The notes under the pieces: model-generated
Told to the model about the DNA's origin: nothing
The model's database searches: none
Seen by the model: only the letters and a program-made list of their open reading frames with translations
Position numbers and translations under genes: made by a program
Assembly (NCBI GenBank): GCA_002715965.1
Contig: PBAL01000008.1
Span: forward strand, 42,570-106,569
DNA: 64,000 nucleotides
Reading direction: 5' to 3'
From: Verrucomicrobiales bacterium
Lineage (GTDB): Bacteria; Verrucomicrobiota; Verrucomicrobiia; Limisphaerales; JAYPXF01
In this document: positions 1 to 64,000 of the stretch, in pieces
Numbering within the stretch: the stretch's first letter is position 1
How the letters are laid out: each line of letters opens with the position of its first letter

Positions 1-863
1 AGGCGGGAACTGCGTCCACTGCCCAGAAGTGTCGAAAGGACATCCAATACCGGAATGTCTTCGTGGCGCACGTCCGGGATGTGCCAGCTGAAATGCATGT
101 GGCCGAGTTCCACAGGCGCCTCTTCGATGCAGTCGCGTGCCGCAGCCTGGCGAGGTTCGCTCGGGAGGGCCAGCGGCGCCATGGCCTTGGCCGGATTGTC
201 CGCGTAAGCCTTCTTGATCTGCTCGACGACCTTGTCGCATTCGATGTCGCCGACCACGACAAAGAAGACGTTGTTGGGCTGATAACGCTTCCGGTAGTAG
301 CCGACGATGTCGTCCCGCGTCAGTTTGTTGAAGATGTCCGGGTAACCGATGATGGTGTTTCGATACGGACTCCGTGAATAGGCGGTCTCAAACAGCCGAC
401 GGCCGGAACGTCGTCCCGGATCGTCCTGGTTCATGTCCATCTCGCGACGAATGACGTCCATCTCCTTCTCCAACTCATCAGCCGGAAGGGCAGCGTGCTG
501 CATGATGTCCGTCAGGATATCGATCGCGGTTTCCGCCCCATCATTGGGCACGTCGATGTAGTAAACTGTGCGATCAAAACTCGTGTAGGCGTTCATGTAG
601 CCGCCCGCGTCGTGCACTTCTTGGTCGATCTGTCCCGGACCACGCCGTTCCGTGCCCTTGAACAACATGTGCTCCAGCACGTGAGAAAGGCCGGCGCCCA
701 GCCATTCATCCTCGTGAATGCTCCCTGTCATCGCCCAGGCCTGCGCGGAAACGACGGGTGCGCTGTGATCCTCGCCCACGATGATCGTGAGCCCGTTCTC
801 CAATGTGGTCAGGGTCACGCCGGGAGGCGCTGCGGGGATACTGTCGTCCGATTTCGAGGGCAT
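1..863 (-). CDS. M16 (insulinase/pitrilysin) zinc peptidase, N-terminal part, cut by window edge
   Basis: This gene is absent from the ORF track because it runs off the left edge; I translated the complement from the ATG at 863 and obtained 287 open codons. The inverted zinc motif HxxEH is present as HVLEH at residues 61-65, followed by MLFKGT, which is the classical M16 signature, and a downstream E-rich helix (ELEKEMDVIRREM) supplies the expected third zinc ligand. M16 peptidases degrade peptides in the cytoplasm or periplasm, often as a pair of related subunits or one long two-half protein. No signal peptide is evident at this start. The C-terminal, normally inactive half lies outside the window, so total length cannot be judged. 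The plus-strand ORFs at 63-377 and 495-962 are its shadows. Confidence 0.9.
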   Translation of the reverse strand, partial: MPSKSDDSIPAAPPGVTLTTLENGLTIIVGEDHSAPVVSAQAWAMTGSIHEDEWLGAGLSHVLEHMLFKGTERRGPGQIDQEVHDAGGYMNAYTSFDRTVYYIDVPNDGAETAIDILTDIMQHAALPADELEKEMDVIRREMDMNQDDPGRRSGRRLFETAYSRSPYRNTIIGYPDIFNKLTRDDIVGYYRKRYQPNNVFFVVVGDIECDKVVEQIKKAYADNPAKAMAPLALPSEPRQAAARDCIEEAPVELGHMHFSWHIPDVRHEDIPVLDVLSTLLGSGRSSR

Positions 864-1109
864 ATGATTACTTTGCTCGGGATGCACCCGGGAAGAACCC
901 GTTCTGAACACCCTGCGGCGCGGGAATATAGGGGCACGGGTTGGGGCCGTAAACTGATTTGATCGGCGGGCGGAAGATTTATCGCGAAACTCCGGTTACC
1001 CTCCGGGAACATGGTTCTCGTTGGGCCTCCATTCAGACTGAAGGCTCGTGTGAATGAACCGCGGCCGATTCGCTGGCGTTCCGTCGTTCCAGCGAGCATG
1101 ATTGTGCTC

Positions 1110-2222
1110 ATGAGATTTCCATTAAACCGCCGACACTTCCTCACTGCTCTGGGGATGACCACGCTTTCTGCCCCGGCCCTGGGACTCGACGCCAAGCGGC
1201 CTGGATCAGATTGGCAGTCCTTTGATTCTGCCTGCGAGCTGATAGGCAAACATGTCAAGGCAGGCGTTTTGAAAGCGGCAATGTTGCGGGTGGTGAATGG
1301 TGGGGAGGTGCACGAGCGTGCATTTGGCGTGAAACCGGATGCGATGTTCCTGATCGCATCGATTACCAAGCCAATGACGGTCACAGGAGCCATGGTTCTG
1401 GCGGATCGATTGGAACTCAGCCTTTCGGATCCGGTGATGAAATTTATCCCGGAATTCGATGAAGGTGATCGGCGGTTGGTGACAATCAAGCACCTGATGA
1501 CGCATGCCTCCGGGTTGCCGGATCAGCTGCCGGAGAACAACGAACTCCGAGCGCGCCATGCACCCATGGAGGAATTCGTGAAAGGTGCCGTTGGCACACC
1601 GCTACTATTCAAGCCCGGCACGCGCTACAAGTATCAGAGTATGGGGATATTGCTATTGGCTGAGATTGTTCAACGCCTCTCCGGCAAATCCATTGCGGAG
1701 TTCCTCAAGACAGAGGTCTTTACGCCTCTCGCGATGAACAGAACGGTGTTGGGTCTTGGTGACTACAAACTCAGCGATGTCGTCCCCAGCCAAACGGAAT
1801 CGGCAGCACCGGAGTCCGGATCTGGATCGGCGGACGCCAAGAACTGGGATTGGAACAGCCAATATTGGAGATCCTTCGGCGCGCCTTGGGGTGGCGCCCA
1901 TTCGACGGCGAAGGACGTGGATTCGTTTCTGCGGAGCTTTCTCCATCCGCGTGGTCGCGTTCTGCGCCGAACCACGGCGCGCCTGATGACCACCGACCAC
2001 AATGCCGGTCTTAGCACGCGACGCGGATTGGGATTCGTTATGGGACCCGACGGCTTGGGCAAATCTCTGTCTTCCCACTCGTTTGGTCACAGTGGATCAA
2101 CAGGCACCTTGGCCTGGGCGGATCCGGTGACGGATCGATCATTCGTCCTGCTGACATCGCTCCCCGCCCGAAAATCCCGCAGGCTGATCATCAATCCTGT
2201 ATCCGATTTGCTGTCAGTTTGA
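1110..2222 (+). CDS. Serine hydrolase, beta-lactamase/esterase (class C) fold, exported
   Basis: The protein is a penicillin-binding-protein-like or class C beta-lactamase-like serine hydrolase of about 370 residues. The catalytic SxxK tetrad is seen as SITK near residue 84, a YQS motif (usually YxN) near residue 200, and HSGSTG near the C-terminus corresponds to the KTG/HxG box. The N-terminus MRFPLNRRHFLTALGMTTLS has a twin-arginine-like signal, which favours the ATG at 1110 (or the in-frame ATG at 1098) over the ORF-track start at 1011. Members of this family cleave esters or D-amino-acid peptides; the substrate here cannot be predicted. It is divergent from the M16 gene and stands alone. 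Confidence 0.85.
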   Translation: MRFPLNRRHFLTALGMTTLSAPALGLDAKRPGSDWQSFDSACELIGKHVKAGVLKAAMLRVVNGGEVHERAFGVKPDAMFLIASITKPMTVTGAMVLADRLELSLSDPVMKFIPEFDEGDRRLVTIKHLMTHASGLPDQLPENNELRARHAPMEEFVKGAVGTPLLFKPGTRYKYQSMGILLLAEIVQRLSGKSIAEFLKTEVFTPLAMNRTVLGLGDYKLSDVVPSQTESAAPESGSGSADAKNWDWNSQYWRSFGAPWGGAHSTAKDVDSFLRSFLHPRGRVLRRTTARLMTTDHNAGLSTRRGLGFVMGPDGLGKSLSSHSFGHSGSTGTLAWADPVTDRSFVLLTSLPARKSRRLIINPVSDLLSV

Positions 2223-2683
2223 GGCTCAGCGTTCACCGTCAAGGGAAAGGAGCGTTCATTGCGCGTATCGTTTTGCCAGACGGAAGCCGCTGCCACGGAG
2301 GTGATTCTCCTGATCCATTTGAACACCATAGCCGCGTTTCAAGGACGGAGTTCGCCCGGACCATTCATCACATCTTCTTGGAAGGGGTTGCACCAGGGGT
2401 GCGCATAGACGTGAAGAAACAAACGACGGTCGTGTTGTCTCGTCGGGGCGATGGCGCGGAGAGCGCATTGATAATCATGGCAGACCGAGCTTTTGATCAA
2501 GTGAGACTTGATTCCGCGAAAACGAAGCTACGATCTTGGGATCGTAATCGACGAAAGAACGCAGCCGGGACAATGGGTGTTCACCGCAACCGGTCCGTGA
2601 ACTGCCAGTCGTGTCCGAAGCCGTCGTATTCGAAGCACTTCGGTTTCCGGGGCAGTATATCGACGTGAACTGGACGGAGACTT
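2223..2683. other. Intergenic stretch with no convincing gene
   Basis: About 460 bases between two convergent genes. ORFs of 149 aa (+) and 80 and 70 aa (-) are open here, but their products are low-complexity and Arg/Ser-rich, without recognisable motifs. I see no tRNA, terminator hairpin or repeat. It could hold a decayed gene, but nothing in it can be named. Confidence 0.5.
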
Positions 2684-4195
2684 CTATTCAAACTTGAAAG
2701 AATACAGGTCAGCGTCCTTCAGCTCAAAGCGCAGCCGAATGGCCTTTCCTTGGAGCGCAGCGACTGACGTTCCGTTTTTCCACGTCACTGTGCGGTCGAC
2801 GGTGTCTCCGAAGTGAATCGGACAATCGTTGAGCGAGAGTCCTTTGATCGCCTTACCGTTGGCGGTCTCGATTGCAACGCGCAATCCGCCTGCGGCCGAG
2901 GTGGCGAAGTTCAGGGACAGACGCTTCCCTTTGAATTTGATCGGCTTGGTGATGATTTCCCCGCCTTTCATGCCGGCACGGACCGAGACAAAGCCATCCA
3001 GACGCAGAGTGTATCGTCGTATGAGATTGTCGTCGCCGGTCCATCCGCCTTCGGTGGAGTAGAGCGAAAGTTCGTTTGGTGCGCCGGGCAATGATGATTT
3101 GGTTTCCACTGCGTGCCAGGCGACGTAATGCTGACCGTATTGCCAGGTCTCAGGACGTTGGATTCCCGGACGCATGAAGGCTTCGTTCCATCGTTCGAAA
3201 TGAACACCGTTGCGGCTCGCCATGACGAGTGCCTCCGTGATTGCCGTGCCGTATCGCAAGTGCGCCTTGGAGCGCATTTCGCGATGCTTCAGCTGCGGAA
3301 GAGCGCGCATGGAATCAGACCAGCCACGTTCGACATAGCGGTTCGGAAAACCGATCAGGATGTGTGGCGCGCGGTGGTAGGGACCGATCTGGTTGGTGTA
3401 GAGGTGTTCGTCATCGGGTGAATCCTCGTAGGTGAGATCGTGCTCGTCCTTCCAATCAAAAAAGTCGTCCGAGCTTGCGGTGCGGATTGCCCGGTAACCC
3501 TCGGGTTTCCAGATTTTGCCGGTGGTGATGCCTTTGGTGAAAGTGCGGAAATAGGCGCGATACTTACCCGCAGCCGAATCCCAGAAGGCGAGGTTTTGCG
3601 AGTCAAATGCGCCCACGGTGACCACCGGGTCCTTGCGCATGAGCTTCCATCGAATTCCGTCCGCGGATTGGAAGGCGAAGAGCCCGCCTTCCTTCGCCGT
3701 GCCCGCAAGCGCCTTGAAACGGGCTTCCGGTTTGCAGTCCGGATTCGCATCGATGAACGGCGCGAAGTTGTGCACGCCAAGACCGGTGAGGATGATGTTG
3801 TTTTCCTTCGAGCCGTTGTATTCGTGCAGACCGAGCTTCGGTTTCTTCCACCGAACTCCATCACGACTTTCTGCATAGCAATACACCTGTTTGCCAATCT
3901 TGAGCCGCCCATCCTTCACGCCTAACGCCGAACCGCGGTGATACATCCGGTAGAGATCCCCATCCTTTAGGACCGTGTGGTATCCGCTCCCAGCACCTTC
4001 CCAGGGCGCATCGTGCCGCACGGCAACATCACGGGGCACGGGATGTTGCAGTCGGCGATTCGCGTCGCCCTTCAGTTCAGCGATCAAATGCTGATCGACG
4101 AACAATTCACGACGGTTGCCGATGTCGATGGGAGCTGCGCCTTCACAAACAAATGCAGCCAGGATCAGAAATGGAGTGATTGATTTAAACGCCAT
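2684..4195 (-). CDS. Secreted beta-propeller protein, GH32/GH43-like (hypothetical)
   Basis: A 503-residue secreted protein. The start at 4195 (MAFKSITPFLILAAFVCEG) gives a clean signal peptide followed directly by the mature sequence; the ORF-track start at 4807 would extend over the divergent neighbour and encodes unlikely sequence. The mature N-terminus (IDIGNRRELFVDQHLI) and repeated blocks with YRMYHRG, YCYAESRDGVRWKKP and YRAYFRTF resemble the five-bladed propeller repeats of clan GH-F/J-like proteins often annotated as hypothetical in Planctomycetes and Verrucomicrobia. The catalytic residues are not certain, so I do not assign an activity. The C-terminal 120 residues look like a beta-sandwich. 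It is divergent, with a 90-base gap, from the PhoD/GH105 fusion, suggesting shared regulation. Confidence 0.75.
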   Translation of the reverse strand: MAFKSITPFLILAAFVCEGAAPIDIGNRRELFVDQHLIAELKGDANRRLQHPVPRDVAVRHDAPWEGAGSGYHTVLKDGDLYRMYHRGSALGVKDGRLKIGKQVYCYAESRDGVRWKKPKLGLHEYNGSKENNIILTGLGVHNFAPFIDANPDCKPEARFKALAGTAKEGGLFAFQSADGIRWKLMRKDPVVTVGAFDSQNLAFWDSAAGKYRAYFRTFTKGITTGKIWKPEGYRAIRTASSDDFFDWKDEHDLTYEDSPDDEHLYTNQIGPYHRAPHILIGFPNRYVERGWSDSMRALPQLKHREMRSKAHLRYGTAITEALVMASRNGVHFERWNEAFMRPGIQRPETWQYGQHYVAWHAVETKSSLPGAPNELSLYSTEGGWTGDDNLIRRYTLRLDGFVSVRAGMKGGEIITKPIKFKGKRLSLNFATSAAGGLRVAIETANGKAIKGLSLNDCPIHFGDTVDRTVTWKNGTSVAALQGKAIRLRFELKDADLYSFKFE

Positions 4196-4285
4196 GGGTA
4201 ATCGTGTGATCTTGGTGGTCTGAATTCGAATAAAAGTCAATCCTTCCGGCTTTTCAACCACCGGGGGCGCTCTTAAGTTCGCGCC

Positions 4286-7200
4286 ATGATTCGTCTTTCC
4301 ACGATTCTCTCGTTCGCCGTCTTGGGGCTGGCTTTGCACTCGGCTGCTCAGGATATCCACACCGCCCATGGAGTCATGGTGGGCGAGGTTGATGAAACCT
4401 CGGCGATTCTTCAAAGCCGCCTGAGCGCGAGCAAAGGTTTGGTGAACAATGATGTGCCGGGCGCTGCCGGCGTTGGGCGCTTTGAGATTTCCGATACTCG
4501 GGATTTTAGGGACATCCGTTTCACCGAGTGGATGAAGGCTGATGCGGAGGGAGATTTTGTTTTGAAAACCAAGGTCGCAGATCTGAAACCCGCGACGCGC
4601 TACTTCTATCGATTGGCGTACGGGGCTAACACAGACTCCACGCGCAGGTCTCGGGTCGGAACGTTCAAGACGCTTCAAGGGAGGCAAGGTGCTGGTGAAG
4701 TCAGCTTCGTGGTCGTGACCGGCATGAACTACAACTCGTTTCACTACGGGGTGCCGCGGAAAGGGAAGCGCAGTGGGGAGCGCATGTATACCGGGCCTGA
4801 CAAACACCTAGGCTTCCCCGCGCTGGAAACGATGCGGAAGATGAAGCCCGATTTCTTCGTGGGCACGGGTGACAACGTCTACTACGACAGCCACGACGAG
4901 CGGGAGGCGACGGATGCGCCGAACATGCGACGTATGTGGCACGAGCAATTGGTCCAGCCGCGCTTCGTGGATTTTCTGAGTGAAGTGGCGACCTATTGGG
5001 AAAAGGACGATCACGATCATCGTTTTAATGACTGTGATCGTGAAGGCAATCGGCCACCGACGAGCGACCTTGGCATCGCGCTTTTTCGAGAGCAGGTGCC
5101 GGTGGTGGACCCCAAGGATCCCAACGCGAAGACCTATCGAACCTATCGCGCGAGCAAGCACCTTCAGATCTGGCTCGTGGAAGGCCGCGACTATCGCAGT
5201 CCGAACAAGATGGATGACGGCCCCCAAAAAACTCTTTGGGGCGCGGAGCAAATCGCGTGGCTGAAGCGTACGCTCATGGCGAGTGACGCCACCTACAAGA
5301 TCCTGATTTCACCGACTCCGATGGTCGGTCCTGATGACGCCTACAAACGGGACAATCACACGAACCATAAGGGCTTCCGCACGGAAGGCCGCGCGTTCTT
5401 TCAGTGGATCAAGGAACAGGGCCTCGACAAGAAGGGCTTCTATCTCGTCTGTGGCGATCGCCATTGGCAATACCACTCGGCTGATCCAACCGGCATTGAG
5501 GAGTTTTCCAGTGGTGCCCTGGTGGATGCGAATTCACGACTGGGTCGCAAACCCGGTGATCCTAAGTCCACAGATCCAAAAGCGGAGATCAACCAGTTCT
5601 ATACGCAGAAGTATCGCTCTGGTGGATTCCTGCGAGTTGCAGTCTCCGGCGATGAAAGTTCGGCGGACGCAAATTTCGAGTTTTACGATGAGAACGGTGA
5701 TCTGCTTTACCAGGCATCAAAATTTCGGCGCTTGGCCAGGAAGGAGGCAAACACCGGACGGACACTGCGCGAAACTGCGATCGGTGTGACGGGTAAGGGT
5801 GGTAAGCTGAAGGCGTTCGTGGATGACGAAGCCCATGATCCGGCCGCGAAAAAGTATCGCGTATTGTTGGTGGGTGGATTGGATGGCGACCCGGCGTCCG
5901 TTGAAGCCGTTCGTCGTGCGATGAGCGATTACCTGTCTGGGAATTCGGGAAAAGGAATTTTGCTGTCCGCGATTCCGAATGCCAATCCCGACGGCGAGGA
6001 GGTAAACTTTCCCCCCGGTGGCAAGGCATACAACGTCGCCAAGACCCAAACGGCGCACTACTTGTGGCGATGGATCGGAATGCAAGCACCTGATCTGGTC
6101 TTCGATGTTCGTGCGGCGAGGTCGGACAAATCGAGCAGCGTCTCGGCATTGACGAAAGCGCTCAACGCAGGGGGTGCATCTGGCTTCGGGGAAATTTCCG
6201 CGTTGGTGAAGGCGATTGAACCCGGTTCAGAAGGCAGGGCCCTGCGACAATCGCTGAGGTATATCCAGATCAATCCTGATCGCTACAAGCCCGGCCCTGG
6301 GACGGCTCGCGAGGAAGCGGTCAAGCGGGCCAAGCGTCAGCCGCTCGAATTGGCACACGCGCTTCTGGACCACTACGGCAAGCAGTTGAATTCGGTGGCA
6401 TACATACCGGCGCTCGCAGTCGTGGCACGTCACCGAATGGCTGGACTTACTGACAAAAACAAGTTCGGAAATGAAGTCGCGCGAGTAGTCGAACCATATG
6501 AATCAGGGACGAAATCGACCTTTGGCAAACGCGTCTCAGGCAGTTCGCTCTCCGGTCACCTGATATTCGGCGAGTTGTCACGCGTCACCGTAGACAAGCG
6601 CTTTGGAGCGCTCATTCTCGCTGCGGCAGACAAGGCTTTCGACTCGAATGGCAAACCGTTGCCGTCGATGCCCTTTCACAATGAAATGAGTGATTCGGTC
6701 TTTATGGGATGTCCCATTCTCGCCGAAGCTGCGCGTTTGACCGGCGAGCGGAAATACATGGATGCCTGTTTCCGCCACTTGCGTTTCATGCAGAAGCTCT
6801 GTCTGCGCGAAGATGGAATCTACCGGCATTCTCCCTTGGATGAAGCAGCTTGGGGACGCGGTAATGGTTTTCCCGCACTCGGTCTTGCGTGGACACTGTC
6901 CTGCCTGCCTGAATCGTATCCGGGACGGCCGGAGATTCTGAAGGCCTTTCGCGAGCATTTGAACGCACTACTTCCACACCAGGACGCATCGGGGATGTGG
7001 CACCAGGTGATCGATCGGCCGGAGAGTTATCGCGAGTTTACTTCCACCTGCATGATCAGTTACGCGATGCTGCGAGGGATGCGGGAAGGCTGGCTGCCGA
7101 GGGAAAAATACCAACCCGCCGTGCGCAAGGCATGGCGAGCCATCGTCCAGCGCGTCGATCTTAAAGGGCACGGCCTCGTCGATGTCTGCACCGGCACCGG

Positions 7201-7327
7201 CAAGCAGAAGAACCTGCAAGCCTACTTCCTCCGAACGGCGATCCTTGGGCCGGACGATCGAGGGGGCGCAATGGCACTGATGTTTGCCACGGAGATGGCC
7301 GCTTACCAGATGGAGAAGGAGAACTGA
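4286..7327 (+). CDS. Secreted PhoD-like phosphatase / M14-like / GH88-GH105 triple fusion
   Basis: A 1013-residue protein with a signal peptide (MIRLSTILSFAVLGLALHSA). Residues about 25-485 match the PhoD alkaline phosphatase/phosphodiesterase family: GTGDNVYYD, WEKDDHDHRFND and CGDRHWQYHS are the metal-binding blocks. Residues about 520-690 resemble an M14 carboxypeptidase-type fold (VLLVGGLDGDP, then IPNANPDG), but the zinc motif HxxE is replaced by DGDP, so this segment is probably not catalytic. Residues about 705-1013 are a GH88/GH105 unsaturated-glycuronyl hydrolase-like alpha/alpha barrel with SDSVFMGCP and WGRGNGF, near the catalytic Asp positions of that family. The combination suggests removal of a phosphate ester and an unsaturated uronic acid from one polysaccharide fragment; that is inference. 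Confidence 0.85.
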   Translation: MIRLSTILSFAVLGLALHSAAQDIHTAHGVMVGEVDETSAILQSRLSASKGLVNNDVPGAAGVGRFEISDTRDFRDIRFTEWMKADAEGDFVLKTKVADLKPATRYFYRLAYGANTDSTRRSRVGTFKTLQGRQGAGEVSFVVVTGMNYNSFHYGVPRKGKRSGERMYTGPDKHLGFPALETMRKMKPDFFVGTGDNVYYDSHDEREATDAPNMRRMWHEQLVQPRFVDFLSEVATYWEKDDHDHRFNDCDREGNRPPTSDLGIALFREQVPVVDPKDPNAKTYRTYRASKHLQIWLVEGRDYRSPNKMDDGPQKTLWGAEQIAWLKRTLMASDATYKILISPTPMVGPDDAYKRDNHTNHKGFRTEGRAFFQWIKEQGLDKKGFYLVCGDRHWQYHSADPTGIEEFSSGALVDANSRLGRKPGDPKSTDPKAEINQFYTQKYRSGGFLRVAVSGDESSADANFEFYDENGDLLYQASKFRRLARKEANTGRTLRETAIGVTGKGGKLKAFVDDEAHDPAAKKYRVLLVGGLDGDPASVEAVRRAMSDYLSGNSGKGILLSAIPNANPDGEEVNFPPGGKAYNVAKTQTAHYLWRWIGMQAPDLVFDVRAARSDKSSSVSALTKALNAGGASGFGEISALVKAIEPGSEGRALRQSLRYIQINPDRYKPGPGTAREEAVKRAKRQPLELAHALLDHYGKQLNSVAYIPALAVVARHRMAGLTDKNKFGNEVARVVEPYESGTKSTFGKRVSGSSLSGHLIFGELSRVTVDKRFGALILAAADKAFDSNGKPLPSMPFHNEMSDSVFMGCPILAEAARLTGERKYMDACFRHLRFMQKLCLREDGIYRHSPLDEAAWGRGNGFPALGLAWTLSCLPESYPGRPEILKAFREHLNALLPHQDASGMWHQVIDRPESYREFTSTCMISYAMLRGMREGWLPREKYQPAVRKAWRAIVQRVDLKGHGLVDVCTGTGKQKNLQAYFLRTAILGPDDRGGAMALMFATEMAAYQMEKEN

Positions 7328-7371
7328 GCTGCCTCGTTGCCGAACCAGCACATTAGAGATAGTGTGAAGCC

Positions 7372-7788
7372 ATGGGACGTGTTGACGTCAGAATCAAAGT
7401 TTCAAATTGGTTTGATGTTGAGAAACTTGCGGTAGGGGAAACGGATTCTGCACCGCGCTCCGCTGAAGTCGAAGCAATGGTGGATGCCGGAGCGGTTAGG
7501 CTGTACCCGAAGGCATCTGTGATTCGAGACTTGGGTCTTCGGCACATTGACGATATTTCGTCGCGCACGATGGCAAATGTCACGGTTCAACGCCGGGTAT
7601 TCACTCCGGTCGACCTTGAAATCAATGGCCGTTCTGGCCGGTTTGGCGTCGTGGCGGTGTCCGGCGGCCTGCTGAATATCGTTGGGCAGATTCCGCTCGA
7701 GGAACTGGACTGGGGGGGCGATTGCCAAGGGCATAAGCTCATTCCAAATCCCGAACACAAACATGGTGAGCTGTGCGACGACTTTTAA
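7372..7788 (+). CDS. Clan AA retropepsin-like aspartic protease family protein
   Basis: A 138-residue single-domain protein resembling the small bacterial retropepsin-like family. The active-site region reads EAMVDAGAVRLYPKASVIRDLGL, where the family usually has VDTGA or VDSGA; the catalytic Asp is kept but Thr/Ser is replaced by Ala. The C-terminal part (LLNIVGQIPLEELDW, then LIPNPEHKHGE) matches the family's typical ending 'G...LE.ldl...l.PNPeh'. No signal peptide or membrane segment is seen. It follows the large fusion gene by 44 bases and is convergent with DUF1015. Because the Thr/Ser supports the active-site hydrogen-bond network, activity is uncertain. Confidence 0.65.
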   Translation: MGRVDVRIKVSNWFDVEKLAVGETDSAPRSAEVEAMVDAGAVRLYPKASVIRDLGLRHIDDISSRTMANVTVQRRVFTPVDLEINGRSGRFGVVAVSGGLLNIVGQIPLEELDWGGDCQGHKLIPNPEHKHGELCDDF

Positions 7789-7795
7789 CGGCCTA

Positions 7796-9010
7796 TCAGA
7801 GCATATGGGAGAACATCGCGTCTCGCAGCTTCGGCTCAAACCAAGTGCTCTTGGGGGGCATGACTCCATCGTTGTCCGCGATGGCCATGAGATCTTCGAT
7901 GCTGGTGGGATACATCGAGAAGGCACACGCGAATTTCCCGCTGTTCACAATACGCTCCAACTCGCCCGTTCCGCGTATCCCCCCAATGAACGCAATGTCA
8001 TTGCTGGTCCGCGGATCGGCAATTCCGAAGAGCGGCTCCAACACGTGCTTCTGAAGCAATGAAACATCAAGACTCTCGAAGGGATCGTTCATCGCCGAGA
8101 GTTCTGCTTTGAAGGTCAGCCCATACCACTTGCCTTTCAGGTAAAACCCCAAATCGTGCTTCTTGTCCGGCTTGGCCGCACCGTCCGGAGTGACTTCGAA
8201 CACATTTCTGAGTTCCGCCAGAAGTTCTTCACCCGAGCGCCCGTTCAGATTCTTTAGTGCCCGATTGTAGGCAAGGATCTGCATTTGGTCGTGCGGGAAG
8301 ATTACCGTCAGAAACCAACCGGAGTGACCTTCGCCGTTTCGCGATTTGAACACCCTTTCCGCAGCAGCACTCCGATGATGCCCATCCGCGATGTAGGTGT
8401 TTGGAATCTTGGCGAATTCCCCGGTGATGAATGCGATATCCGTTTCAGCCGAAACGATCCAGGCTGTGTGTCGAACTTCATCGGAAGCAGTGAAATCAAC
8501 TGCCGGAACCTCCGCAGCTTTCTTGGTAACAAATTCGTCCATCGCCTGGCTGGCTTGATAAGTGAGGAACACCGGACCGGTCTGGGAATTCAGTGACTCC
8601 ATGTGTTGCACACGGTCGTCCTCCTTCTGTGGGCGGGTAAACTCGTGTTTCTTGATGATGTTCTTTGCGTACTCGTCGCAGCTGGATGTAGCGACCAACC
8701 CCACCTGCGAGTGGCCGCCCATGATCTGGCGATACAGGTAGTAGCAGGGTTTGTCGTCCTGAAAGAGAACTCCATCGGCGATCAGCTTCTGCAGGTTTTC
8801 AGCACCCTTGGCGTAAATTTCAGCCGAGTAGACATCCGTGCCGGCCGGCAGATCGATCTCCGGCTTACTGACACGGAGGAAACTCAACGGATTCCCGTCT
8901 GCCATTTCACGCGCTTCATCGGAAGACATGACGTCGTAAGGAAGTTCGCAGACCTGGGCTGCGAGTTCCGGCTTTGGACGAAGGGCTGCGAAGGGTCGTA
9001 TCGTTGCCAT
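7796..9010 (-). CDS. DUF1015 family protein
   Basis: The 404-residue sequence starts MATIRPFAALRPKPELAAQVCELPYDVM and continues with NPLSFLRVSKPEIDL, both hallmarks of DUF1015 (sometimes annotated as putative HTH/SerB-linked protein). The conserved central block IADGHHRSAAAERV is present. The family is cytoplasmic, widespread in bacteria and archaea and has no established biochemical role; genomic links to serine metabolism have been noted, but no such neighbour is seen here. The start is an ATG with no competing upstream start. A perfect inverted repeat lies about 140 bases upstream of the start. Confidence 0.92.
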   Translation of the reverse strand: MATIRPFAALRPKPELAAQVCELPYDVMSSDEAREMADGNPLSFLRVSKPEIDLPAGTDVYSAEIYAKGAENLQKLIADGVLFQDDKPCYYLYRQIMGGHSQVGLVATSSCDEYAKNIIKKHEFTRPQKEDDRVQHMESLNSQTGPVFLTYQASQAMDEFVTKKAAEVPAVDFTASDEVRHTAWIVSAETDIAFITGEFAKIPNTYIADGHHRSAAAERVFKSRNGEGHSGWFLTVIFPHDQMQILAYNRALKNLNGRSGEELLAELRNVFEVTPDGAAKPDKKHDLGFYLKGKWYGLTFKAELSAMNDPFESLDVSLLQKHVLEPLFGIADPRTSNDIAFIGGIRGTGELERIVNSGKFACAFSMYPTSIEDLMAIADNDGVMPPKSTWFEPKLRDAMFSHML

Positions 9011-9152
9011 ATGCGCGGCGCACGATAGTGAGCGGGCTGGGGAGTGGCACGGAAAAAGTGGATTACCGGTGTTTCCGCGATGGTTGAGTGAGGCTCAGTC
9101 GCGCGCACACGAGCAGGAGCTCAATCCAGGGAAAACTGAATCGCCCAAATCG

Positions 9153-9170
9153 ATGTCACACATGTGACAT
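9153..9170. promoter_or_regulatory. 18-bp perfect inverted repeat, operator-like
   Basis: The sequence ATGTCACA-CA-TGTGACAT has 8-base arms that are exact reverse complements with a 2-base spacer. It lies between the DnaJ-like gene and the start of DUF1015 on the same strand, so it could be an operator for DUF1015 or a short hairpin. It has no T tract, so a terminator is unlikely. The TGTGACA half-site recalls CRP/FNR-type or other dimeric regulator sites but in the opposite arrangement, and no specific regulator can be named. Confidence 0.45.
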
Positions 9171-9199
9171 GCTCTTGGTTGCTGCCGGTTTGGGCAGGG

Positions 9200-10357
9200 T
9201 TACTTGCCGATGATGTCCGCGTAGGCCTGGTTGATTTCCTTGCTGCGTTCTCCGAACTCCTCGCGTTCGTGTTCGCTGAGGTTCGCGGCCATGTCCGGGT
9301 GAAATTCCTTCATCAATCGGCGATAGGCTTTCTTTACCTCGTCGGGGGATGAATTGGGCGGGAGGCCGAGGGTGAGGTAGGCGTTGGTGAGTTCGCCTGA
9401 GAGTTCAATGTCCGCTGTGGGATCGTAGTATTCGCTGCGTTGTTGGACGCGAATTCGGCCTTGGGAATCGGCCAGCGTTTCGAATTCCTGATCGCACAGC
9501 GGACAATTGAAGACGACGCCGGCTCTCAAATTGCGGAGCCGGAATTTGCGCCGGCATCCCGTGCATCGGAAAGAGGGGCTGGAAGGGGATGAGCGTGAAC
9601 CGGTATCGCGCCATTCGTTTGGTTTGCGATCAGCTCTCGGTTCGGTGGAATCGGAGGGAGTGGGTTCGTGAGGTCCGAAATCGAAATCTGGCATAGCTGG
9701 GGCGCTTCCAAGTTGTTTGCCAAGTTCGCTGTTCAGGCCGAGTCCAGGCGGATCGGATTGGAGATGCATGACTCCGCGAATCAACAGCATCGGAGAAAGG
9801 GAATTGTCTTCGGTGAATTCGGGGACCAGTCGTTTCAATTCAGTGAACGGCACGCGCTTTCGCCGGCAATGGAGAACGTAGAGCACGCGCGAGCACACCA
9901 ATTGGTTCAGAAATCGATATTCCTTTCGGAGCCGCCAACGTTCTCGGGAGAAGAGGATCAAGCGCGGGCCGGCGTAGACGAGGTCGAGCAGAATGTACCA
10001 GAGCGCCGCGATGATCTGGAAGGCGCTCTCGTTCGAGCGCCAGTCGGCTTGAGGCAGGTAGAAGATGTAGTCCGCATTGCGGCTTCTCAGTCCGGCGAGT
10101 TGGAGAGCGAGGAATGCGACACCGATGAAGGCGATATTTTGCGGTGTGGTTTCGAAAGAGATCTGCCAGTCCCGGAAGGCTCGGCCGATCTCGGCGATCT
10201 GGTGGGCGGCCAGACTGATGGCACAGGTGCCCAAGGCTGTCGTCAGGAGCGTGACGCTCACTCCGGATGCGCCTCCGAGGAGCGCGAGGCCGAACTGGTT
10301 GCGGGATTCTGAGCGAATCCGGCGATCCAGCCAGCGTTGAATTTCCTCGAGCGTCAT
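9200..10357 (-). CDS. Membrane protein with zinc ribbon and C-terminal J domain
   Basis: A 385-residue protein. Two hydrophobic stretches lie at about residues 25-50 and 75-92. Then comes a charged middle, a zinc ribbon at about 265-290 (CTGCRRKFRLRN, then CPLCDQEF), and a J domain at about 325-385 (YLTLGLPPNSSPDEVKKAYR, with the HPD tripeptide in KEFHPDMA). J domains recruit and activate DnaK-type chaperones. Canonical DnaJ has the J domain at the N-terminus and four CxxCxGxG repeats; this protein has neither, so it is a membrane-anchored J-domain co-chaperone of unknown client, not DnaJ. It appears monocistronic. Confidence 0.8.
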   Translation of the reverse strand: MTLEEIQRWLDRRIRSESRNQFGLALLGGASGVSVTLLTTALGTCAISLAAHQIAEIGRAFRDWQISFETTPQNIAFIGVAFLALQLAGLRSRNADYIFYLPQADWRSNESAFQIIAALWYILLDLVYAGPRLILFSRERWRLRKEYRFLNQLVCSRVLYVLHCRRKRVPFTELKRLVPEFTEDNSLSPMLLIRGVMHLQSDPPGLGLNSELGKQLGSAPAMPDFDFGPHEPTPSDSTEPRADRKPNEWRDTGSRSSPSSPSFRCTGCRRKFRLRNLRAGVVFNCPLCDQEFETLADSQGRIRVQQRSEYYDPTADIELSGELTNAYLTLGLPPNSSPDEVKKAYRRLMKEFHPDMAANLSEHEREEFGERSKEINQAYADIIGK

Positions 10358-10500
10358 GGTGACTTTTATGAGGCATGAATCGTGCCGGAAGATTCAAACT
10401 TTTTGATTTGGGATGGGTCGCTCGAATGAACCGCTAATTCACGCTAATGCTGCATCCGTTTACCGTAGATGAACCAAGCTTTCTCGACGCCGGTCGGGCG

Positions 10501-11107
10501 ATGAAACTGTTCGCGTTCTTCCTTCCGTTGGTATCCACACTTCCAGCGGCGGAAATCAAGGCTCCCAACCCGAGCTTTGAGGGGGGGATCCTATGTGTTC
10601 GATTGGGGGACCTTTCAATTTGGCGATGCGGGGCATGTCCGAAAACTCAGGGTGAGCGATGATGCGCGGACGGGGAATCGGGCAAACGAACTGACAGTTC
10701 ATGGCGGTTGAGGTGGGCAGGGAATCTACGTGGACCTGCCGATCAAAGAGCTCAAGGCCGGGGCCAAGATTGCCTTTGCCGCCTATTTGAAATCTGCGGA
10801 TGGCAAACCGTTGACTGCCGGATCGATCGGAATCCATACGGAGTTTCTTAGCGGTGTCGATAATCTGGGTGAAATTCTGGCGCGGACCGATGCGTTGGGC
10901 ACGTCCACGTTCATCGGCAGGCAACTGGGCAAGACCTATCGCAAATACAGCACGAGTCATCAGGTTCGTGATAACGATGTTCCGGCGGGGTTGGCTGCGG
11001 TCAAGGGGCTTCGGTTTGTGGTGGTGGCGCTGCAATCACCTGAGCGGGACAAGTCAGAGAAGCCGGGAGCCGCGGTGATGGATGATGTCTCCGTGAAGAT
11101 CGAGTGA
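10501..11107 (+). pseudogene. Disrupted gene for a small secreted protein (frameshift plus stop)
   Basis: The ATG at 10501 opens a signal peptide (MKLFAFFLPLVSTLPAAE) and the sequence NPSFEG. Immediately afterwards a run of seven G residues shifts the frame; in the next frame a sensible sequence continues (SYVFDWGTFQFGDAGHVRKL, then NELTVHGG), meets an in-frame TGA, and then continues without a break into the 10730-11107 ORF (IYVDLPIKELKAGAKIAFAA) to the end. Removing one G and changing one TGA would restore a single protein of about 200 residues, beta-rich and resembling a carbohydrate-binding or NPXFE-type extracellular module. It may be a real pseudogene or contain a homopolymer sequencing error. 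I do not recognise the family. Confidence 0.6.
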
Positions 11108-11112
11108 GCCGA

Positions 11113-12438
11113 TCACTCGTCCAGCGAATCCAGGCCGGCCATGGCGAGGATGGAGGTGGCGCTGCGCTCGTTGGTGAACCGTCGAATGATTCGGCGCTCT
11201 TCGTCGAGCAGCACAAAGGCCGGGACTTCTCCTCCCTGGAAGTAGCGAGAGATTGTGCTCTCGACGTCGAACACAATCGGGAAGGTGAACTTGTTGCGAT
11301 ACGCCTGCTGGAGAACCCGCCTGGCAATCTTGGAAAACTCAATCTGCGGATGAGCATGTTCGTGATCGTGTGAGTGCGCATGGGCATTTGTTTCGTCAAG
11401 AACCTTTCCGTGGCCGAAACCCACTGTGTCCTTTTCGGCGCCGGGCAGAAGGTCGGCGTGTTGTGTCGTGTTGTGTTCGTCGGCAATGGCATCCACCGAG
11501 ACGCCGATGATGCTCAATCGTTCGCCTGCACGTGCTTGCAACTCCTGCATGGGACGAATCTCGCGGCCGGACGAAGCGCGCCATGCGGTGTGGAAGTAGA
11601 GCAACAGCGGCTTGCCATCGTAACGCGACCAGTCAATGGGATTGCCGTTGCGATTGACGACCGGGAGCTCATGCAGAGGGACAGGGGGGCCTGGTGCGTG
11701 ATCCGGAATGGCGCCGGCTTTCAACGCGGATGCGGATCCAGGCTGTTCTTGCTTCCACCAATCCCTTGCGCTCGTGACGGCAGCCTGGAACTTTGCATCC
11801 CAATCGGCAGTTTTGCCCTCCGTCACCACACGCCGGTTGCAGAGCAGGAGAGAACTCATGCCGTGATCCTTGCCGGTGACGATCTGCAGCCAGTTGACTG
11901 CTTCGCAGATTACATTCCGGTCGAGTGTATCCAGCTGGTCCGCAACGAGGTGGATTGCGTTGGTCCGACCGGTGTGCCGAAGCATCCGCATGCCGATGAT
12001 ACGAAAATGCGCGTCTGGATCCGCGAGGCAATTGAGCAGATGACGTTCGAAGTCGGGGTGTTCGAACTGGTGCATGGCGTAAATCGCGTGCTCGCGCACG
12101 ATGGCGTCGCGATCAACGACACCTTCCCTGAGAATGCGGTCGTGGCAGGGCGGGGGATTGAGACGCAGTTCACGGGTTGCGGGAAAACGAAGTATCCCAA
12201 TTGCTTCCTGTCGGTGCGCAATCTTTCCGCTGTCCCAGAACGCCAGGAGAACCATTTCAAGTCGGATGGATTCGTAGCGGACTGAATCGACGAAGTCTTC
12301 ATCGGGAACGGCTGCTGCAAGTTCGCGATTGAGTTTGAGTTGGAAGGTGAGATCAGGACCGAATGCGACCAGTGCGATCAACATCGCCATGAGCAGAATC
12401 AGGCGGACTGGGATCGGCTTTTTGGCTTCAGTTGTCAC
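11113..12438 (-). CDS. Membrane-anchored HEAT-like and TlpA/redoxin-like protein with His-rich insert
   Basis: A 441-residue protein with one N-terminal membrane anchor (VRLILLMAMLIALVAFG), a helical HEAT-like region at about 60-210 with repeated 'LNCLADPDAHFRIIGMRMLR'-type helices, and a C-terminal thioredoxin-fold region from about 265. The thioredoxin start reads LLLYFHTAWRASSGREIRPM: the position of the CxxC motif holds RASS, so it cannot do thiol redox chemistry in the usual way. An insert NAHAHSHDHEHAHPQ could bind metal. The domain ends with VPAFVLLDEERRIIRRF, the cis-Pro strand typical of redoxins. It has a paralogue at 62587-63810. It lies 29 bases downstream of the kinase/uridylyltransferase gene, probably in the same transcript. 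Confidence 0.75.
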   Translation of the reverse strand: MTTEAKKPIPVRLILLMAMLIALVAFGPDLTFQLKLNRELAAAVPDEDFVDSVRYESIRLEMVLLAFWDSGKIAHRQEAIGILRFPATRELRLNPPPCHDRILREGVVDRDAIVREHAIYAMHQFEHPDFERHLLNCLADPDAHFRIIGMRMLRHTGRTNAIHLVADQLDTLDRNVICEAVNWLQIVTGKDHGMSSLLLCNRRVVTEGKTADWDAKFQAAVTSARDWWKQEQPGSASALKAGAIPDHAPGPPVPLHELPVVNRNGNPIDWSRYDGKPLLLYFHTAWRASSGREIRPMQELQARAGERLSIIGVSVDAIADEHNTTQHADLLPGAEKDTVGFGHGKVLDETNAHAHSHDHEHAHPQIEFSKIARRVLQQAYRNKFTFPIVFDVESTISRYFQGGEVPAFVLLDEERRIIRRFTNERSATSILAMAGLDSLDE

Positions 12439-12467
12439 CGTTCAACACGCTTCGTTGCCGGAAGCTA

Positions 12468-15400
12468 TCACCATTCGCAGAGCGATTCGACGTAAGCGGC
12501 CGAACCATCGCGCAGCCAGCCGTCGAGCTGGGCGGGGTCCTTGAGTTGTTGGCCGCGGTGGCGTGGCACGAGGAGGAAGCGGGAATCAATCTCGGGCAAC
12601 GCGGTCAGGTCGCTCCAGAGTTTTTCGAACTGAGTCACCGGGAAAACATCCTCCTGACCGTGGCCCCATCGTTTCTTCACGTCCTTCAGGGTTATGTAGG
12701 TTGGCATTCGTGCCGCCAGGTCGCGGACGGCGGCCGTGACTATTGCTTGATCGTTCAGGTCGGTGCGGTTCAACCCCAGAGCGTCAAGCAGCGGGTCGAT
12801 GCTGATCCACGTTGTCATGGTGTTGTAGTAGCTGAGTTTGAACTCGTCTTCCTCGCGCGGCATGGCGAGGCCTTCAACGAGTCGCGGACGTCCGTTGATG
12901 CGGGCGAGTCCGCCTCCGCGATCTTCCAGGCGACGGGTGATGACTTCGAAGGAGAGACAGGCGTTGCTTTTGATGTGCATTCCCAACAGGTCGGGGTTGG
13001 CATCCGCGCCGAGCGTGTCGATGTTGTGCAGGAGGAGGTAGTTCAGTTGCGGGCGTTCCTGAAGGAGTGAAGCCAGCGTGCCATTTAGAAGAAGATTGGG
13101 GATCTCGTACCAATGACCGACCGGGTGCAGGCATTGCATCGGGAGATTGTCGGTGTAGTCCCCGCCTTCGCCCGCCCCCTGCGCCCAGCCGATGAGTGCC
13201 GCGCGAAGACTGTCGCGAACTTTCTGCTGCTGTTCGTCGAGAACCTGTTGCGGCATTTCTTCCCATGCGAAACGCAGATCGCGCACCATCGGGATCATTC
13301 GCAGGCCGATGCTGCGTCCAGGCGAGAGAATAACCGGGCCATCGTAACCGTAGTTTTCACGCAGCTTGAGAACGTCATCAATCGGTCCATGCGTGAGGTA
13401 GCTTGTCGTGAAGATGTGTGGGACCGCGGCACTCGCTTGATTGCTGATGCGCCGACTTTTGCCCAGGTGCGTTTCGATGAATGTCCGATGATTGCCGCCA
13501 AGCCGGGCGAATGGATTCAGTGCCTTGACCACTCCCGCGCCCTGTGTCCAACGTGAACCGGCCCCCGCAGCGAGGGTGACCATGGCCAGTTCGCCGTTTT
13601 TCAATGCGTCCCAGCCACGCTGTTTGGAGGCGCTGGACTTGGAACCCACGATTGCACGTGCATCAGTGAAGTCATCCTCGGTCACGTCCTCGATGATCGA
13701 ATCCGCGCGCAATCGATTCTGGGAAAGTCCGATGACGCCGTCGCGAAGGTCCGTGCGGATGCGTTCGTGTTGTTCGCGATCGAAGCCGAATTCATCCAGC
13801 AGTTCACGCAGGGAATGCTGTTCGCCATCGCCACCCTGGCCCTTCGGCAGCATGACATTGAAAAGCGTTTGAACCATGCCGCTGAGTTCCGGGTCGTTGC
13901 GGCAGGCGGCCCCAAATTTGTCGAGTTCGGCGCGTTCCGTGGCCGGGAGATCTTGGGACGGTTTGCGCAGCAGGGTGGGGACGCGAACGGTGTAGTAGTT
14001 TGCCGGCATCAATGCCTGGCCGGCTTTCAGTAGTTCGGCGGTTGAACCGTTCTCGTTGATCGAAAAGTCGTAGACAACTGGTTCCATCGCGAAGGGAAGC
14101 GAGTTCTCCAGATCGTGTTTCGCCTGACTCATGATCTCCTGCATTCGCTCTTGCGCTTCGGCTTTTCGATGTGGGGCGAAGATGAAACCCATACCGCCCC
14201 CGCTCATTCCCCCAAGCATCCAGAATCCCCAAAAATCCTCGCCGAAATCCTTTTGCGCGGATTCGATGAGATGTTCGGTGAAATAGTTGGACGCCCAGGG
14301 AATGATCGTCTGGATTGGACCCTTGAAGTTGTGTGTCGTGCGTTCGCCGACCGATTTCACGTCGCCGGATTTGAGCGAAGTCAGGATGTCATCGAGAACG
14401 CCCAATGCGTTTTGGCGGGCATCCCATTCGGTCTCGGAACGGAGCAGGTATTTCTCCGTCACCATTTCCAGAATGGGGCCGACGTTTTGCGCCATGCCTC
14501 CGTGAACGAGGACGAGACAGTCCTGAAGTTTTTGCCGCGTTTCCGATGAACAATCAGTTTCGTCCAAAATCCTATGTTGCGGCATGAGGCGGCCGCGACT
14601 GATGCCATGTTCGGGATCGGACTCGCCGGCCATGACGCCGGTGATGAGTTTCATGCCGGGCCAGACGCCCCCGCTGTCCTGCCAGCCTCCGCCCGAGCCA
14701 CCCAGCCATTCGCCGAGGAGCGCACGGGCGAGAATGACACGGCGTTCGCTCTCTTCAAGCGGGCCGGTGAGGTTCTTGGTCTGCCCTGTGGCGCGCATGC
14801 AGGCACCAATCAAGGCGGCCAGCAGGTTGGTGGAAACCGCCAGGCGCGAACCCTTCGGAATGTTGTTCACGTTGGAAACGATTTCGATACCGCGATCGCC
14901 TCCGCAAACGCGGGCAAGCAGTTTCTTCAGGCTCTTGCCACTGCCTTCGATTCCGGGAGGCACAATACCGCTGGCGATGACCGCGGCTTTCAACAGGCCG
15001 AGATAATCTTTTGCGAAGTCGAACACCTCGCCCAGGTCATCGATGTCCACAGTCGCGCCGAGGTCCACGCTGGTCAGGCGAATGATGGGTTCGTCGATGA
15101 TGCGGAAGTAGGCCTCGACCGGCGGTCGCGGTTCCTTGTCCCGTCCATGAACGGCAAGATCGATGGACACGTTCAGAACGCGCGCGCCTTCCGGATAATT
15201 CATGCCGAGGAAGAAGATGTCCGACCAGCCACAATGGCTGAGGTCCATTCGCACGGGGGTGCGTTCACACAGGATCGGGCGGGTGCCATCGTCGTTGCGG
15301 GCGGTCAGTTCGCTGCGAACGCGCAGGGGGTGATTGGCGTGGTGTCCCATGCGGAACATCCATTGGTTGCCCTTTACACTGCGGACGCTGTGACGGACCT

Positions 15401-15791
15401 GATTGGCGAGCGTCTGAAAGGCGAGTTGATGATAAGCCGCGGCGAGCGCGCTGGAGATGCCGTCACTTGCGCCTTCGCTCGATTGGATTTCGAGGAAGGA
15501 ATCGATGGCTTCCTCGAAGCGTCGGCTCAAGAGGTGTTCGTAGCCATGAAAGGAGATGTTCGATTGGGCTGCGTCCGTTCCGAGTTTGGTGGGGATGTGG
15601 AATCGATGAATCGAGTAGAGGAAGAACAGTGCGCGGACGCGTTCGTAGAGATTCTCGCTTCGCCGACGGAATTCTTCCAAGGCGCTGCATTCGGCCAGCA
15701 GACTGTCGAGCTCAAGATCCTCGCAGGCTGAATCCAGGCAGCGGTCGCGCACTGCCGGATCGCTGGACTCGATAATGGCGACGAGGGACAT
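12468..15791 (-). CDS. GHMP-kinase-like / UDPGP-type nucleotidyltransferase fusion (1107 aa)
   Basis: A helical N-terminal part (about 1-150) is followed by a GHMP-kinase-like region with RTPVRMDLSHCGWSDI, the ATP-loop-like IPKGSRLAVSTNLLAAL near residue 310 and GSGGGWQDSGGVWPG near 365, a block typical of sugar kinases such as L-fucokinase and heptokinases. The C-terminal 370 residues contain LAAGAGSRWTQGAGVVKALNPF (the nucleotide-binding loop of UDP-sugar pyrophosphorylases), HPVGHWYEIPNLLLNGTL and HNIDTLGADANPDLLG, as in UDPGP-type uridylyltransferases. The expected role is to phosphorylate a free sugar at C1 and then make the UDP-sugar. The order is the reverse of the known FKP fucokinase fusion. 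It begins 3 bases after the GalU-like gene, so they are co-transcribed. The sugar is unknown. Confidence 0.75.
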   Translation of the reverse strand: MSLVAIIESSDPAVRDRCLDSACEDLELDSLLAECSALEEFRRRSENLYERVRALFFLYSIHRFHIPTKLGTDAAQSNISFHGYEHLLSRRFEEAIDSFLEIQSSEGASDGISSALAAAYHQLAFQTLANQVRHSVRSVKGNQWMFRMGHHANHPLRVRSELTARNDDGTRPILCERTPVRMDLSHCGWSDIFFLGMNYPEGARVLNVSIDLAVHGRDKEPRPPVEAYFRIIDEPIIRLTSVDLGATVDIDDLGEVFDFAKDYLGLLKAAVIASGIVPPGIEGSGKSLKKLLARVCGGDRGIEIVSNVNNIPKGSRLAVSTNLLAALIGACMRATGQTKNLTGPLEESERRVILARALLGEWLGGSGGGWQDSGGVWPGMKLITGVMAGESDPEHGISRGRLMPQHRILDETDCSSETRQKLQDCLVLVHGGMAQNVGPILEMVTEKYLLRSETEWDARQNALGVLDDILTSLKSGDVKSVGERTTHNFKGPIQTIIPWASNYFTEHLIESAQKDFGEDFWGFWMLGGMSGGGMGFIFAPHRKAEAQERMQEIMSQAKHDLENSLPFAMEPVVYDFSINENGSTAELLKAGQALMPANYYTVRVPTLLRKPSQDLPATERAELDKFGAACRNDPELSGMVQTLFNVMLPKGQGGDGEQHSLRELLDEFGFDREQHERIRTDLRDGVIGLSQNRLRADSIIEDVTEDDFTDARAIVGSKSSASKQRGWDALKNGELAMVTLAAGAGSRWTQGAGVVKALNPFARLGGNHRTFIETHLGKSRRISNQASAAVPHIFTTSYLTHGPIDDVLKLRENYGYDGPVILSPGRSIGLRMIPMVRDLRFAWEEMPQQVLDEQQQKVRDSLRAALIGWAQGAGEGGDYTDNLPMQCLHPVGHWYEIPNLLLNGTLASLLQERPQLNYLLLHNIDTLGADANPDLLGMHIKSNACLSFEVITRRLEDRGGGLARINGRPRLVEGLAMPREEDEFKLSYYNTMTTWISIDPLLDALGLNRTDLNDQAIVTAAVRDLAARMPTYITLKDVKKRWGHGQEDVFPVTQFEKLWSDLTALPEIDSRFLLVPRHRGQQLKDPAQLDGWLRDGSAAYVESLCEW

Positions 15792-15794
15792 CGT

Positions 15795-16634
15795 TTACTT
15801 CCTGGAGGTCACAAGGAGTTCTACGAGACCGGTCAGCACTTCATCGCGATCCTGTCCATCGAGGGCGATGGCGAGTTGCGCGGTGAGGAGTCCGTATTTG
15901 TCGCCTATGTCGTAGCGTCGACCGTCGAGTTCGTAGGCTAAATATCGTTGGCGGCCGCCCAGGCGCGAAAGCGCGGAGGAGAGATGCACGCTGGACTCGT
16001 TTTCCTTGAGGTCGGCGTCCAGCAGTTCCATCACCTGCGAAGAGAGGACGTGCATGCCAAAGAAACAGAGGTAGTGGCCGGCGCGCAATCCCGGCACGAG
16101 CAGGCTTTGTTCGGCCTGGGTGGGGGAGGGCTTCTCCATGACCTCCGATATTTCGTAAAGCCCCCGTCGGGCTGGTACGAGCCTGCCGCCCACCGCCCCG
16201 TAGTTGGGCAACTTGCTTTCATGGGTGGCTTGCACGGCGGAGACGGCGCAATCCTCGGCAATCGCCGTCTCGATCAGCTGCTTCGCGCAGCCGCGTTGTT
16301 CTCCGCTGACGTAAAGATGATCGCTGACCAGGAGGAGAAAGGGCTGGCTCGCAGCAAACTCGCGGGCGGACCAGACTGCATGGCCGTATCCGAGTTGCTC
16401 ACTTTGCTCGACGAATTGCAACCGGTTGGCCAGATGCCCAGCCGCGGTTTCATAGGCTGCCTGATCTCCTGGCGAAATGACGAGACAGACTTCGTCGATT
16501 CCAGCATCGATGACTTCTTCAAGCAGGATGGCCAGGGCGGTTTTGGTCTGCCCGTCTCGATCGACCAGAGTTTGGAGGGGAAGTTGCCGCTGATTCTTGC
16601 CTGCAGCGGTGATGATGGCTCGTTGGATTTGCAC
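15795..16634 (-). CDS. GalU-like sugar-1-phosphate nucleotidyltransferase, divergent
   Basis: A 279-residue protein with the Rossmann-like fold of UTP-glucose-1-phosphate uridylyltransferases: RAIITAAG at the start, [15 protein letters not shown] (GalU 'GLGHAV') at about 95, the metal/base block LLVSDHLY, and [18 protein letters not shown] near the C-terminus, the canonical GalU 'fDIGtkeGy'. However the N-terminal loop, usually GxGTRxxP, reads [10 protein letters not shown] and the 'PKEM' lysine block becomes GQTKTAL. The arginine and a lysine are kept, so activity is possible. It probably acts with the downstream fusion enzyme, with which it is tightly spaced, in making a UDP-activated sugar. 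Confidence 0.8.
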
Positions 16635-16745
16635 GGCTGAGTGGGTTATGTGACCGCGCGGAGGGTTTCAAAGGAGGGCGGGGGCGTCAACGATTCGGTG
16701 GTTAGGGCAGGGCGCCGGATTAAATAATTCCAGCATCACCCAGTT

Positions 16746-16787
16746 CTTAATCGTCGTCTTCGTCTCGGAGATTAAGACAAGGATTAA
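16746..16787. repeat. Intergenic hairpin element, copy 1
   Basis: Within a 174-base gap, CTTAATC (16746-16752) and GATTAAG (16770-16776) are reverse complements around a CGTCGTCTTCGTCTCGGA loop, followed by ACAAGGATTAA. The same vocabulary (TCGT, GAGATTRAGACAAGGA) occurs after the PSD1 gene at 31831-31893. The shared GAGATTNAGACAAGGA core suggests a dispersed intergenic repeat rather than chance. Confidence 0.5.
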
Positions 16788-16808
16788 AAACGGGCGCAAA
16801 TTCGTGGA

Positions 16809-17669
16809 TTAACTCTTAAGCACTGTCGCAGGATCTTCGTTTTGCGTAACGAAGCGGCCGCCTTCAAGCGCGGAAGTGAGTTCCTCGCCATTCCAATGCA
16901 AAACTTGATACAGCGTGGCGAAGTCCATCGGCGGTCCGGATTTGCCCTGTCCGCCCACGACTTCTGCACCACGCCGGACGTTATCGATCATCCAGGCGGG
17001 AACGGTGAGATGGTAGGGATTGCGGGTGATCTCGCCGACGTGGAAGGAAAGTGCGGCAAGGAGATCGCCGAGATCTGTGGAGCTGGATTCGACGACGAGG
17101 TTGGGGGCACTCATTGGTCGCCAGAATTCGGTCTCGATGAATTCGCAGGTGAAATCTGTACCAATGGTTTTCAGTGCATCAACGCCCAGGAGATGCGTTC
17201 CGATGTGGGTGATGTTCCAGTCTTCGCGATGCGGGAGGAAGATGGCAGCAGGCTGAAAGCGTTGAATGACGCCGGCAACGATGGCGACGTTCTTCGACCA
17301 GGTATCGGGATCTGAATCGCGCGACTCAGGGTTGATGCTATTTAGGCCTCCGTTTTGGGTGGCGACGAGTTCGAAGCCGATTGCCTCGCAGCATCTGGCG
17401 AGTTCCTCCCAGCGTTCCTCGCGGCGCTCGAGTTTGCTCCCCAGGGTGACGGCGACATTGATGACCCGCCATCCGGATTCTCGCATCAGCCGCAAGGGCA
17501 ATCCGCCGATAATGACTTCGTCATCCGGATGGGGAGAGAGGAGCAAGGCGATTGGGGCATCCGCATTGGGTTTGCCCCGTTCCGCGGCGTTCCCCTCCGC
17601 GAGTGGGATCGATCGGCCTTCCGTAATCAACTTGCGGAAGGCGTTGGTGTAATCTTCAAACGAGTTCAC
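16809..17669 (-). CDS. PIG-L (LmbE-like) family deacetylase
   Basis: A 286-residue protein containing LLLSPHPDDEVIIGG, the zinc-binding HPDDE motif of the PIG-L/LmbE deacetylases, and HREDWNITHIGTHLLGVDA, which matches the downstream 'HpDH..vg' histidine block. Family members remove N-acetyl groups from glucosamine derivatives such as GlcNAc-inositol or chitobiose. The start codon appears to be GTG at 17669, 15 bases after the stop of the upstream secreted-protein gene, which suggests co-transcription. Downstream genes handle sugar phosphates and nucleotides, so an amino-sugar substrate is plausible. It resembles the deacetylase module sometimes fused to glucosamine-6-phosphate deaminase, but the deaminase domain is absent here. 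Confidence 0.85.
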   Translation of the reverse strand: MNSFEDYTNAFRKLITEGRSIPLAEGNAAERGKPNADAPIALLLSPHPDDEVIIGGLPLRLMRESGWRVINVAVTLGSKLERREERWEELARCCEAIGFELVATQNGGLNSINPESRDSDPDTWSKNVAIVAGVIQRFQPAAIFLPHREDWNITHIGTHLLGVDALKTIGTDFTCEFIETEFWRPMSAPNLVVESSSTDLGDLLAALSFHVGEITRNPYHLTVPAWMIDNVRRGAEVVGGQGKSGPPMDFATLYQVLHWNGEELTSALEGGRFVTQNEDPATVLKS

Positions 17670-17684
17670 GGCCCCGACCTGGGC

Positions 17685-18209
17685 TTACTTGAGCGCGTCT
17701 TCGATCATCTTGCGCATGTCTTTCACAGCACCACTGACGATCTTCTTTGGACCGGTCATCTTCACGAAGATGGGGCCCTGCTGCGCCTCAAGGATGGAGG
17801 CAAACATCATGGAGTCGGCTACGGGCGTTTTCGGGCCGAAGGGTGCGCCAGACATGTAAGTTCCCTCCGCGCGGACGAAGGTCACCTTGGTGCTGCCGAC
17901 CTTTTGGGATTCGATCTTCGGGTTCAATTTTTCCTTGGGCTCCTTGAACTGGCGCAGCCAACGGGTAACGTTCGCGTCAACCCCGCCCGCACCTCCGGGT
18001 CCGAAGTAGAAAAACACGACTTCGGCCTTGTTATCGCCATCGCGGATTTCCAGCTGCGCCTTCCGCATGGAAGAACCGGGTGCAACTTTTGTCCACGTCT
18101 TGGGTTTGGAGAAGGTAAGTCCCGTGACCTTGAAGTCTTCCGCGTGCGTGAATTGCGCGGCGATGGCGAGACTGAAAGCGACTGCGATGGCTTTGACACT
18201 GAGTTTCAT
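17685..18209 (-). CDS. Small secreted protein of unknown function
   Basis: 174 residues, starting at the ATG at 18209 (MKLSVKAIAVAFSLAIAAQF then THAEDF), which gives a standard signal peptide; the ORF-track start 30 bases upstream adds an unlikely leader. The mature part (LTFSKPKTWTKV, then EVVFFYFGPGGAGGVDANV, WLRQF) looks like a small alpha/beta fold, and similar hypothetical proteins occur in Planctomycetes and Verrucomicrobia. No catalytic motif is visible. It is the first gene of the run leading to PIG-L. Confidence 0.7.
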   Translation of the reverse strand: MKLSVKAIAVAFSLAIAAQFTHAEDFKVTGLTFSKPKTWTKVAPGSSMRKAQLEIRDGDNKAEVVFFYFGPGGAGGVDANVTRWLRQFKEPKEKLNPKIESQKVGSTKVTFVRAEGTYMSGAPFGPKTPVADSMMFASILEAQQGPIFVKMTGPKKIVSGAVKDMRKMIEDALK

Positions 18210-18329
18210 GAGCCCGGTAGATAGAAGAGCCCCGACCAAAAGTCAAATGAGTGAATTGAAACAATTCCGGCCGACCGATGGATGTAGTGGTAATCCCGGT
18301 GATTGCGGCCCGCTCCAAAGCTTGCTTGA

Positions 18330-18542
18330 ACCGCCGGATGCGCGGCAGTTTTCCTGGTTGCAACCTTCCTGATTCCCGAGAAGCATTTGGGACTCGCGGC
18401 CGATCGGAGTCTCAAGATTGGGGAGTTGGTCGCCGAGGTGACCGAAGAGATCGAGGTGCTGGAGGAGGAAAACATCATTGATGAGGAAAAGTCTGATGAT
18501 CTGGAGAACCAGTTGAAGAAGGTCGAACGCGAAGGTGACTGA
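18330..18542 (+). other. Acidic coiled-coil ORF fragment
   Basis: An open stretch without a good start codon encodes a short hydrophobic segment (AAVFLVATFLIP) followed by a strongly acidic heptad-like helix (KIGELVAEVTEEIEVLEEEN, then SDDLENQLKKVEREGD) before a TGA. It looks coding in composition, yet it has no start and no ribosome site, so it is best seen as a gene remnant at the left side of a debris region. I do not recognise the family. Confidence 0.35.
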
Positions 18543-18549
18543 GGGGTTC

Positions 18550-19016
18550 ATGCAGGCCTTCGAGGAGGGTGAGGATACCAACCCACCACGTGGATTCGCT
18601 TACGCGACTGTCATGCTCACTGGGAGTCGGTGCTGGCTGTGTATTCGGTGCACCTGAAGTCACACTCAGGCGGGATTGAAGAAACCACACCAAAGTGGGA
18701 GGAGAGCGCACGGCAGCTCATCGCGCACTGTAACAGGCTTAAAGAGCGCTTTGAGAAGGAGGGTAAGGCCTTCTGCGCAGTCATCGGCGGGGACTTTAAC
18801 AGCGATCCTACGAGCGAGAAGTGGGCTGAAGATGATACCCTGCGCATCATTCAGGATGCGGGGTTTAAGTGGGCAGGGCAGGGGGTGGACCGCAAAGAAT
18901 TGATTAGCTGGCTCACCGACGGGCGCTACCCCGATACCGTGTTTGAGCACGATCCCACCAAGCTTGTCTCGGTGGTGAGAAAGACTGGCTGGCTAACGAG
19001 CAGGCTCATCGAGTAG
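18550..19016 (+). pseudogene. Endonuclease/exonuclease/phosphatase family relic
   Basis: Two frames together encode the C-terminal half of an EEP-superfamily (DNase I/APE-like) protein. The first frame reads MQAFEEGEDTNPPRGFAYATV and the second continues VLAVYSVHLKSHSGGIEE, then FCAVIGGDFNSDP, which is the family's metal-binding GDFN block, and ends at LIE. The frame changes at about 18615. The N-terminal half with the catalytic Glu is missing, as is the terminal SDH block. It is therefore a truncated, frameshifted remnant and probably inactive. The surrounding 1.1 kb carries no intact gene. Confidence 0.65.
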
Positions 19017-19302
19017 CCCTCATTGGCCTCGCGCCAATGGTGAATCAGATTGATTTCTGCGTTCGAAATCTTCTTCACCATCCAAACTCCGTAGAAGCGG
19101 CCAAATTCGGGGTGCCTTTCGAATGCGTCCGTGGTCAGCTTGCGTGATTTTAGGTGAGTTGTTGAGGGGCGAGCTTGGGAGTCCGCTGGCTCGGAAATCC
19201 AATGGTGTTCGAGTCGTCCGGCTATGCTGCAAATAGAGCACACCGGATATTCAAGGACTGTTGATTCGTTGCGGGCTCGCAAGCTCGTCACTCCACAACT
19301 CC

Positions 19303-20346
19303 CTATGCGTGGAGGTCTGCCAACACGTCTGGTCGCAATTGCGCTCCGGAACCGGGGGGATCGGTGAGATTGATTTGTCCATCGTCCACCCGGATGCCGG
19401 TTGCCGGGTCTTTGGCGATGAGGACTGCACCGTCGAGATCGGCGTAGTCGAGCAAGGGGGTAAGGTGGGCGGTTGCTGAGATTCCGACGGAGGATTCGAC
19501 CATGCAGCCGAGCATGGTTTTCATGCCGAGCGAGCGGGCCTTTTTCAACATGCGGACCGCTGGGGTGAGACCTCCGCACTTGCAGAGTTTCACGTTGATG
19601 CCGTGGAACATGTCGTGGCAGCGCTCCACGTCTGATTCGGTCTGACAACTTTCATCGGCGACGATGGGGAGGCCGGATTCGTTGAAGACGCGTTTATGAT
19701 CGCTGTCGTCCGATTCTCTAGGGAGCGGTTGTTCGATGAACTCAACGCCAAGTTCAGCGAGGGCCTTGGAATTCGAAATGGTTTCTTCGGCGGACCATCC
19801 ACAGTTGGCATCCACGCGGAATGTTGCGTTGGTGTGATTGCGAAGTTCACGGATGATCTCCAGGTCGCGATTCGTGCCGAGCTTGATTTTGTAGACCGGC
19901 CAATTGGGACGCTCATTGAGCTTCCGGATCATGACGTCGAGTTCATCGATGCCGATGGTGTAACTGGATGGCGGGGTGTTTTCCCAGCTGAGGTGCCAGT
20001 TGGCGTATAGCGGTTGGTTCTTCAAGCGCGCGAACAGGTCGTTCACGGCAATGTCAAGGGCACTGAGGGCGAACGGGGCGTCGGACAAGGCAGGGTGTAG
20101 GCGATTCCATAGTTCGGACGGGGAACCAAACTCGTAATCGGCCAGAATCGGTTCGGCACGTGTGAGTGCGGTAGCGAGTGTGTCGAGGGAGGTTCCGTAA
20201 TAAGGGTCATCCGGCGCTTCTCCAAAACCGCTGATGCCGTCCAGCGTGAGTTCGACGATCATGCTCGGCTGAATCGCCTTTGATTCACGTGAGATGGTGA
20301 ACATGTGTTCCAGGGGCAGGTGACAGGGATACAGTGTGAGCTTCAT
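19303..20346 (-). CDS. Dipeptide (L-Ala-D/L-Glu type) epimerase, enolase superfamily
   Basis: A 347-residue enolase-superfamily protein of the muconate lactonizing enzyme/dipeptide epimerase subgroup. The KxK motif (VYKIKLG), metal ligands in FRVDANCGW, FIEQPLP and IVADESC, and the final lysine region NVKLCKCGGLTPAVRM are all present; the C-terminal D-x-D region DYADLDGAVL fits the epimerase family. These enzymes epimerize L-Ala-D-Glu from recycled peptidoglycan, or other dipeptides. It is cytoplasmic and stands alone between debris regions. Specificity within the family cannot be fixed from motifs, so I leave the symbol empty. Confidence 0.9.
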   Translation of the reverse strand: MKLTLYPCHLPLEHMFTISRESKAIQPSMIVELTLDGISGFGEAPDDPYYGTSLDTLATALTRAEPILADYEFGSPSELWNRLHPALSDAPFALSALDIAVNDLFARLKNQPLYANWHLSWENTPPSSYTIGIDELDVMIRKLNERPNWPVYKIKLGTNRDLEIIRELRNHTNATFRVDANCGWSAEETISNSKALAELGVEFIEQPLPRESDDSDHKRVFNESGLPIVADESCQTESDVERCHDMFHGINVKLCKCGGLTPAVRMLKKARSLGMKTMLGCMVESSVGISATAHLTPLLDYADLDGAVLIAKDPATGIRVDDGQINLTDPPGSGAQLRPDVLADLHA

Positions 20347-20482
20347 GCGAGCGGGTGAAAGATGGCCTCAGCGGATTCGTGCGTCGAGGATTTGCAATGG
20401 TTCGCATTGATGTATCATTCCGGTCATTGAGGTGCGCTAGATTTCTGGACCACCAGATAGGAGACAATCGATAGTCGTGTTA

Positions 20483-20575
20483 ATGCCTCGCAAGCGATAC
20501 ACCAATGAATTCAAAGCCCAAGCCGTTGATCTGTCGAATATGTGTTTTGCGCCATGGCTTTTATCGTACACCTGA
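20483..20575 (+). mobile_element. IS3-family orfA 5' relic
   Basis: The ATG at 20483 starts MPRKRYTNEFKAQAVDLS, the recognisable first residues of IS3/IS911-type transposase OrfA (helix-turn-helix start). After 18 residues the sequence departs from the family and stops at a TGA. No OrfB (DDE domain) is found nearby. Only this small tip of an insertion sequence remains, and it lies in an otherwise gene-free 594-base interval. Confidence 0.6.
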
Positions 20576-20940
20576 ACACCACCCAGGCTTGCCGGGGAGG
20601 GCATGAGCAGTATGCCTACGAATATGGTCTTCAGCAGGGCCGAACAGGTGAACGAGTTGCCTGTTCGGTTCGGACTTTCACTGGCCACCGATTGGTGTAG
20701 TCGGGGCAAGCCGCCGACAGGTTTCATCGGGGCAGGTTGCCGTCATTGGTCAACCTGGCGATTTCCGCTGCATTTGCGCTTGGCGCTGTTTGATTGTCCA
20801 TCGCAGGTCACGTCCTTCTGCGCGCGATATCCTGCTCCCGCGCCTGAATTCTACCTCTCACATGCGCTTGGTCAAAGCTCGATCGGATTGAAGCGAAATG
20901 CCGACCAGTGTTCCGCCTCCGGTTCTCGAACAGATTCTGG
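20576..20940. other. Intergenic debris
   Basis: Contains only partial ORFs with no motif in either strand (96 aa on minus, 151 aa on plus). The minus-strand one has a hydrophobic patch (LLKTIFVGILLMPSPAS), but it has no support as a gene. Together with the IS3 tip it suggests rearranged DNA. Confidence 0.4.
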
Positions 20941-22191
20941 CTACGCGAACTCGTCCGCCGCCATCGCCTGTCCGGCAATGAACCCTGTCGTCCATGCTGA
21001 TTGGAAATTGAAACCACCGGTGATTCCGTCGATGTCCAGGACTTCCCCGCCGAAGTAGAGATTTGCCACCTTCCGGCTTTCCATCGTCTTGAAGTCCACC
21101 TCCTTCAGACTTACGCCTCCACAGGTCACGAATTCCTCTTTGTTCATGCTCTTGTCCGTAACGTGGAAATCGCAGGCAGTCAGCTCACCGGCTAATTTCT
21201 TCAGGGCCATAGCACCCGCCTGGCTCCAGGTCATCCCGTGCTGAATCCCTGCCTGGGCCACCAGGCGTTCCCAGATTCGTCGCGGCAGATCAAACGGTCT
21301 TGAGGCTGCGACCTGTTTCTTGCCTTCGATGTTCTTCATCGCCTTCAAGCCTTGCAACACCTCTTCGTATGCTGCGTCCGGAATCCAGTTGATCCGGCAC
21401 TCGAAGCGATACTCCAGTTTTTGCAAGGCCCGTGCTCCCCAGGCGGATATCTTCAGGATCGCCGGGCCGCTTAATCCCCAATGCGTCACCAGGATTGGGC
21501 CGCGTTCCTGGAGCTTGGTGCCGAGAACCGACACCTCCGCGTCGTTTACGCTCAGTCCCTGCAGATCGGCGAGCCGTGCATCATCGATGTGAAAGGTGAA
21601 CAGCGATGGCGCGAGGGGTTCAATGCTGTGTCCCAGGGAGGTGAGTGAATCCATCGGCGAGCCGGGCTTTAATCCGCCGGTTGCCACCATGAGTTTGCGG
21701 CAGTGCCAAGTTGCTTCGTCGCTGCAGCGGATGTGGAACGAGCCATCCGGGTTCTGCTCGACGCCGGTCACGGATTGCCGCGTACGGATAGCGGCTCCCG
21801 CGTCTTCGGCTGCCTGTATCAGGCATGAAGCTATTGTCTCTGAATTGTCCGTCACCGGAAAGATCCGCCCATCCTCTTCGGACTTCAGTTTCACTCCGCG
21901 GGTCTGGAACCACTCCACCACCCACGCCGCACCATGGCGATGGAAAGGGCCGAGCAATTCGCGCTTGCCGCGTGGGTAACGGGTCACGAATTCCGCCGGC
22001 TCGAAGCACGCATGTGTCACGTTGCATCGTCCGCCACCCGAGATAAGCACCTTGTGCAGCACCCGGGGACCGCGCTCGAGAATGGTGACTGAGAGGCCGG
22101 GATTGGCTTCGGCACAAGCGATTGCGGCAAAGAAACCAGCGGCTCCTCCACCGATAACAATCACATCGCGTTCGATCACATCCCGATTCAT
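20941..22191 (-). CDS. NAD(P)/FAD-dependent oxidoreductase, BaiN/HI0933 family
   Basis: A 416-residue flavoprotein. The ATG at 22191 directly precedes the FAD-binding GxGxxG motif (VIVIGGGAAGFFAAIACAE), so I prefer it to the ORF-track start at 22620, which would cover a long non-coding leader. HKVLISGGGRCNVTHAC is diagnostic for the HI0933/BaiN/RdsA family, and the C-terminal FGGEVLDIDGITGGFNFQSAWTTG fits too. Members are cytoplasmic reductases of uncertain substrate; some reduce bile-acid intermediates. Divergent from the YfhO-like gene with a 412-base gap. Confidence 0.92.
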   Translation of the reverse strand: MNRDVIERDVIVIGGGAAGFFAAIACAEANPGLSVTILERGPRVLHKVLISGGGRCNVTHACFEPAEFVTRYPRGKRELLGPFHRHGAAWVVEWFQTRGVKLKSEEDGRIFPVTDNSETIASCLIQAAEDAGAAIRTRQSVTGVEQNPDGSFHIRCSDEATWHCRKLMVATGGLKPGSPMDSLTSLGHSIEPLAPSLFTFHIDDARLADLQGLSVNDAEVSVLGTKLQERGPILVTHWGLSGPAILKISAWGARALQKLEYRFECRINWIPDAAYEEVLQGLKAMKNIEGKKQVAASRPFDLPRRIWERLVAQAGIQHGMTWSQAGAMALKKLAGELTACDFHVTDKSMNKEEFVTCGGVSLKEVDFKTMESRKVANLYFGGEVLDIDGITGGFNFQSAWTTGFIAGQAMAADEFA

Positions 22192-22603
22192 GCGCGTGGG
22201 AATTGAAGCGGAAACGAATTTGCGATGCGAGGAAGTTGCTTCTCGGACAGCGGAACAATGGTGAGCAATTGAGAGCGGTTCCCGGTCTGATGCCACTCCT
22301 TGCCTTAAACACAGAGTCAGGGACAAGGATGAAGGCAACGGTAAAGAACGAATCGTCGCCAACCGCTTGTCAGATTTGTGGGTAATGGACAGCCAGCGGG
22401 AGAGGGATTGAGGGAGAGGGTGAAGACACGCGGTTTCTGTTGAGGCCTCTGTTGCCATTTGCCACCACTTTTGTTCAGACACGAGATCCTGACTCCGGCC
22501 CTGCGGGGTTGCCGGGTGGAGAATTCCTTCCCGGATGTGCCGTTCGATTCTACCTTCCTCGCACGTGGAACAGGTTAAGACGGAACAGGTGAAGACATCG
22601 CCC
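22192..22603. other. Long divergent intergenic region
   Basis: 412 bases between divergent genes with no credible ORF. It contains purine-rich runs (GGGAGAGGGATTGAGGGAGA) and, at 22563-22595, an imperfect tandem repeat GGAACAGGTTAAGAC/GGAACAGGTGAAGAC just upstream of the YfhO-like start. The promoters of both genes must lie here, but I could not place -35/-10 boxes with confidence. Confidence 0.4.
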
Positions 22604-24625
22604 ATGCGTGAGTGTCTCATGTCGGGTCTGCTCTTTCTTCCGGTGACCGTGCTGGTGTTCGAGTTGTCGTTGTTTTTCGCCCCGGACTATCTGTTTCTGT
22701 TCGAACCTTTCACCAAGTATTTCGCGGGCGAGTTGGCCGTCGGCAGCTTTCCCTGGTGGAACCCATATACGGGATTGGGGCGTCCGTTCTTCAGCGACGT
22801 GCATACGGGATTGCACTATCCGCCGACCTATCTGTTGCTCGTTCCCTTTGCCGGCGTGCACCTGATCGTCTGGCTGCACTGCGCGTTTGGTGCGATGGGC
22901 ATGAAGCGCTTGTGCGTGAGTCTTGGGGCTGCGAGTGGCTGGGCGTGGCTGGCGGGATTCTCGTTTGTGTTTTCGGGCTTTCTGTGCGGGCGCTTGTTCG
23001 CGGGGCAGCTCTTCGTGGTGTTCGGTTTTTTGTATCTGCCATGGATTCTCAAGGAGGTGTTGGAACTCGATACGAATTGGACTCGCCCGCGAATCATTCG
23101 CCTGGCGGTGCTCATGGCACTGCAGTTCCTGACCGGACATCCCCAGGTGTTCTGGCTGAGCAACGTTGGCATCTGGACTTTGCTGCTCTTGTTGGTGATT
23201 CTGGACGGTAGGGACGCGAACCGTAGCACCCAGCTGCGACGGGTTGGCCAACTGGCCTCCGCGACCGTAGTGGCTGTTGGCCTTGCTTGTTTTTCCTGGC
23301 TGCCGTTTCTCGATCTGGTTGCGCATTCGAATCGCACGGAACCGACTATCGAGTCGGCGAGCTTCCTTGCGTTTCAGTGGAATTACCTCACCGGCTTGTT
23401 CGCGGGCACGAGCGTGCCGCCCATGGAAAGCAACGCATTTACCGGTGCGGTGTGGGTGCTTTCAGGACTCTTCGGTTTGTTTGCAGTGAAGGACAAGCGA
23501 CTGCGCGCGCTCTTCGCGGTTGCTCTGCTCGCTCTCGCGTTCAGCCTTGGCCAGAGTTCGCCGGTGTTCCGAGCTGCTTTTCATCTGGCACCCGGCGCTG
23601 ACGGTTTTCGAATCCCTGCCCGGGCGTTGATCTGGGCAACCCTCGCATTGATCATTCTCGGTGCTGTTGCCATGACGACGCTGCAGCAGCGCGTCGGTGA
23701 AAAGAAGGGCAGGGGAGCGCTGTTGATCTTCGCGGTTCTGTTTCTGATCGAATTGGGTGTCATGCTGCCGAAGTGGAAATCGGAATATACGCGCAACGCC
23801 CGCGTGGATTATCTCTTCGCCAATCAATTCAAGGAGTGGACCAAGGATCTGAACCTGGAATCTCCGACCAACACGCCACCACGCTGCAATCTGTCGTTGG
23901 GTATTCTGCCTGCCAACTGGGCGGCCGAGTTGCGCCTCTGTCACGTGAACGGCGATACGCCCCTGTTCCTCGGAAGGCCTTGGCGATATCTGCATGCTTC
24001 CCGGGGCATTCAGCCGGACCCGCGGATCAATACCTCATTGAATCCGAAGGTGGTCCAGTCGGACCCGCTCAAGATTCCGTATGTGACGGTGAATGTTGGC
24101 GTGCAGGGTGATGGATCACATTCGGCGATCGTGGTGGAAACCAATCCGGTGCCCAGGGCTTGGTTCTCGGTTTCAGTCCACCGCTCCAGCGAAGAATCCG
24201 AGTCATTGGCGGCCATGACCGGCGGGTTTCCGGCCCATGTCATGACGTTGGTGGAACAGGACCCAACGACGTCCATCCCAATGGGGATTCCCGTGCCAAT
24301 CCAGCCGCTGGATATCCAGTGGTTTGAATCCAGTCGTCTGTTGATCGACGTTCATGCGCCTCAAGCCGGTTTTCTTGTGCTGAACGAAGCGTGGTTTCCT
24401 GGTTGGAAGGCCCGCGTGGGCAGGAAGGTCATTGATGCGCAGCCCGTGAATCATTGGATGCGTGGATTTGAACTGCCGGCCGGGGAGCACAGGATCGAAG
24501 TGTATTTTCGTCCGCGTTTTCTCTCGTTCGGTTGTTTTGTTTCCTTGGCCACCTTGATGGGATTGTTCGTGTGGTCCAGGAAGGTGCAGCCGAAGGATGT
24601 TGAAAAAAAACCTGCCGACGTTTAA
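22604..24625 (+). CDS. YfhO-like multi-pass membrane protein
   Basis: A 673-residue polytopic membrane protein, with about a dozen hydrophobic segments in the first 420 residues and a large soluble C-terminal part before one last membrane helix (LSFGCFVSLATLMGLFVWS). The early block YFAGELAVGSFPWWNPYTGLG and PFFSDVHTGLHYPPTYLL is typical of the YfhO/GT-C-like family, whose members move or attach sugars to cell-wall polymers using lipid-linked donors. The C-terminal LNEAWFPGWKARVGRK is also a family hallmark. The ATG at 22604 is chosen because the upstream extension is repetitive and hydrophilic. The donor and acceptor are unknown. Confidence 0.8.
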   Translation: MRECLMSGLLFLPVTVLVFELSLFFAPDYLFLFEPFTKYFAGELAVGSFPWWNPYTGLGRPFFSDVHTGLHYPPTYLLLVPFAGVHLIVWLHCAFGAMGMKRLCVSLGAASGWAWLAGFSFVFSGFLCGRLFAGQLFVVFGFLYLPWILKEVLELDTNWTRPRIIRLAVLMALQFLTGHPQVFWLSNVGIWTLLLLLVILDGRDANRSTQLRRVGQLASATVVAVGLACFSWLPFLDLVAHSNRTEPTIESASFLAFQWNYLTGLFAGTSVPPMESNAFTGAVWVLSGLFGLFAVKDKRLRALFAVALLALAFSLGQSSPVFRAAFHLAPGADGFRIPARALIWATLALIILGAVAMTTLQQRVGEKKGRGALLIFAVLFLIELGVMLPKWKSEYTRNARVDYLFANQFKEWTKDLNLESPTNTPPRCNLSLGILPANWAAELRLCHVNGDTPLFLGRPWRYLHASRGIQPDPRINTSLNPKVVQSDPLKIPYVTVNVGVQGDGSHSAIVVETNPVPRAWFSVSVHRSSEESESLAAMTGGFPAHVMTLVEQDPTTSIPMGIPVPIQPLDIQWFESSRLLIDVHAPQAGFLVLNEAWFPGWKARVGRKVIDAQPVNHWMRGFELPAGEHRIEVYFRPRFLSFGCFVSLATLMGLFVWSRKVQPKDVEKKPADV

Positions 24626-24641
24626 CAACTCCGCGTTCCGA

Positions 24642-25166
24642 ATGAATCTTAACGACGAACAACAACAAAAAGTCCGCGAGTGGTTGGATGCCGGCCTCAG
24701 CGTCGCAGACGTGCAGACGAAGCTGGCCGACGAACTCGACGTGAGCATGACCTACATGGAAGTGCGGTTCCTCCTCGACGATTTGCGCCTCGCGCCGCAG
24801 GACGAAGATGAACCAGAACCAGAGCCGGAGCCGGAACCTGAGCCAGAGACCGAAGCAGTCGCGCCTGGTCCGACGGGCGCGGATGATCCCATCGACGCAG
24901 ATGCCGAACTGATTTCTGATAACGAACCACCGGCACCGGCCGGGGAGGGGAATGTAACTGTTTCCGTCGATCAGGTCGTTCGTCCGGGCGCGCTCGCGAG
25001 TGGCAAGGTGACGTTCAGCGACGGCAAGATTGCTGAGTGGTATTTCGATCAATTCGGACGGCTTGGTCTTACGCCAGAAGAGGAAGGCTACAAACCGCCC
25101 GAGGCTGACTTGATGATTTTTCAAACAAAGCTTCAGGAAGAACTGGCCCGCATGGGAATGGGTTGA
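24642..25166 (+). CDS. Hypothetical protein with EP-repeat linker
   Basis: 174 residues starting MNLNDEQQQKVREWLDAGLS. The first 60 residues form three helices resembling a small helix-turn-helix-like fold (VADVQTKLADELDVSMTYME). A stretch of Glu-Pro dipeptides (EPEPEPEPEPEPE) forms an extended linker, and the last 70 residues (VTVSVDQVVRPGALASGKVT, then WYFDQFGRLGL) look like a small beta domain. Similar hypothetical proteins occur in Verrucomicrobia. It begins 16 bases after the YfhO-like gene, and its stop is followed within 6 bases by the ThuA start, so the three are probably co-transcribed. Confidence 0.7.
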   Translation: MNLNDEQQQKVREWLDAGLSVADVQTKLADELDVSMTYMEVRFLLDDLRLAPQDEDEPEPEPEPEPEPETEAVAPGPTGADDPIDADAELISDNEPPAPAGEGNVTVSVDQVVRPGALASGKVTFSDGKIAEWYFDQFGRLGLTPEEEGYKPPEADLMIFQTKLQEELARMGMG

Positions 25167-25171
25167 ACCTG

Positions 25172-25999
25172 ATGAACTGTTTCATGACTCGTTGCATCAT
25201 CACTGGTCTCCTGGCTCTTTCATTCGTCGCCGGCGAAGTCACTGCGGCCGATGCCGCGAAGAAACCGGATCGCAGCCCCAAGAACATCGGTTCTGTCCTC
25301 GTGTTTGCCGGCACTGGTTGGTATCGGCATCCGGAGGTTCCCGCGCTCAGCGGTTGGCTCGCTCGCCAGACCGAGAGACTGAAGATGCAGGTGGACATCA
25401 CCGAAAATCCGGCCGACCTGATTCGAATCCTTCCCAAGTATCAAGTCCTTGTCCTCAACAATTGCACGGAGCTCACAGCGATTCTGGATGAGCGGGCGCG
25501 CAAGGCGGTGCAGAAATGGTACGAAAATGGAGGTGGCATCGTTGCGTTGCATGCTGCATTGGTGCGACAGACGGAGTGGAAATGGTTCAATGAACTGGCC
25601 GGATGTGATTTCGACAGCGATTCAGAATTCCTTGAGGCGCGGGTGGTGGTAGATCCGAAGGCGAAAAACCATCCTACCGTCCGCGGACACGGCTCTGAGT
25701 TTCGCTACCGAGCGGATTGGACCAACCACGATCGATCCGTGACGGGTCTCAAGGGATTTCAAGTGCTCCTGCGGGTGGACGAGACGACTTACGAAGCCGT
25801 TCGTGAATTGTTCCAGAAGCGCGGTGGCAAGGCGATGGGCAAGGATCACCCGATCGCATGGCTCCATGGCAATGGTGGCGGCCGATTCTTTTACACGGAG
25901 CTGGGGCACGATATCCGTTCCCTCGATACACCTTTCGGTCGACAACACATCACCGAAGCCATTCGCTGGGCCGCGGGCCTGAACCCTTTGGTGAAGTAA
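25172..25999 (+). CDS. ThuA-like domain protein, secreted
   Basis: A 275-residue protein with a signal peptide (MTRCIITGLLALSFVAGEV) and a ThuA domain: VLVFAGTGWYRHPEVPAL, then YENGGGIVALHAAL, FRYRADWTNHDRS, and HPIAWLHGNGGGRFFYTELGHD. ThuA-like proteins have a class I glutamine amidotransferase-like fold; in alphaproteobacteria ThuA takes part in trehalose/disaccharide use, but in PVC bacteria they are usually exported and of unknown role. Start alternatives are the TTG at 25163 and the ATG at 25184. A second ThuA domain is fused in the 53955-58514 protein. Confidence 0.88.
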   Translation: MNCFMTRCIITGLLALSFVAGEVTAADAAKKPDRSPKNIGSVLVFAGTGWYRHPEVPALSGWLARQTERLKMQVDITENPADLIRILPKYQVLVLNNCTELTAILDERARKAVQKWYENGGGIVALHAALVRQTEWKWFNELAGCDFDSDSEFLEARVVVDPKAKNHPTVRGHGSEFRYRADWTNHDRSVTGLKGFQVLLRVDETTYEAVRELFQKRGGKAMGKDHPIAWLHGNGGGRFFYTELGHDIRSLDTPFGRQHITEAIRWAAGLNPLVK

Positions 26000-26001
26000 G
26001 T

Positions 26002-27702
26002 TCAGCCGGGGCGCTGTAGCAGTCCTATCCCGATCCAATTCCAGAACCGTGCTCCGATTCCTACCGCGAACAGCAGGAAAATCGGAAACAAGTTGGGATC
26101 AACTCTCAGGGTGTGGTAGCCCACCAGTACCGGTGCCAGCACCCAGAATCCTCCCAGCGCCAGTATCCACGCCCATCCTCTTAGCGAATAGGGATGCGCG
26201 TAACCACTGGTGAGCCAGAGACAAATCGCGCTGCCCATTGGCATCAGGATCATCGCGGCAATGAACGCCAGCGATCCCGGACCGACGACCGGGAACCAGA
26301 GTACCTCACCCTTCGCATTCACCATGAACATGCCGACGAACAAGTACGCAGGCAGAAGCACGAGGCACATGCGATAACCGGAGTTGACCGCGGCTTTCGT
26401 TAGTGGAGTCCTGCTTCCCGCCAATAAGCCCGTCCTGAAGTGCCTGCCTAGCGCAGCAATCTTGCAACAGTGAACCATCGGAAGAAACACCAAGGCCAGC
26501 ATTGTCGTTGCAACGATCGCGAACTGAAGCGCATAGAACTGAATCGCCATTAGATACAGCACCAGCGCACCCCACCCAAAAGTCAGCCAGAATCGTTGCG
26601 CTCCAGTCAGACCTTTCTCCAGCTTCCTCGCTGAATCAATCAACCGAAGTTCAGCCACACCCAGACCGCCATACAAGGTCTGCCCTACGAAGCCGCGACG
26701 CCACGCGCCACACTTCGAGTATTCCTGGCTCATGGCAAGGCGGACGGATTCTTCGTCGGCTGGGGCTTCCGGAGCGTGCGGAGTGTCGACCACGAGTTTC
26801 TGCGCTTCCGGGTTGCTCCCCGGTTGCAGCAGATCGTCGTAGCGCAGCTTGTGACGAATTCTTCCGAGCCAGAATGGAATGAACACGAACAACGCAAAGA
26901 CATATCGCAGTGCGCGATCGAAAACAAATTTGCCTTCCTGCAAGGAGTGGCTCCACACAGTGACAATGTGATTGCTGGGGAATAAATCGAGGAACAGGCC
27001 CAGCCAGAGGTGCGAATCGAAATCGCCGAACAGCATCACTGACAACGGTCCGAGGACGAACAGCAACAACCAGCCGCCGAGGACGATATTTTGCCAGCGG
27101 CTCAGATGAATTGCCTCGTAGCCGCCCTTGGATTGCAGCAGGGCGCGTTGCATCGGCAATTTCGATCTGCCCCATCGCCCGAACAGGCCGAACAAAACGA
27201 CCGACGGAAAAATCGTCGCCAATGCCATGACCGGCGCAGCGACCACTGATGTGATTAGCGACCACTCCCAGTTCGCGTACAGCGATCCACGCAAGGCAAA
27301 TACCCATAACCAAAATCCGGTGATCCAGAGGAGGCACTTGTAGAAACGCGTCAGTGAAAAGCGCCTCAGTGCGCTCGCATCATGAGGAACACGCAGGTAA
27401 CCAAGGTGGGTCGAACCGAATACCGCCCAGTGGACGATCACCGGAATGAAAAAGACGATGAGGTAGGAGCCGAATCGATAAAACTCCTTCGAATCATGAA
27501 AGCCCACCTGCGTTTGCGTTTCATAAAGCGCCCATCCCAGCAGGTAGATACCCAGGATCACACTCGTCCACAAAACTGACCGGATCAGGCAGTGAAAGAA
27601 TCTTTTCCGGCGATACTCCGATACCGCCGTCGGCGAAGTTCTCAGCGCATCATCCCAGGCGCCGGTCAGCGTGGTCTCAAACTCTTTGGAGTATGCCACC
27701 AT
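26002..27702 (-). CDS. Polytopic ABC-type permease partner
   Basis: A 566-residue membrane protein with roughly 12 predicted helices (for example SVLWTSVILGIYLLGWALY, FWLTFGWGALVLYLMAIQFY and GSLAFIAAMILMPMGSAI), lying directly downstream of an ABC ATPase gene with a 2-base gap, hence its permease. Two-subunit exporters of this size resemble ABC-2 type or Wzm-like systems but I do not see a family-specific motif. The C-terminal part from HFRTGLLAGSRTPLTKAAVN to the end has a decayed second copy at 28562-29143. The substrate is unknown. Confidence 0.7.
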   Translation of the reverse strand: MVAYSKEFETTLTGAWDDALRTSPTAVSEYRRKRFFHCLIRSVLWTSVILGIYLLGWALYETQTQVGFHDSKEFYRFGSYLIVFFIPVIVHWAVFGSTHLGYLRVPHDASALRRFSLTRFYKCLLWITGFWLWVFALRGSLYANWEWSLITSVVAAPVMALATIFPSVVLFGLFGRWGRSKLPMQRALLQSKGGYEAIHLSRWQNIVLGGWLLLFVLGPLSVMLFGDFDSHLWLGLFLDLFPSNHIVTVWSHSLQEGKFVFDRALRYVFALFVFIPFWLGRIRHKLRYDDLLQPGSNPEAQKLVVDTPHAPEAPADEESVRLAMSQEYSKCGAWRRGFVGQTLYGGLGVAELRLIDSARKLEKGLTGAQRFWLTFGWGALVLYLMAIQFYALQFAIVATTMLALVFLPMVHCCKIAALGRHFRTGLLAGSRTPLTKAAVNSGYRMCLVLLPAYLFVGMFMVNAKGEVLWFPVVGPGSLAFIAAMILMPMGSAICLWLTSGYAHPYSLRGWAWILALGGFWVLAPVLVGYHTLRVDPNLFPIFLLFAVGIGARFWNWIGIGLLQRPG

Positions 27703-27704
27703 GA

Positions 27705-28460
27705 TCAGGCTGCCATTTCATCCGCTTTCAAGTCATCCGAGCGGAGTTCGCGAAACAGTTCCTCAAGCACGTTCTCTCCGACATCTGAATTGGCCTTTAA
27801 TTCTTCAAGCGGCGCAAAGGACACGACGTTCCCCTTGTGAATCACACAGACCTTTTTCGAAAACCGTTCGGCCACTTCCAGAATCTGCGTGGTGTAGATG
27901 ATGGTGCGACCTCGCTTTGATGCTTCCTGTGCATGCGTCTTGAACGAGTTGATTCCGTGCGGATCCATGCCCGACGCAAATGGTTCATCCAGCAGCCAAA
28001 GTTCCGGATCAATGGCGATCAGGCCGGTGAGGATGCCCTTGTAGGATTGTCCGCGTGAAAGGCTGTTCATGCTGCTGTTGGCATGCGGCAAGAGGTCGAA
28101 TTCCTTCAATAGTTTCACCACCTTGTCCTCCATCCCCGGCACATCTTTTTCGTACGTGCGAAGCATGATGGTGAGATTGCGAATCATCGTCTTGTCCGGG
28201 AACAGGTTCGGAAAGTCCGGCATCAGGTGCAGGCGTTTCCGAAAGCCCGCCTCATCTCGCTTGATCGGTTCGCCATCGATTAAGACGCCCCCGCCGTCAG
28301 GCACAATCAGTCCCGCCAGGCAGTTGAGCAAGGTGGTCTTTCCCGCCCCATTGACACCCAGAACACATATGATTTCACCCGGTTCAAACTTCAGCGAAAC
28401 CCTGTCCAAGGCTTTGGTCAACAGATAGCTTTTCGTGAGGTCCTTTGTTTCCAGATTCAT
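27705..28460 (-). CDS. ABC transporter ATP-binding protein
   Basis: A 251-residue ATPase with the Walker A loop (GVNGAGKTT), a signature helix NSLSRGQSYKG (LSRGQ instead of LSGGQ), Walker B LWLLDEPFASGMDP and a switch region TIIYTTQILEVAER where the usual His is replaced by Gln. The first half matches the ABC-2/CcmA-like subfamily (LTKSYLLTKALDRVSLKF). The Gln in the switch position is seen in some branches and does not by itself abolish activity. It forms an exporter with the downstream permease. Confidence 0.9.
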   Translation of the reverse strand: MNLETKDLTKSYLLTKALDRVSLKFEPGEIICVLGVNGAGKTTLLNCLAGLIVPDGGGVLIDGEPIKRDEAGFRKRLHLMPDFPNLFPDKTMIRNLTIMLRTYEKDVPGMEDKVVKLLKEFDLLPHANSSMNSLSRGQSYKGILTGLIAIDPELWLLDEPFASGMDPHGINSFKTHAQEASKRGRTIIYTTQILEVAERFSKKVCVIHKGNVVSFAPLEELKANSDVGENVLEELFRELRSDDLKADEMAA

Positions 28461-28561
28461 TGGGCCACTCTCGTATTTCGGTTGTCAGGAGACTAGATCT
28501 TCGCCGGAGAACACGGCAATCGCAATCGGGATTCAACAAAAACGAAGTTGGCTGGTTCGAT

Positions 28562-29143
28562 TCAGGCCCGCACCGAACACAAACACTTTTTGTCCTCTGT
28601 GGAACGGCTGTCCAACAAGTGTCTGAGCCAGGCGAAGCTCAAGCGGGCGGAGATTCTCAATGTGACCAGGAATGCAGGCACTCCAAAGTCCCGGTGAAGA
28701 TTTTTTGCTCCAGCCAACAGTAAAGCGATGACTCCGATCCAGATCACTGCCAGGACGAGTATTCGCCTCCACCCCCGCCGCGAATGCGGATGCACGCATC
28801 CATTGGAGGCCATCAGCATCACCGTGCCTATCACCGGCGTCAGGACGATTGACACGAGAAATGCGCCCAGCCCCGGCTACAGGATCAGATGGGAGTAGGT
28901 TCCCGTGTTGTCGAAATAGAAGATCGCCGCGCCCGCAATCAGAGAGGATGGAATCAGCAGTACGGAGAGACGGTAACCCACGCTGGCAGCTCCACGCAGC
29001 AGCTTGACCCGGTTATCGGGCAGGCGCCCCTTGTGAAACTGCTCCATCAAGGTGGAGGGCTTGGCCATCCACAGTATGGGGACCGTGGACAGGAATATCC
29101 GTGACAGATCTCCCAGGAACACCACCCAGAATGGCGAGTTCAT
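28562..29143 (-). pseudogene. Decayed C-terminal paralogue of the ABC permease
   Basis: Two ORFs (28877-29143 and 28562-28855) are in one frame and separated only by an in-frame TAG. Read through, they give a hydrophobic protein that parallels the permease C-terminus: WMAKPSTLMEQFHKGRLPDN with HFRTGLLAGSRTPLTKAAVN, and SNGCVHPHSRRGWRRILVLA with TSGYAHPYSLRGWAWILALG. The upstream three quarters of a permease is missing. It sits immediately upstream of the ATPase gene, so a tandem duplication followed by decay is the simplest reading. Confidence 0.65.
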
Positions 29144-29512
29144 GTAGGGCAGAGATATGTCCGAAAGTTGTGGATGAGCGGTTGTGATGGGCAGCCAACA
29201 GGGAGTGCATTGAATTGATTATGCTGCTTGATGTTTCTGCTCGTCGCCGTCGATGGATATCACTCCAGCGATGATCTTGTCCAGTTGGTGGGAGCCGTTG
29301 GGTGGCGATATTTCGCACTCGCTCACGGATACAGAAGGTGGGCGATCCAGATACAATCTGTCACGAAATGCCAGGTTCAGGATGACGGTCGCAAATCCCC
29401 GTCAGTCGGACTGTGGAGCCTTGAAATTCTTAGAATAAACGTGACTTTCCGGGGGGCAAATCCAGTTGAATTCACGAAATCGCAGGTTACAATCGCTCGT
29501 CTGAATACACTC

Positions 29513-31825
29513 ATGAAAATCGAGAAATCCCTGATTCTGGTGGCAGTATTCGTTTTTGTCCTCCCACTCCAAGCAGAGATCAAGAAGGCCAAGGCTGGCA
29601 CCAAAAAGGTCGATCAACTCGTAAACAAACTCCTGGCCGAGAAGGACCTGACGCCTAACAAGCCAATCAGCGACGAGCAGTTTGTCCGACGTATTTACCT
29701 CGCTGCGATTGGGCGTATTCCGACTGGGGCAGAGGCTGCCGAGTTCCTCGCGAGCAAGGCCGCGAAAAAGCGAGATAACCTTATCGATGAACTCCTCGAA
29801 TCAGAAGGTTATGTTTCCCACTTCTATAATTACTGGGCGGACATCCTGCGCATCAATCGTCGGCTGGGACGTTCAGGCACTGCCAACGAATATGCCTACA
29901 AGCATTAGGTGAAGGAGAGCCTCCGCAGCAACAAGCCGTATGACAAGTTTGTCTACGAGATGGTATCTGCCACGGGCAACAACTACGAGAATGGTGCGAC
30001 TGGCTATTACCACCGTGATCGCGGCATGCCATTGGACAACATGGCGAACACAGTGCGCGTTTTTCTGGGTACGCGCCTGGAATGCGCGCAGTGCCACGAC
30101 CATCCGTTCGACAAGTGGAGTCAGAAGGACTTCTTCAAGATGGCGTCCTTCACCTATGGAGTTCGTGCCGGTTACAGCCGCAATGGAAACGACGTCCGCC
30201 GGATGATCGGCAATGATCGCCGGGAGAAGATAATGAAGATCTCGGAGGAAATCACCGGAATGAAGAACTTCTATCCGACGCGACGTGAGTCGGACATCGA
30301 TCGGATGTTCGAGAAAGATGATCGCCGGAGCATTGCGCGTCGTCGTGGCATCGAGACCGCCGAGGAATACAAGGCGCTGAACAAGAAGGTAATGGCGGCC
30401 GTGAGTAAGCTGGACGTAGACAATCGCACCATGGGCCGGGTCATCAGCGATATCTACAACCCCGTGCGTTACTCGGCCATGAGCGTTCGCGACCGGAATG
30501 CGAAGCTTCCTCATGACTACCAGTATGACGACGCGGATCCACACGATGAGATCGAACCGGAGCCGATGTTCGACAGCAAGTTTGATCAGGAAATCCTTGA
30601 GAGCAAAGGTTACCTTCCGGCTTACGCCACGTGGATGACCTCCAAGGATAATCCTCGATTCACCCAGGTGATTGCCAACCGTCTTTGGAAGAAGGCATTC
30701 GGCGTCGGGTTGTTCGAACCGGCCGACCAGATCACCGATCACACGAAGCCGGCCAGCCCTGAGCTGTTGAAGCATTTGGAGGAATCCATGGAGGAACTCG
30801 ACTTCGATATGAAGTCGTTCCTTGCCATGCTCTTCAAATCGAAGGCCTGGCAGCGCGAGGCGTTTGCGGAGGAGATTCCGATCGGTGAACCGTTTCACTT
30901 TGCCGGGCCCGCGCTTCAGCGCATGAGTGCCGAGCAGATCTGGGATTCGGTTGTCGCACTGGTCATTCCCGATTCCGATCACTTTCAACCCTCACTCGGC
31001 CGCGAGCTCAGCGACATTGATCGCGAGCGCAGAATCAATGAAGCCATTGCTGCTCACGAACCTGAGGACTTTAAGGACATGGTTCTCGAATTGACCGCTC
31101 AGGTGAAGAAGAGCTACGCCAAGCAGGACAAAGTTCGCGAGGCATATAACAAGGCCCGGCAGGACGAGGATGATCAAAAGACCCGCGAGCTTTCGCAGGA
31201 ACTCCGCGGCATTCAGCGCGAGATGCGCAGCAAGATCTACAAGGTCGCCTACAACGGCACCGATCGCCGCGGAGGTCGCAGCATGCAATCCATGATGGCC
31301 GGTGCTGGCATGTCTGGCGACGGCGAGCGTTACGTTCGCACTTCCACGAAACGTCCAAAGGTCAAGATGCCTGAAGGCCTGACACGCGATCAGCAACGCA
31401 AATGGATCCGTGACCAGAAATACGCGGCTTCATCCTGGAGCCGCACAGCCAGCCAGATGATGCGTTCCTCCGAGCTTCCGACACCCGCCCCGCGCGGTCA
31501 CTTCCTTCGCGAGTTCGGCCAATCCGATCGCGAACTCATCCAGAACGCCAATGACGGAGCCAGCGTTCCACAGGCATTGAACCTGATGAACGGCGATATT
31601 GCCGATCGGCTTCGCCATCCCTACTCCGTCCTCGGGCAGGCGCTCGAGAAATGCGAGAGCCCCGAGGATGAGATCAAGACCATCTACCATCTGATGCTCA
31701 CGCGTCAGCCGAGCCAAGCTGAGATCGACCGCCTCCTCAAGGTCTATGAGTTCGAAGGCAGGAACGCCCGGCGCAATGTCATCTGGGCGATGCTCAACAC
31801 CCAGCAGTTCATTTTCAGCATATGA
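29513..31825 (+). pseudogene. PSD1-type DUF1549/DUF1553 protein, split by a premature amber codon
   Basis: The ATG at 29513 encodes a signal peptide (MKIEKSLILVAVFVFVLPLQ) and the start of DUF1549 (FVRRIYLAAIGRIPTGAEAA). At 29906-29908 a TAG interrupts, and the next base continues in the same frame with VKESLRSNKPYDKFVYEMV. In intact homologues this position is Trp before 'vresl..nkPyDqFv', so one G-to-A change (TGG to TAG) explains the break. The rest is complete: TRLECAQCHDHPFDKWSQKD (CxxCH) and the DUF1553 C-terminus (IYHLMLTRQPSQAEIDRLL, ending AMLNTQQFIFSI). PSD1 proteins are exported and accompany DUF1501 proteins in PVC bacteria, as here. Function is unknown; polymer binding or degradation is proposed. 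Confidence 0.85.
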
Positions 31826-31830
31826 TTCCC

Positions 31831-31893
31831 AATCCTTGTCGTAATCGTTGTCCTCATCTTCGAATCAGGCCAATGAGATTGAGACAAGGAATT
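31831..31893. repeat. Intergenic hairpin element, copy 2
   Basis: TCCTTGTC (31833-31840) and GACAAGGA (31883-31890) are exact reverse complements bracketing about 40 bases that include GTAATCGTTGTCCTCATCTTCG and GAGATTGAGACAAGGA. The last piece matches copy 1 (GGAGATTAAGACAAGGA) at 16769-16785. It lies in the 128-base gap between PSD1 and DUF1501. No T tract follows, so I do not call it a terminator. Confidence 0.5.
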
Positions 31894-31953
31894 CTGACAA
31901 AGATCAACACACGCTTTTGAGACCGCTTAACCCTTAAATCCACCACACGCACC

Positions 31954-33231
31954 ATGAACCTATTCCGTAATCAAGACCTCACCCGGCGCAACTTCATGAC
32001 CACCGCCAGTTCGCTCCTTGGTGTCAGCTTCCTGCCCAACTACCTCGGCGCAGAAGAAGCCAAGGCCGGCGTGCCGCTGCGCAAGAAACCCGCTCAGCGA
32101 CTGATCTTCTTGTACATGGGCGGGGGCATGACCCACCTCGACACCTTCGACACCAAGCCCGGCCATGACAACCAAGGGCCGGTGCGCGAGATCAAGACCA
32201 ACGTACCTGGCATACGCGTCTCGGAATACCTGCCCGGCCTCTCCAATCACATGGACAAGATGTGCGTGATCAATTCCATGAGCTCCCGCGCCGGAGCGCA
32301 CGAACAGGCCCGCTATCTCATGCACACCAGCTACGAGCAGCGCGCCACGATCAAGCACCCTGGAATCGGTGCCTACATGCTCAAGTATCTCGGCAAGCTC
32401 AATCAGGACCTGCCCGGCAACGTATTCATTGGCGGCAATTCCCGTATCGACGGTGGAGCGGGCTTCTTCGAGTCCTCTTACGAGCCGCTTGCAATCAACA
32501 ATCCTGAAAGCGGCCTGCGCAATATCCGGGCTCGCTTCAATCCCACCGACTTCCGCAACAACCTCGATCTTGCCGCCGAACTCGATGGCGGTTTCCGCAA
32601 GAAATACAACCTCAAGGCGACCCGCGCTTATACCTCCATGTATAAGGATGCCGTCCGCCTGATGGAATCCGAAGACCTCAAGGCCTTCGATCTGAGCATC
32701 GAAAGCGAAGCGACTCGTGAGATGTATGGCGACAATCCTTTCGGCCAGGGCTGTCTGCTCGCCAAACGCCTCGTGCAACATGATGTCCGCGCCATCGAGG
32801 TCACCTATGGCGGCTGGGACACCCACCAGAACAACTTTATCAGCGTCCCGGAACGCACTGCCGTTCTCGACCAGGCTCTAAGTGCTCTGCTCACCGACCT
32901 GGACCGCACCGGGCTCCTCGACTCCACCCTGGTGGTCCTCTCCACCGAGTTTGGCCGCACCCCGCGCATCAACCAGAACGCCGGCCGTGATCACTACCCG
33001 AAGGCATTCAGCACGGTGCTCGCCGGCGGACGTGTCAACGGCGGCCAGAAATTTGGCAAAACCGATGCCGGAGGCGAAGAAGTCGACGAAGGTGAAATGT
33101 CTCCTCAAGATTTCAATGCCACGATTGCCTGGGGACTCGGCGTCTCCACCGACCGCGTCGTCATGAGCCCCAGTCTCCGCCCCTTCAAGGTCGCTCATAA
33201 GGGCAAGCCGAACACCGGGTTGTTCGCCTGA
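31954..33231 (+). CDS. DUF1501 family protein, Tat-exported
   Basis: A 425-residue protein with a twin-arginine signal (LTRRNFMTTASSLLGVSFLP) and the DUF1501 core, a sulfatase/alkaline-phosphatase-like fold: LIFLYMGGGMTHLDTFDTKP at the start, VTYGGWDTHQNNF in the middle and STEFGRTPRINQNAGRDHYP later. Conserved Asp/His residues at these blocks fit a metal site but the activity is not known. The family is one of the most expanded in Planctomycetes and Verrucomicrobia and is nearly always encoded next to a PSD1 protein. Here the gene is intact even though its partner carries a premature stop. A terminator follows. Confidence 0.95.
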   Translation: MNLFRNQDLTRRNFMTTASSLLGVSFLPNYLGAEEAKAGVPLRKKPAQRLIFLYMGGGMTHLDTFDTKPGHDNQGPVREIKTNVPGIRVSEYLPGLSNHMDKMCVINSMSSRAGAHEQARYLMHTSYEQRATIKHPGIGAYMLKYLGKLNQDLPGNVFIGGNSRIDGGAGFFESSYEPLAINNPESGLRNIRARFNPTDFRNNLDLAAELDGGFRKKYNLKATRAYTSMYKDAVRLMESEDLKAFDLSIESEATREMYGDNPFGQGCLLAKRLVQHDVRAIEVTYGGWDTHQNNFISVPERTAVLDQALSALLTDLDRTGLLDSTLVVLSTEFGRTPRINQNAGRDHYPKAFSTVLAGGRVNGGQKFGKTDAGGEEVDEGEMSPQDFNATIAWGLGVSTDRVVMSPSLRPFKVAHKGKPNTGLFA

Positions 33232-33257
33232 TTTGCATTACCATCTGGACTCACTCA

Positions 33258-33284
33258 AGGCGTGGCTGCGAGCCACGCCTTTTT
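33258..33284 (+). terminator. Rho-independent terminator after DUF1501
   Basis: AGGCGTGGC-TGCGA-GCCACGCCT forms a perfect 9-bp GC-rich stem with a 5-base loop, followed by TTTT. It is 27 bases downstream of the DUF1501 stop. Confidence 0.9.
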
Positions 33285-33301
33285 CTCTGTAGGTCCGCGT
33301 T

Positions 33302-33358
33302 TTACTCCGTTCAGATGATTGTATCATTTCGAATTCTTACCGATTTGGGACGGAGTAA
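33302..33358. repeat. Widely spaced 9-bp inverted repeat
   Basis: TTACTCCGT (33302-33310) and ACGGAGTAA (33350-33358) are exact reverse complements separated by 39 bases that also contain ATGAT-TGT-ATCAT. The element sits upstream of the HAMP stub and could be a structured leader or the ends of a tiny mobile element. Confidence 0.35.
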
Positions 33359-33376
33359 TTAAGCCTGTTCCCGTTC

Positions 33377-33664
33377 ATGCGCATCACTCTCAAGGTTGCT
33401 GTTATCATGCTGCTCGTGGCTTTGGTGCCACTTGCCGGCTTCGGGTGGATTGCGTTGGAGATGGCGCGAGAGAACGTGCGGTCGCAGGTGGAGAAACAGT
33501 TGGGGGTGGATGCGGCCCTGACGATGCAGAAGATTCAGCAGGGCGACTTTTCACATCGCGCGCCGGAGACGGGGCGCGATGAATTGGGGGACATGGCTCG
33601 CGCCTTTAATTCGATGTCGGACCGGTTGATTTCCCCCAAGAACCTGGGGCATGCGATAGGATGA
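33377..33664 (+). pseudogene. HAMP-domain signalling protein stub
   Basis: A 95-residue ORF. Residues 1-30 are a membrane anchor (MRITLKVAVIMLLVALVPLA) and residues about 50-85 are a HAMP segment (IQQGDFSHRAPETGRDELGD, then MARAFNSMSDRL). An extracellular sensor of normal size and a second membrane helix are missing between them, and any kinase, cyclase or methyl-accepting output after HAMP is missing as well. It is most easily read as an internal deletion plus truncation of a receptor. The stop overlaps the start of the next gene (ATGA), so it may still be translated and coupled to it. Confidence 0.6.
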
Positions 33665-35034
33665 ACGCCACCATCACAGCTCCTGAGTATCGATCCGATG
33701 GCAGCTTCGCGCTGGCTGAATTGAGTTTCGACGGATCGTGTGAGACCGGCTGGAAGCTTCGAAGGAATGGCGAGCCGCATTTGGAATTGGGACCCGGCTA
33801 CACCTTGATAGACGTGGAACAATGCGGGGTGTGCTCGACCGATCTTGCTCGGGCACTTCTTCCGTTCCCTTTGCCGCAGGTGACCGGCCATGAGATTCTC
33901 GGCAGGGACGAGGACGATCGCCGGGTGGTCGTGGAAATCAACGCATCACACCGCGCTCGAGGCGTGGGTGAGTGTCAGTTCTGCGCGAAGGGGCTGGAAC
34001 GGCATTGTCCCGAGAGATTGGTGGTGGGCATCCACGATCTTCCTGGAGGGTTTGGTTCGAAGCTGCTTGCGCCGGTCAATGCGGTGATTCCATTGCCTGA
34101 TGAAATCCCGTCTGCGGCCGGCGTCCTGATTGAACCCTTGGCCGCGTCGTTGAACGCAGTTCAGATGATTGCTCCAACGGCTGGAGATCGGGTGATGGTT
34201 CTTGGCCCCCGCAGACTGGGCATGCTGGTCGTGGCTGCCCTCGATGCCTATCGCGAGGCGAGCGGTGTGCAATTTGAAATCATCGGCGCTGCGCGGCATG
34301 AGCACCTGCGTAGTTTGTCGCGGGAATTTGGTGCGGACGAAGTTATTGAGGTCGTGGGTGAAGGCGAAAATCATACGGAACCGGTCGCGGATGTGGTGAT
34401 CGACACGACGGGCAACCCGAAGGGATTGGAACTGGCACTTCGCCTGGCGAATCGGGAAGTGCACCTGAAGTCCACCCACGGGCAGCCTGCCTTGGGCTTG
34501 TCGCATTTGACCGAACTCGTGGTTGATGAGATGTCCATCACGCCGTTCCATGCTGCTGCCCTGAGGAATCAGCGGGTGGCATGGCTGGGAGCGGACGTGG
34601 TGGGTTCGGAATTGCAGGCGGACGTGCTCCGAGGATCACCGGACGAGATCTTTGAGTGCTTGAAATCCGATTCCACTGGCATTCCTCGGGTGGATGTTGC
34701 GGTAGTGGATTCCGCGCAGTTGGTGGATCGAGCCATTCGACCCAGCACCGAGCATGAGCTTTCGCTCGTCAAACCACGGGGGAGCGTTGCCCTGATGCAA
34801 GGTATGGAAACGTCGGGTTCATCCTTGCTCGCAGCGGTGACGCAACGCGGATTGCGGCTGTCCAGTTCCCGCTGCGGTGATTTCCATGCGGCGATCGATC
34901 TGTTGTCGAAAAACGAGGGGCTTCGCGAGATTGGTGAACGTCTGGTCACGCATCACTTTTCGAACGCGGACATGAATGAGGTGTTCGCCGTGGCGCGCTC
35001 TCCGGAATGCATCAAGGCGGTTGTGAAGATTTGA
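33661..35034 (+). CDS. Zinc-dependent medium-chain (MDR) dehydrogenase, long form
   Basis: A 457-residue MDR/alcohol-dehydrogenase-like protein. The catalytic zinc ligands are seen in CGVCSTDLAR and PQVTGHEILG, and Cys residues GECQFCAKGLERHC fit the structural zinc lobe. The nucleotide-binding loop reads VMVLGPRRLGMLVVAA, departing from the usual GxGxxG, and it is followed by an acidic 'FEIIGAARHEHLRSLSREFG' strand typical of NAD binding. The protein is about 100 residues longer than common threonine or sorbitol dehydrogenases, with the extra length in the C-terminal half (after THGQPALGL). Substrate unknown; a polyol or sugar alcohol is plausible from the neighbourhood. Confidence 0.8.
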   Translation: MNATITAPEYRSDGSFALAELSFDGSCETGWKLRRNGEPHLELGPGYTLIDVEQCGVCSTDLARALLPFPLPQVTGHEILGRDEDDRRVVVEINASHRARGVGECQFCAKGLERHCPERLVVGIHDLPGGFGSKLLAPVNAVIPLPDEIPSAAGVLIEPLAASLNAVQMIAPTAGDRVMVLGPRRLGMLVVAALDAYREASGVQFEIIGAARHEHLRSLSREFGADEVIEVVGEGENHTEPVADVVIDTTGNPKGLELALRLANREVHLKSTHGQPALGLSHLTELVVDEMSITPFHAAALRNQRVAWLGADVVGSELQADVLRGSPDEIFECLKSDSTGIPRVDVAVVDSAQLVDRAIRPSTEHELSLVKPRGSVALMQGMETSGSSLLAAVTQRGLRLSSSRCGDFHAAIDLLSKNEGLREIGERLVTHHFSNADMNEVFAVARSPECIKAVVKI

Positions 35035-35081
35035 CCGGACTCGACACGGGTTTGGGCTCCCGATAGGATATCGATTATTCA

Positions 35082-35567
35082 GTGAAGGTATTGAACAAAA
35101 TTGGTTTGATGGCGTGTGTGTTGGTCCTCGGCACTGCATGCAAGACCTCCACAGTCGAGTCTCGGCGCACCGAGCGTTGGGGCGCGTACAGTGCGCTGCC
35201 GAAGTCCCAACAGGCCCTGATCGACCAGGGTGATATCGAAGCGGGAATGGGGGAAGACGCGGTCTACATCGCCTGGGGAGCTCCGGCGCAGATCCTGGAG
35301 AGCGGAGACAAGACCGGGAAGACGATTACCTGGCTCTACGAAAGCACGACGCATGACACGCATTATCGTTGGCGGACCTACCAAGTTCGTCGCGACGATG
35401 GGACACTCTATCTCGATCGCCGAATGGTGCCGGTGACCCAGTTTCGTGACTATGTTTCCGCGAGGCTCATCTTCAAAAACGGTGAACTCCAGCGCTGGGA
35501 AATGAAACCCCGTCCGGGACGTCGAAGCACGATCGGAGGTGGAGGTGCCGGGTTCATTTCTTTCTGA
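35082..35567 (+). CDS. Lipoprotein, SmpA/OmlA-like fold
   Basis: 161 residues from a GTG start. The N-terminus MKVLNKIGLMACVLVLGTAC carries a lipobox (LGTAC), so the protein should be lipid-anchored. A block resembling SmpA/BamE-type proteins is present (EAGMGEDAVYIAWGAPAQI), followed by a beta-rich part with WRTYQVRRDDG and IFKNGELQRWEMKP. The last residues are Gly-rich. The role is unknown; these small lipoproteins often assist outer-membrane or envelope processes. It lies between the MDR gene and the purine permease gene. Confidence 0.75.
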   Translation: MKVLNKIGLMACVLVLGTACKTSTVESRRTERWGAYSALPKSQQALIDQGDIEAGMGEDAVYIAWGAPAQILESGDKTGKTITWLYESTTHDTHYRWRTYQVRRDDGTLYLDRRMVPVTQFRDYVSARLIFKNGELQRWEMKPRPGRRSTIGGGGAGFISF

Positions 35568-35581
35568 GCTTTCGTTCGCGC

Positions 35582-36982
35582 ATGACCGAAGTACTGGACC
35601 GCTATTTCAAGCTGAAAGAGTCGAACAGCACAGTTCGGCGTGAAGTGCTGGCCGGCGCAACCACCTTCGTTACGATGGCCTACATCATCTTCGTGCAGCC
35701 CGCTGTGTTGTCCGGGAAAATGTTTGGATTCGAGACGGGCATGGATTTCGGTGCCGTCATGACGGCAACCTGCCTGGGAGCGGCCATTGCGAGTGCGATC
35801 ATGGGAATCTACGCACGCTATCCCATCGCGCAGGCACCTGGCATGGGGCAGAACTTCTTCTTCGCGCTGACGGCGATTCCTGCCGCCACTGCCGCTGGAT
35901 TCAGCAACGCGTGGGAAACGGCGCTCGGCGTGGTGTTCGTCTCGGGTGTGCTCTTCTTGCTGGTCTCGTCATTCAAGATTCGCGAGACGCTGCTGAACGC
36001 CCTCAGTCCCAGTATGAAACACGGGATCGCCGTTGGAATCGGGCTATTCATCGCCTTCATCGGTTTGCAGAACGCGGGTTTGATCGTGAAGTCACCGGCT
36101 ACCGGAGTGACCTTGAATCACCATTTCTTGTCGCCGGATTTGATGGTGTTTTTTGTTGGAGTGATCGTCGCGGTTTCCCTTCACGCACGGCGCATCCCCG
36201 GGTCCGTCTTGCTGGGTATTATGGCGGCAACTGTCCTCGCGTGCATTCTCAAGGTGGCCGGTGCATCGGATGTGTATCCGGAATCCAAGCTGGCTACGAT
36301 GTTCCAATTTGCCTCCGGCGTCTTCGCGACACCGCCTTCGATCAGCCCGGCCCTGTTCAAGATGGATCTGGGCAATGCATTGTCCACGGCAATGCTGCCG
36401 TTCGTTTTGGTGTTTCTCTTCATGGTCCTCTTCGACACGGTGGGAACGCTGGTTGGTGTTTCCGAACAGGCCGGGTTGATCGAGGGCAACGAATTGCCGC
36501 GCGCGCGGCAGGCATTTACCTCAGACGCACTTGGCACGACGATCGGCGCCTGCCTGGGAACGTCGACGGTAACCGCCTACATCGAAAGCGCGGCCGGGGT
36601 GGAGCAGGGCGGTCGCACCGGACTGACGGCTGTGACGGTTGCAATCCTGTTTCTGCTGGCGTTGTTCCTGAGTCCGATCGTGGCGATGATTGGCGGTTAT
36701 CCCCCGCTGACGGCTCCCGCGCTGGTGCTGGTTGGGGCGATGATGTTCAAGGGAGTTGGAAAGATTGACTGGTCTGATTTTACGGAGGCGTTCCCTGCAT
36801 TCGTCGTAATGGTGGGAATTCCCTTCAGCTACTCAATCGGTGATGGTTTGGCCTTGGGGATTCTGTCGTATTCAGTGGTGAAACTCCTGTCCGGCCGGCA
36901 TAAGGACGTGCATTGGGTGGTGCATCTGCTCGCCTCGGTGTTGCTTCTCTACTTTGCGTTCGTGCGTAGCAAAGTTGGGTGA
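35582..36982 (+). CDS. AzgA-type NCS2 purine permease
   Basis: A 466-residue polytopic membrane protein with about 13 helices. The start (TVRREVLAGATTFVTMAYII, then FVQPAVLSG), the conserved loop AQAPGMGQNFFFAL and the later SAAGVEQGGRTGLTA identify the AzgA branch of the NCS2 family, which imports guanine, hypoxanthine or adenine with protons. It begins 14 bases after the lipoprotein gene. No PurR-like or riboswitch element is visible upstream. Confidence 0.92.
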   Translation: MTEVLDRYFKLKESNSTVRREVLAGATTFVTMAYIIFVQPAVLSGKMFGFETGMDFGAVMTATCLGAAIASAIMGIYARYPIAQAPGMGQNFFFALTAIPAATAAGFSNAWETALGVVFVSGVLFLLVSSFKIRETLLNALSPSMKHGIAVGIGLFIAFIGLQNAGLIVKSPATGVTLNHHFLSPDLMVFFVGVIVAVSLHARRIPGSVLLGIMAATVLACILKVAGASDVYPESKLATMFQFASGVFATPPSISPALFKMDLGNALSTAMLPFVLVFLFMVLFDTVGTLVGVSEQAGLIEGNELPRARQAFTSDALGTTIGACLGTSTVTAYIESAAGVEQGGRTGLTAVTVAILFLLALFLSPIVAMIGGYPPLTAPALVLVGAMMFKGVGKIDWSDFTEAFPAFVVMVGIPFSYSIGDGLALGILSYSVVKLLSGRHKDVHWVVHLLASVLLLYFAFVRSKVG

Positions 36983-37051
36983 GAACCACTTCGTATTCCG
37001 GTGAATCAATGCCGTTGACAGCCCGTCAGTTAACCGCAAACCATACCGCCC

Positions 37052-38536
37052 ATGATCGATTCCTCAGAATCCTCGAATAACCGCCGTGATTTCCTGAAAA
37101 CCACGGGAACTGTGACCGCAGCCGGTGCCTTGTCCGGTATCACCCTGCCAAAAGTTCATGCCGCTGTGGACGACACCGTGAAGATCGGTCTGGTCGGTTG
37201 CGGTGGTCGTGGTACGGGCGCGGTTAAGAATGCCCTCTCTCTTTCGGCTGCCTTCGGTCCCATCAAGCTGGTGGCCATGGCCGACGTTTTCCAGTCCCAT
37301 CTGGATAACCGCTACCGGACCCTCGAGCGGAACTTCAAGGAGAAGATGGACGTGCCCAACGACCGCCGGTTCATCAGCTTTGACGGTTACAAGGGAGTGA
37401 TTGATTCCGTCGGCAAAGGCGGGGTGGCGATCTTTACCACTCCGTGTGCCTTCCGTTGGGTGCACTTCAAATACGCCATTGAGAAGGGCGTGAACGTTTT
37501 CATGGAGAAGCCCGTTTGTGGGGATGCCCCTTCTGGCCGCAAGCTTCTCGAGCTGAACAAGGCAGCGAAGAAGAAGAACATGAAGGTCGGCGTCGGCCTC
37601 ATGGTTCGTCACTGCCGTGGCCGTCAGGAACTTTGGAATCGAATCCAGGACGGTGAGATTGGTGACATCCTGATGATGCGCGCATACCGGATGGCCGGAC
37701 CGATAGCCTCCTTCCAGTCCAAGCATCAGCGCGACGACAAGGCCTATCAGGGCATGAGCGAAACGCTCTACCAGATCAAGCGCTTCCACAGCTTCCTGTG
37801 GTTGAGCGGGGGCGCCTTCAGTGACTACAACATCCATCAGATCGATGAGACCTCCTGGATGAAGAACGACTGGCCGGTCGAGGCGCACGCCGTCGGTGGT
37901 CGCCACTATAAGATCGATCGCAAGGATGGCAAGGAATGGGCCGACCAGAACTTCGACAGCTATTCTGTCGAATACACCTACCCGGACGGAACGAAGCTGC
38001 ATTTTGACGGCCGCAACATGATCGGCTGCACGAATGACTTTGCCAGCTACGTTCATGGCACCAAGGGATCCGGAATTGTTTCCATGGCCTCTCACACGCC
38101 CGGCAAAGTTCGTACCTTCACCGACCAGCATGTGTCCAAGAATCTCCGAGCGAAGAACGTGAAGTGGGCCTACCCGCAGCCCGAAGCCAATCCATATGAC
38201 TTGGAATGGGAAGACCTCATCAACGCGATCCGCAACGATGAGCCTTACAATGAGGTCGATCGCGGTGTTCGTGCGAGCATGGTCACCTCTATGGGACGCT
38301 TTGCCGCTCACACCGGGCGGAAGATCACCTGGGACGAATACAAGGACAACGATCACTTCCTGGCTCCGAATGCGGACACGCTCACGTTGGACGGCCCTTC
38401 ACCGCTTCAGCTCGATCCGGATGGCCGGTATCCCGTTCCGATGCCGGGTGTCATCACCAAGAAGGAATACATGGCCAAGCGCCGTCCGCCGGCACCGGCC
38501 GCCGGAAAACCGAAGAAGAAAGCTAAGAAGGCTTGA
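37052..38536 (+). CDS. Gfo/Idh/MocA family oxidoreductase, Tat-exported
   Basis: A 494-residue protein starting with a twin-arginine signal (NNRRDFLKTTGTVTAAGALS). The Rossmann NAD(P) loop is VKIGLVGCGGRGTGAVKNAL, and the family's EKP motif occurs in VNVFMEKPVCGDAPSG. The C-terminal part (WLSGGAFSDYNIHQIDETSW) holds the expected Asp/His of the substrate-binding domain. Exported members are very numerous in PVC bacteria and are thought to oxidise or isomerise sugars or glycosides outside the cytoplasm, with tightly bound NAD. The C-terminus is Lys/Pro-rich (GKPKKKAKKA). It ends before a strong terminator. Confidence 0.93.
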   Translation: MIDSSESSNNRRDFLKTTGTVTAAGALSGITLPKVHAAVDDTVKIGLVGCGGRGTGAVKNALSLSAAFGPIKLVAMADVFQSHLDNRYRTLERNFKEKMDVPNDRRFISFDGYKGVIDSVGKGGVAIFTTPCAFRWVHFKYAIEKGVNVFMEKPVCGDAPSGRKLLELNKAAKKKNMKVGVGLMVRHCRGRQELWNRIQDGEIGDILMMRAYRMAGPIASFQSKHQRDDKAYQGMSETLYQIKRFHSFLWLSGGAFSDYNIHQIDETSWMKNDWPVEAHAVGGRHYKIDRKDGKEWADQNFDSYSVEYTYPDGTKLHFDGRNMIGCTNDFASYVHGTKGSGIVSMASHTPGKVRTFTDQHVSKNLRAKNVKWAYPQPEANPYDLEWEDLINAIRNDEPYNEVDRGVRASMVTSMGRFAAHTGRKITWDEYKDNDHFLAPNADTLTLDGPSPLQLDPDGRYPVPMPGVITKKEYMAKRRPPAPAAGKPKKKAKKA

Positions 38537-38557
38537 GGCTCACCAGAGAATCACGAG

Positions 38558-38584
38558 AGGCCGGGCGATTGCCCGGCCTTTTCT
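38558..38584 (+). terminator. Rho-independent terminator (possibly bidirectional)
   Basis: AGGCCGGGC-GATT-GCCCGGCCT is a perfect 9-bp GC stem followed by TTTTCTTT. It lies between the convergent Gfo/Idh/MocA and sulfatase genes. Confidence 0.9.
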
Positions 38585-38612
38585 TTGATAAGTTGCATAA
38601 ATCGAACCGGGC

Positions 38613-40061
38613 CTACTTCTTCCTGCCGCGTGCTTCGAAGCCGGGGTTGGGCCTGGGGATCTTGGCACCCATCCGCTTCAGGCCAGCTATCAGCCGCTTG
38701 TCGAGTTCCTTGACCTTGCCCGGCATTTTCTCAGCGAGATTCTCAGATTCCTCGAGGTCGTTTTTGAGGTCATAGAGTTCGTTGATTCCTTCGTAGAATT
38801 TGATGAGTTTATAGTCGCCCTGGCGAATGATGCTGTAGGGACCGGGGTCGTGCCGGTAATGCGGGAAATGCCAGAACAATTCGTCGCGTTTCAGTTTCCT
38901 GGTCCCGCCAGACTTTGCGTGAGCCACGAGTGATTTGCCGTCGATCACACGGTCTTTTGGGAGCTTCGTGCCCGTCGCCTCCATGACTGTTGGAAAGATG
39001 TCAACCGAGCTGATGGGTTGATGAGAAACGGATCCAGGCGGGACAACACCCGGCCAGCGCATGATGAACGGAACACGAATGCCACCCTCGTAGGCGAAAC
39101 CTTTGCCCGAACGCAAGGGCGCGTTTTCGGTCGGTCCGCCGTTGCGATCGAGGCCGCCATTGTCCGATGTGAAGATGATCAACGTATTGTCGGCGAGCTT
39201 GAGTTGGTCGAGTGTTTTCAACACCGAACCAACACAATCATCAACCGATTCCACCATGGCCGCGTATTTGGCATTCACGTCTTTCTTGTCTTCCCGCTTG
39301 TACTTCGCGGCGACGGAATCAATCGCCTGGATGGGTGTGTGCACGGCGTAGTTGGCGATGTGCAGGAAGAAGGGTTCGGCTTTCCACTGCCTGATCAGTT
39401 CCACCGCTTCTTCGGCTTCCCGATGTGTGAGGTATTGCCCCTTCTCGCGGCCGGGAAGGTGGGGGATGCCGGCACGGATCATCTGGTGCTGATGTTTGGG
39501 CTTGTTGTAGGGGTCGAAGTAGGAAGGTGGTTGGCCATAGTCGCACCCGCCCTTGTTGACGGTGTATCCCTGTTCCGTCGGATACCATGCGTCATCGCCA
39601 AGATGCCATTTCCCGATGTGGGCGGACTTGAACCCTTGCTTGCCCAACATTTCTGCGATCGTGATCTCCGAGGATTCCATCCAAAACGGATTGGGAGGAC
39701 AGAGCAGCTTGCGCTTGCTTCCGCCGACCCAGGTCGTCGGGTTCCCTTTGGGCGTGCCCAGTTTGCCGCGTTGAAAGCGCGAGCGAATCCAGTCCGTAAC
39801 GCCCGTGCGGCCCGGATAACGTCCGGTTTGAACCGCAGCGCGAGTTGGCGAGCAGACGGCACACGCAGCATAGGCGTCGGTGAAACGAATCCCGTCCCTC
39901 GCGAGCCGATCAATGTTCGGCGTCCGATAGTAGTCGCTGCCTTGGGCGGACAAATCCATCCACCCCATGTCATCGACGAGAAAGACGATGACATTCAATG
40001 GTTTGGCGTGTAGCGAGAACGCAAGACTGACGAATGTAATGATCAGAAGAATTCGATTCAT
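38613..40061 (-). CDS. Type I sulfatase, secreted
   Basis: A 482-residue sulfatase. The start at 40061 gives a signal peptide (MNRILLIITFVSLAFSLHAK); the ORF-track start adds 16 unlikely residues. LNVIVFLVDDMGWMDLS supplies the metal-binding Asp pair, and VCSPTRAAVQTGRYPGRTGV is the CxPxR sulfatase signature whose Cys is matured to formylglycine. FTSDNGG and GKWHLGDDAW complete the active-site set. Such enzymes remove sulfate from polysaccharides (for example carrageenan, fucoidan, mucin or chondroitin). A formylglycine-generating enzyme is not encoded nearby. It lies 108 bases downstream of the PQQ-like gene on the same strand. Confidence 0.95.
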   Translation of the reverse strand: MNRILLIITFVSLAFSLHAKPLNVIVFLVDDMGWMDLSAQGSDYYRTPNIDRLARDGIRFTDAYAACAVCSPTRAAVQTGRYPGRTGVTDWIRSRFQRGKLGTPKGNPTTWVGGSKRKLLCPPNPFWMESSEITIAEMLGKQGFKSAHIGKWHLGDDAWYPTEQGYTVNKGGCDYGQPPSYFDPYNKPKHQHQMIRAGIPHLPGREKGQYLTHREAEEAVELIRQWKAEPFFLHIANYAVHTPIQAIDSVAAKYKREDKKDVNAKYAAMVESVDDCVGSVLKTLDQLKLADNTLIIFTSDNGGLDRNGGPTENAPLRSGKGFAYEGGIRVPFIMRWPGVVPPGSVSHQPISSVDIFPTVMEATGTKLPKDRVIDGKSLVAHAKSGGTRKLKRDELFWHFPHYRHDPGPYSIIRQGDYKLIKFYEGINELYDLKNDLEESENLAEKMPGKVKELDKRLIAGLKRMGAKIPRPNPGFEARGRKK

Positions 40062-40169
40062 GTTCGTGGACGGCAGCGTACGGAAACGGAACCGATTGGA
40101 AAGTGTCATTTGAGTCTGGCGCGGTCTCGCTTCGCCCGAACCGTGAGCGCGGGTTCACTGGCATACGGC

Positions 40170-43151
40170 CTACTGGAAGCAGAGCAGTTCGCCATTCTCC
40201 ATGGTGACAAAGATCCGGCCACTGGCGTCCATGGCCGTTCCACCTTTCACTGGCGTCGAGGGCAGGGGATGTGACCAGGCATCTTTGCCGTCCTTGATAT
40301 TGACTGCGGCGAGGAAGGGATTGATATCGACGTTTCCGGTGTGTCCGGCAGCCAGGAGTTGATCATCGGTGATGACAAAGCTGGTGAAGCGTCGGCCCGT
40401 TTTGTCCGACCAGATGTTCTTGATGATCGGCTTTCGGTCTTTGCCTGCATTGCGTGGGAGTATCCAACGGGCCGCTTCTTTCCTGGGTCGGTCTATTCCT
40501 GCTGGAGGCGGAGACTGCAGGGACAGGTTGGTGAAGCGGCTGCCTTCGTAGCTGGCGTCGTGGTTCAAGGTGCAGCCTTCTTCCCAAGCGTGTTCGAGGG
40601 AGACGTATTTGCCGTACTCGGGGAAGTAGGGGTAGAAGGCAGTGCGAAACTGAGCTGTGATCTGTTCCTTCGGCGTGTTCAGGCATTTCAAGGTCTTGAG
40701 ATCGTAGCGCGCGATTTCATAGACTCCGCCCGCGAGGAAACGGAGTTCGCCATCTTCGATGTAGGGAACGCCCTGTACGCTGATGCCGTTGTTGGAGTCC
40801 TTGCCGAGCATGCCTGAGCTGGTGTTGCTTGCTTTCAATTCACCGGTGATCGCATCCAGTGCAACGACGTACGTGCCGTCATAGTGAGCGATGCCCGCGG
40901 CTGCATAGACCCGGTCGCCGTTGACTACAGCCCCGCCGGCAACGGGCCAGGTGGAGACGAGCTTTCCGTAGACAGGGATACGCCTTTTGGCCGGGCCGAC
41001 TCGGAATGACCACAAACGGCGTCCGGTCTTCGCTTCGAAGGCATGAATGCATCCGTCCGCGGAACCTACATATGCGCGATCATTGGCGATCGCTGGCGGA
41101 TAGTAGACGGCGCCACCAGTGTGCGTCTTCCAGACCCGTTTGCCCTTCAAGTCAAACGCCTGGACCGCACCACGGCGGTCTCCGATGAAGATCATGCCCC
41201 CGGCGACCACTGGAGCGGTGGGCAACGTGTTTTCAGAAACTTTGGCGCTCCATTGCCTGCTGATCCCTTCCGGTAGATCGCGATCGCTCACATCGTTGCG
41301 TCGATTCCCCGCGCGATACGTCGGCCAGTCGTTTCCGGCGACCTTCAAGGGTTTGGCCTTCGTGTAGTCGGGGAATTGCTCGAGCGCATTTGCGTGGATG
41401 TTCTTGGCAGGATTCTTGAACAACTCCTGTTGCTCAGCCGGGCCAAGGCAGATGTTTCCGTAAAGCGACAGCTGGCAGCCGCACATCCATGGGCCCCAGT
41501 AGAGGTGACCGTTGGCGATGAGCACGCCGTCCTGGCAAGGGGGGCGCATCGGATCGATGTGCTGCGCCTTGCCAGTCTCGGTCATCATGCGAACCGTTCC
41601 GCCACTGGCGCGGAAGAACACGCTGTCTGCGCAACCAGTGGCCCGGGTGCAGGCGCGCCGGCCGGGGAGTTCTCGGATGGTTCTTCCAGTCGCGTAATCG
41701 AATACGGCACCGACTGATCTCTGTGGGCCTGCGGCGTAGAGTCCATCGTCACGAAGCACCAGTTGCAGATTGCCGGGCGCATGCGTCCATGCGACCTTGC
41801 CGTTATCCGCAGAAACCACGACCAGCCTGCGTCGTTGTGGGCCGGCGAAGAAGATGTAGTCGTCATTGCACTTGATGTAGCAGGAAGTCGAGTAGCCGGT
41901 CGTGTAATGCTGCGCGATGAGGTTGCCGTCGATGGCCTTGAGCATCTCCGTGTCGCTTGTTTTCCAAACGACGTTGCCATCGCTGATGTTCAGCCGCTTG
42001 AGGACTTTCTCGGGGCTGTAACAGAATATGGAATCGTTGTTCATCGCCAGTCCGCGGGCGTCCATGTATTCCTGATGCTTGGAGTGCCAGAGGAGCTTCT
42101 TGGTATCCATGTCGATCGCGACCAGGGTGCGGCCAAATCCGAAAGATGTCTTCGGATTCTTGTAGTCGTGTCCTTTCCACATGCCCCAAGGCCAGTGTCC
42201 CAGTCCCTGCTTGTTGGATTGCTGCGTGTCGACCTGAACTTCTTTACCACCGATCAGCGCGTAGAGCACGCCGTCTTTCATGGCCATCCACTTCCATACA
42301 CTGCCTTCGGTAACCCCTTTGGGCGCCTTGATTTCATCGACCAATTTGCCGGTTTTGCCGTCGAAGACTTTGCAGGATTCGGGATCGCCCATGTAGAGGG
42401 CGGGTGCTTCGCGTCCTCCATTCTCGCTCTTCACGTTACGTAAACCCGCAATCATGGTGTTCCGGTGAATCATGAAACCCTTGGGCAACGGACGCTTCCA
42501 CAGAATGGTTCCGTTGTATGCGTTCACCGCCATCAAGGTATTCAATACCTCGTTCTGATTGGCTTTGTGCGCGATATGGCCAAATGCCTTGTACACGATT
42601 CCATGTGCGGATACGGACTGCTGGGGCATGGGGCTGAACATTGGGAAGCCGAGGAATTGTGTCCGAAATTCTCCCCGTACCAGTTTGTCCTTCGAATTGG
42701 GGTTGTTGTTCGGGCTGTGATAGGGGTGGGACCAGTCGTCTACACCAGCCGGTCTCGCCTTTGTTGCGTGGGTTGTTTTGCTTCCCTGATGCAGCACAAT
42801 TGTTCCGTTCGGCTTGATGACTCGACGCAATTCGTTGAGGGACACCGTGCCATCGTAGCAGATGAGCCGATCGGCGACATTGTCGGCGAACCCGATCCTA
42901 CCGTCCTGCTGGTGGTCCACGAAAATGCTTTTGCCGAGACTGGAACCGGCGTGTCTGCGAACCTCATCTGCTCTTGCGGCGGTAGGCGACTGAATGAAGC
43001 GCTTGCGAACTTCATCGGATGTGTGGGTCTGTTCGAAGAGCGTTTCGAGATCGGATTTCCCATTGTCGACAATGATGACGACGCCTTCCACGGCTAGTCC
43101 GCAGATGCGGGTGAGGAGGAGAATCGAGAGCAGGACGGGGAGCTTGTTCAT
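40170..43151 (-). CDS. Giant PQQ-like beta-propeller protein with methyltransferase-like N-terminus
   Basis: A 993-residue secreted protein; the ATG at 43151 begins a signal peptide (MNKLPVLLSILLLTRICGLA), while the ORF-track start at 44255 would run over the neighbouring plus-strand gene. Residues about 50-130 (FADNVADRLICYDGTVSLNE, LRRVIKPNGTIVL) recall the second half of a class I methyltransferase fold, without its SAM-binding loop. The remainder contains repeated PQQ-type blades with W/G motifs (LMAVNAYNGTILWKRPLP, LVAIDMDTKKLLWHSKHQEY, VQAFDLKGKRVWKTHTGGAV, HAFEAKTGRRLWSFRVG). This arrangement is known from Planctomycetes. Whether it binds PQQ or acts as a scaffold is unknown. Confidence 0.85.
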   Translation of the reverse strand: MNKLPVLLSILLLTRICGLAVEGVVIIVDNGKSDLETLFEQTHTSDEVRKRFIQSPTAARADEVRRHAGSSLGKSIFVDHQQDGRIGFADNVADRLICYDGTVSLNELRRVIKPNGTIVLHQGSKTTHATKARPAGVDDWSHPYHSPNNNPNSKDKLVRGEFRTQFLGFPMFSPMPQQSVSAHGIVYKAFGHIAHKANQNEVLNTLMAVNAYNGTILWKRPLPKGFMIHRNTMIAGLRNVKSENGGREAPALYMGDPESCKVFDGKTGKLVDEIKAPKGVTEGSVWKWMAMKDGVLYALIGGKEVQVDTQQSNKQGLGHWPWGMWKGHDYKNPKTSFGFGRTLVAIDMDTKKLLWHSKHQEYMDARGLAMNNDSIFCYSPEKVLKRLNISDGNVVWKTSDTEMLKAIDGNLIAQHYTTGYSTSCYIKCNDDYIFFAGPQRRRLVVVSADNGKVAWTHAPGNLQLVLRDDGLYAAGPQRSVGAVFDYATGRTIRELPGRRACTRATGCADSVFFRASGGTVRMMTETGKAQHIDPMRPPCQDGVLIANGHLYWGPWMCGCQLSLYGNICLGPAEQQELFKNPAKNIHANALEQFPDYTKAKPLKVAGNDWPTYRAGNRRNDVSDRDLPEGISRQWSAKVSENTLPTAPVVAGGMIFIGDRRGAVQAFDLKGKRVWKTHTGGAVYYPPAIANDRAYVGSADGCIHAFEAKTGRRLWSFRVGPAKRRIPVYGKLVSTWPVAGGAVVNGDRVYAAAGIAHYDGTYVVALDAITGELKASNTSSGMLGKDSNNGISVQGVPYIEDGELRFLAGGVYEIARYDLKTLKCLNTPKEQITAQFRTAFYPYFPEYGKYVSLEHAWEEGCTLNHDASYEGSRFTNLSLQSPPPAGIDRPRKEAARWILPRNAGKDRKPIIKNIWSDKTGRRFTSFVITDDQLLAAGHTGNVDINPFLAAVNIKDGKDAWSHPLPSTPVKGGTAMDASGRIFVTMENGELLCFQ

Positions 43152-43253
43152 GGCGTTGTCGATCGAAGCTATGGGGCGTGAACCGTGCGGGCAAGACGCA
43201 AAACCGAGAAGGCTTTGATCTCTCGTCGGCGTCTCTTCGATTGTCGTTCGGAT

Positions 43254-43274
43254 GCTTCGAAATGCATTCGAAGC
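43254..43274. promoter_or_regulatory. Perfect 8-bp inverted repeat in divergent promoter region
   Basis: GCTTCGAA-ATGCA-TTCGAAGC lies in the 213-base region between the divergent PQQ-like and secreted helical protein genes. The arms are exact, no T tract follows, and the position suits an operator controlling one or both genes. The regulator is unknown. Confidence 0.45.
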
Positions 43275-43364
43275 CACTATTCGTATTCCTGACGATTTCC
43301 TTACAACTCGATTGATGACCGTTGGTTCAATTCCCATCAAATTTTGGACAACCGGAAAGGCACC

Positions 43365-44252
43365 ATGAAAATTCTCACCACCTGTTTGTTGGCACTGTTG
43401 ATGGAATCGTTTGCGTTGGGCGCAACGCTTTCGAACGAGTGGTTTCACGCCGAACTGACTCCCCAGCAACGGGATGCGTTGGTGCAAAAGAGCTTGAAGG
43501 CGCCGTTTGAGGAGATGCTGCCGCTCATGCTTGAAGCGCGGGTGAAGTTGCGGCCGATGATGCTCGGCTACAACCCACCCGGCCAGACAGCGTGGAATGA
43601 CCCGGGTGTTCCCGACCCATACCGGAAGTTCATGATGGCGGAGTATGTGTGGTTCAAGCACACGTATGGCGAGGGGAATCCGAGGAAAGGGGAGGTGCTG
43701 ATCGAATTGTTCGAGGAGACGGACAGTTCGGAGGCTCGCAGGTTGTTGTTCGATGCCATGGCATACGCGCATTGGATTCCCGAGATGGAGGAGCCACTGG
43801 CGCGTTTCGCCCGGGACAAGAGCAATCCGGTTGTGCGCAGGCGGCAGGCTTTGTCTACGCTGCTGAATATGTGCGACGTGAACAAGTACACGCCCGAAGC
43901 CATTGCAATCATACCGGAACACAAGACGGATCGGCTGAAGATTCACGCGTTTCAAGCGCTGTTCAATCTGGGGCACGATTTGTTCAAGTTGAATGAGGAG
44001 AATCGGCGGGCGCTGTTGAATATCGGGTTTGATTTCATGAACGGCCTGCCGGCGGGAGATGTTCATTCCAGCTACTTTCTGGCTCGGCGATTGGGTTACA
44101 TCCTGCGGATCGAAAACGAATTCGCGCCCGATCAGTTTGCGGAGAAGTATCAAAGCCCCACCGGACTCAAGGAGAACTTCTTTACGGATACCGTTTCGAA
44201 TGCCAAGGCCTGGTATCGGGAGAATCACGCCAAGATTGCGCCTCTGAAGTAG
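43365..44252 (+). CDS. Secreted helical-repeat protein, hypothetical
   Basis: 295 residues from the ATG at 43365, with a signal peptide (MKILTTCLLALLMESFALGA). The mature protein is almost entirely alpha-helical with helix pairs resembling HEAT/TPR-type repeats (SSEARRLLFDAMAYAHWIPE, KSNPVVRRRQALSTLLNMCD, RLKIHAFQALFNLGHDLFKL). No catalytic motif is visible. It is divergent from the PQQ-like gene across a region with a palindrome, so they may be co-regulated. Confidence 0.65.
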   Translation: MKILTTCLLALLMESFALGATLSNEWFHAELTPQQRDALVQKSLKAPFEEMLPLMLEARVKLRPMMLGYNPPGQTAWNDPGVPDPYRKFMMAEYVWFKHTYGEGNPRKGEVLIELFEETDSSEARRLLFDAMAYAHWIPEMEEPLARFARDKSNPVVRRRQALSTLLNMCDVNKYTPEAIAIIPEHKTDRLKIHAFQALFNLGHDLFKLNEENRRALLNIGFDFMNGLPAGDVHSSYFLARRLGYILRIENEFAPDQFAEKYQSPTGLKENFFTDTVSNAKAWYRENHAKIAPLK

Positions 44253-44255
44253 CAC

Positions 44256-44573
44256 TTGCGGCCGCCAGTCTTGGTCGAATCACGAGACGCAATAAATGGC
44301 TGGCGGGAACGGAGGATCTGCTTCCCCGTTTGGACGAGCAGTTTTTCGGTGCACAGGATGAAGAAGGGTGGATCGTACGTTGTTGCAGCGCAAGCGGCCG
44401 GATTCGCCGGTTTCGAACTTGCGGACAAACACCGTCTGCGCACGTTTTCGATCACTGGTGACGAGTGTCCCACCGAGGTCTTCATCGGTGATTTCTCGCC
44501 AGCCATTATGGAGAAAGGCTTCACGATTCCATGCGGTCTTTTGCCAGTCACCACCACGGTTTCCCTGATAACT
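44256..44573. other. Gene-free stretch next to PAS relic
   Basis: No credible ORF or RNA in 318 bases. Several frames are open for 60-110 codons without known motifs; one minus frame (NREAFLHNGWREITDEDLGG) has a coding-like look but neither start nor a recognisable match. Confidence 0.35.
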
Positions 44574-45108
44574 TCAGTTACACGCGGCCGGGATATATCC
44601 GCCTTTGGTCACACCGTAGTCAGTGACACCATCGACTGCGCCGGTCGGCTGAAAGATGGGGGTTTCGTCGGCTTGAATGTAGCCGATGACGGTCTTTCAA
44701 CTCTTGGTCTTTGACCCACGCGACGGCCGGGCTGTAGGCCATGAAAGCTCGGAACTGTTCCTCATTTTTGACAAGTGCGTCCTTCATGACCTTCCGCTCG
44801 GTCACATCCCAGAACACGCCCTGCATCCCAACGATCTCTCCTTCCTGCTTCAATGGCGTTTCGCCGTCCTCGCCCGGGTTCTCTTCAATGATCTGCACCT
44901 TTCTGTCCTCCTCGATGACCCGTAAATCATCAGCGCGGGATTTCTCAGCAAGTTCTTCGGGAAAAAGATCCAGGTCCGTTTGGCCGATGATCTCGTCGGA
45001 AGTTCGACCGACAAATCTGCAGAACGGTTCGTTTACATAGATAAACACCCCGTCGCGGTTTTTCAGGAAGAGTGCCTGTTTAAGATTCTCCAGCAGGGAG
45101 CGGTACAT
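44574..45108 (-). pseudogene. Truncated PAS-domain protein abutting a possible IS66 scrap
   Basis: From 45108 the minus strand encodes a PAS domain (ALFLKNRDGVFIYVNEPFCR, then VFWDVTERKVMKDALV) and the start of a second one (YSPAVAWVKDQE). There the sequence jumps: in another frame at 44693-44574 it reads TVIGYIQADETPIFQPTGAV and stops after 39 residues. YIQADETPI resembles a conserved block of IS66-family transposases; only about ten residues match, so this part is weak. The PAS gene therefore lacks its C-terminal output domain and also any clear start. Confidence 0.5.
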
Positions 45109-45253
45109 CTCCGGGGAGATGTCGGAATTACGGGGGCAGGCATTCGGACTGGGAGGAGTATGCGACCCGCCGTTGCGGATTTTTAAGTTTCAACTGCAAG
45201 TTGTTTGCTCGGAGCTTTCCGACCACGTTGTCGATCGCTACGCTGGGTTCATT

Positions 45254-46321
45254 ATGCCAACTGAACCCACGATCAACCTTACTGCGTTTGGCAAAACGAA
45301 TGGCGGCGCGACGGTTACACAATTCGCCCTGAATAACGGCAACGGGCTGCGTGCCGACGTGATCGACTATGGTGCGACGATTGCGCGACTGTTCACACAT
45401 GATCGTTATGGCCGTGAGGCTGATGTTGTGCTCGGTTTTGACAACATACAGCAGTACGAATCGCAGTCGCCCTACTTTGGCTGCGTAGTAGGACGGTATG
45501 GGAACCGCATTGCGAAAGGGAGGTTCAAACTGACTGGGAAGACCTATCGGCTTGCAGTGAACAACGGACCAAATTCATTGCATGGCGGGATGAAAGGATT
45601 TGATAAGGCGATCTGGGAAGCCCGCCCGTCCATTGATCGAGGTGAACCGGGCATTGAGTTCAGGCACGTCAGCCCGGATGGGGATGAGGGGTACCCGGGC
45701 AAATTGACGATCGCGATGCGCTACGTCTTGACGAAACAGAACGCCATCCGCCTGGAATACGAAGCGACGACGGACAAGGCGACTCCGGTGAACCTGACCA
45801 ATCACAGTTACTTCAACCTGAAGGGCGAAGGTGAGGGCGACATCCTGGATCACCAACTCACGATGAATTCCAAGGCGATTACGGCTGTGAACCAGGATCT
45901 GATTCCCACCGGCGATCTGATGCGGGTCAAAGGGACGCCGTTTGACTTCACGAAGTCCCGTCGCGTTGGTGAACGCATCGAGGATGACCATGAACAATTA
46001 CGCCTGGGCAATGGATATGATCATAATTTCGTCCTGAACAACAAAGACGCACGACTGAGGAAATGCGCCACCGTTTTCGAATCGACGTCCGGCAGGGAGA
46101 TGGAAGTCTGGACGACGGAACCCGCCGTGCAACTTTACGTGGGGAACTTTCTCGATGGGATGAAGGGCAAGAGTGGACGCCCGTATCGTTTTCGGAATGG
46201 GCTTTGCCTGGAATGCCAGCACTACCCGGATTCCCCCAATCAACCGGAGTTTCCCAGCACGATTCTGAAACCACGGGGGAAGTATACCCAGGTCACTGAG
46301 TATCGTTTTGCAGCGCGTTGA
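45254..46321 (+). CDS. Aldose 1-epimerase (mutarotase)
   Basis: A 355-residue cytoplasmic galactose-mutarotase-like protein. The ATG at 45254 is the start that leads straight into the family; the ORF-track start at 45119 adds a non-homologous leader. Family blocks are PNSLHGGMKGFDKAIWEA, PVNLTNHSYFNLKGEG (catalytic His) and NGLCLECQHYPDSPNQPEF (catalytic Glu and the substrate-binding HYPDSPN). It interconverts alpha and beta anomers of galactose, glucose or similar sugars. It is isolated and convergent with the M48 gene, 27 bases away. Confidence 0.93.
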   Translation: MPTEPTINLTAFGKTNGGATVTQFALNNGNGLRADVIDYGATIARLFTHDRYGREADVVLGFDNIQQYESQSPYFGCVVGRYGNRIAKGRFKLTGKTYRLAVNNGPNSLHGGMKGFDKAIWEARPSIDRGEPGIEFRHVSPDGDEGYPGKLTIAMRYVLTKQNAIRLEYEATTDKATPVNLTNHSYFNLKGEGEGDILDHQLTMNSKAITAVNQDLIPTGDLMRVKGTPFDFTKSRRVGERIEDDHEQLRLGNGYDHNFVLNNKDARLRKCATVFESTSGREMEVWTTEPAVQLYVGNFLDGMKGKSGRPYRFRNGLCLECQHYPDSPNQPEFPSTILKPRGKYTQVTEYRFAAR

Positions 46322-46348
46322 ACGCCTCCCACAGGCGAAACGCTGGTC

Positions 46349-47137
46349 TTACTGCGGGCGATACTGAAGCTTCGCTTTCGGCAACCAACTCTTGATGCTC
46401 TCGATCCGAGTCTGGTCCAGCGGGTGGGTGCGGAGGAACCACGGCGTCGATGCACCGCCTCGCTTGCGGTTGTAATCCTGGAAGCGTTGCCAGAAGCCTA
46501 CAGCGGCCTCGGGGTTGTAACCCGCTCTTGCCATGTAGATCAGGCCAATCTGATCCGCTTCCGATTCCTGAGAGCGACTGTGGGGCAGCTGCCGGCCAAC
46601 CTGTGTTCCCACGCCATAAGCGCTGAGGATCAATGCCTGGGTTTGCGGGCTGTAGTTCTGCAAACTGCCGCTGAGGATTCTCCCACCCGTCGAGATCAGC
46701 ATGCTCTCGCTCACGCGTTCGGCCCCATGCCTGGCGACTGCGTGGGCGACCTCGTGCCCCATCACCGTGGCCAGTCCATCTTCTGTTTGAGTGATTGGAA
46801 GAATGCCGGTGTAGATCCCCACCTTGCCGCCCGGCAGGCAAAATGCGTTTGCTTGGGGGCTGTCGAACAGAACGAATTCCCATTGTGCACCGGGCAACTC
46901 GGCGACGGCTGCAATGCGTTGCCCAACGCGTTCCACCATGGCGCGTGTCTTGGCGTCCTTGCTGATCGGGGTTTCCTTCTTGATCTTCTGAAAGCTGGTC
47001 AGCCCCAACTGCATTTCCTGGCTCGCGGACATCATGATGAACTGCGAACGACCGGTGACCGGCACGGAAGAGCAGCCGCTCACGAGGAGCAGGCACGACA
47101 GCAGGGTGGAGGCGGCAATGGCTTTGGCGATTTTCAT
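46349..47137 (-). CDS. M48-family zinc metallopeptidase, lipoprotein
   Basis: 262 residues with a lipobox (LLSCLLLVSGCSSV) and the M48 motif VMGHEVAHAVARHGAER, in which HExxH binds zinc, plus the downstream Glu in SQESEADQIGLIYMARAGYN. This is the Oma1/LoiP/BepA-like periplasmic group that degrades misfolded envelope proteins. The distance from the lipobox to the active site and the ending (FLRTHPLDQTRIESI) fit the family. It follows the YqeY-like gene by 9 bases, hence the same operon. Confidence 0.93.
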   Translation of the reverse strand: MKIAKAIAASTLLSCLLLVSGCSSVPVTGRSQFIMMSASQEMQLGLTSFQKIKKETPISKDAKTRAMVERVGQRIAAVAELPGAQWEFVLFDSPQANAFCLPGGKVGIYTGILPITQTEDGLATVMGHEVAHAVARHGAERVSESMLISTGGRILSGSLQNYSPQTQALILSAYGVGTQVGRQLPHSRSQESEADQIGLIYMARAGYNPEAAVGFWQRFQDYNRKRGGASTPWFLRTHPLDQTRIESIKSWLPKAKLQYRPQ

Positions 47138-47146
47138 GGCGGGTGT

Positions 47147-47593
47147 TTATGAAAGCAGTTTGCCGGCAAGCGCACTGATCGACTTGCCATCTGCGCGTCC
47201 GGCGGCCTTGGCGACGGCGATCTTCATGACCTGTCCCATTGCCTTTCGGGAGGTGGCTCCCGCTTCGGCAATGGCGTCCTTCACCAAAGACTCGAGTTCA
47301 TCCGCGCTCAACTGTTTGGGCAGATAATTCTGCAGGATCTTCTGTTCGTCGCTCTCTTGTGCTGCCGCATCTGCGCGTCCGGCGGATTCGTATTGAGCGA
47401 TGGAATCCTGGCGTTTCTTGGCCTCCTTCTGGATAACCTGGACGATGGCATCATCGGGGAGTGAATCGGTCTTCTTTTCGATCGCAGCGTAATCAATCGC
47501 AGACTTGAGCATGCGCAGTACGGAAAGACGAAGGCTGTCGCGTGCCTTCATGGCCTCCTTGATGTCCGCATTGATGCGGTCGAGCAATGACAT
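47147..47593 (-). CDS. GatB/YqeY-domain protein
   Basis: 148 residues. The start MSLLDRINADIKEAMKARDS and the middle block VIQKEAKKRQDSIAQYESAG, then LPKQLSADELESLVKDAIAE, are the hallmarks of YqeY, which is homologous to the tRNA-binding C-terminal domain of amidotransferase subunit GatB. Its exact role is uncertain, probably linked to translation quality. It starts 2 bases after the stop of the UVR-motif gene. Confidence 0.93.
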   Translation of the reverse strand: MSLLDRINADIKEAMKARDSLRLSVLRMLKSAIDYAAIEKKTDSLPDDAIVQVIQKEAKKRQDSIAQYESAGRADAAAQESDEQKILQNYLPKQLSADELESLVKDAIAEAGATSRKAMGQVMKIAVAKAAGRADGKSISALAGKLLS

Positions 47594-47595
47594 GG

Positions 47596-48387
47596 TCAGG
47601 GTGCTTTTAGCTTGGCGAGGATGTCGCGCACTTCAGCGGCGCGCTCGTAGTCTTCCTTGATGATGGCTTCCTTGAGCGCTCGTTCGAGTTTTTCAATTTC
47701 TGTCAACTCATTGGAAGGCGCCTTGGGAAGTTCATCTCCTTCCCCATCCGTCTGGATTTCTTCAAGCCATGTTTCGAGAGAATTGATCTCACCGCTGCTT
47801 TCCATCAAATCCTGACGATCAAAGTCCGTGTAAAACTCGCGCAGGTCGTCAATGCCCCCCTCAATGACTTCAATTGCCTGGTTCTTGTCGTCTGATTCCA
47901 AGGCGAGTGAACCCTCGGCGCGGGTCAGCATCATGATGAGTTGCGGACGGAATTGCTGGACGGACCAGGACAACTCTTCACTCTCGGCATGCTTGTGGAC
48001 AAACGCAAAGACGTTGAGATTACGCTCGGCATCACGGATGACCTTGTCGAACTCGTTGAGCTGGTAGAAGCAGATGTAGCGGTGGTGATACTGGATGGCT
48101 TCCTGTTGCAGTCGTGAAACTTCCTGGTGGCCAAGGGAAAAACTTTCTTCGTCGCCGTCGTTGGTCTTCATGTGCGCATCGCGTTTCTGCAGGTGAGCCT
48201 CATACCACGACTCGTGACCCAGAGGGCGCTTCCCATCGGGGCGGCCATCCGCGTTCATCTGGAGAATCCCAAGATCCAGACGCATCTGGATCTTCTCGCG
48301 GCTGTCTTTTCCGGTGAATTTACGCACCGCAAGCTGGCCGGGTTGGTAATCCCAGCCATCAAGGAGGTGCGAAATGTCCAAATTCAT
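47596..48387 (-). CDS. UVR (UvrB/UvrC) motif protein
   Basis: A 263-residue protein; the ATG at 48387 (MNLDISHLLDGWDYQPGQLA) is preferred to the ORF-track start 111 bases upstream. A TPR-like helical centre (YICFYQLNEFDKVIRDAERN) is followed by the C-terminal UVR helix pair LERALKEAIIKEDYERAAEV, a motif through which UvrB and UvrC meet. In such stand-alone proteins the UVR motif is a protein-binding element (as in the ClpC adaptor McsA), so a repair role cannot be assumed. It is the first gene of a three-gene operon with YqeY and M48. Confidence 0.8.
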   Translation of the reverse strand: MNLDISHLLDGWDYQPGQLAVRKFTGKDSREKIQMRLDLGILQMNADGRPDGKRPLGHESWYEAHLQKRDAHMKTNDGDEESFSLGHQEVSRLQQEAIQYHHRYICFYQLNEFDKVIRDAERNLNVFAFVHKHAESEELSWSVQQFRPQLIMMLTRAEGSLALESDDKNQAIEVIEGGIDDLREFYTDFDRQDLMESSGEINSLETWLEEIQTDGEGDELPKAPSNELTEIEKLERALKEAIIKEDYERAAEVRDILAKLKAP

Positions 48388-48525
48388 TGTTTGCAATATG
48401 GTCAGCCGGATACACGAAGTCAATGCGTGGAAGACCGCATTATTTGCCACGTGAAAGCACGCAGCGGACCAATATCTGCCCGTGTTGATGGGAAGCATAC
48501 AGATTAACCGACATACACGCGGACT

Positions 48526-49410
48526 TCAGGCTTGGAGCACGTCCAGAATGGCCCTGACGCGGGAAACTTCATGGGTGCGGAACAGGTTTGTTTTCCCGAG
48601 TGCGGCCAGGACTGCGAAAAACGGTTCTGCCGAGCGAACCTCGTCCTTGAAGTACTCAAATGCGTGCGGAAGCGCATGGCAGATGGGAAAGCCCAGCTTT
48701 CGCAGGCGAAACGAGTTGAGGAATGTCTGGATCTGATGCCGAACACGGATTTGACCATCTTGCAGATTGGGGTAGTAGAATCCCAAACCGGGATCCACGA
48801 AGATGCGCTCCACCCCGCTAGAGGTTGCGGATTCGATCTGCTTCTCGAAGTAATCGAAAACCGCACTGATCGGGTTTTCGGAAAGGTTTAGTTCATGCAC
48901 CTCACGGACATTTGCACCAGCGATGTGGCAGATGATTACGCCCGCGTCATGTGCGGCCACCGCGTCATAGATGGCGTCCGCGTGCTCGGTGCCGGTCAGG
49001 TTGATGAATTCCGCGCCGCGTTCCAGCATGGTTTCAGCCACCGAGGGTTCGTAGGTCTCCACTGAGACCGGCACACCGGCCTTGCTAAGTTCGGTCACAA
49101 TCGGATCGAGTTGTTCGATCTGTGATTGGGCGGGAACACGTTCTGCATCTGCCAGTGTGGACTCTGCACCGACGTCAATAATGTGCGCGCCTTGAGCAAA
49201 GAGGACGAAGCCTCGTTGAATCGCCGATTCCGGTGAGAGACAAACACTTTCGCGATACCAGGAACCCGGCGAAAGATTTACCACGCCCATAACTGCAGCC
49301 TGTTGGTCGAAATCGAACGGTTCACCACCGATTTCAAAACTCTTGATCGGCTGCTGTGCGTCTGCTTTGTGGGCTTCGAAAAGCTCCGCCAGTTCCTGCA
49401 AGTCGAGCAT
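48526..49410 (-). CDS. Dihydropteroate-synthase-like (pterin-binding) protein
   Basis: 294 residues with the pterin-binding TIM-barrel fold. AVMGVVNLSPGSWYRESV parallels the FolP start 'MGVVNVTPDSFSDGG', GAHIIDVGAEST matches 'GADIIDVGGESTRPG', and VDPGLGFYYPNLQDG matches 'DPGIGFGK'. However the Asp-Ser-Phe and the Lys/Arg-rich ends differ, and the C-terminal RTHEV replaces the usual R-x-H-D. It may be a true but diverged DHPS in folate synthesis, or a related pterin-binding enzyme. No other folate genes lie nearby. The ATG at 49410 is chosen; a start at 49437 is possible. Confidence 0.8.
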   Translation of the reverse strand: MLDLQELAELFEAHKADAQQPIKSFEIGGEPFDFDQQAAVMGVVNLSPGSWYRESVCLSPESAIQRGFVLFAQGAHIIDVGAESTLADAERVPAQSQIEQLDPIVTELSKAGVPVSVETYEPSVAETMLERGAEFINLTGTEHADAIYDAVAAHDAGVIICHIAGANVREVHELNLSENPISAVFDYFEKQIESATSSGVERIFVDPGLGFYYPNLQDGQIRVRHQIQTFLNSFRLRKLGFPICHALPHAFEYFKDEVRSAEPFFAVLAALGKTNLFRTHEVSRVRAILDVLQA

Positions 49411-49454
49411 GGGTGCGAGCGTATGGGGGAATGGCAAGGGGAGAAAAGGAAATG

Positions 49455-49528
49455 CGCTCCCGGCAGGATTCGAACCTGCGACCAGCTGCTTAGAAGGCAG
49501 CTGCTCTATCCAGCTGAGCTACGGGAGC
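49455..49528 (-). tRNA. tRNA-Arg (anticodon UCU)
   Basis: On the minus strand a 74-base cloverleaf folds: acceptor GCTCCCG/CGGGAGC, D arm GCTC-AGCTGGATA-GAGC, anticodon arm GCTGC-CTTCTAA-GCAGC with anticodon TCT, variable TGGTC, and T arm GCAGG-TTCGAAT-CCTGC. CCA is not encoded. It reads AGA codons. It lies 44 bases upstream of the dihydropteroate-synthase-like start on the same strand. Confidence 0.97.
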
Positions 49529-49629
49529 AGCCGCAGATTAATTCGCACGAATCCAAGGGATCAGCAAGTGACATCTCGGGTGCACATCAGCGAAATAGTC
49601 TGGGCGAACACAAGTTTGCGACGTAGCTA

Positions 49630-50796
49630 ATGAGCGTGCCCAACATCACCGATCATCCCGTTATCAAGACACTTTCTGACCTCGTCAGCATCAACAGCGT
49701 GAATCCCGAATGGGGTGGGCCTGGCGAGGCGGAAGTCGCGGCATACGTGCGCAAGTTCTTTGAAGAGGCTGGAGTTGAAGTCCGGGAGGAGGAAGTTCTG
49801 CCCGGTCGATCAAACGTTCTGGCGCGCGTTCCGGGGAAGGATCGTAGCCGATCACTGCTCTTCGAGGCCCACATGGATACGGTCACGGTCGAAGGCATGA
49901 CAATTGAACCGTTTGAACCGCGCATCGAAGGAAACCTGATGTGGGGCAGAGGATCCTGTGACGTCAAAGCCGGACTTGCTGCCATGATGCAAGCGGTGGT
50001 CGGCGTTGCGAACAGCGGACACGTTCCACCCCAGGATTTGATCCTGGCTGCGGTGGTGGATGAGGAACACGAGTTCCGGGGTGTTACTCACCTGATCAAT
50101 TCATTGGAGACGATGCCCGCCGGGGCCGTGGTTGCGGAGCCAACTCAACTTGAGATAGCCACCGCAAACAAGGGCGTGCTTCGTTGGCGAATTCTGGCTC
50201 ATGGGAAATCCGCACACAGTTCCAAGCCGGATCTCGGAGCGAGCGCGATCACGGCAATGGCTGACGTGGTAAAGGCCTTCGATGACGACAACACGCAACT
50301 GGCGCTGACCGAGCATCCCCTGGTTGGGGCGCCCACCTGCAACATTGGCACGATTCAGGGAGGGGATCAGGTGAACTTCGTTCCGGCGCTTTGCGTGATA
50401 AAGATCGATCGGCGATTGATCCCGGGCGAGGTGATCGAAGATGTTGCATTCCACTACGAGAGGATGATCAGGGAGATTGAATCGAAGCACGACGGCGTTC
50501 GATTTGAAATAGAACCGTCGACCATTGCGGACGCTGCGATGGAGACGTCAGTTGACGAACGAATCGTCGGCGCGGCGGGCATGACCGCGGACGAACAAGG
50601 ACTTGGATCTCGTCCCATCGGAGTGCCTTTTGGATGTGATTGCACCAAGCTCTCCCGAGCGGGTATTCCGTCCATCATTTTCGGACCCGGTTCCATCGAC
50701 CAGGCCCATACCGCAGATGAGTTCGTCAATCTCCGCGAAGTGGAGCAGGCCTGCGATTTCCTTCAGGCGATTGTGCATGAATTTGGCCGGGTGTGA
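49630..50796 (+). CDS. M20 family peptidase (ArgE/DapE-like deacylase)
   Basis: 388 residues with the M20 di-zinc set: EAHMDTVTVEG, WGRGSCDVKAGLAAMM (bridging Asp), VVDEEHEFRGV (catalytic Glu and its neighbour), VVAEPTQLEIATANKG and, at the end, GPGSIDQAHTADEFVNL, the His ligand. Family members hydrolyse N-acyl amino acids (acetylornithine, succinyl-diaminopimelate) or dipeptides in the cytoplasm. The lid/dimerization domain (GKSAHSSKPDLGASAITAMA) is present. Specificity is not determinable here. Confidence 0.93.
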   Translation: MSVPNITDHPVIKTLSDLVSINSVNPEWGGPGEAEVAAYVRKFFEEAGVEVREEEVLPGRSNVLARVPGKDRSRSLLFEAHMDTVTVEGMTIEPFEPRIEGNLMWGRGSCDVKAGLAAMMQAVVGVANSGHVPPQDLILAAVVDEEHEFRGVTHLINSLETMPAGAVVAEPTQLEIATANKGVLRWRILAHGKSAHSSKPDLGASAITAMADVVKAFDDDNTQLALTEHPLVGAPTCNIGTIQGGDQVNFVPALCVIKIDRRLIPGEVIEDVAFHYERMIREIESKHDGVRFEIEPSTIADAAMETSVDERIVGAAGMTADEQGLGSRPIGVPFGCDCTKLSRAGIPSIIFGPGSIDQAHTADEFVNLREVEQACDFLQAIVHEFGRV

Positions 50797-50806
50797 TCAG
50801 CGCTCG

Positions 50807-51931
50807 TTATAGCGCGGATCTCATACCTTCCAGGAATGCCTCGACATCCTCAGGTTGGTTGTATCCATGCACGGATACCCGAATGCGCCCGGCCTGGTGC
50901 ATCACGTGAATGTTCTTCTCCAACAACGCGGCATGAATTTCCGCATCTCGATCATGAGTGAATGAGACAATTCCCGAACTGTATCCCGGTTGCGCTGGCG
51001 ACATCGGATTGATACCTAGTTCAGTCAGCCCTTCGTGAACGCGTTGCACCATCGGGTCCGCGTGCTGCGCGATGTTCTTGATTCCGACGTCCTTCAAATA
51101 ATCCAGTCCGGCTCGCAAACCATAGATTGCGGGGAAGGGTGGCATGCCCACGGCGAAACTCTTTGCTCCTTCAAATGGAACGGCCCGTTCGAAGCGATCC
51201 GCATCAAAGGCATTCGAGAGGTTGTACCAACCGCCGGCATGCGTGGTCAGGCGTGCTGCGCCGGCCTTGGGTATCGCGACGATGCCGGCTCCGTGGGTGC
51301 CCAGTTGCCACTTGTACGTGCTTGAGATCAGGCAATCGGCATCAAGGCAATCCAATACCAAGCGACCAAATGCCTGGGTGATATCGACGGACAGAATTGC
51401 GTTCGGGGCCTTCCTCCGAACGAGATCCTTCAGTTCCGGCCATGCAACCCGATGGCCGGTGAGGAAGCTTACGTATGACACCTGGACGAGCTTGGTGCTC
51501 TCGTTGAGGAGTGTTTCGAGATCTGAAAGTTCCAGAGCGCCCGCTCGATTCTTCCAAACATTCGCTTTCGGCCATGTCGGCCATCGAAGCCACGGTGTCG
51601 CGCCTGCGGGAAAATCGAGATCCGTGATCACCGCCTCGTCGCCTGCCTGCAGATTCAGTGCCGAAGCCAGGAGGTTGTAGGCCTCCGAGGAACAGGAACA
51701 GAAGGCCACGTCGCCCTCGTCCTGCTCGAGCAACTCCGCGGTCACTTTGCGACAACGATCCAACTCTGGAAAATGTAAGTCTCTCCCGCGCATCCCCATC
51801 GATTTGTGTTCGCGATAGACTTGCAAGGCCTCCCAGACACAATTCGGAGGAGTGTTTTCAGCCGCGGTGTTCAGGTAGGTCATCTTTTCCAGCGCTGGAA
51901 AATCTCGGACGCGCGAATCATGGGTTAGCAT
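50807..51931 (-). CDS. Class V aminotransferase-like PLP enzyme
   Basis: A 374-residue protein from the ATG at 51931. The PLP lysine lies in CLISSTYKWQLGTHGAGIVA, the Asp that holds the pyridine nitrogen in AILSVDITQAFG, and the phosphate-binding loop in CSCSSEAYNLLASAL. The family includes cysteine desulfurases, isopenicillin-N-epimerase-like enzymes and kynureninases; the 'Y-K-W-x-x-G' block and length suggest the isopenicillin N epimerase-like group. A desulfurase-type Cys loop is not visible. It is convergent with the M20 gene, 10 bases away. Confidence 0.88.
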   Translation of the reverse strand: MLTHDSRVRDFPALEKMTYLNTAAENTPPNCVWEALQVYREHKSMGMRGRDLHFPELDRCRKVTAELLEQDEGDVAFCSCSSEAYNLLASALNLQAGDEAVITDLDFPAGATPWLRWPTWPKANVWKNRAGALELSDLETLLNESTKLVQVSYVSFLTGHRVAWPELKDLVRRKAPNAILSVDITQAFGRLVLDCLDADCLISSTYKWQLGTHGAGIVAIPKAGAARLTTHAGGWYNLSNAFDADRFERAVPFEGAKSFAVGMPPFPAIYGLRAGLDYLKDVGIKNIAQHADPMVQRVHEGLTELGINPMSPAQPGYSSGIVSFTHDRDAEIHAALLEKNIHVMHQAGRIRVSVHGYNQPEDVEAFLEGMRSAL

Positions 51932-52034
51932 GCGGACTCGGTAACAGCGTAAGTGAATTCGTGCGAGCCCCAAGGCGCTCTTCTGCTGTTCCGTCATCCT
52001 TGAGTTACAATCACAACTGTAATAAAGATACGCC

Positions 52035-53294
52035 GTGCCGTCTCAGCCCAATGAAAACGGACTCCTCCCCAAGTTCGCAGCAGTGGGCGTGCTGATCGTG
52101 TTGGTCCTTCTGGTGCTGAATCTGAAACGTTCGCATACGCCGGGACCGATTGTTCCGACGCCTGCAGTGGAACGGACTGGTCTCCCCGATCGGATTCCAA
52201 TCGCCCAGGTCGGTGCGGTTTCCTTCCCGATAGTTGAGAAGGCAATTGTTGAAGCCACCGACGACGAAAAGAACCAATGGGTTGGCGCGGCAGTTTGCGG
52301 GGAATGCCACAAGGAAAACTACGAAGGCGCGATTCATACCAGCCACTTCAAGACGACATTTGCCATCACCAACACCCCGCCCGGTCATTTTGACGGCAAA
52401 GGAAGTTTCATGCGGTCGGGCAACCCGAGGCTTCACTACGAGATGAGCGAAGAAGGCGGACGCTACTTTCAAACTGCAGTCGAATCCGGAAAGCCTATTC
52501 ACAAAGCGTCCTTCGACGTGGCCATCGGATCCGGGAAGCTGGGGCAAACCTACGCCACATGGGTGAAGGATGCGTTGTTCGAACTTCCGGTGACCTACTT
52601 CACACCAATCGACTCGTGGGTGAACAGTCCGGGCTATCCGCCGAAGTCTGCGCATTTCGAACGACCGTTGAACAATGGCTGTCTCGATTGCCATGCGACC
52701 GGCTTTGTCCCTGCCTCTGATCACGAGATGAACAATCGCTACAAGTCACGTCACATCATCATGGGCGTTACCTGTGAGCGCTGCCACGGAAAGGGCAGGA
52801 AGCATGTCGATTTTCATCGGGCAAATCCGGGGGTGACGGAAGCAAAGCACATCGTTGATCCGCGCAAGATCACAGTCGCCGAACGCAACGCTCTCTGTTC
52901 CCAATGCCATGGGGGCGCAACCGGAAAAATGGGGCCGAACCAGAAGCCAGGCGTACATTCCAACAATCAGCTTCAGCGATTGAAGAAAAGCGCCTGCTTT
53001 TCGAAAAGCGAAGGCGTCAGCTGTACGGATTGCCACAATCCGCATAGCTTTGAGCGCGGCAACAAGAAGCTTTTTGCGCAGCGCTGCCAGGAGTGTCACC
53101 AAGTTGACGATTGCGGGGACCTCGTCCCGGCAAAACGCGCCTACTTTGCGGAGAACTGCCATACCTGCCACATGGAGCCCCAGCCCATGCAGGACATCAA
53201 AATGTTCACGACACAAGGAGTCGTGCTCCCTGAGATTCTCGATCACTACATCCGGGTGATTCCGGAGAAATCGATCAAGACGGCAAAGAAATAG
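52035..53294 (+). CDS. Membrane-anchored seven-heme cytochrome c
   Basis: 419 residues from a GTG start, with an N-terminal anchor (FAAVGVLIVLVLLVLNL) and seven CxxCH heme sites: CGECH, CLDCH, CERCH, CSQCH, CTDCH, CQECH and CHTCH. Their uneven spacing, with long inter-heme stretches near the start and close pairs near the end, resembles the cytochrome c554 / NrfB-like multiheme group. It should sit in the periplasm and carry electrons; neither a partner oxidoreductase nor cytochrome maturation genes are in the window. Confidence 0.92.
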   Translation: MPSQPNENGLLPKFAAVGVLIVLVLLVLNLKRSHTPGPIVPTPAVERTGLPDRIPIAQVGAVSFPIVEKAIVEATDDEKNQWVGAAVCGECHKENYEGAIHTSHFKTTFAITNTPPGHFDGKGSFMRSGNPRLHYEMSEEGGRYFQTAVESGKPIHKASFDVAIGSGKLGQTYATWVKDALFELPVTYFTPIDSWVNSPGYPPKSAHFERPLNNGCLDCHATGFVPASDHEMNNRYKSRHIIMGVTCERCHGKGRKHVDFHRANPGVTEAKHIVDPRKITVAERNALCSQCHGGATGKMGPNQKPGVHSNNQLQRLKKSACFSKSEGVSCTDCHNPHSFERGNKKLFAQRCQECHQVDDCGDLVPAKRAYFAENCHTCHMEPQPMQDIKMFTTQGVVLPEILDHYIRVIPEKSIKTAKK

Positions 53295-53298
53295 CCGA

Positions 53299-53844
53299 TC
53301 AGCGTTCAGCCGCATCGCCCTGCAATGCAGGATTTCCAAAATATTGTCCCAACAAGCCTTTGGACTGAGTCGTCAGCTCGACCGTCGCGGGTTCCGGTAG
53401 TTTTACCTCTTTCGTTCCGGTCTTCCACGACAAATCCACCTCCGCAAAGCTGCCCTTCTCCAGCCTGATCGCCCCGCTGCTCGTTTGTGTGGAATGTTCT
53501 GTCCAGTCACTGATAATCAGTTTTCCATCGATCCACAGGCGCGTCCCATCATCTGCCGTGGTTGAGGATGTGTGCTTGCCCGATTGGTTCGCCATGATCT
53601 GTCCCGTCCAGCGAATCGAGAAATTGTCCGCCGGCAGGCGATCGTCCGGTGAATTCTCGTCCCAGAAGAAGTTGATTTCACCGTCGGTCTGCGTGAACGC
53701 AGGTTCATCGAAGTTGACCCCCTTGAAGTAATGACCGATCAACCCGTTCTCCGCAGCACCGAGTTGAATACGAAGGCGAATGCAGCTGTCTTTGGACACA
53801 TGAGACCGGATTCTAGACGCAGGCTTGGGACGCGCAACGTTCAT
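53299..53844 (-). pseudogene. PA14-domain remnant
   Basis: About 180 residues from 53844, without a signal peptide, containing a PA14 fold: GLIGHYFKGVNFDEPAF, DDRLPADNFSIRWTGQIMAN and TRLWIDGKLIISDWTE. Just where the domain should end (VDLSWKTGTKE) it is shortened, and a second PA14 start (GLLGQYFGNPALQGD) is cut off after 15 residues. PA14 domains bind carbohydrates in large secreted enzymes. The loss of an export signal and truncated second copy suggest a leftover of a bigger gene. It is encoded opposite the upstream region of the 1519-aa fusion. Confidence 0.55.
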
Positions 53845-53954
53845 TGAATCCAGCAGGGAAATTCCCGTCCGATTAGCGTCCGATTCCAGTTTTGCGGGGT
53901 TTTTTGTTCTCAAAACACCGTGTTGCTGGTATCCGACCCGATCCATTTCACCTA

Positions 53955-58514
<4,560 letters not shown>

Positions 58515-58540
58515 CATTCGTTGACAGATCGATTCGCGAA

Positions 58541-58565
58541 GCGCCGGCAATCGCCGGCGTTTTTC
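58541..58565 (+). terminator. Rho-independent terminator after the giant fusion gene
   Basis: CGCCGGC-AATC-GCCGGCG is a perfect 7-bp stem with a 4-base loop followed by TTTTT, 27 bases after the stop. Confidence 0.9.
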
Positions 58566-58656
58566 GTTGGATGGACATCGTGCGTAACTTGCCTGTCCGC
58601 TGCGGAGGTATTGGCGCACTCGGCGGTGAACTGATGCGAGCCCATCCAACTGTGCA

Positions 58657-61383
58657 CTACGCCTTCTGAGTCACCGAAACCTGCGACTGTGATTGCTTCC
58701 CATCAAACGCAGTCACAATGACTTTCACTCCGGCAGGCACATCAACCAGCCGAGTTGCTGACACATTTCCAGAAGCATCGCTTCGTGTCCCACGAACCGG
58801 TCTGCCGTCCGCTCGAACAATCCGCACATCGGCATTGGCCAGTGTTTTCAACTCAGCGACCGTTGAGAGGGCCTCTCGTCCGGTAGCGGAAGCGTTTGTC
58901 TCCAAAGATCCTCCTCCACGTGGCGCTTCCTTGGGAGAATCGATCATGTTTCGAACGCGCAATCCGATCTCCGGATCTACTGCGGTCGGATCAAATTCCA
59001 TTTCCAGGAAGTTCCAATAGAACGGATCACCTGCCTGGTGTGAGTTGAGTTTCGGATTCGCGTGTTCCCGATGATACAGCGCGGTTACCTCCAGGGGCCG
59101 CCCATCGTAATCTTTCATGTTGGGACCGAAGCCCGGAATTACTGCGCGCCCGCCGCTACGTCCAATCGGACCAAAGCTGCATTCGATCAGTCCGTGATCG
59201 GTGTTTTTCATGATGCAGCCGTTGTGAACGTCTCCATAGACCGTGACAATTCCGTCCCTCGAACCAAGCAATTCGATCACACGATTCGCACCGGCTGCAA
59301 CCCAACCTGCGTAATCCGCGGCCACGCGATCCCGCTGTGGAAATGGTTTGTCCGTGTTGCTGTATTTCTTTCCGCCTGTCCAAACCGTGTGCATGCCATT
59401 GATGCCCGTCAGGCAGATCAGCTTTGATGAATCGGTGCGCACCAACTCCTGCAACCAGGCAAACTGTTCCTCGCCCAACAAGCTGCGAGTCGGATCCGCA
59501 CGGTCGTACAATTCATTGATATGTCCCCAGCCTTCGTCATCCCACATCTTCGTGTCCTGGCTCGAACGCCACAGCCGTGAGTCCAGAATTGCAAAGGTGA
59601 AATCGCGGTTCGGCATTTTCCACGCACGCCACTTCTTGGGGTTGATCAACGGATCAACTTCTTCGTCGCCGGTGATCAGGTGATGCACGATCTGGAAGTT
59701 ACGGCGCATATAGTCGCGGTCCTGCCCCAGGCCATCCTTCAGTCGGATGACGATCTGTTCCGGACCCTTCACGTCGTCCATGCCGTAGTCATGGTCGCCG
59801 GGATTGATCACATTCCAGTGACGCATCATCTGCCATCGGCTGGTCGGACCGCAGATCGACGCCACCACCGTCTTGTAGGCATCGTCCGTACTCGGTGGGT
59901 AGAGGACCAGTTCCATGTACCAGACGTCGTCTTCCCAGCACATGATCTGGAAATCGTAGTCATCAAAATGCCTATAGGCCTCAACCGTGGGTTGATCGCG
60001 AAACTGCCAGACATCTCCCCCTCCTTGAATCTTCAGGCCCGCATTCGTCCGCTGCTGCAGACCACTCGTGATCGCGTGGCAACTCAAACCGCACATCTTG
60101 TATGGCGCCTTGAGCTGAGGAAGCCGTCCGACGTATTGCCCTGAGGCAGGCACATCCCCCACGTAGCCCGTTCCAGCTCCCGTGCCATCCGATCCAATAC
60201 GAGGATCCGACGTCACATCCTTGCCGTCTTTCCACACCGTGTAATACAAGGTCTTGCTCGCCGGATTGGCCGGCAATGTCGCGTGAATCGTCGCGGTGTT
60301 CCTCCGCCACTCGTGATTCACGATCTTCGCGCGTCCCGCAACCTTTACTTTTTTCCAGCCGCCGTTCGGGTTTGCTGAATCTGCGATACGAATCTCAGCG
60401 CGCTCCCCGTCCGTCGCAAACAATCCAACAAACCGCAGCTGCCACTCTCCATTGATCTCCCTGAGTGTGTCTCCCAACGGGTAGCAGGTATAACAATCAA
60501 CTTCCCCCACCTTCAGAGGCTGGTTCTTGCCCGGCTCAACGTTCAGCTGGTTCACCGAGAAGTCAGCCAGGCCACGGCCCACAATCCCGACAAATCCTTC
60601 CGCACCGCGGGTTCCTGAACCTTGCGTCACCGACACTGAGTTCCCATCCGGACCGGTCATGGTCGCGGTGAGTTTCGTGTAGTTGTTCACTGGCTCGGCT
60701 GTGAGGGTGATCTCAATCACATCACCAGCCTTCAGTTTCGGAACATCCGCCAATCTTGCTTCACGCCCGCCTCGACCGCGGTTCTTCGCTTTGCCCACAA
60801 AACCAAATTTGCCGTTGTCGCTCCATGCTACAAACGATGCATTGCGCACCTTGTTGTAACTCTCAAAGAGATTCTTGGCTCCAAACGCAAATCCCATCAG
60901 CGAATAGCCCGGCTGATACATTTTCCAGTTATCCGCGTCGCCCTCGCGTCGCACATCCACTTCACCGTGATAGGTGAATTTAGCTGAAACCGACCAGGCT
61001 CCCTTGAAGTTCCAATCCTTTCGATAAATCACCCCGGGCGGCAGGGACGGATCATATTCTGTGGGCATCACCCCCCCATTGCGTCGATGCGTCTCGTAGT
61101 GAAATGGAAATCCCGTTGAGCGCGCACGATCGCCGTAGTTCCTGATTCGTCGGCGCAGGGCACTGCCCTTTATTTGCCAGAAACCGGGATTAAACGTCTC
61201 CCAACCCGGACCATGGCAGAGCGAATCCGGACCATCGAAACGAACCACCTTCTTCATGGAATCAACTGCGGCTTTACTCGTGGCCAACTGCGGCATGACG
61301 GCCGCCGTGGCAGCTGCCGCACCGGTGATCTTCAGGAATTCTCGACGACAGATTTCTCCCGCATTTTCTGGGGTGGAACTCAT
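58657..61383 (-). CDS. Large PhoD-like metallophosphatase, Tat-exported
   Basis: 908 residues with a twin-arginine signal (CRREFLKITGAAAATAAVMP). The first 300 residues form a beta-sandwich region (FVGIVGRGLADFSVNQLNVE) that may bind carbohydrate. Then follows a PhoD/PhoX-like metallophosphatase core: YVGRLPQLKAPYKMCGLSCH and FDDYDFQIMCWEDDVWYMEL in place of the first blocks, NPGDHDYGMDDV (a D-H-D-Y-G metal block), NELYDRADPTRSLLGEEQFA WL, and VTVYGDVHNGCIMKN near 760. A C-terminal Ig-like/Big domain follows. The protein is much longer than usual PhoD (about 550 aa). Substrate unknown. Divergent from rlmN by 77 bases. Confidence 0.75.
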   Translation of the reverse strand: MSSTPENAGEICRREFLKITGAAAATAAVMPQLATSKAAVDSMKKVVRFDGPDSLCHGPGWETFNPGFWQIKGSALRRRIRNYGDRARSTGFPFHYETHRRNGGVMPTEYDPSLPPGVIYRKDWNFKGAWSVSAKFTYHGEVDVRREGDADNWKMYQPGYSLMGFAFGAKNLFESYNKVRNASFVAWSDNGKFGFVGKAKNRGRGGREARLADVPKLKAGDVIEITLTAEPVNNYTKLTATMTGPDGNSVSVTQGSGTRGAEGFVGIVGRGLADFSVNQLNVEPGKNQPLKVGEVDCYTCYPLGDTLREINGEWQLRFVGLFATDGERAEIRIADSANPNGGWKKVKVAGRAKIVNHEWRRNTATIHATLPANPASKTLYYTVWKDGKDVTSDPRIGSDGTGAGTGYVGDVPASGQYVGRLPQLKAPYKMCGLSCHAITSGLQQRTNAGLKIQGGGDVWQFRDQPTVEAYRHFDDYDFQIMCWEDDVWYMELVLYPPSTDDAYKTVVASICGPTSRWQMMRHWNVINPGDHDYGMDDVKGPEQIVIRLKDGLGQDRDYMRRNFQIVHHLITGDEEVDPLINPKKWRAWKMPNRDFTFAILDSRLWRSSQDTKMWDDEGWGHINELYDRADPTRSLLGEEQFAWLQELVRTDSSKLICLTGINGMHTVWTGGKKYSNTDKPFPQRDRVAADYAGWVAAGANRVIELLGSRDGIVTVYGDVHNGCIMKNTDHGLIECSFGPIGRSGGRAVIPGFGPNMKDYDGRPLEVTALYHREHANPKLNSHQAGDPFYWNFLEMEFDPTAVDPEIGLRVRNMIDSPKEAPRGGGSLETNASATGREALSTVAELKTLANADVRIVRADGRPVRGTRSDASGNVSATRLVDVPAGVKVIVTAFDGKQSQSQVSVTQKA

Positions 61384-61460
61384 GGCGGTGAGTCTTCCGA
61401 AGCACTCGGTGTTTTCAAGTCATTTGAATCAGGAGCACACCCCTTGCAGCAAGACCAGAA

Positions 61461-62540
61461 ATGAACCACGCTCCCTCAGTGCCTGTTGCTGCAGACAAGT
61501 TGATCCATCTGTTGGATCTGAGCTTCGACGAGCTATCCGCTCTGCTCGAAGACGCAGGCATTCGCCCCGTGCATACCGGCGCGTTGTGGCGAACCCTCCA
61601 CCGTGAATCCGCAACACCGCTCGCCGACTCAAACAAATTGCCACCCCCAGTCCGGCGGTGGCTGAATCAGTACCGCTTCGAAGTGGCCATCGATCAACCC
61701 ACCCTCATATCGGAAATCGAAAGTTCAGATGGCTACACGCGCAAGCTGCTTCTACGGCTTGAGGACGGACATGAGATCGAAACCGTCATCATGGGCTACC
61801 CAGGCCGATTTACGGTCTGCCTCAGCACACAGGTGGGTTGCGCGATGGGCTGTGTCTTTTGCGCGACAGGGCAGATGGGTTTCACCCGCCAGCTACGAGT
61901 GGGAGAAATCGTGGCCCAAGTTCACTCCGCGCAACAGGTCTTGAATCGATCCGGTAACACCGGCCTGCGCAATGCGGTTCTCATGGGCATGGGTGAACCG
62001 CTTCACAATTACGACGCATCCATCAAGGCCATGCAGATCGTATGCGACAATCGTGGCATCGGACTTGGCGAGTCCCGAATCACCATTAGTAGCGTTGGTG
62101 TGGTTCCGGCCATCCGGCGATTCGCGGATGAAAAGCACGGCTTCAATCTTGCGGTCAGCCTGCATGCCAGCAACGACACCGAGCGGGTTGCATTGATTCC
62201 CGTCAATCAACGCTGGCCGATCACCGATATCCTCGACTCCTGCCGCTACTACACGGAAACCACCGGTAAACGTGTCTTGTTCGGCTGGACACTGATTGAC
62301 GGAAAGAACGATTCCCCAGACGAGGCGCGACGGGTAGCCAATCTCCTCAAAGGACAAGACGCACACGTGAACCTGATCCGTCTCAACCCCACCGACGGTT
62401 TCGGCGGATCGGCCAGTGCCAGGACTGCCGCAGAAACCTTTTCCGACATCATCCAGGAGTCAGGCATCCCGTGCACGCTTCGACAACGTCGTGGCATCGA
62501 CGTGGCAGCCGGCTGCGGGCAACTCGCGGCAAAGCAGTAG
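61461..62540 (+). CDS. rlmN: 23S rRNA (adenine-C2)-methyltransferase
   Basis: 359 residues of the RlmN family of radical SAM enzymes, which methylate A2503 of 23S rRNA and A37 of some tRNAs. The [4Fe-4S] cluster motif is CAMGCVFCATGQMGF, VGEIVAQVHSAQ, NAVLMGMGEPLHNYD and, at the C-terminus, GIPCTLRQRRGIDVAAGCGQ with the Cys that forms the methylene intermediate. The length and arrangement are normal. It is the only clear informational gene besides the tRNA and YqeY in this window. Confidence 0.97.
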   Translation: MNHAPSVPVAADKLIHLLDLSFDELSALLEDAGIRPVHTGALWRTLHRESATPLADSNKLPPPVRRWLNQYRFEVAIDQPTLISEIESSDGYTRKLLLRLEDGHEIETVIMGYPGRFTVCLSTQVGCAMGCVFCATGQMGFTRQLRVGEIVAQVHSAQQVLNRSGNTGLRNAVLMGMGEPLHNYDASIKAMQIVCDNRGIGLGESRITISSVGVVPAIRRFADEKHGFNLAVSLHASNDTERVALIPVNQRWPITDILDSCRYYTETTGKRVLFGWTLIDGKNDSPDEARRVANLLKGQDAHVNLIRLNPTDGFGGSASARTAAETFSDIIQESGIPCTLRQRRGIDVAAGCGQLAAKQ

Positions 62541-62586
62541 GTGTTCGTGTTTTTCGTGTCCTTCACGGGCAACTTTAGTATTCACT

Positions 62587-63810
62587 ATGACCGCCATGAC
62601 TGAATCGAGTTCCCAGCCAGAACCCGAGCATTCTCCCGCACGCAAGAAGGGCAAACCTTCCCTCCCACTCATCATTGTAATGTCGGTGATCCTCGTCATG
62701 GTCCTGTTCAAGCAGGACAGCATTCGCGCCGAGGCCGAATTGCGCGGGTTGATCGACTCAGAAGCGCCAAACCCGGAACTCCTCGCCAGGCTCGTCAAAC
62801 AATCTGATGAACCATCAAAGATCCTCCTGCGTGTCTGGCGCTCTGGAAAGATTCCTCATCGCTGGGAAGTGCTCGATTACATCAACCGGCAATTGATCGG
62901 TAACAAGCAACTGCTCGATGACGCCGAAGACATTATCGCTGAAGCGCCCTTGGACCGAGACATCACCACACGCCTCCTCGGTCTCAATTTGATGCGGTTG
63001 GTGGAGCACCCGGGCTGGGTCACCTACTCCCGTTACCAACTGGAAGACCCCGACCCCGAGATGCGCAAGCACGGCCTCGACATGCTCGGTCGTGGTTCTG
63101 CCAGCAATTCACTGGCCGATGTGGTGGAACGCTTTAACGACATCGAACCGGAGGTGCGGGAGAAAGCCCGCAAAGTGTTCGAACTACTGACCGGTATTGG
63201 CCCTCGCCCAGAGGATGCACCCGCGGGATACCCCAGCGACCCGGCCCGTTCCTGGTGGGGAACGAATTATCTCAACTACCCAAAGGCCGATCTTCCAAAA
63301 CCCAGCCGCCTGACGCACGCGATCGATCTGGGCAAAGTCCAGCTGCTGGACACCAATGGCGCGCCTCTCTCCGTTTCATCTTTCAGCGGGAAGCCCGCGC
63401 TGCTGGGGCTCTTCGCCAGTTGGTCGTTCCAATCCACACTCGCGCTTCGAGAATTGTCCAAAGTGCAGGCCAGCATGAGCAATTCCCTGATCGTCCGTGC
63501 TGTCTGCGTCGATGCCGTCCCCGGCGTGAAACACGATCACACCCCGGGCGCAGATACAAACAACTCGCCTGTCTTGACTGATGCGGAATTTGCCGGCTTG
63601 CAGAAGAAAATTGCCGGTCTTGTGAAGCAGAATCGGCTGCAATACCCCTACCTCTTCGACCGCGGGGGCGAACTGACGCGAAAGGTAGAGGGAAGTGAAC
63701 TCCCCACCTTCATCATCATCGGTCGCGATTCGAAACTGATCCGCCGATTCGCAGGTGGCCGTTCGGCCTCTGCATTCACCAATATCATCCAAACCATCGT
63801 CACGGATTGA
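62587..63810 (+). CDS. Membrane-anchored HEAT-like / TlpA-like redoxin fold protein
   Basis: 407 residues starting MTAMTESSSQPEPEHS, with one anchor (LPLIIVMSVILVMVLF), helical repeats at about 65-215 (LEDPDPEMRKHGLDMLGRGS) and a thioredoxin-like domain from about 265. The usual CxxC site reads ASWSFQSTLALRELSKV, again without cysteines, and the cis-Pro strand ELPTFIIIGRDSKLIRRF is conserved. It parallels the 11113-12438 protein in order and lengths (also both carry RSGKIPHR/DSGKIAHR and the VDA strand), so they are paralogues. This copy lacks the His-rich insert. Confidence 0.75.
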   Translation: MTAMTESSSQPEPEHSPARKKGKPSLPLIIVMSVILVMVLFKQDSIRAEAELRGLIDSEAPNPELLARLVKQSDEPSKILLRVWRSGKIPHRWEVLDYINRQLIGNKQLLDDAEDIIAEAPLDRDITTRLLGLNLMRLVEHPGWVTYSRYQLEDPDPEMRKHGLDMLGRGSASNSLADVVERFNDIEPEVREKARKVFELLTGIGPRPEDAPAGYPSDPARSWWGTNYLNYPKADLPKPSRLTHAIDLGKVQLLDTNGAPLSVSSFSGKPALLGLFASWSFQSTLALRELSKVQASMSNSLIVRAVCVDAVPGVKHDHTPGADTNNSPVLTDAEFAGLQKKIAGLVKQNRLQYPYLFDRGGELTRKVEGSELPTFIIIGRDSKLIRRFAGGRSASAFTNIIQTIVTD

Positions 63811-64000
63811 CGCCGTCGATCCTGTTGGTCGGACCGAATTCCTGCTTTGGTTTGAGCGTCCTCCCGCGGGCTGTTACCGTCCCTTTGAGGATGTCGAGGC
63901 AGCTTTGCTGCAATTGCGTGACGCAGGGTTCAAGCTGGGTGTGTTGACCAATTGCGATGAAGACCTGTTTGAGAAAACTCATTGTCTGTTCGCCAATCGC
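63811..64000 (+). CDS. HAD-superfamily hydrolase fragment, running off the right edge
   Basis: An open frame after the TlpA-like gene reads YRPFEDVEAALLQLRDAGFK and GVLTNCDEDLFEKTHCLF. The LTN-C-D block is HAD motif II of haloacid-dehalogenase-like phosphatases. The N-terminal DxDxT nucleophile motif is missing upstream, and no convincing start codon is in frame, so the gene may begin with a lost or frameshifted 5' part. The remainder lies outside the window. Confidence 0.5.

Follow-up and report, generated by a model that had tools for sequence, protein, structure and literature searches.

Two enzymes of Bacillus subtilis, the phosphatase PhoD and the GH105 glycosidase YteR, are among the closest described counterparts of the protein analyzed here. 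In B. subtilis PhoD an Fe ligand is provided by Cys180, and the substitution C180A abolishes activity; the PhoD family as a whole has been described as containing Cys and Asp subfamilies at this Fe-ligand position (PMC4223295). For YteR, roles have been assigned to the active-site residues, and YesR and RhiN carry Asn in place of Asp88 (PMC4528949). Literature searches for PhoD fused to a glycosidase gave nothing relevant, and the same was true of searches for M14 domains fused to GH88/GH105, so that the pairing of M14-like and GH105-like domains, although widespread, is apparently undescribed. We analyzed a gene that joins all three domain types, located in a 64,000-nucleotide stretch of a contig from a Verrucomicrobiales bacterium (hereafter the window). 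Our main reading, to which we assign a probability of roughly 60%, is that the product of the gene is a two-enzyme protein, predicted to be exported, in which a PhoD-clade metallophosphoesterase is followed by a glycosidase made up of a dead M14 domain and a GH105-type barrel, and that it originated by the joining of domains.

The gene is a single frame without internal stops and stands alone, with a divergent gene on its 5' side and a convergent DUF1015 gene on its 3' side (Table 1). The divergent neighbor (IDIGNRRELFVDQHLI...) is one that we take to resemble GH32-type propeller proteins of Planctomycetes. The N-terminus looks like a Sec-type signal peptide by eye, and the fusion protein is predicted to be exported or secreted. 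The preliminary description of this gene had named its three parts as a PhoD phosphatase, an M14-like domain, and a GH88/GH105-like domain, and these identities were confirmed, the outer two by Pfam and by matches in the PDB and the M14-like domain by fold and profile-profile comparison. PhoD_N scored 48.5 bits against a cut-off of 30, PhoD (PF09423) scored 67.4 bits against a cut-off of 27 (E 1.6e-18), and Glyco_hydro_88 (PF07470) matched residues 802-1006 with 149 bits against a cut-off of 26.6 (E 2.2e-43).

Table 1. Features of the fusion gene and its neighbors (positions are those of the window).
Feature	Residues	Positions	Strand	Basis
Whole fusion gene, 1013 aa		4286..7327	+	ORF list, translation, Pfam
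N-terminal Sec-type signal peptide (MIRLSTILSFAVLGLALHSAA)	1-21	4286..4348	+	Read by eye
PhoD_N	28-129	4367..4672	+	Pfam PF16655, E 1.4e-12
PhoD metallophosphoesterase	130-484 (Pfam 174-418)	4673..5737	+	Pfam, motif comparison
PhoD/M14-like junction	485-495	5738..5770	+	Relatives' ends and starts compared
Degenerate M14-fold domain	487-690	5744..6355	+	Alignment, AlphaFold2, Foldseek, hhalign
GH88/GH105-type (alpha/alpha)6 barrel	691-1013	6356..7324	+	Pfam, profile and fold searches
Divergent neighbor, upstream		2684 to about 4189 (ORF 2684-4807)	-	ORF list; no Pfam match
DUF1015 gene, convergent, downstream		7796-9010	-	Pfam

The middle domain matched no Pfam family across residues 487-690, but it does contain the M14 landmarks that had been pointed out from the sequence, GGLDGDP at 530-536 and IPNANPDG at 563-570. 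An AlphaFold2 model based on an alignment of 31 relatives had a pLDDT of 91.7 and a pTM of 0.90. When this model was compared with the PDB by Foldseek, M14 carboxypeptidases made up nearly all of the best 50 matches listed, with a best E-value of 1.5e-5 and 63 matches at E<=0.001. Taken by query length, the TM-scores of the M14 matches were modest (0.34-0.55), which reflects the small size of the domain (204 amino acids as compared to some 300 or more) and the absence of the C-terminal M14 part. Profile-profile comparison by hhalign aligned the family with a verrucomicrobial AstE-like M14 protein (E 4.6e-6) that retains the HxxE (GGVHGNEPAG) and DLHE motifs, and the Pfam model Peptidase_M14 was weakly matched by 3 of 32 family members (best E 0.011). 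A sequence search of the PDB with the family profile found no M14 chain, so the M14 link rests on the fold and profile-profile evidence; taken together, the fold match and the hhalign result indicate that the domain is indeed M14-like.

The hhalign alignment places D533, P536, and R609 of the fusion protein at the positions of the M14 zinc triad H/E/H, in agreement with the earlier observation that the zinc-binding His and Glu are gone. This loss extends to the family as a whole: an intact triad was found in none of 43 aligned relatives, with the first His present in 0, the second Glu in 4, and the third His in 1. Based on the model and this family-wide loss of ligands, the domain is considered an M14-fold domain in which zinc binding was lost early in the history of the family. 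The family shares the motif FPPxGxAY...YLWRWIGMxAPDLVV, and the invariant or near-invariant residues P90, P91, Y96, Y106, W108, R109, and D117 (domain numbering) cluster in FPPxGxAY..YLWRWIGMxAPD, as might be expected if the domain were not dead but a working hydrolase that relied on another metal site or a non-metal site. We consider such an activity quite improbable. No conserved set of metal ligands is found, the H/E/H positions being D, P, R, or freely variable, and in members from Verrucomicrobiota and Acidobacteriota the N-terminal half of the domain is reduced or almost gone while the clustered motif is kept, a pattern more in line with a structural interface than with an active site.

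The C-terminal segment was supported as a GH88/GH105-like domain by fold as well as by Pfam. The top 26 PDB matches in the fold search were all GH105/GH88-type entries, and the profile search likewise placed GH105/GH88 on top. In the profile alignment, YteR residues Y41, D143, M147, H189, W211, and R213 correspond to Y706, D803, M807, H848, W856, and R858 of the fusion protein. The catalytic D803 is kept in 42 of 43 relatives, Y706 in all 43, and H848 in 40, and W856 and R858 are also near-invariant. The position of YteR D88 is occupied, according to the profile alignment, by S753; Ser is found here in 33/43 relatives and Asp or Asn in none. In addition, YteR W217 and W141 are replaced by F862 and S802. 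These comparisons suggest that the Asp-dependent chemistry of the barrel has probably been retained. The specificity for unsaturated uronyl substrates may not hold, given that D88 is replaced by Ser and the equivalents of Trp141 and Trp217 by Ser and Phe.

We also examined whether the M14-like domain and barrel occur together elsewhere. A genome scan yielded 80 loci in Planctomycetota, Acidobacteriota (many of them Bryobacterales), Verrucomicrobiota, a Massilia, and Chloroflexota. A protein of approximately 500-700 amino acids, in which the M14-like domain is followed by the barrel, is encoded at many of these loci, whereas others have a shortened M14 part or the barrel alone. PhoD was not found in the same ORF, or within about 5 kb (less at contig ends), in any of the 80 loci. 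A two-domain model of the M14-like domain and barrel (527 residues) had a pLDDT of 92.0 and a pTM of 0.93, based on which the two are predicted to form one rigid unit with defined packing. The occurrence of the pair without PhoD, together with the predicted rigid packing, points to a two-domain glycosidase that acquired PhoD. The M14-like domain thus normally accompanies the barrel, on its N-terminal side, in one GH105-like clade and PhoD is the newcomer, which runs counter to the earlier proposal that the M14-like domain serves as a module between two active domains.

Close to the window's own genome the M14-like module is nearly absent. When 388 genomes of the phylum were searched with the single sequence of the middle domain, it was found in 2, including the genome of the window itself, and a profile search of the order found only the window and one AstE-like M14. 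Several other architectures were recorded during this analysis. The M14-like and barrel pair is fused to a BD-FAE esterase at locus L056. At L084:4485-9617, a frame of 1711 codons combines the M14-like and GH105 pair with glucose/sorbosone dehydrogenase (GSDH) and cytochrome c domains. In three verrucomicrobial loci (L086, L091, and L101), a shortened M14-like part is preceded by approximately 400 additional residues at the N-terminus that match beta-helix proteins weakly. At L157:3413-5125 (minus strand), a BPL_N/ThuA-like amidotransferase-fold domain is fused to an AstE-like M14 enzyme whose zinc motif is intact.

The PhoD half retains most of the Fe/Ca ligand motifs of the family, these being mapped onto the B. 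subtilis numbering by motif only: GD..Y (D196/Y199), DDHD (D241/D242), ND (N248/D249), and GDRH (D391/H393). The position of the Fe ligand Cys180 is occupied by Gly146 within the motif VTGMNY, and thus by neither Cys nor Asp. Since an essential Fe-ligand Cys is replaced by Gly, the phosphatase activity of this half may be weak, altered, or absent. The preliminary description had assumed two active domains on the chain. The barrel keeps D803, Tyr706, and His848, but that both domains are active is not assured, Gly146 standing for the PhoD Cys and Ser753 for YteR Asp88.

A stronger form of this doubt is that PhoD has become a pseudoenzyme that has ceased to bind Fe and whose role is to bind polyanions or sugars on behalf of the barrel, the barrel alone being active. 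Gly146 stands exactly where C180A abolishes the activity of the B. subtilis enzyme (PMC4223295), and the same Gly is found in the Bryobacterales PhoD relatives L158, L194, and L195 and in L123, indicating an inherited feature rather than a recent lesion; most other relatives in the clade have Cys. However, GD..Y, DDHD, ND or DD, and GDRH are all kept, both here and in the Gly-bearing relatives inspected, which would be unusual for a dead enzyme. We therefore regard a pure binding role for PhoD as rather unlikely.

In a search that took in 384 genomes from the class, 12 to which the loci had led, and samples from the order and the phylum, PhoD was joined to the M14-like domain and barrel only in the window. 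A potential concern with a fusion found in one genome is that the assembly, here a draft of 101 contigs (92.7% complete), or a sequencing error has artificially joined neighboring genes. The fusion is indeed known from one draft assembly and is confirmed by no close homolog, but several observations make such an artefact very unlikely. The 1013-codon frame is uninterrupted within a contig of more than 106 kb, GC content is even throughout the region of the gene, and, as noted, PhoD did not lie near the pair in any of the 80 loci. The junction also falls at a domain boundary: the point at which PhoD relatives naturally end is followed immediately by the conserved beginning of the M14-like domain, there is no second signal peptide at 485-495, and the leader found in its relatives is missing from the M14-like half, unlike what would be expected from accidental read-through between two secreted proteins. 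That the PhoD relatives end at the join and that the M14-like half has no leader thus favor a true domain fusion over read-through.

The nearest relatives found for both halves are in Bryobacterales. All six Bryobacterales genomes examined hold a PhoD relative and an M14-like plus barrel protein as separate genes, matching at 51-64% by segment for PhoD and at 47-58% by segment for the M14-like domain and barrel. When linkage of the two genes was sought in Bryobacterales, they were found either on separate contigs or, where they shared one, megabases apart. Trees of both halves placed Bryobacterales nearest by distance, with long branches and without resolution of the deep branching; proximity in distance alone hints at a donor from this order. 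These relationships are consistent with the proposal that the fusion arose by the joining of domains whose closest relatives found are separate Bryobacterales genes.

Related PhoD modules of Verrucomicrobiota are fused to a sulfatase (L177 and L178), GH2 (L184), and a GDSL lipase (L186), and stand-alone relatives adjoin apparent sulfatases and sugar transporters as judged by eye. The window's own genome contains a second PhoD fusion (L002:283-2856, on G000:C47) consisting of DUF6807 and PhoD, with the Cys kept. These four kinds of partner make the fusion described here a further version of a modular theme among polysaccharide enzymes. Relatives of either half are fused to, or lie beside, sulfatases, GH2, and esterases, which suits decorated polysaccharides in general, and the fused and adjoining genes point to modular de-esterification and cleavage of such polymers, a substrate that we infer from gene context. 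The preliminary description had proposed a lyase-cleaved or phosphorylated polysaccharide, and this is plausible as a putative substrate.

In the mechanism we propose, the dead M14 domain would serve the glycosidase by lending it structure or by positioning the substrate, shaping the cleft of the enzyme. The barrel would free a terminal sugar, probably an (unsaturated) uronic one, by Asp-dependent vinyl-ether hydration or hydrolysis, and the PhoD half would act on the same decorated polysaccharide by removing an ester substituent, either phosphate or another oxyanion ester of a related kind. Decorated polysaccharides of acidic character would in this way probably be both stripped and cut. We offer a more far-reaching version only tentatively: the zinc-less M14 pseudopeptidase could be a standing part of a GH105-like clade across phyla, in which the change of D88 to Ser marks a shift in chemistry and defines a new glycosidase family, and its combination here with a Cys-less PhoD having a changed metal site could constitute a single-chain de-esterifying glycosidase.

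The analysis identifies a conserved pair, an M14-fold pseudoenzyme and a GH105-like barrel, of which the M14 part has no Pfam model. The fusion also provides a Rosetta-stone hint that the PhoD clade and the M14-like/GH105 glycosidase act on the same polymer. Since PhoD proteins of this clade are fused to polysaccharide enzymes, and some of them lack the essential Fe ligand, a PhoD annotation in such bacteria need not indicate phosphate scavenging.

Compared to the known systems, the fusion protein shares with PhoD of B. subtilis the PhoD_N and PhoD domains and most metal-ligand motifs, but has Gly146 for Cys180, no evident capping helix at the C-terminus, and an attached glycosidase. With the M14 metallocarboxypeptidases and AstE-AspA-like M14 enzymes it shares the fold, the GGxxG and NPDG landmarks, and profile similarity, but its domain lacks all three zinc ligands and the C-terminal part, and in the relatives examined is followed by a GH105-type barrel. 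The (alpha/alpha)6 barrel is common to the GH105 enzymes YteR of B. subtilis (PDB 1nc5, 2gh4) and 3k11 of B. thetaiotaomicron; the equivalents of YteR Y41, D143, H189, W211, and R213 are kept, whereas D88 is Ser and Trp141 and Trp217 are changed, and YteR has neither the M14-like N-terminal domain nor the PhoD carried by the fusion. Finally, the sulfatase-PhoD, GH2-PhoD, GDSL-PhoD, and DUF6807-PhoD fusions have in common with this protein the broad PhoD clade and a polysaccharide-active partner, but in those proteins PhoD is C-terminal, whereas here it is N-terminal and joined to a different partner.
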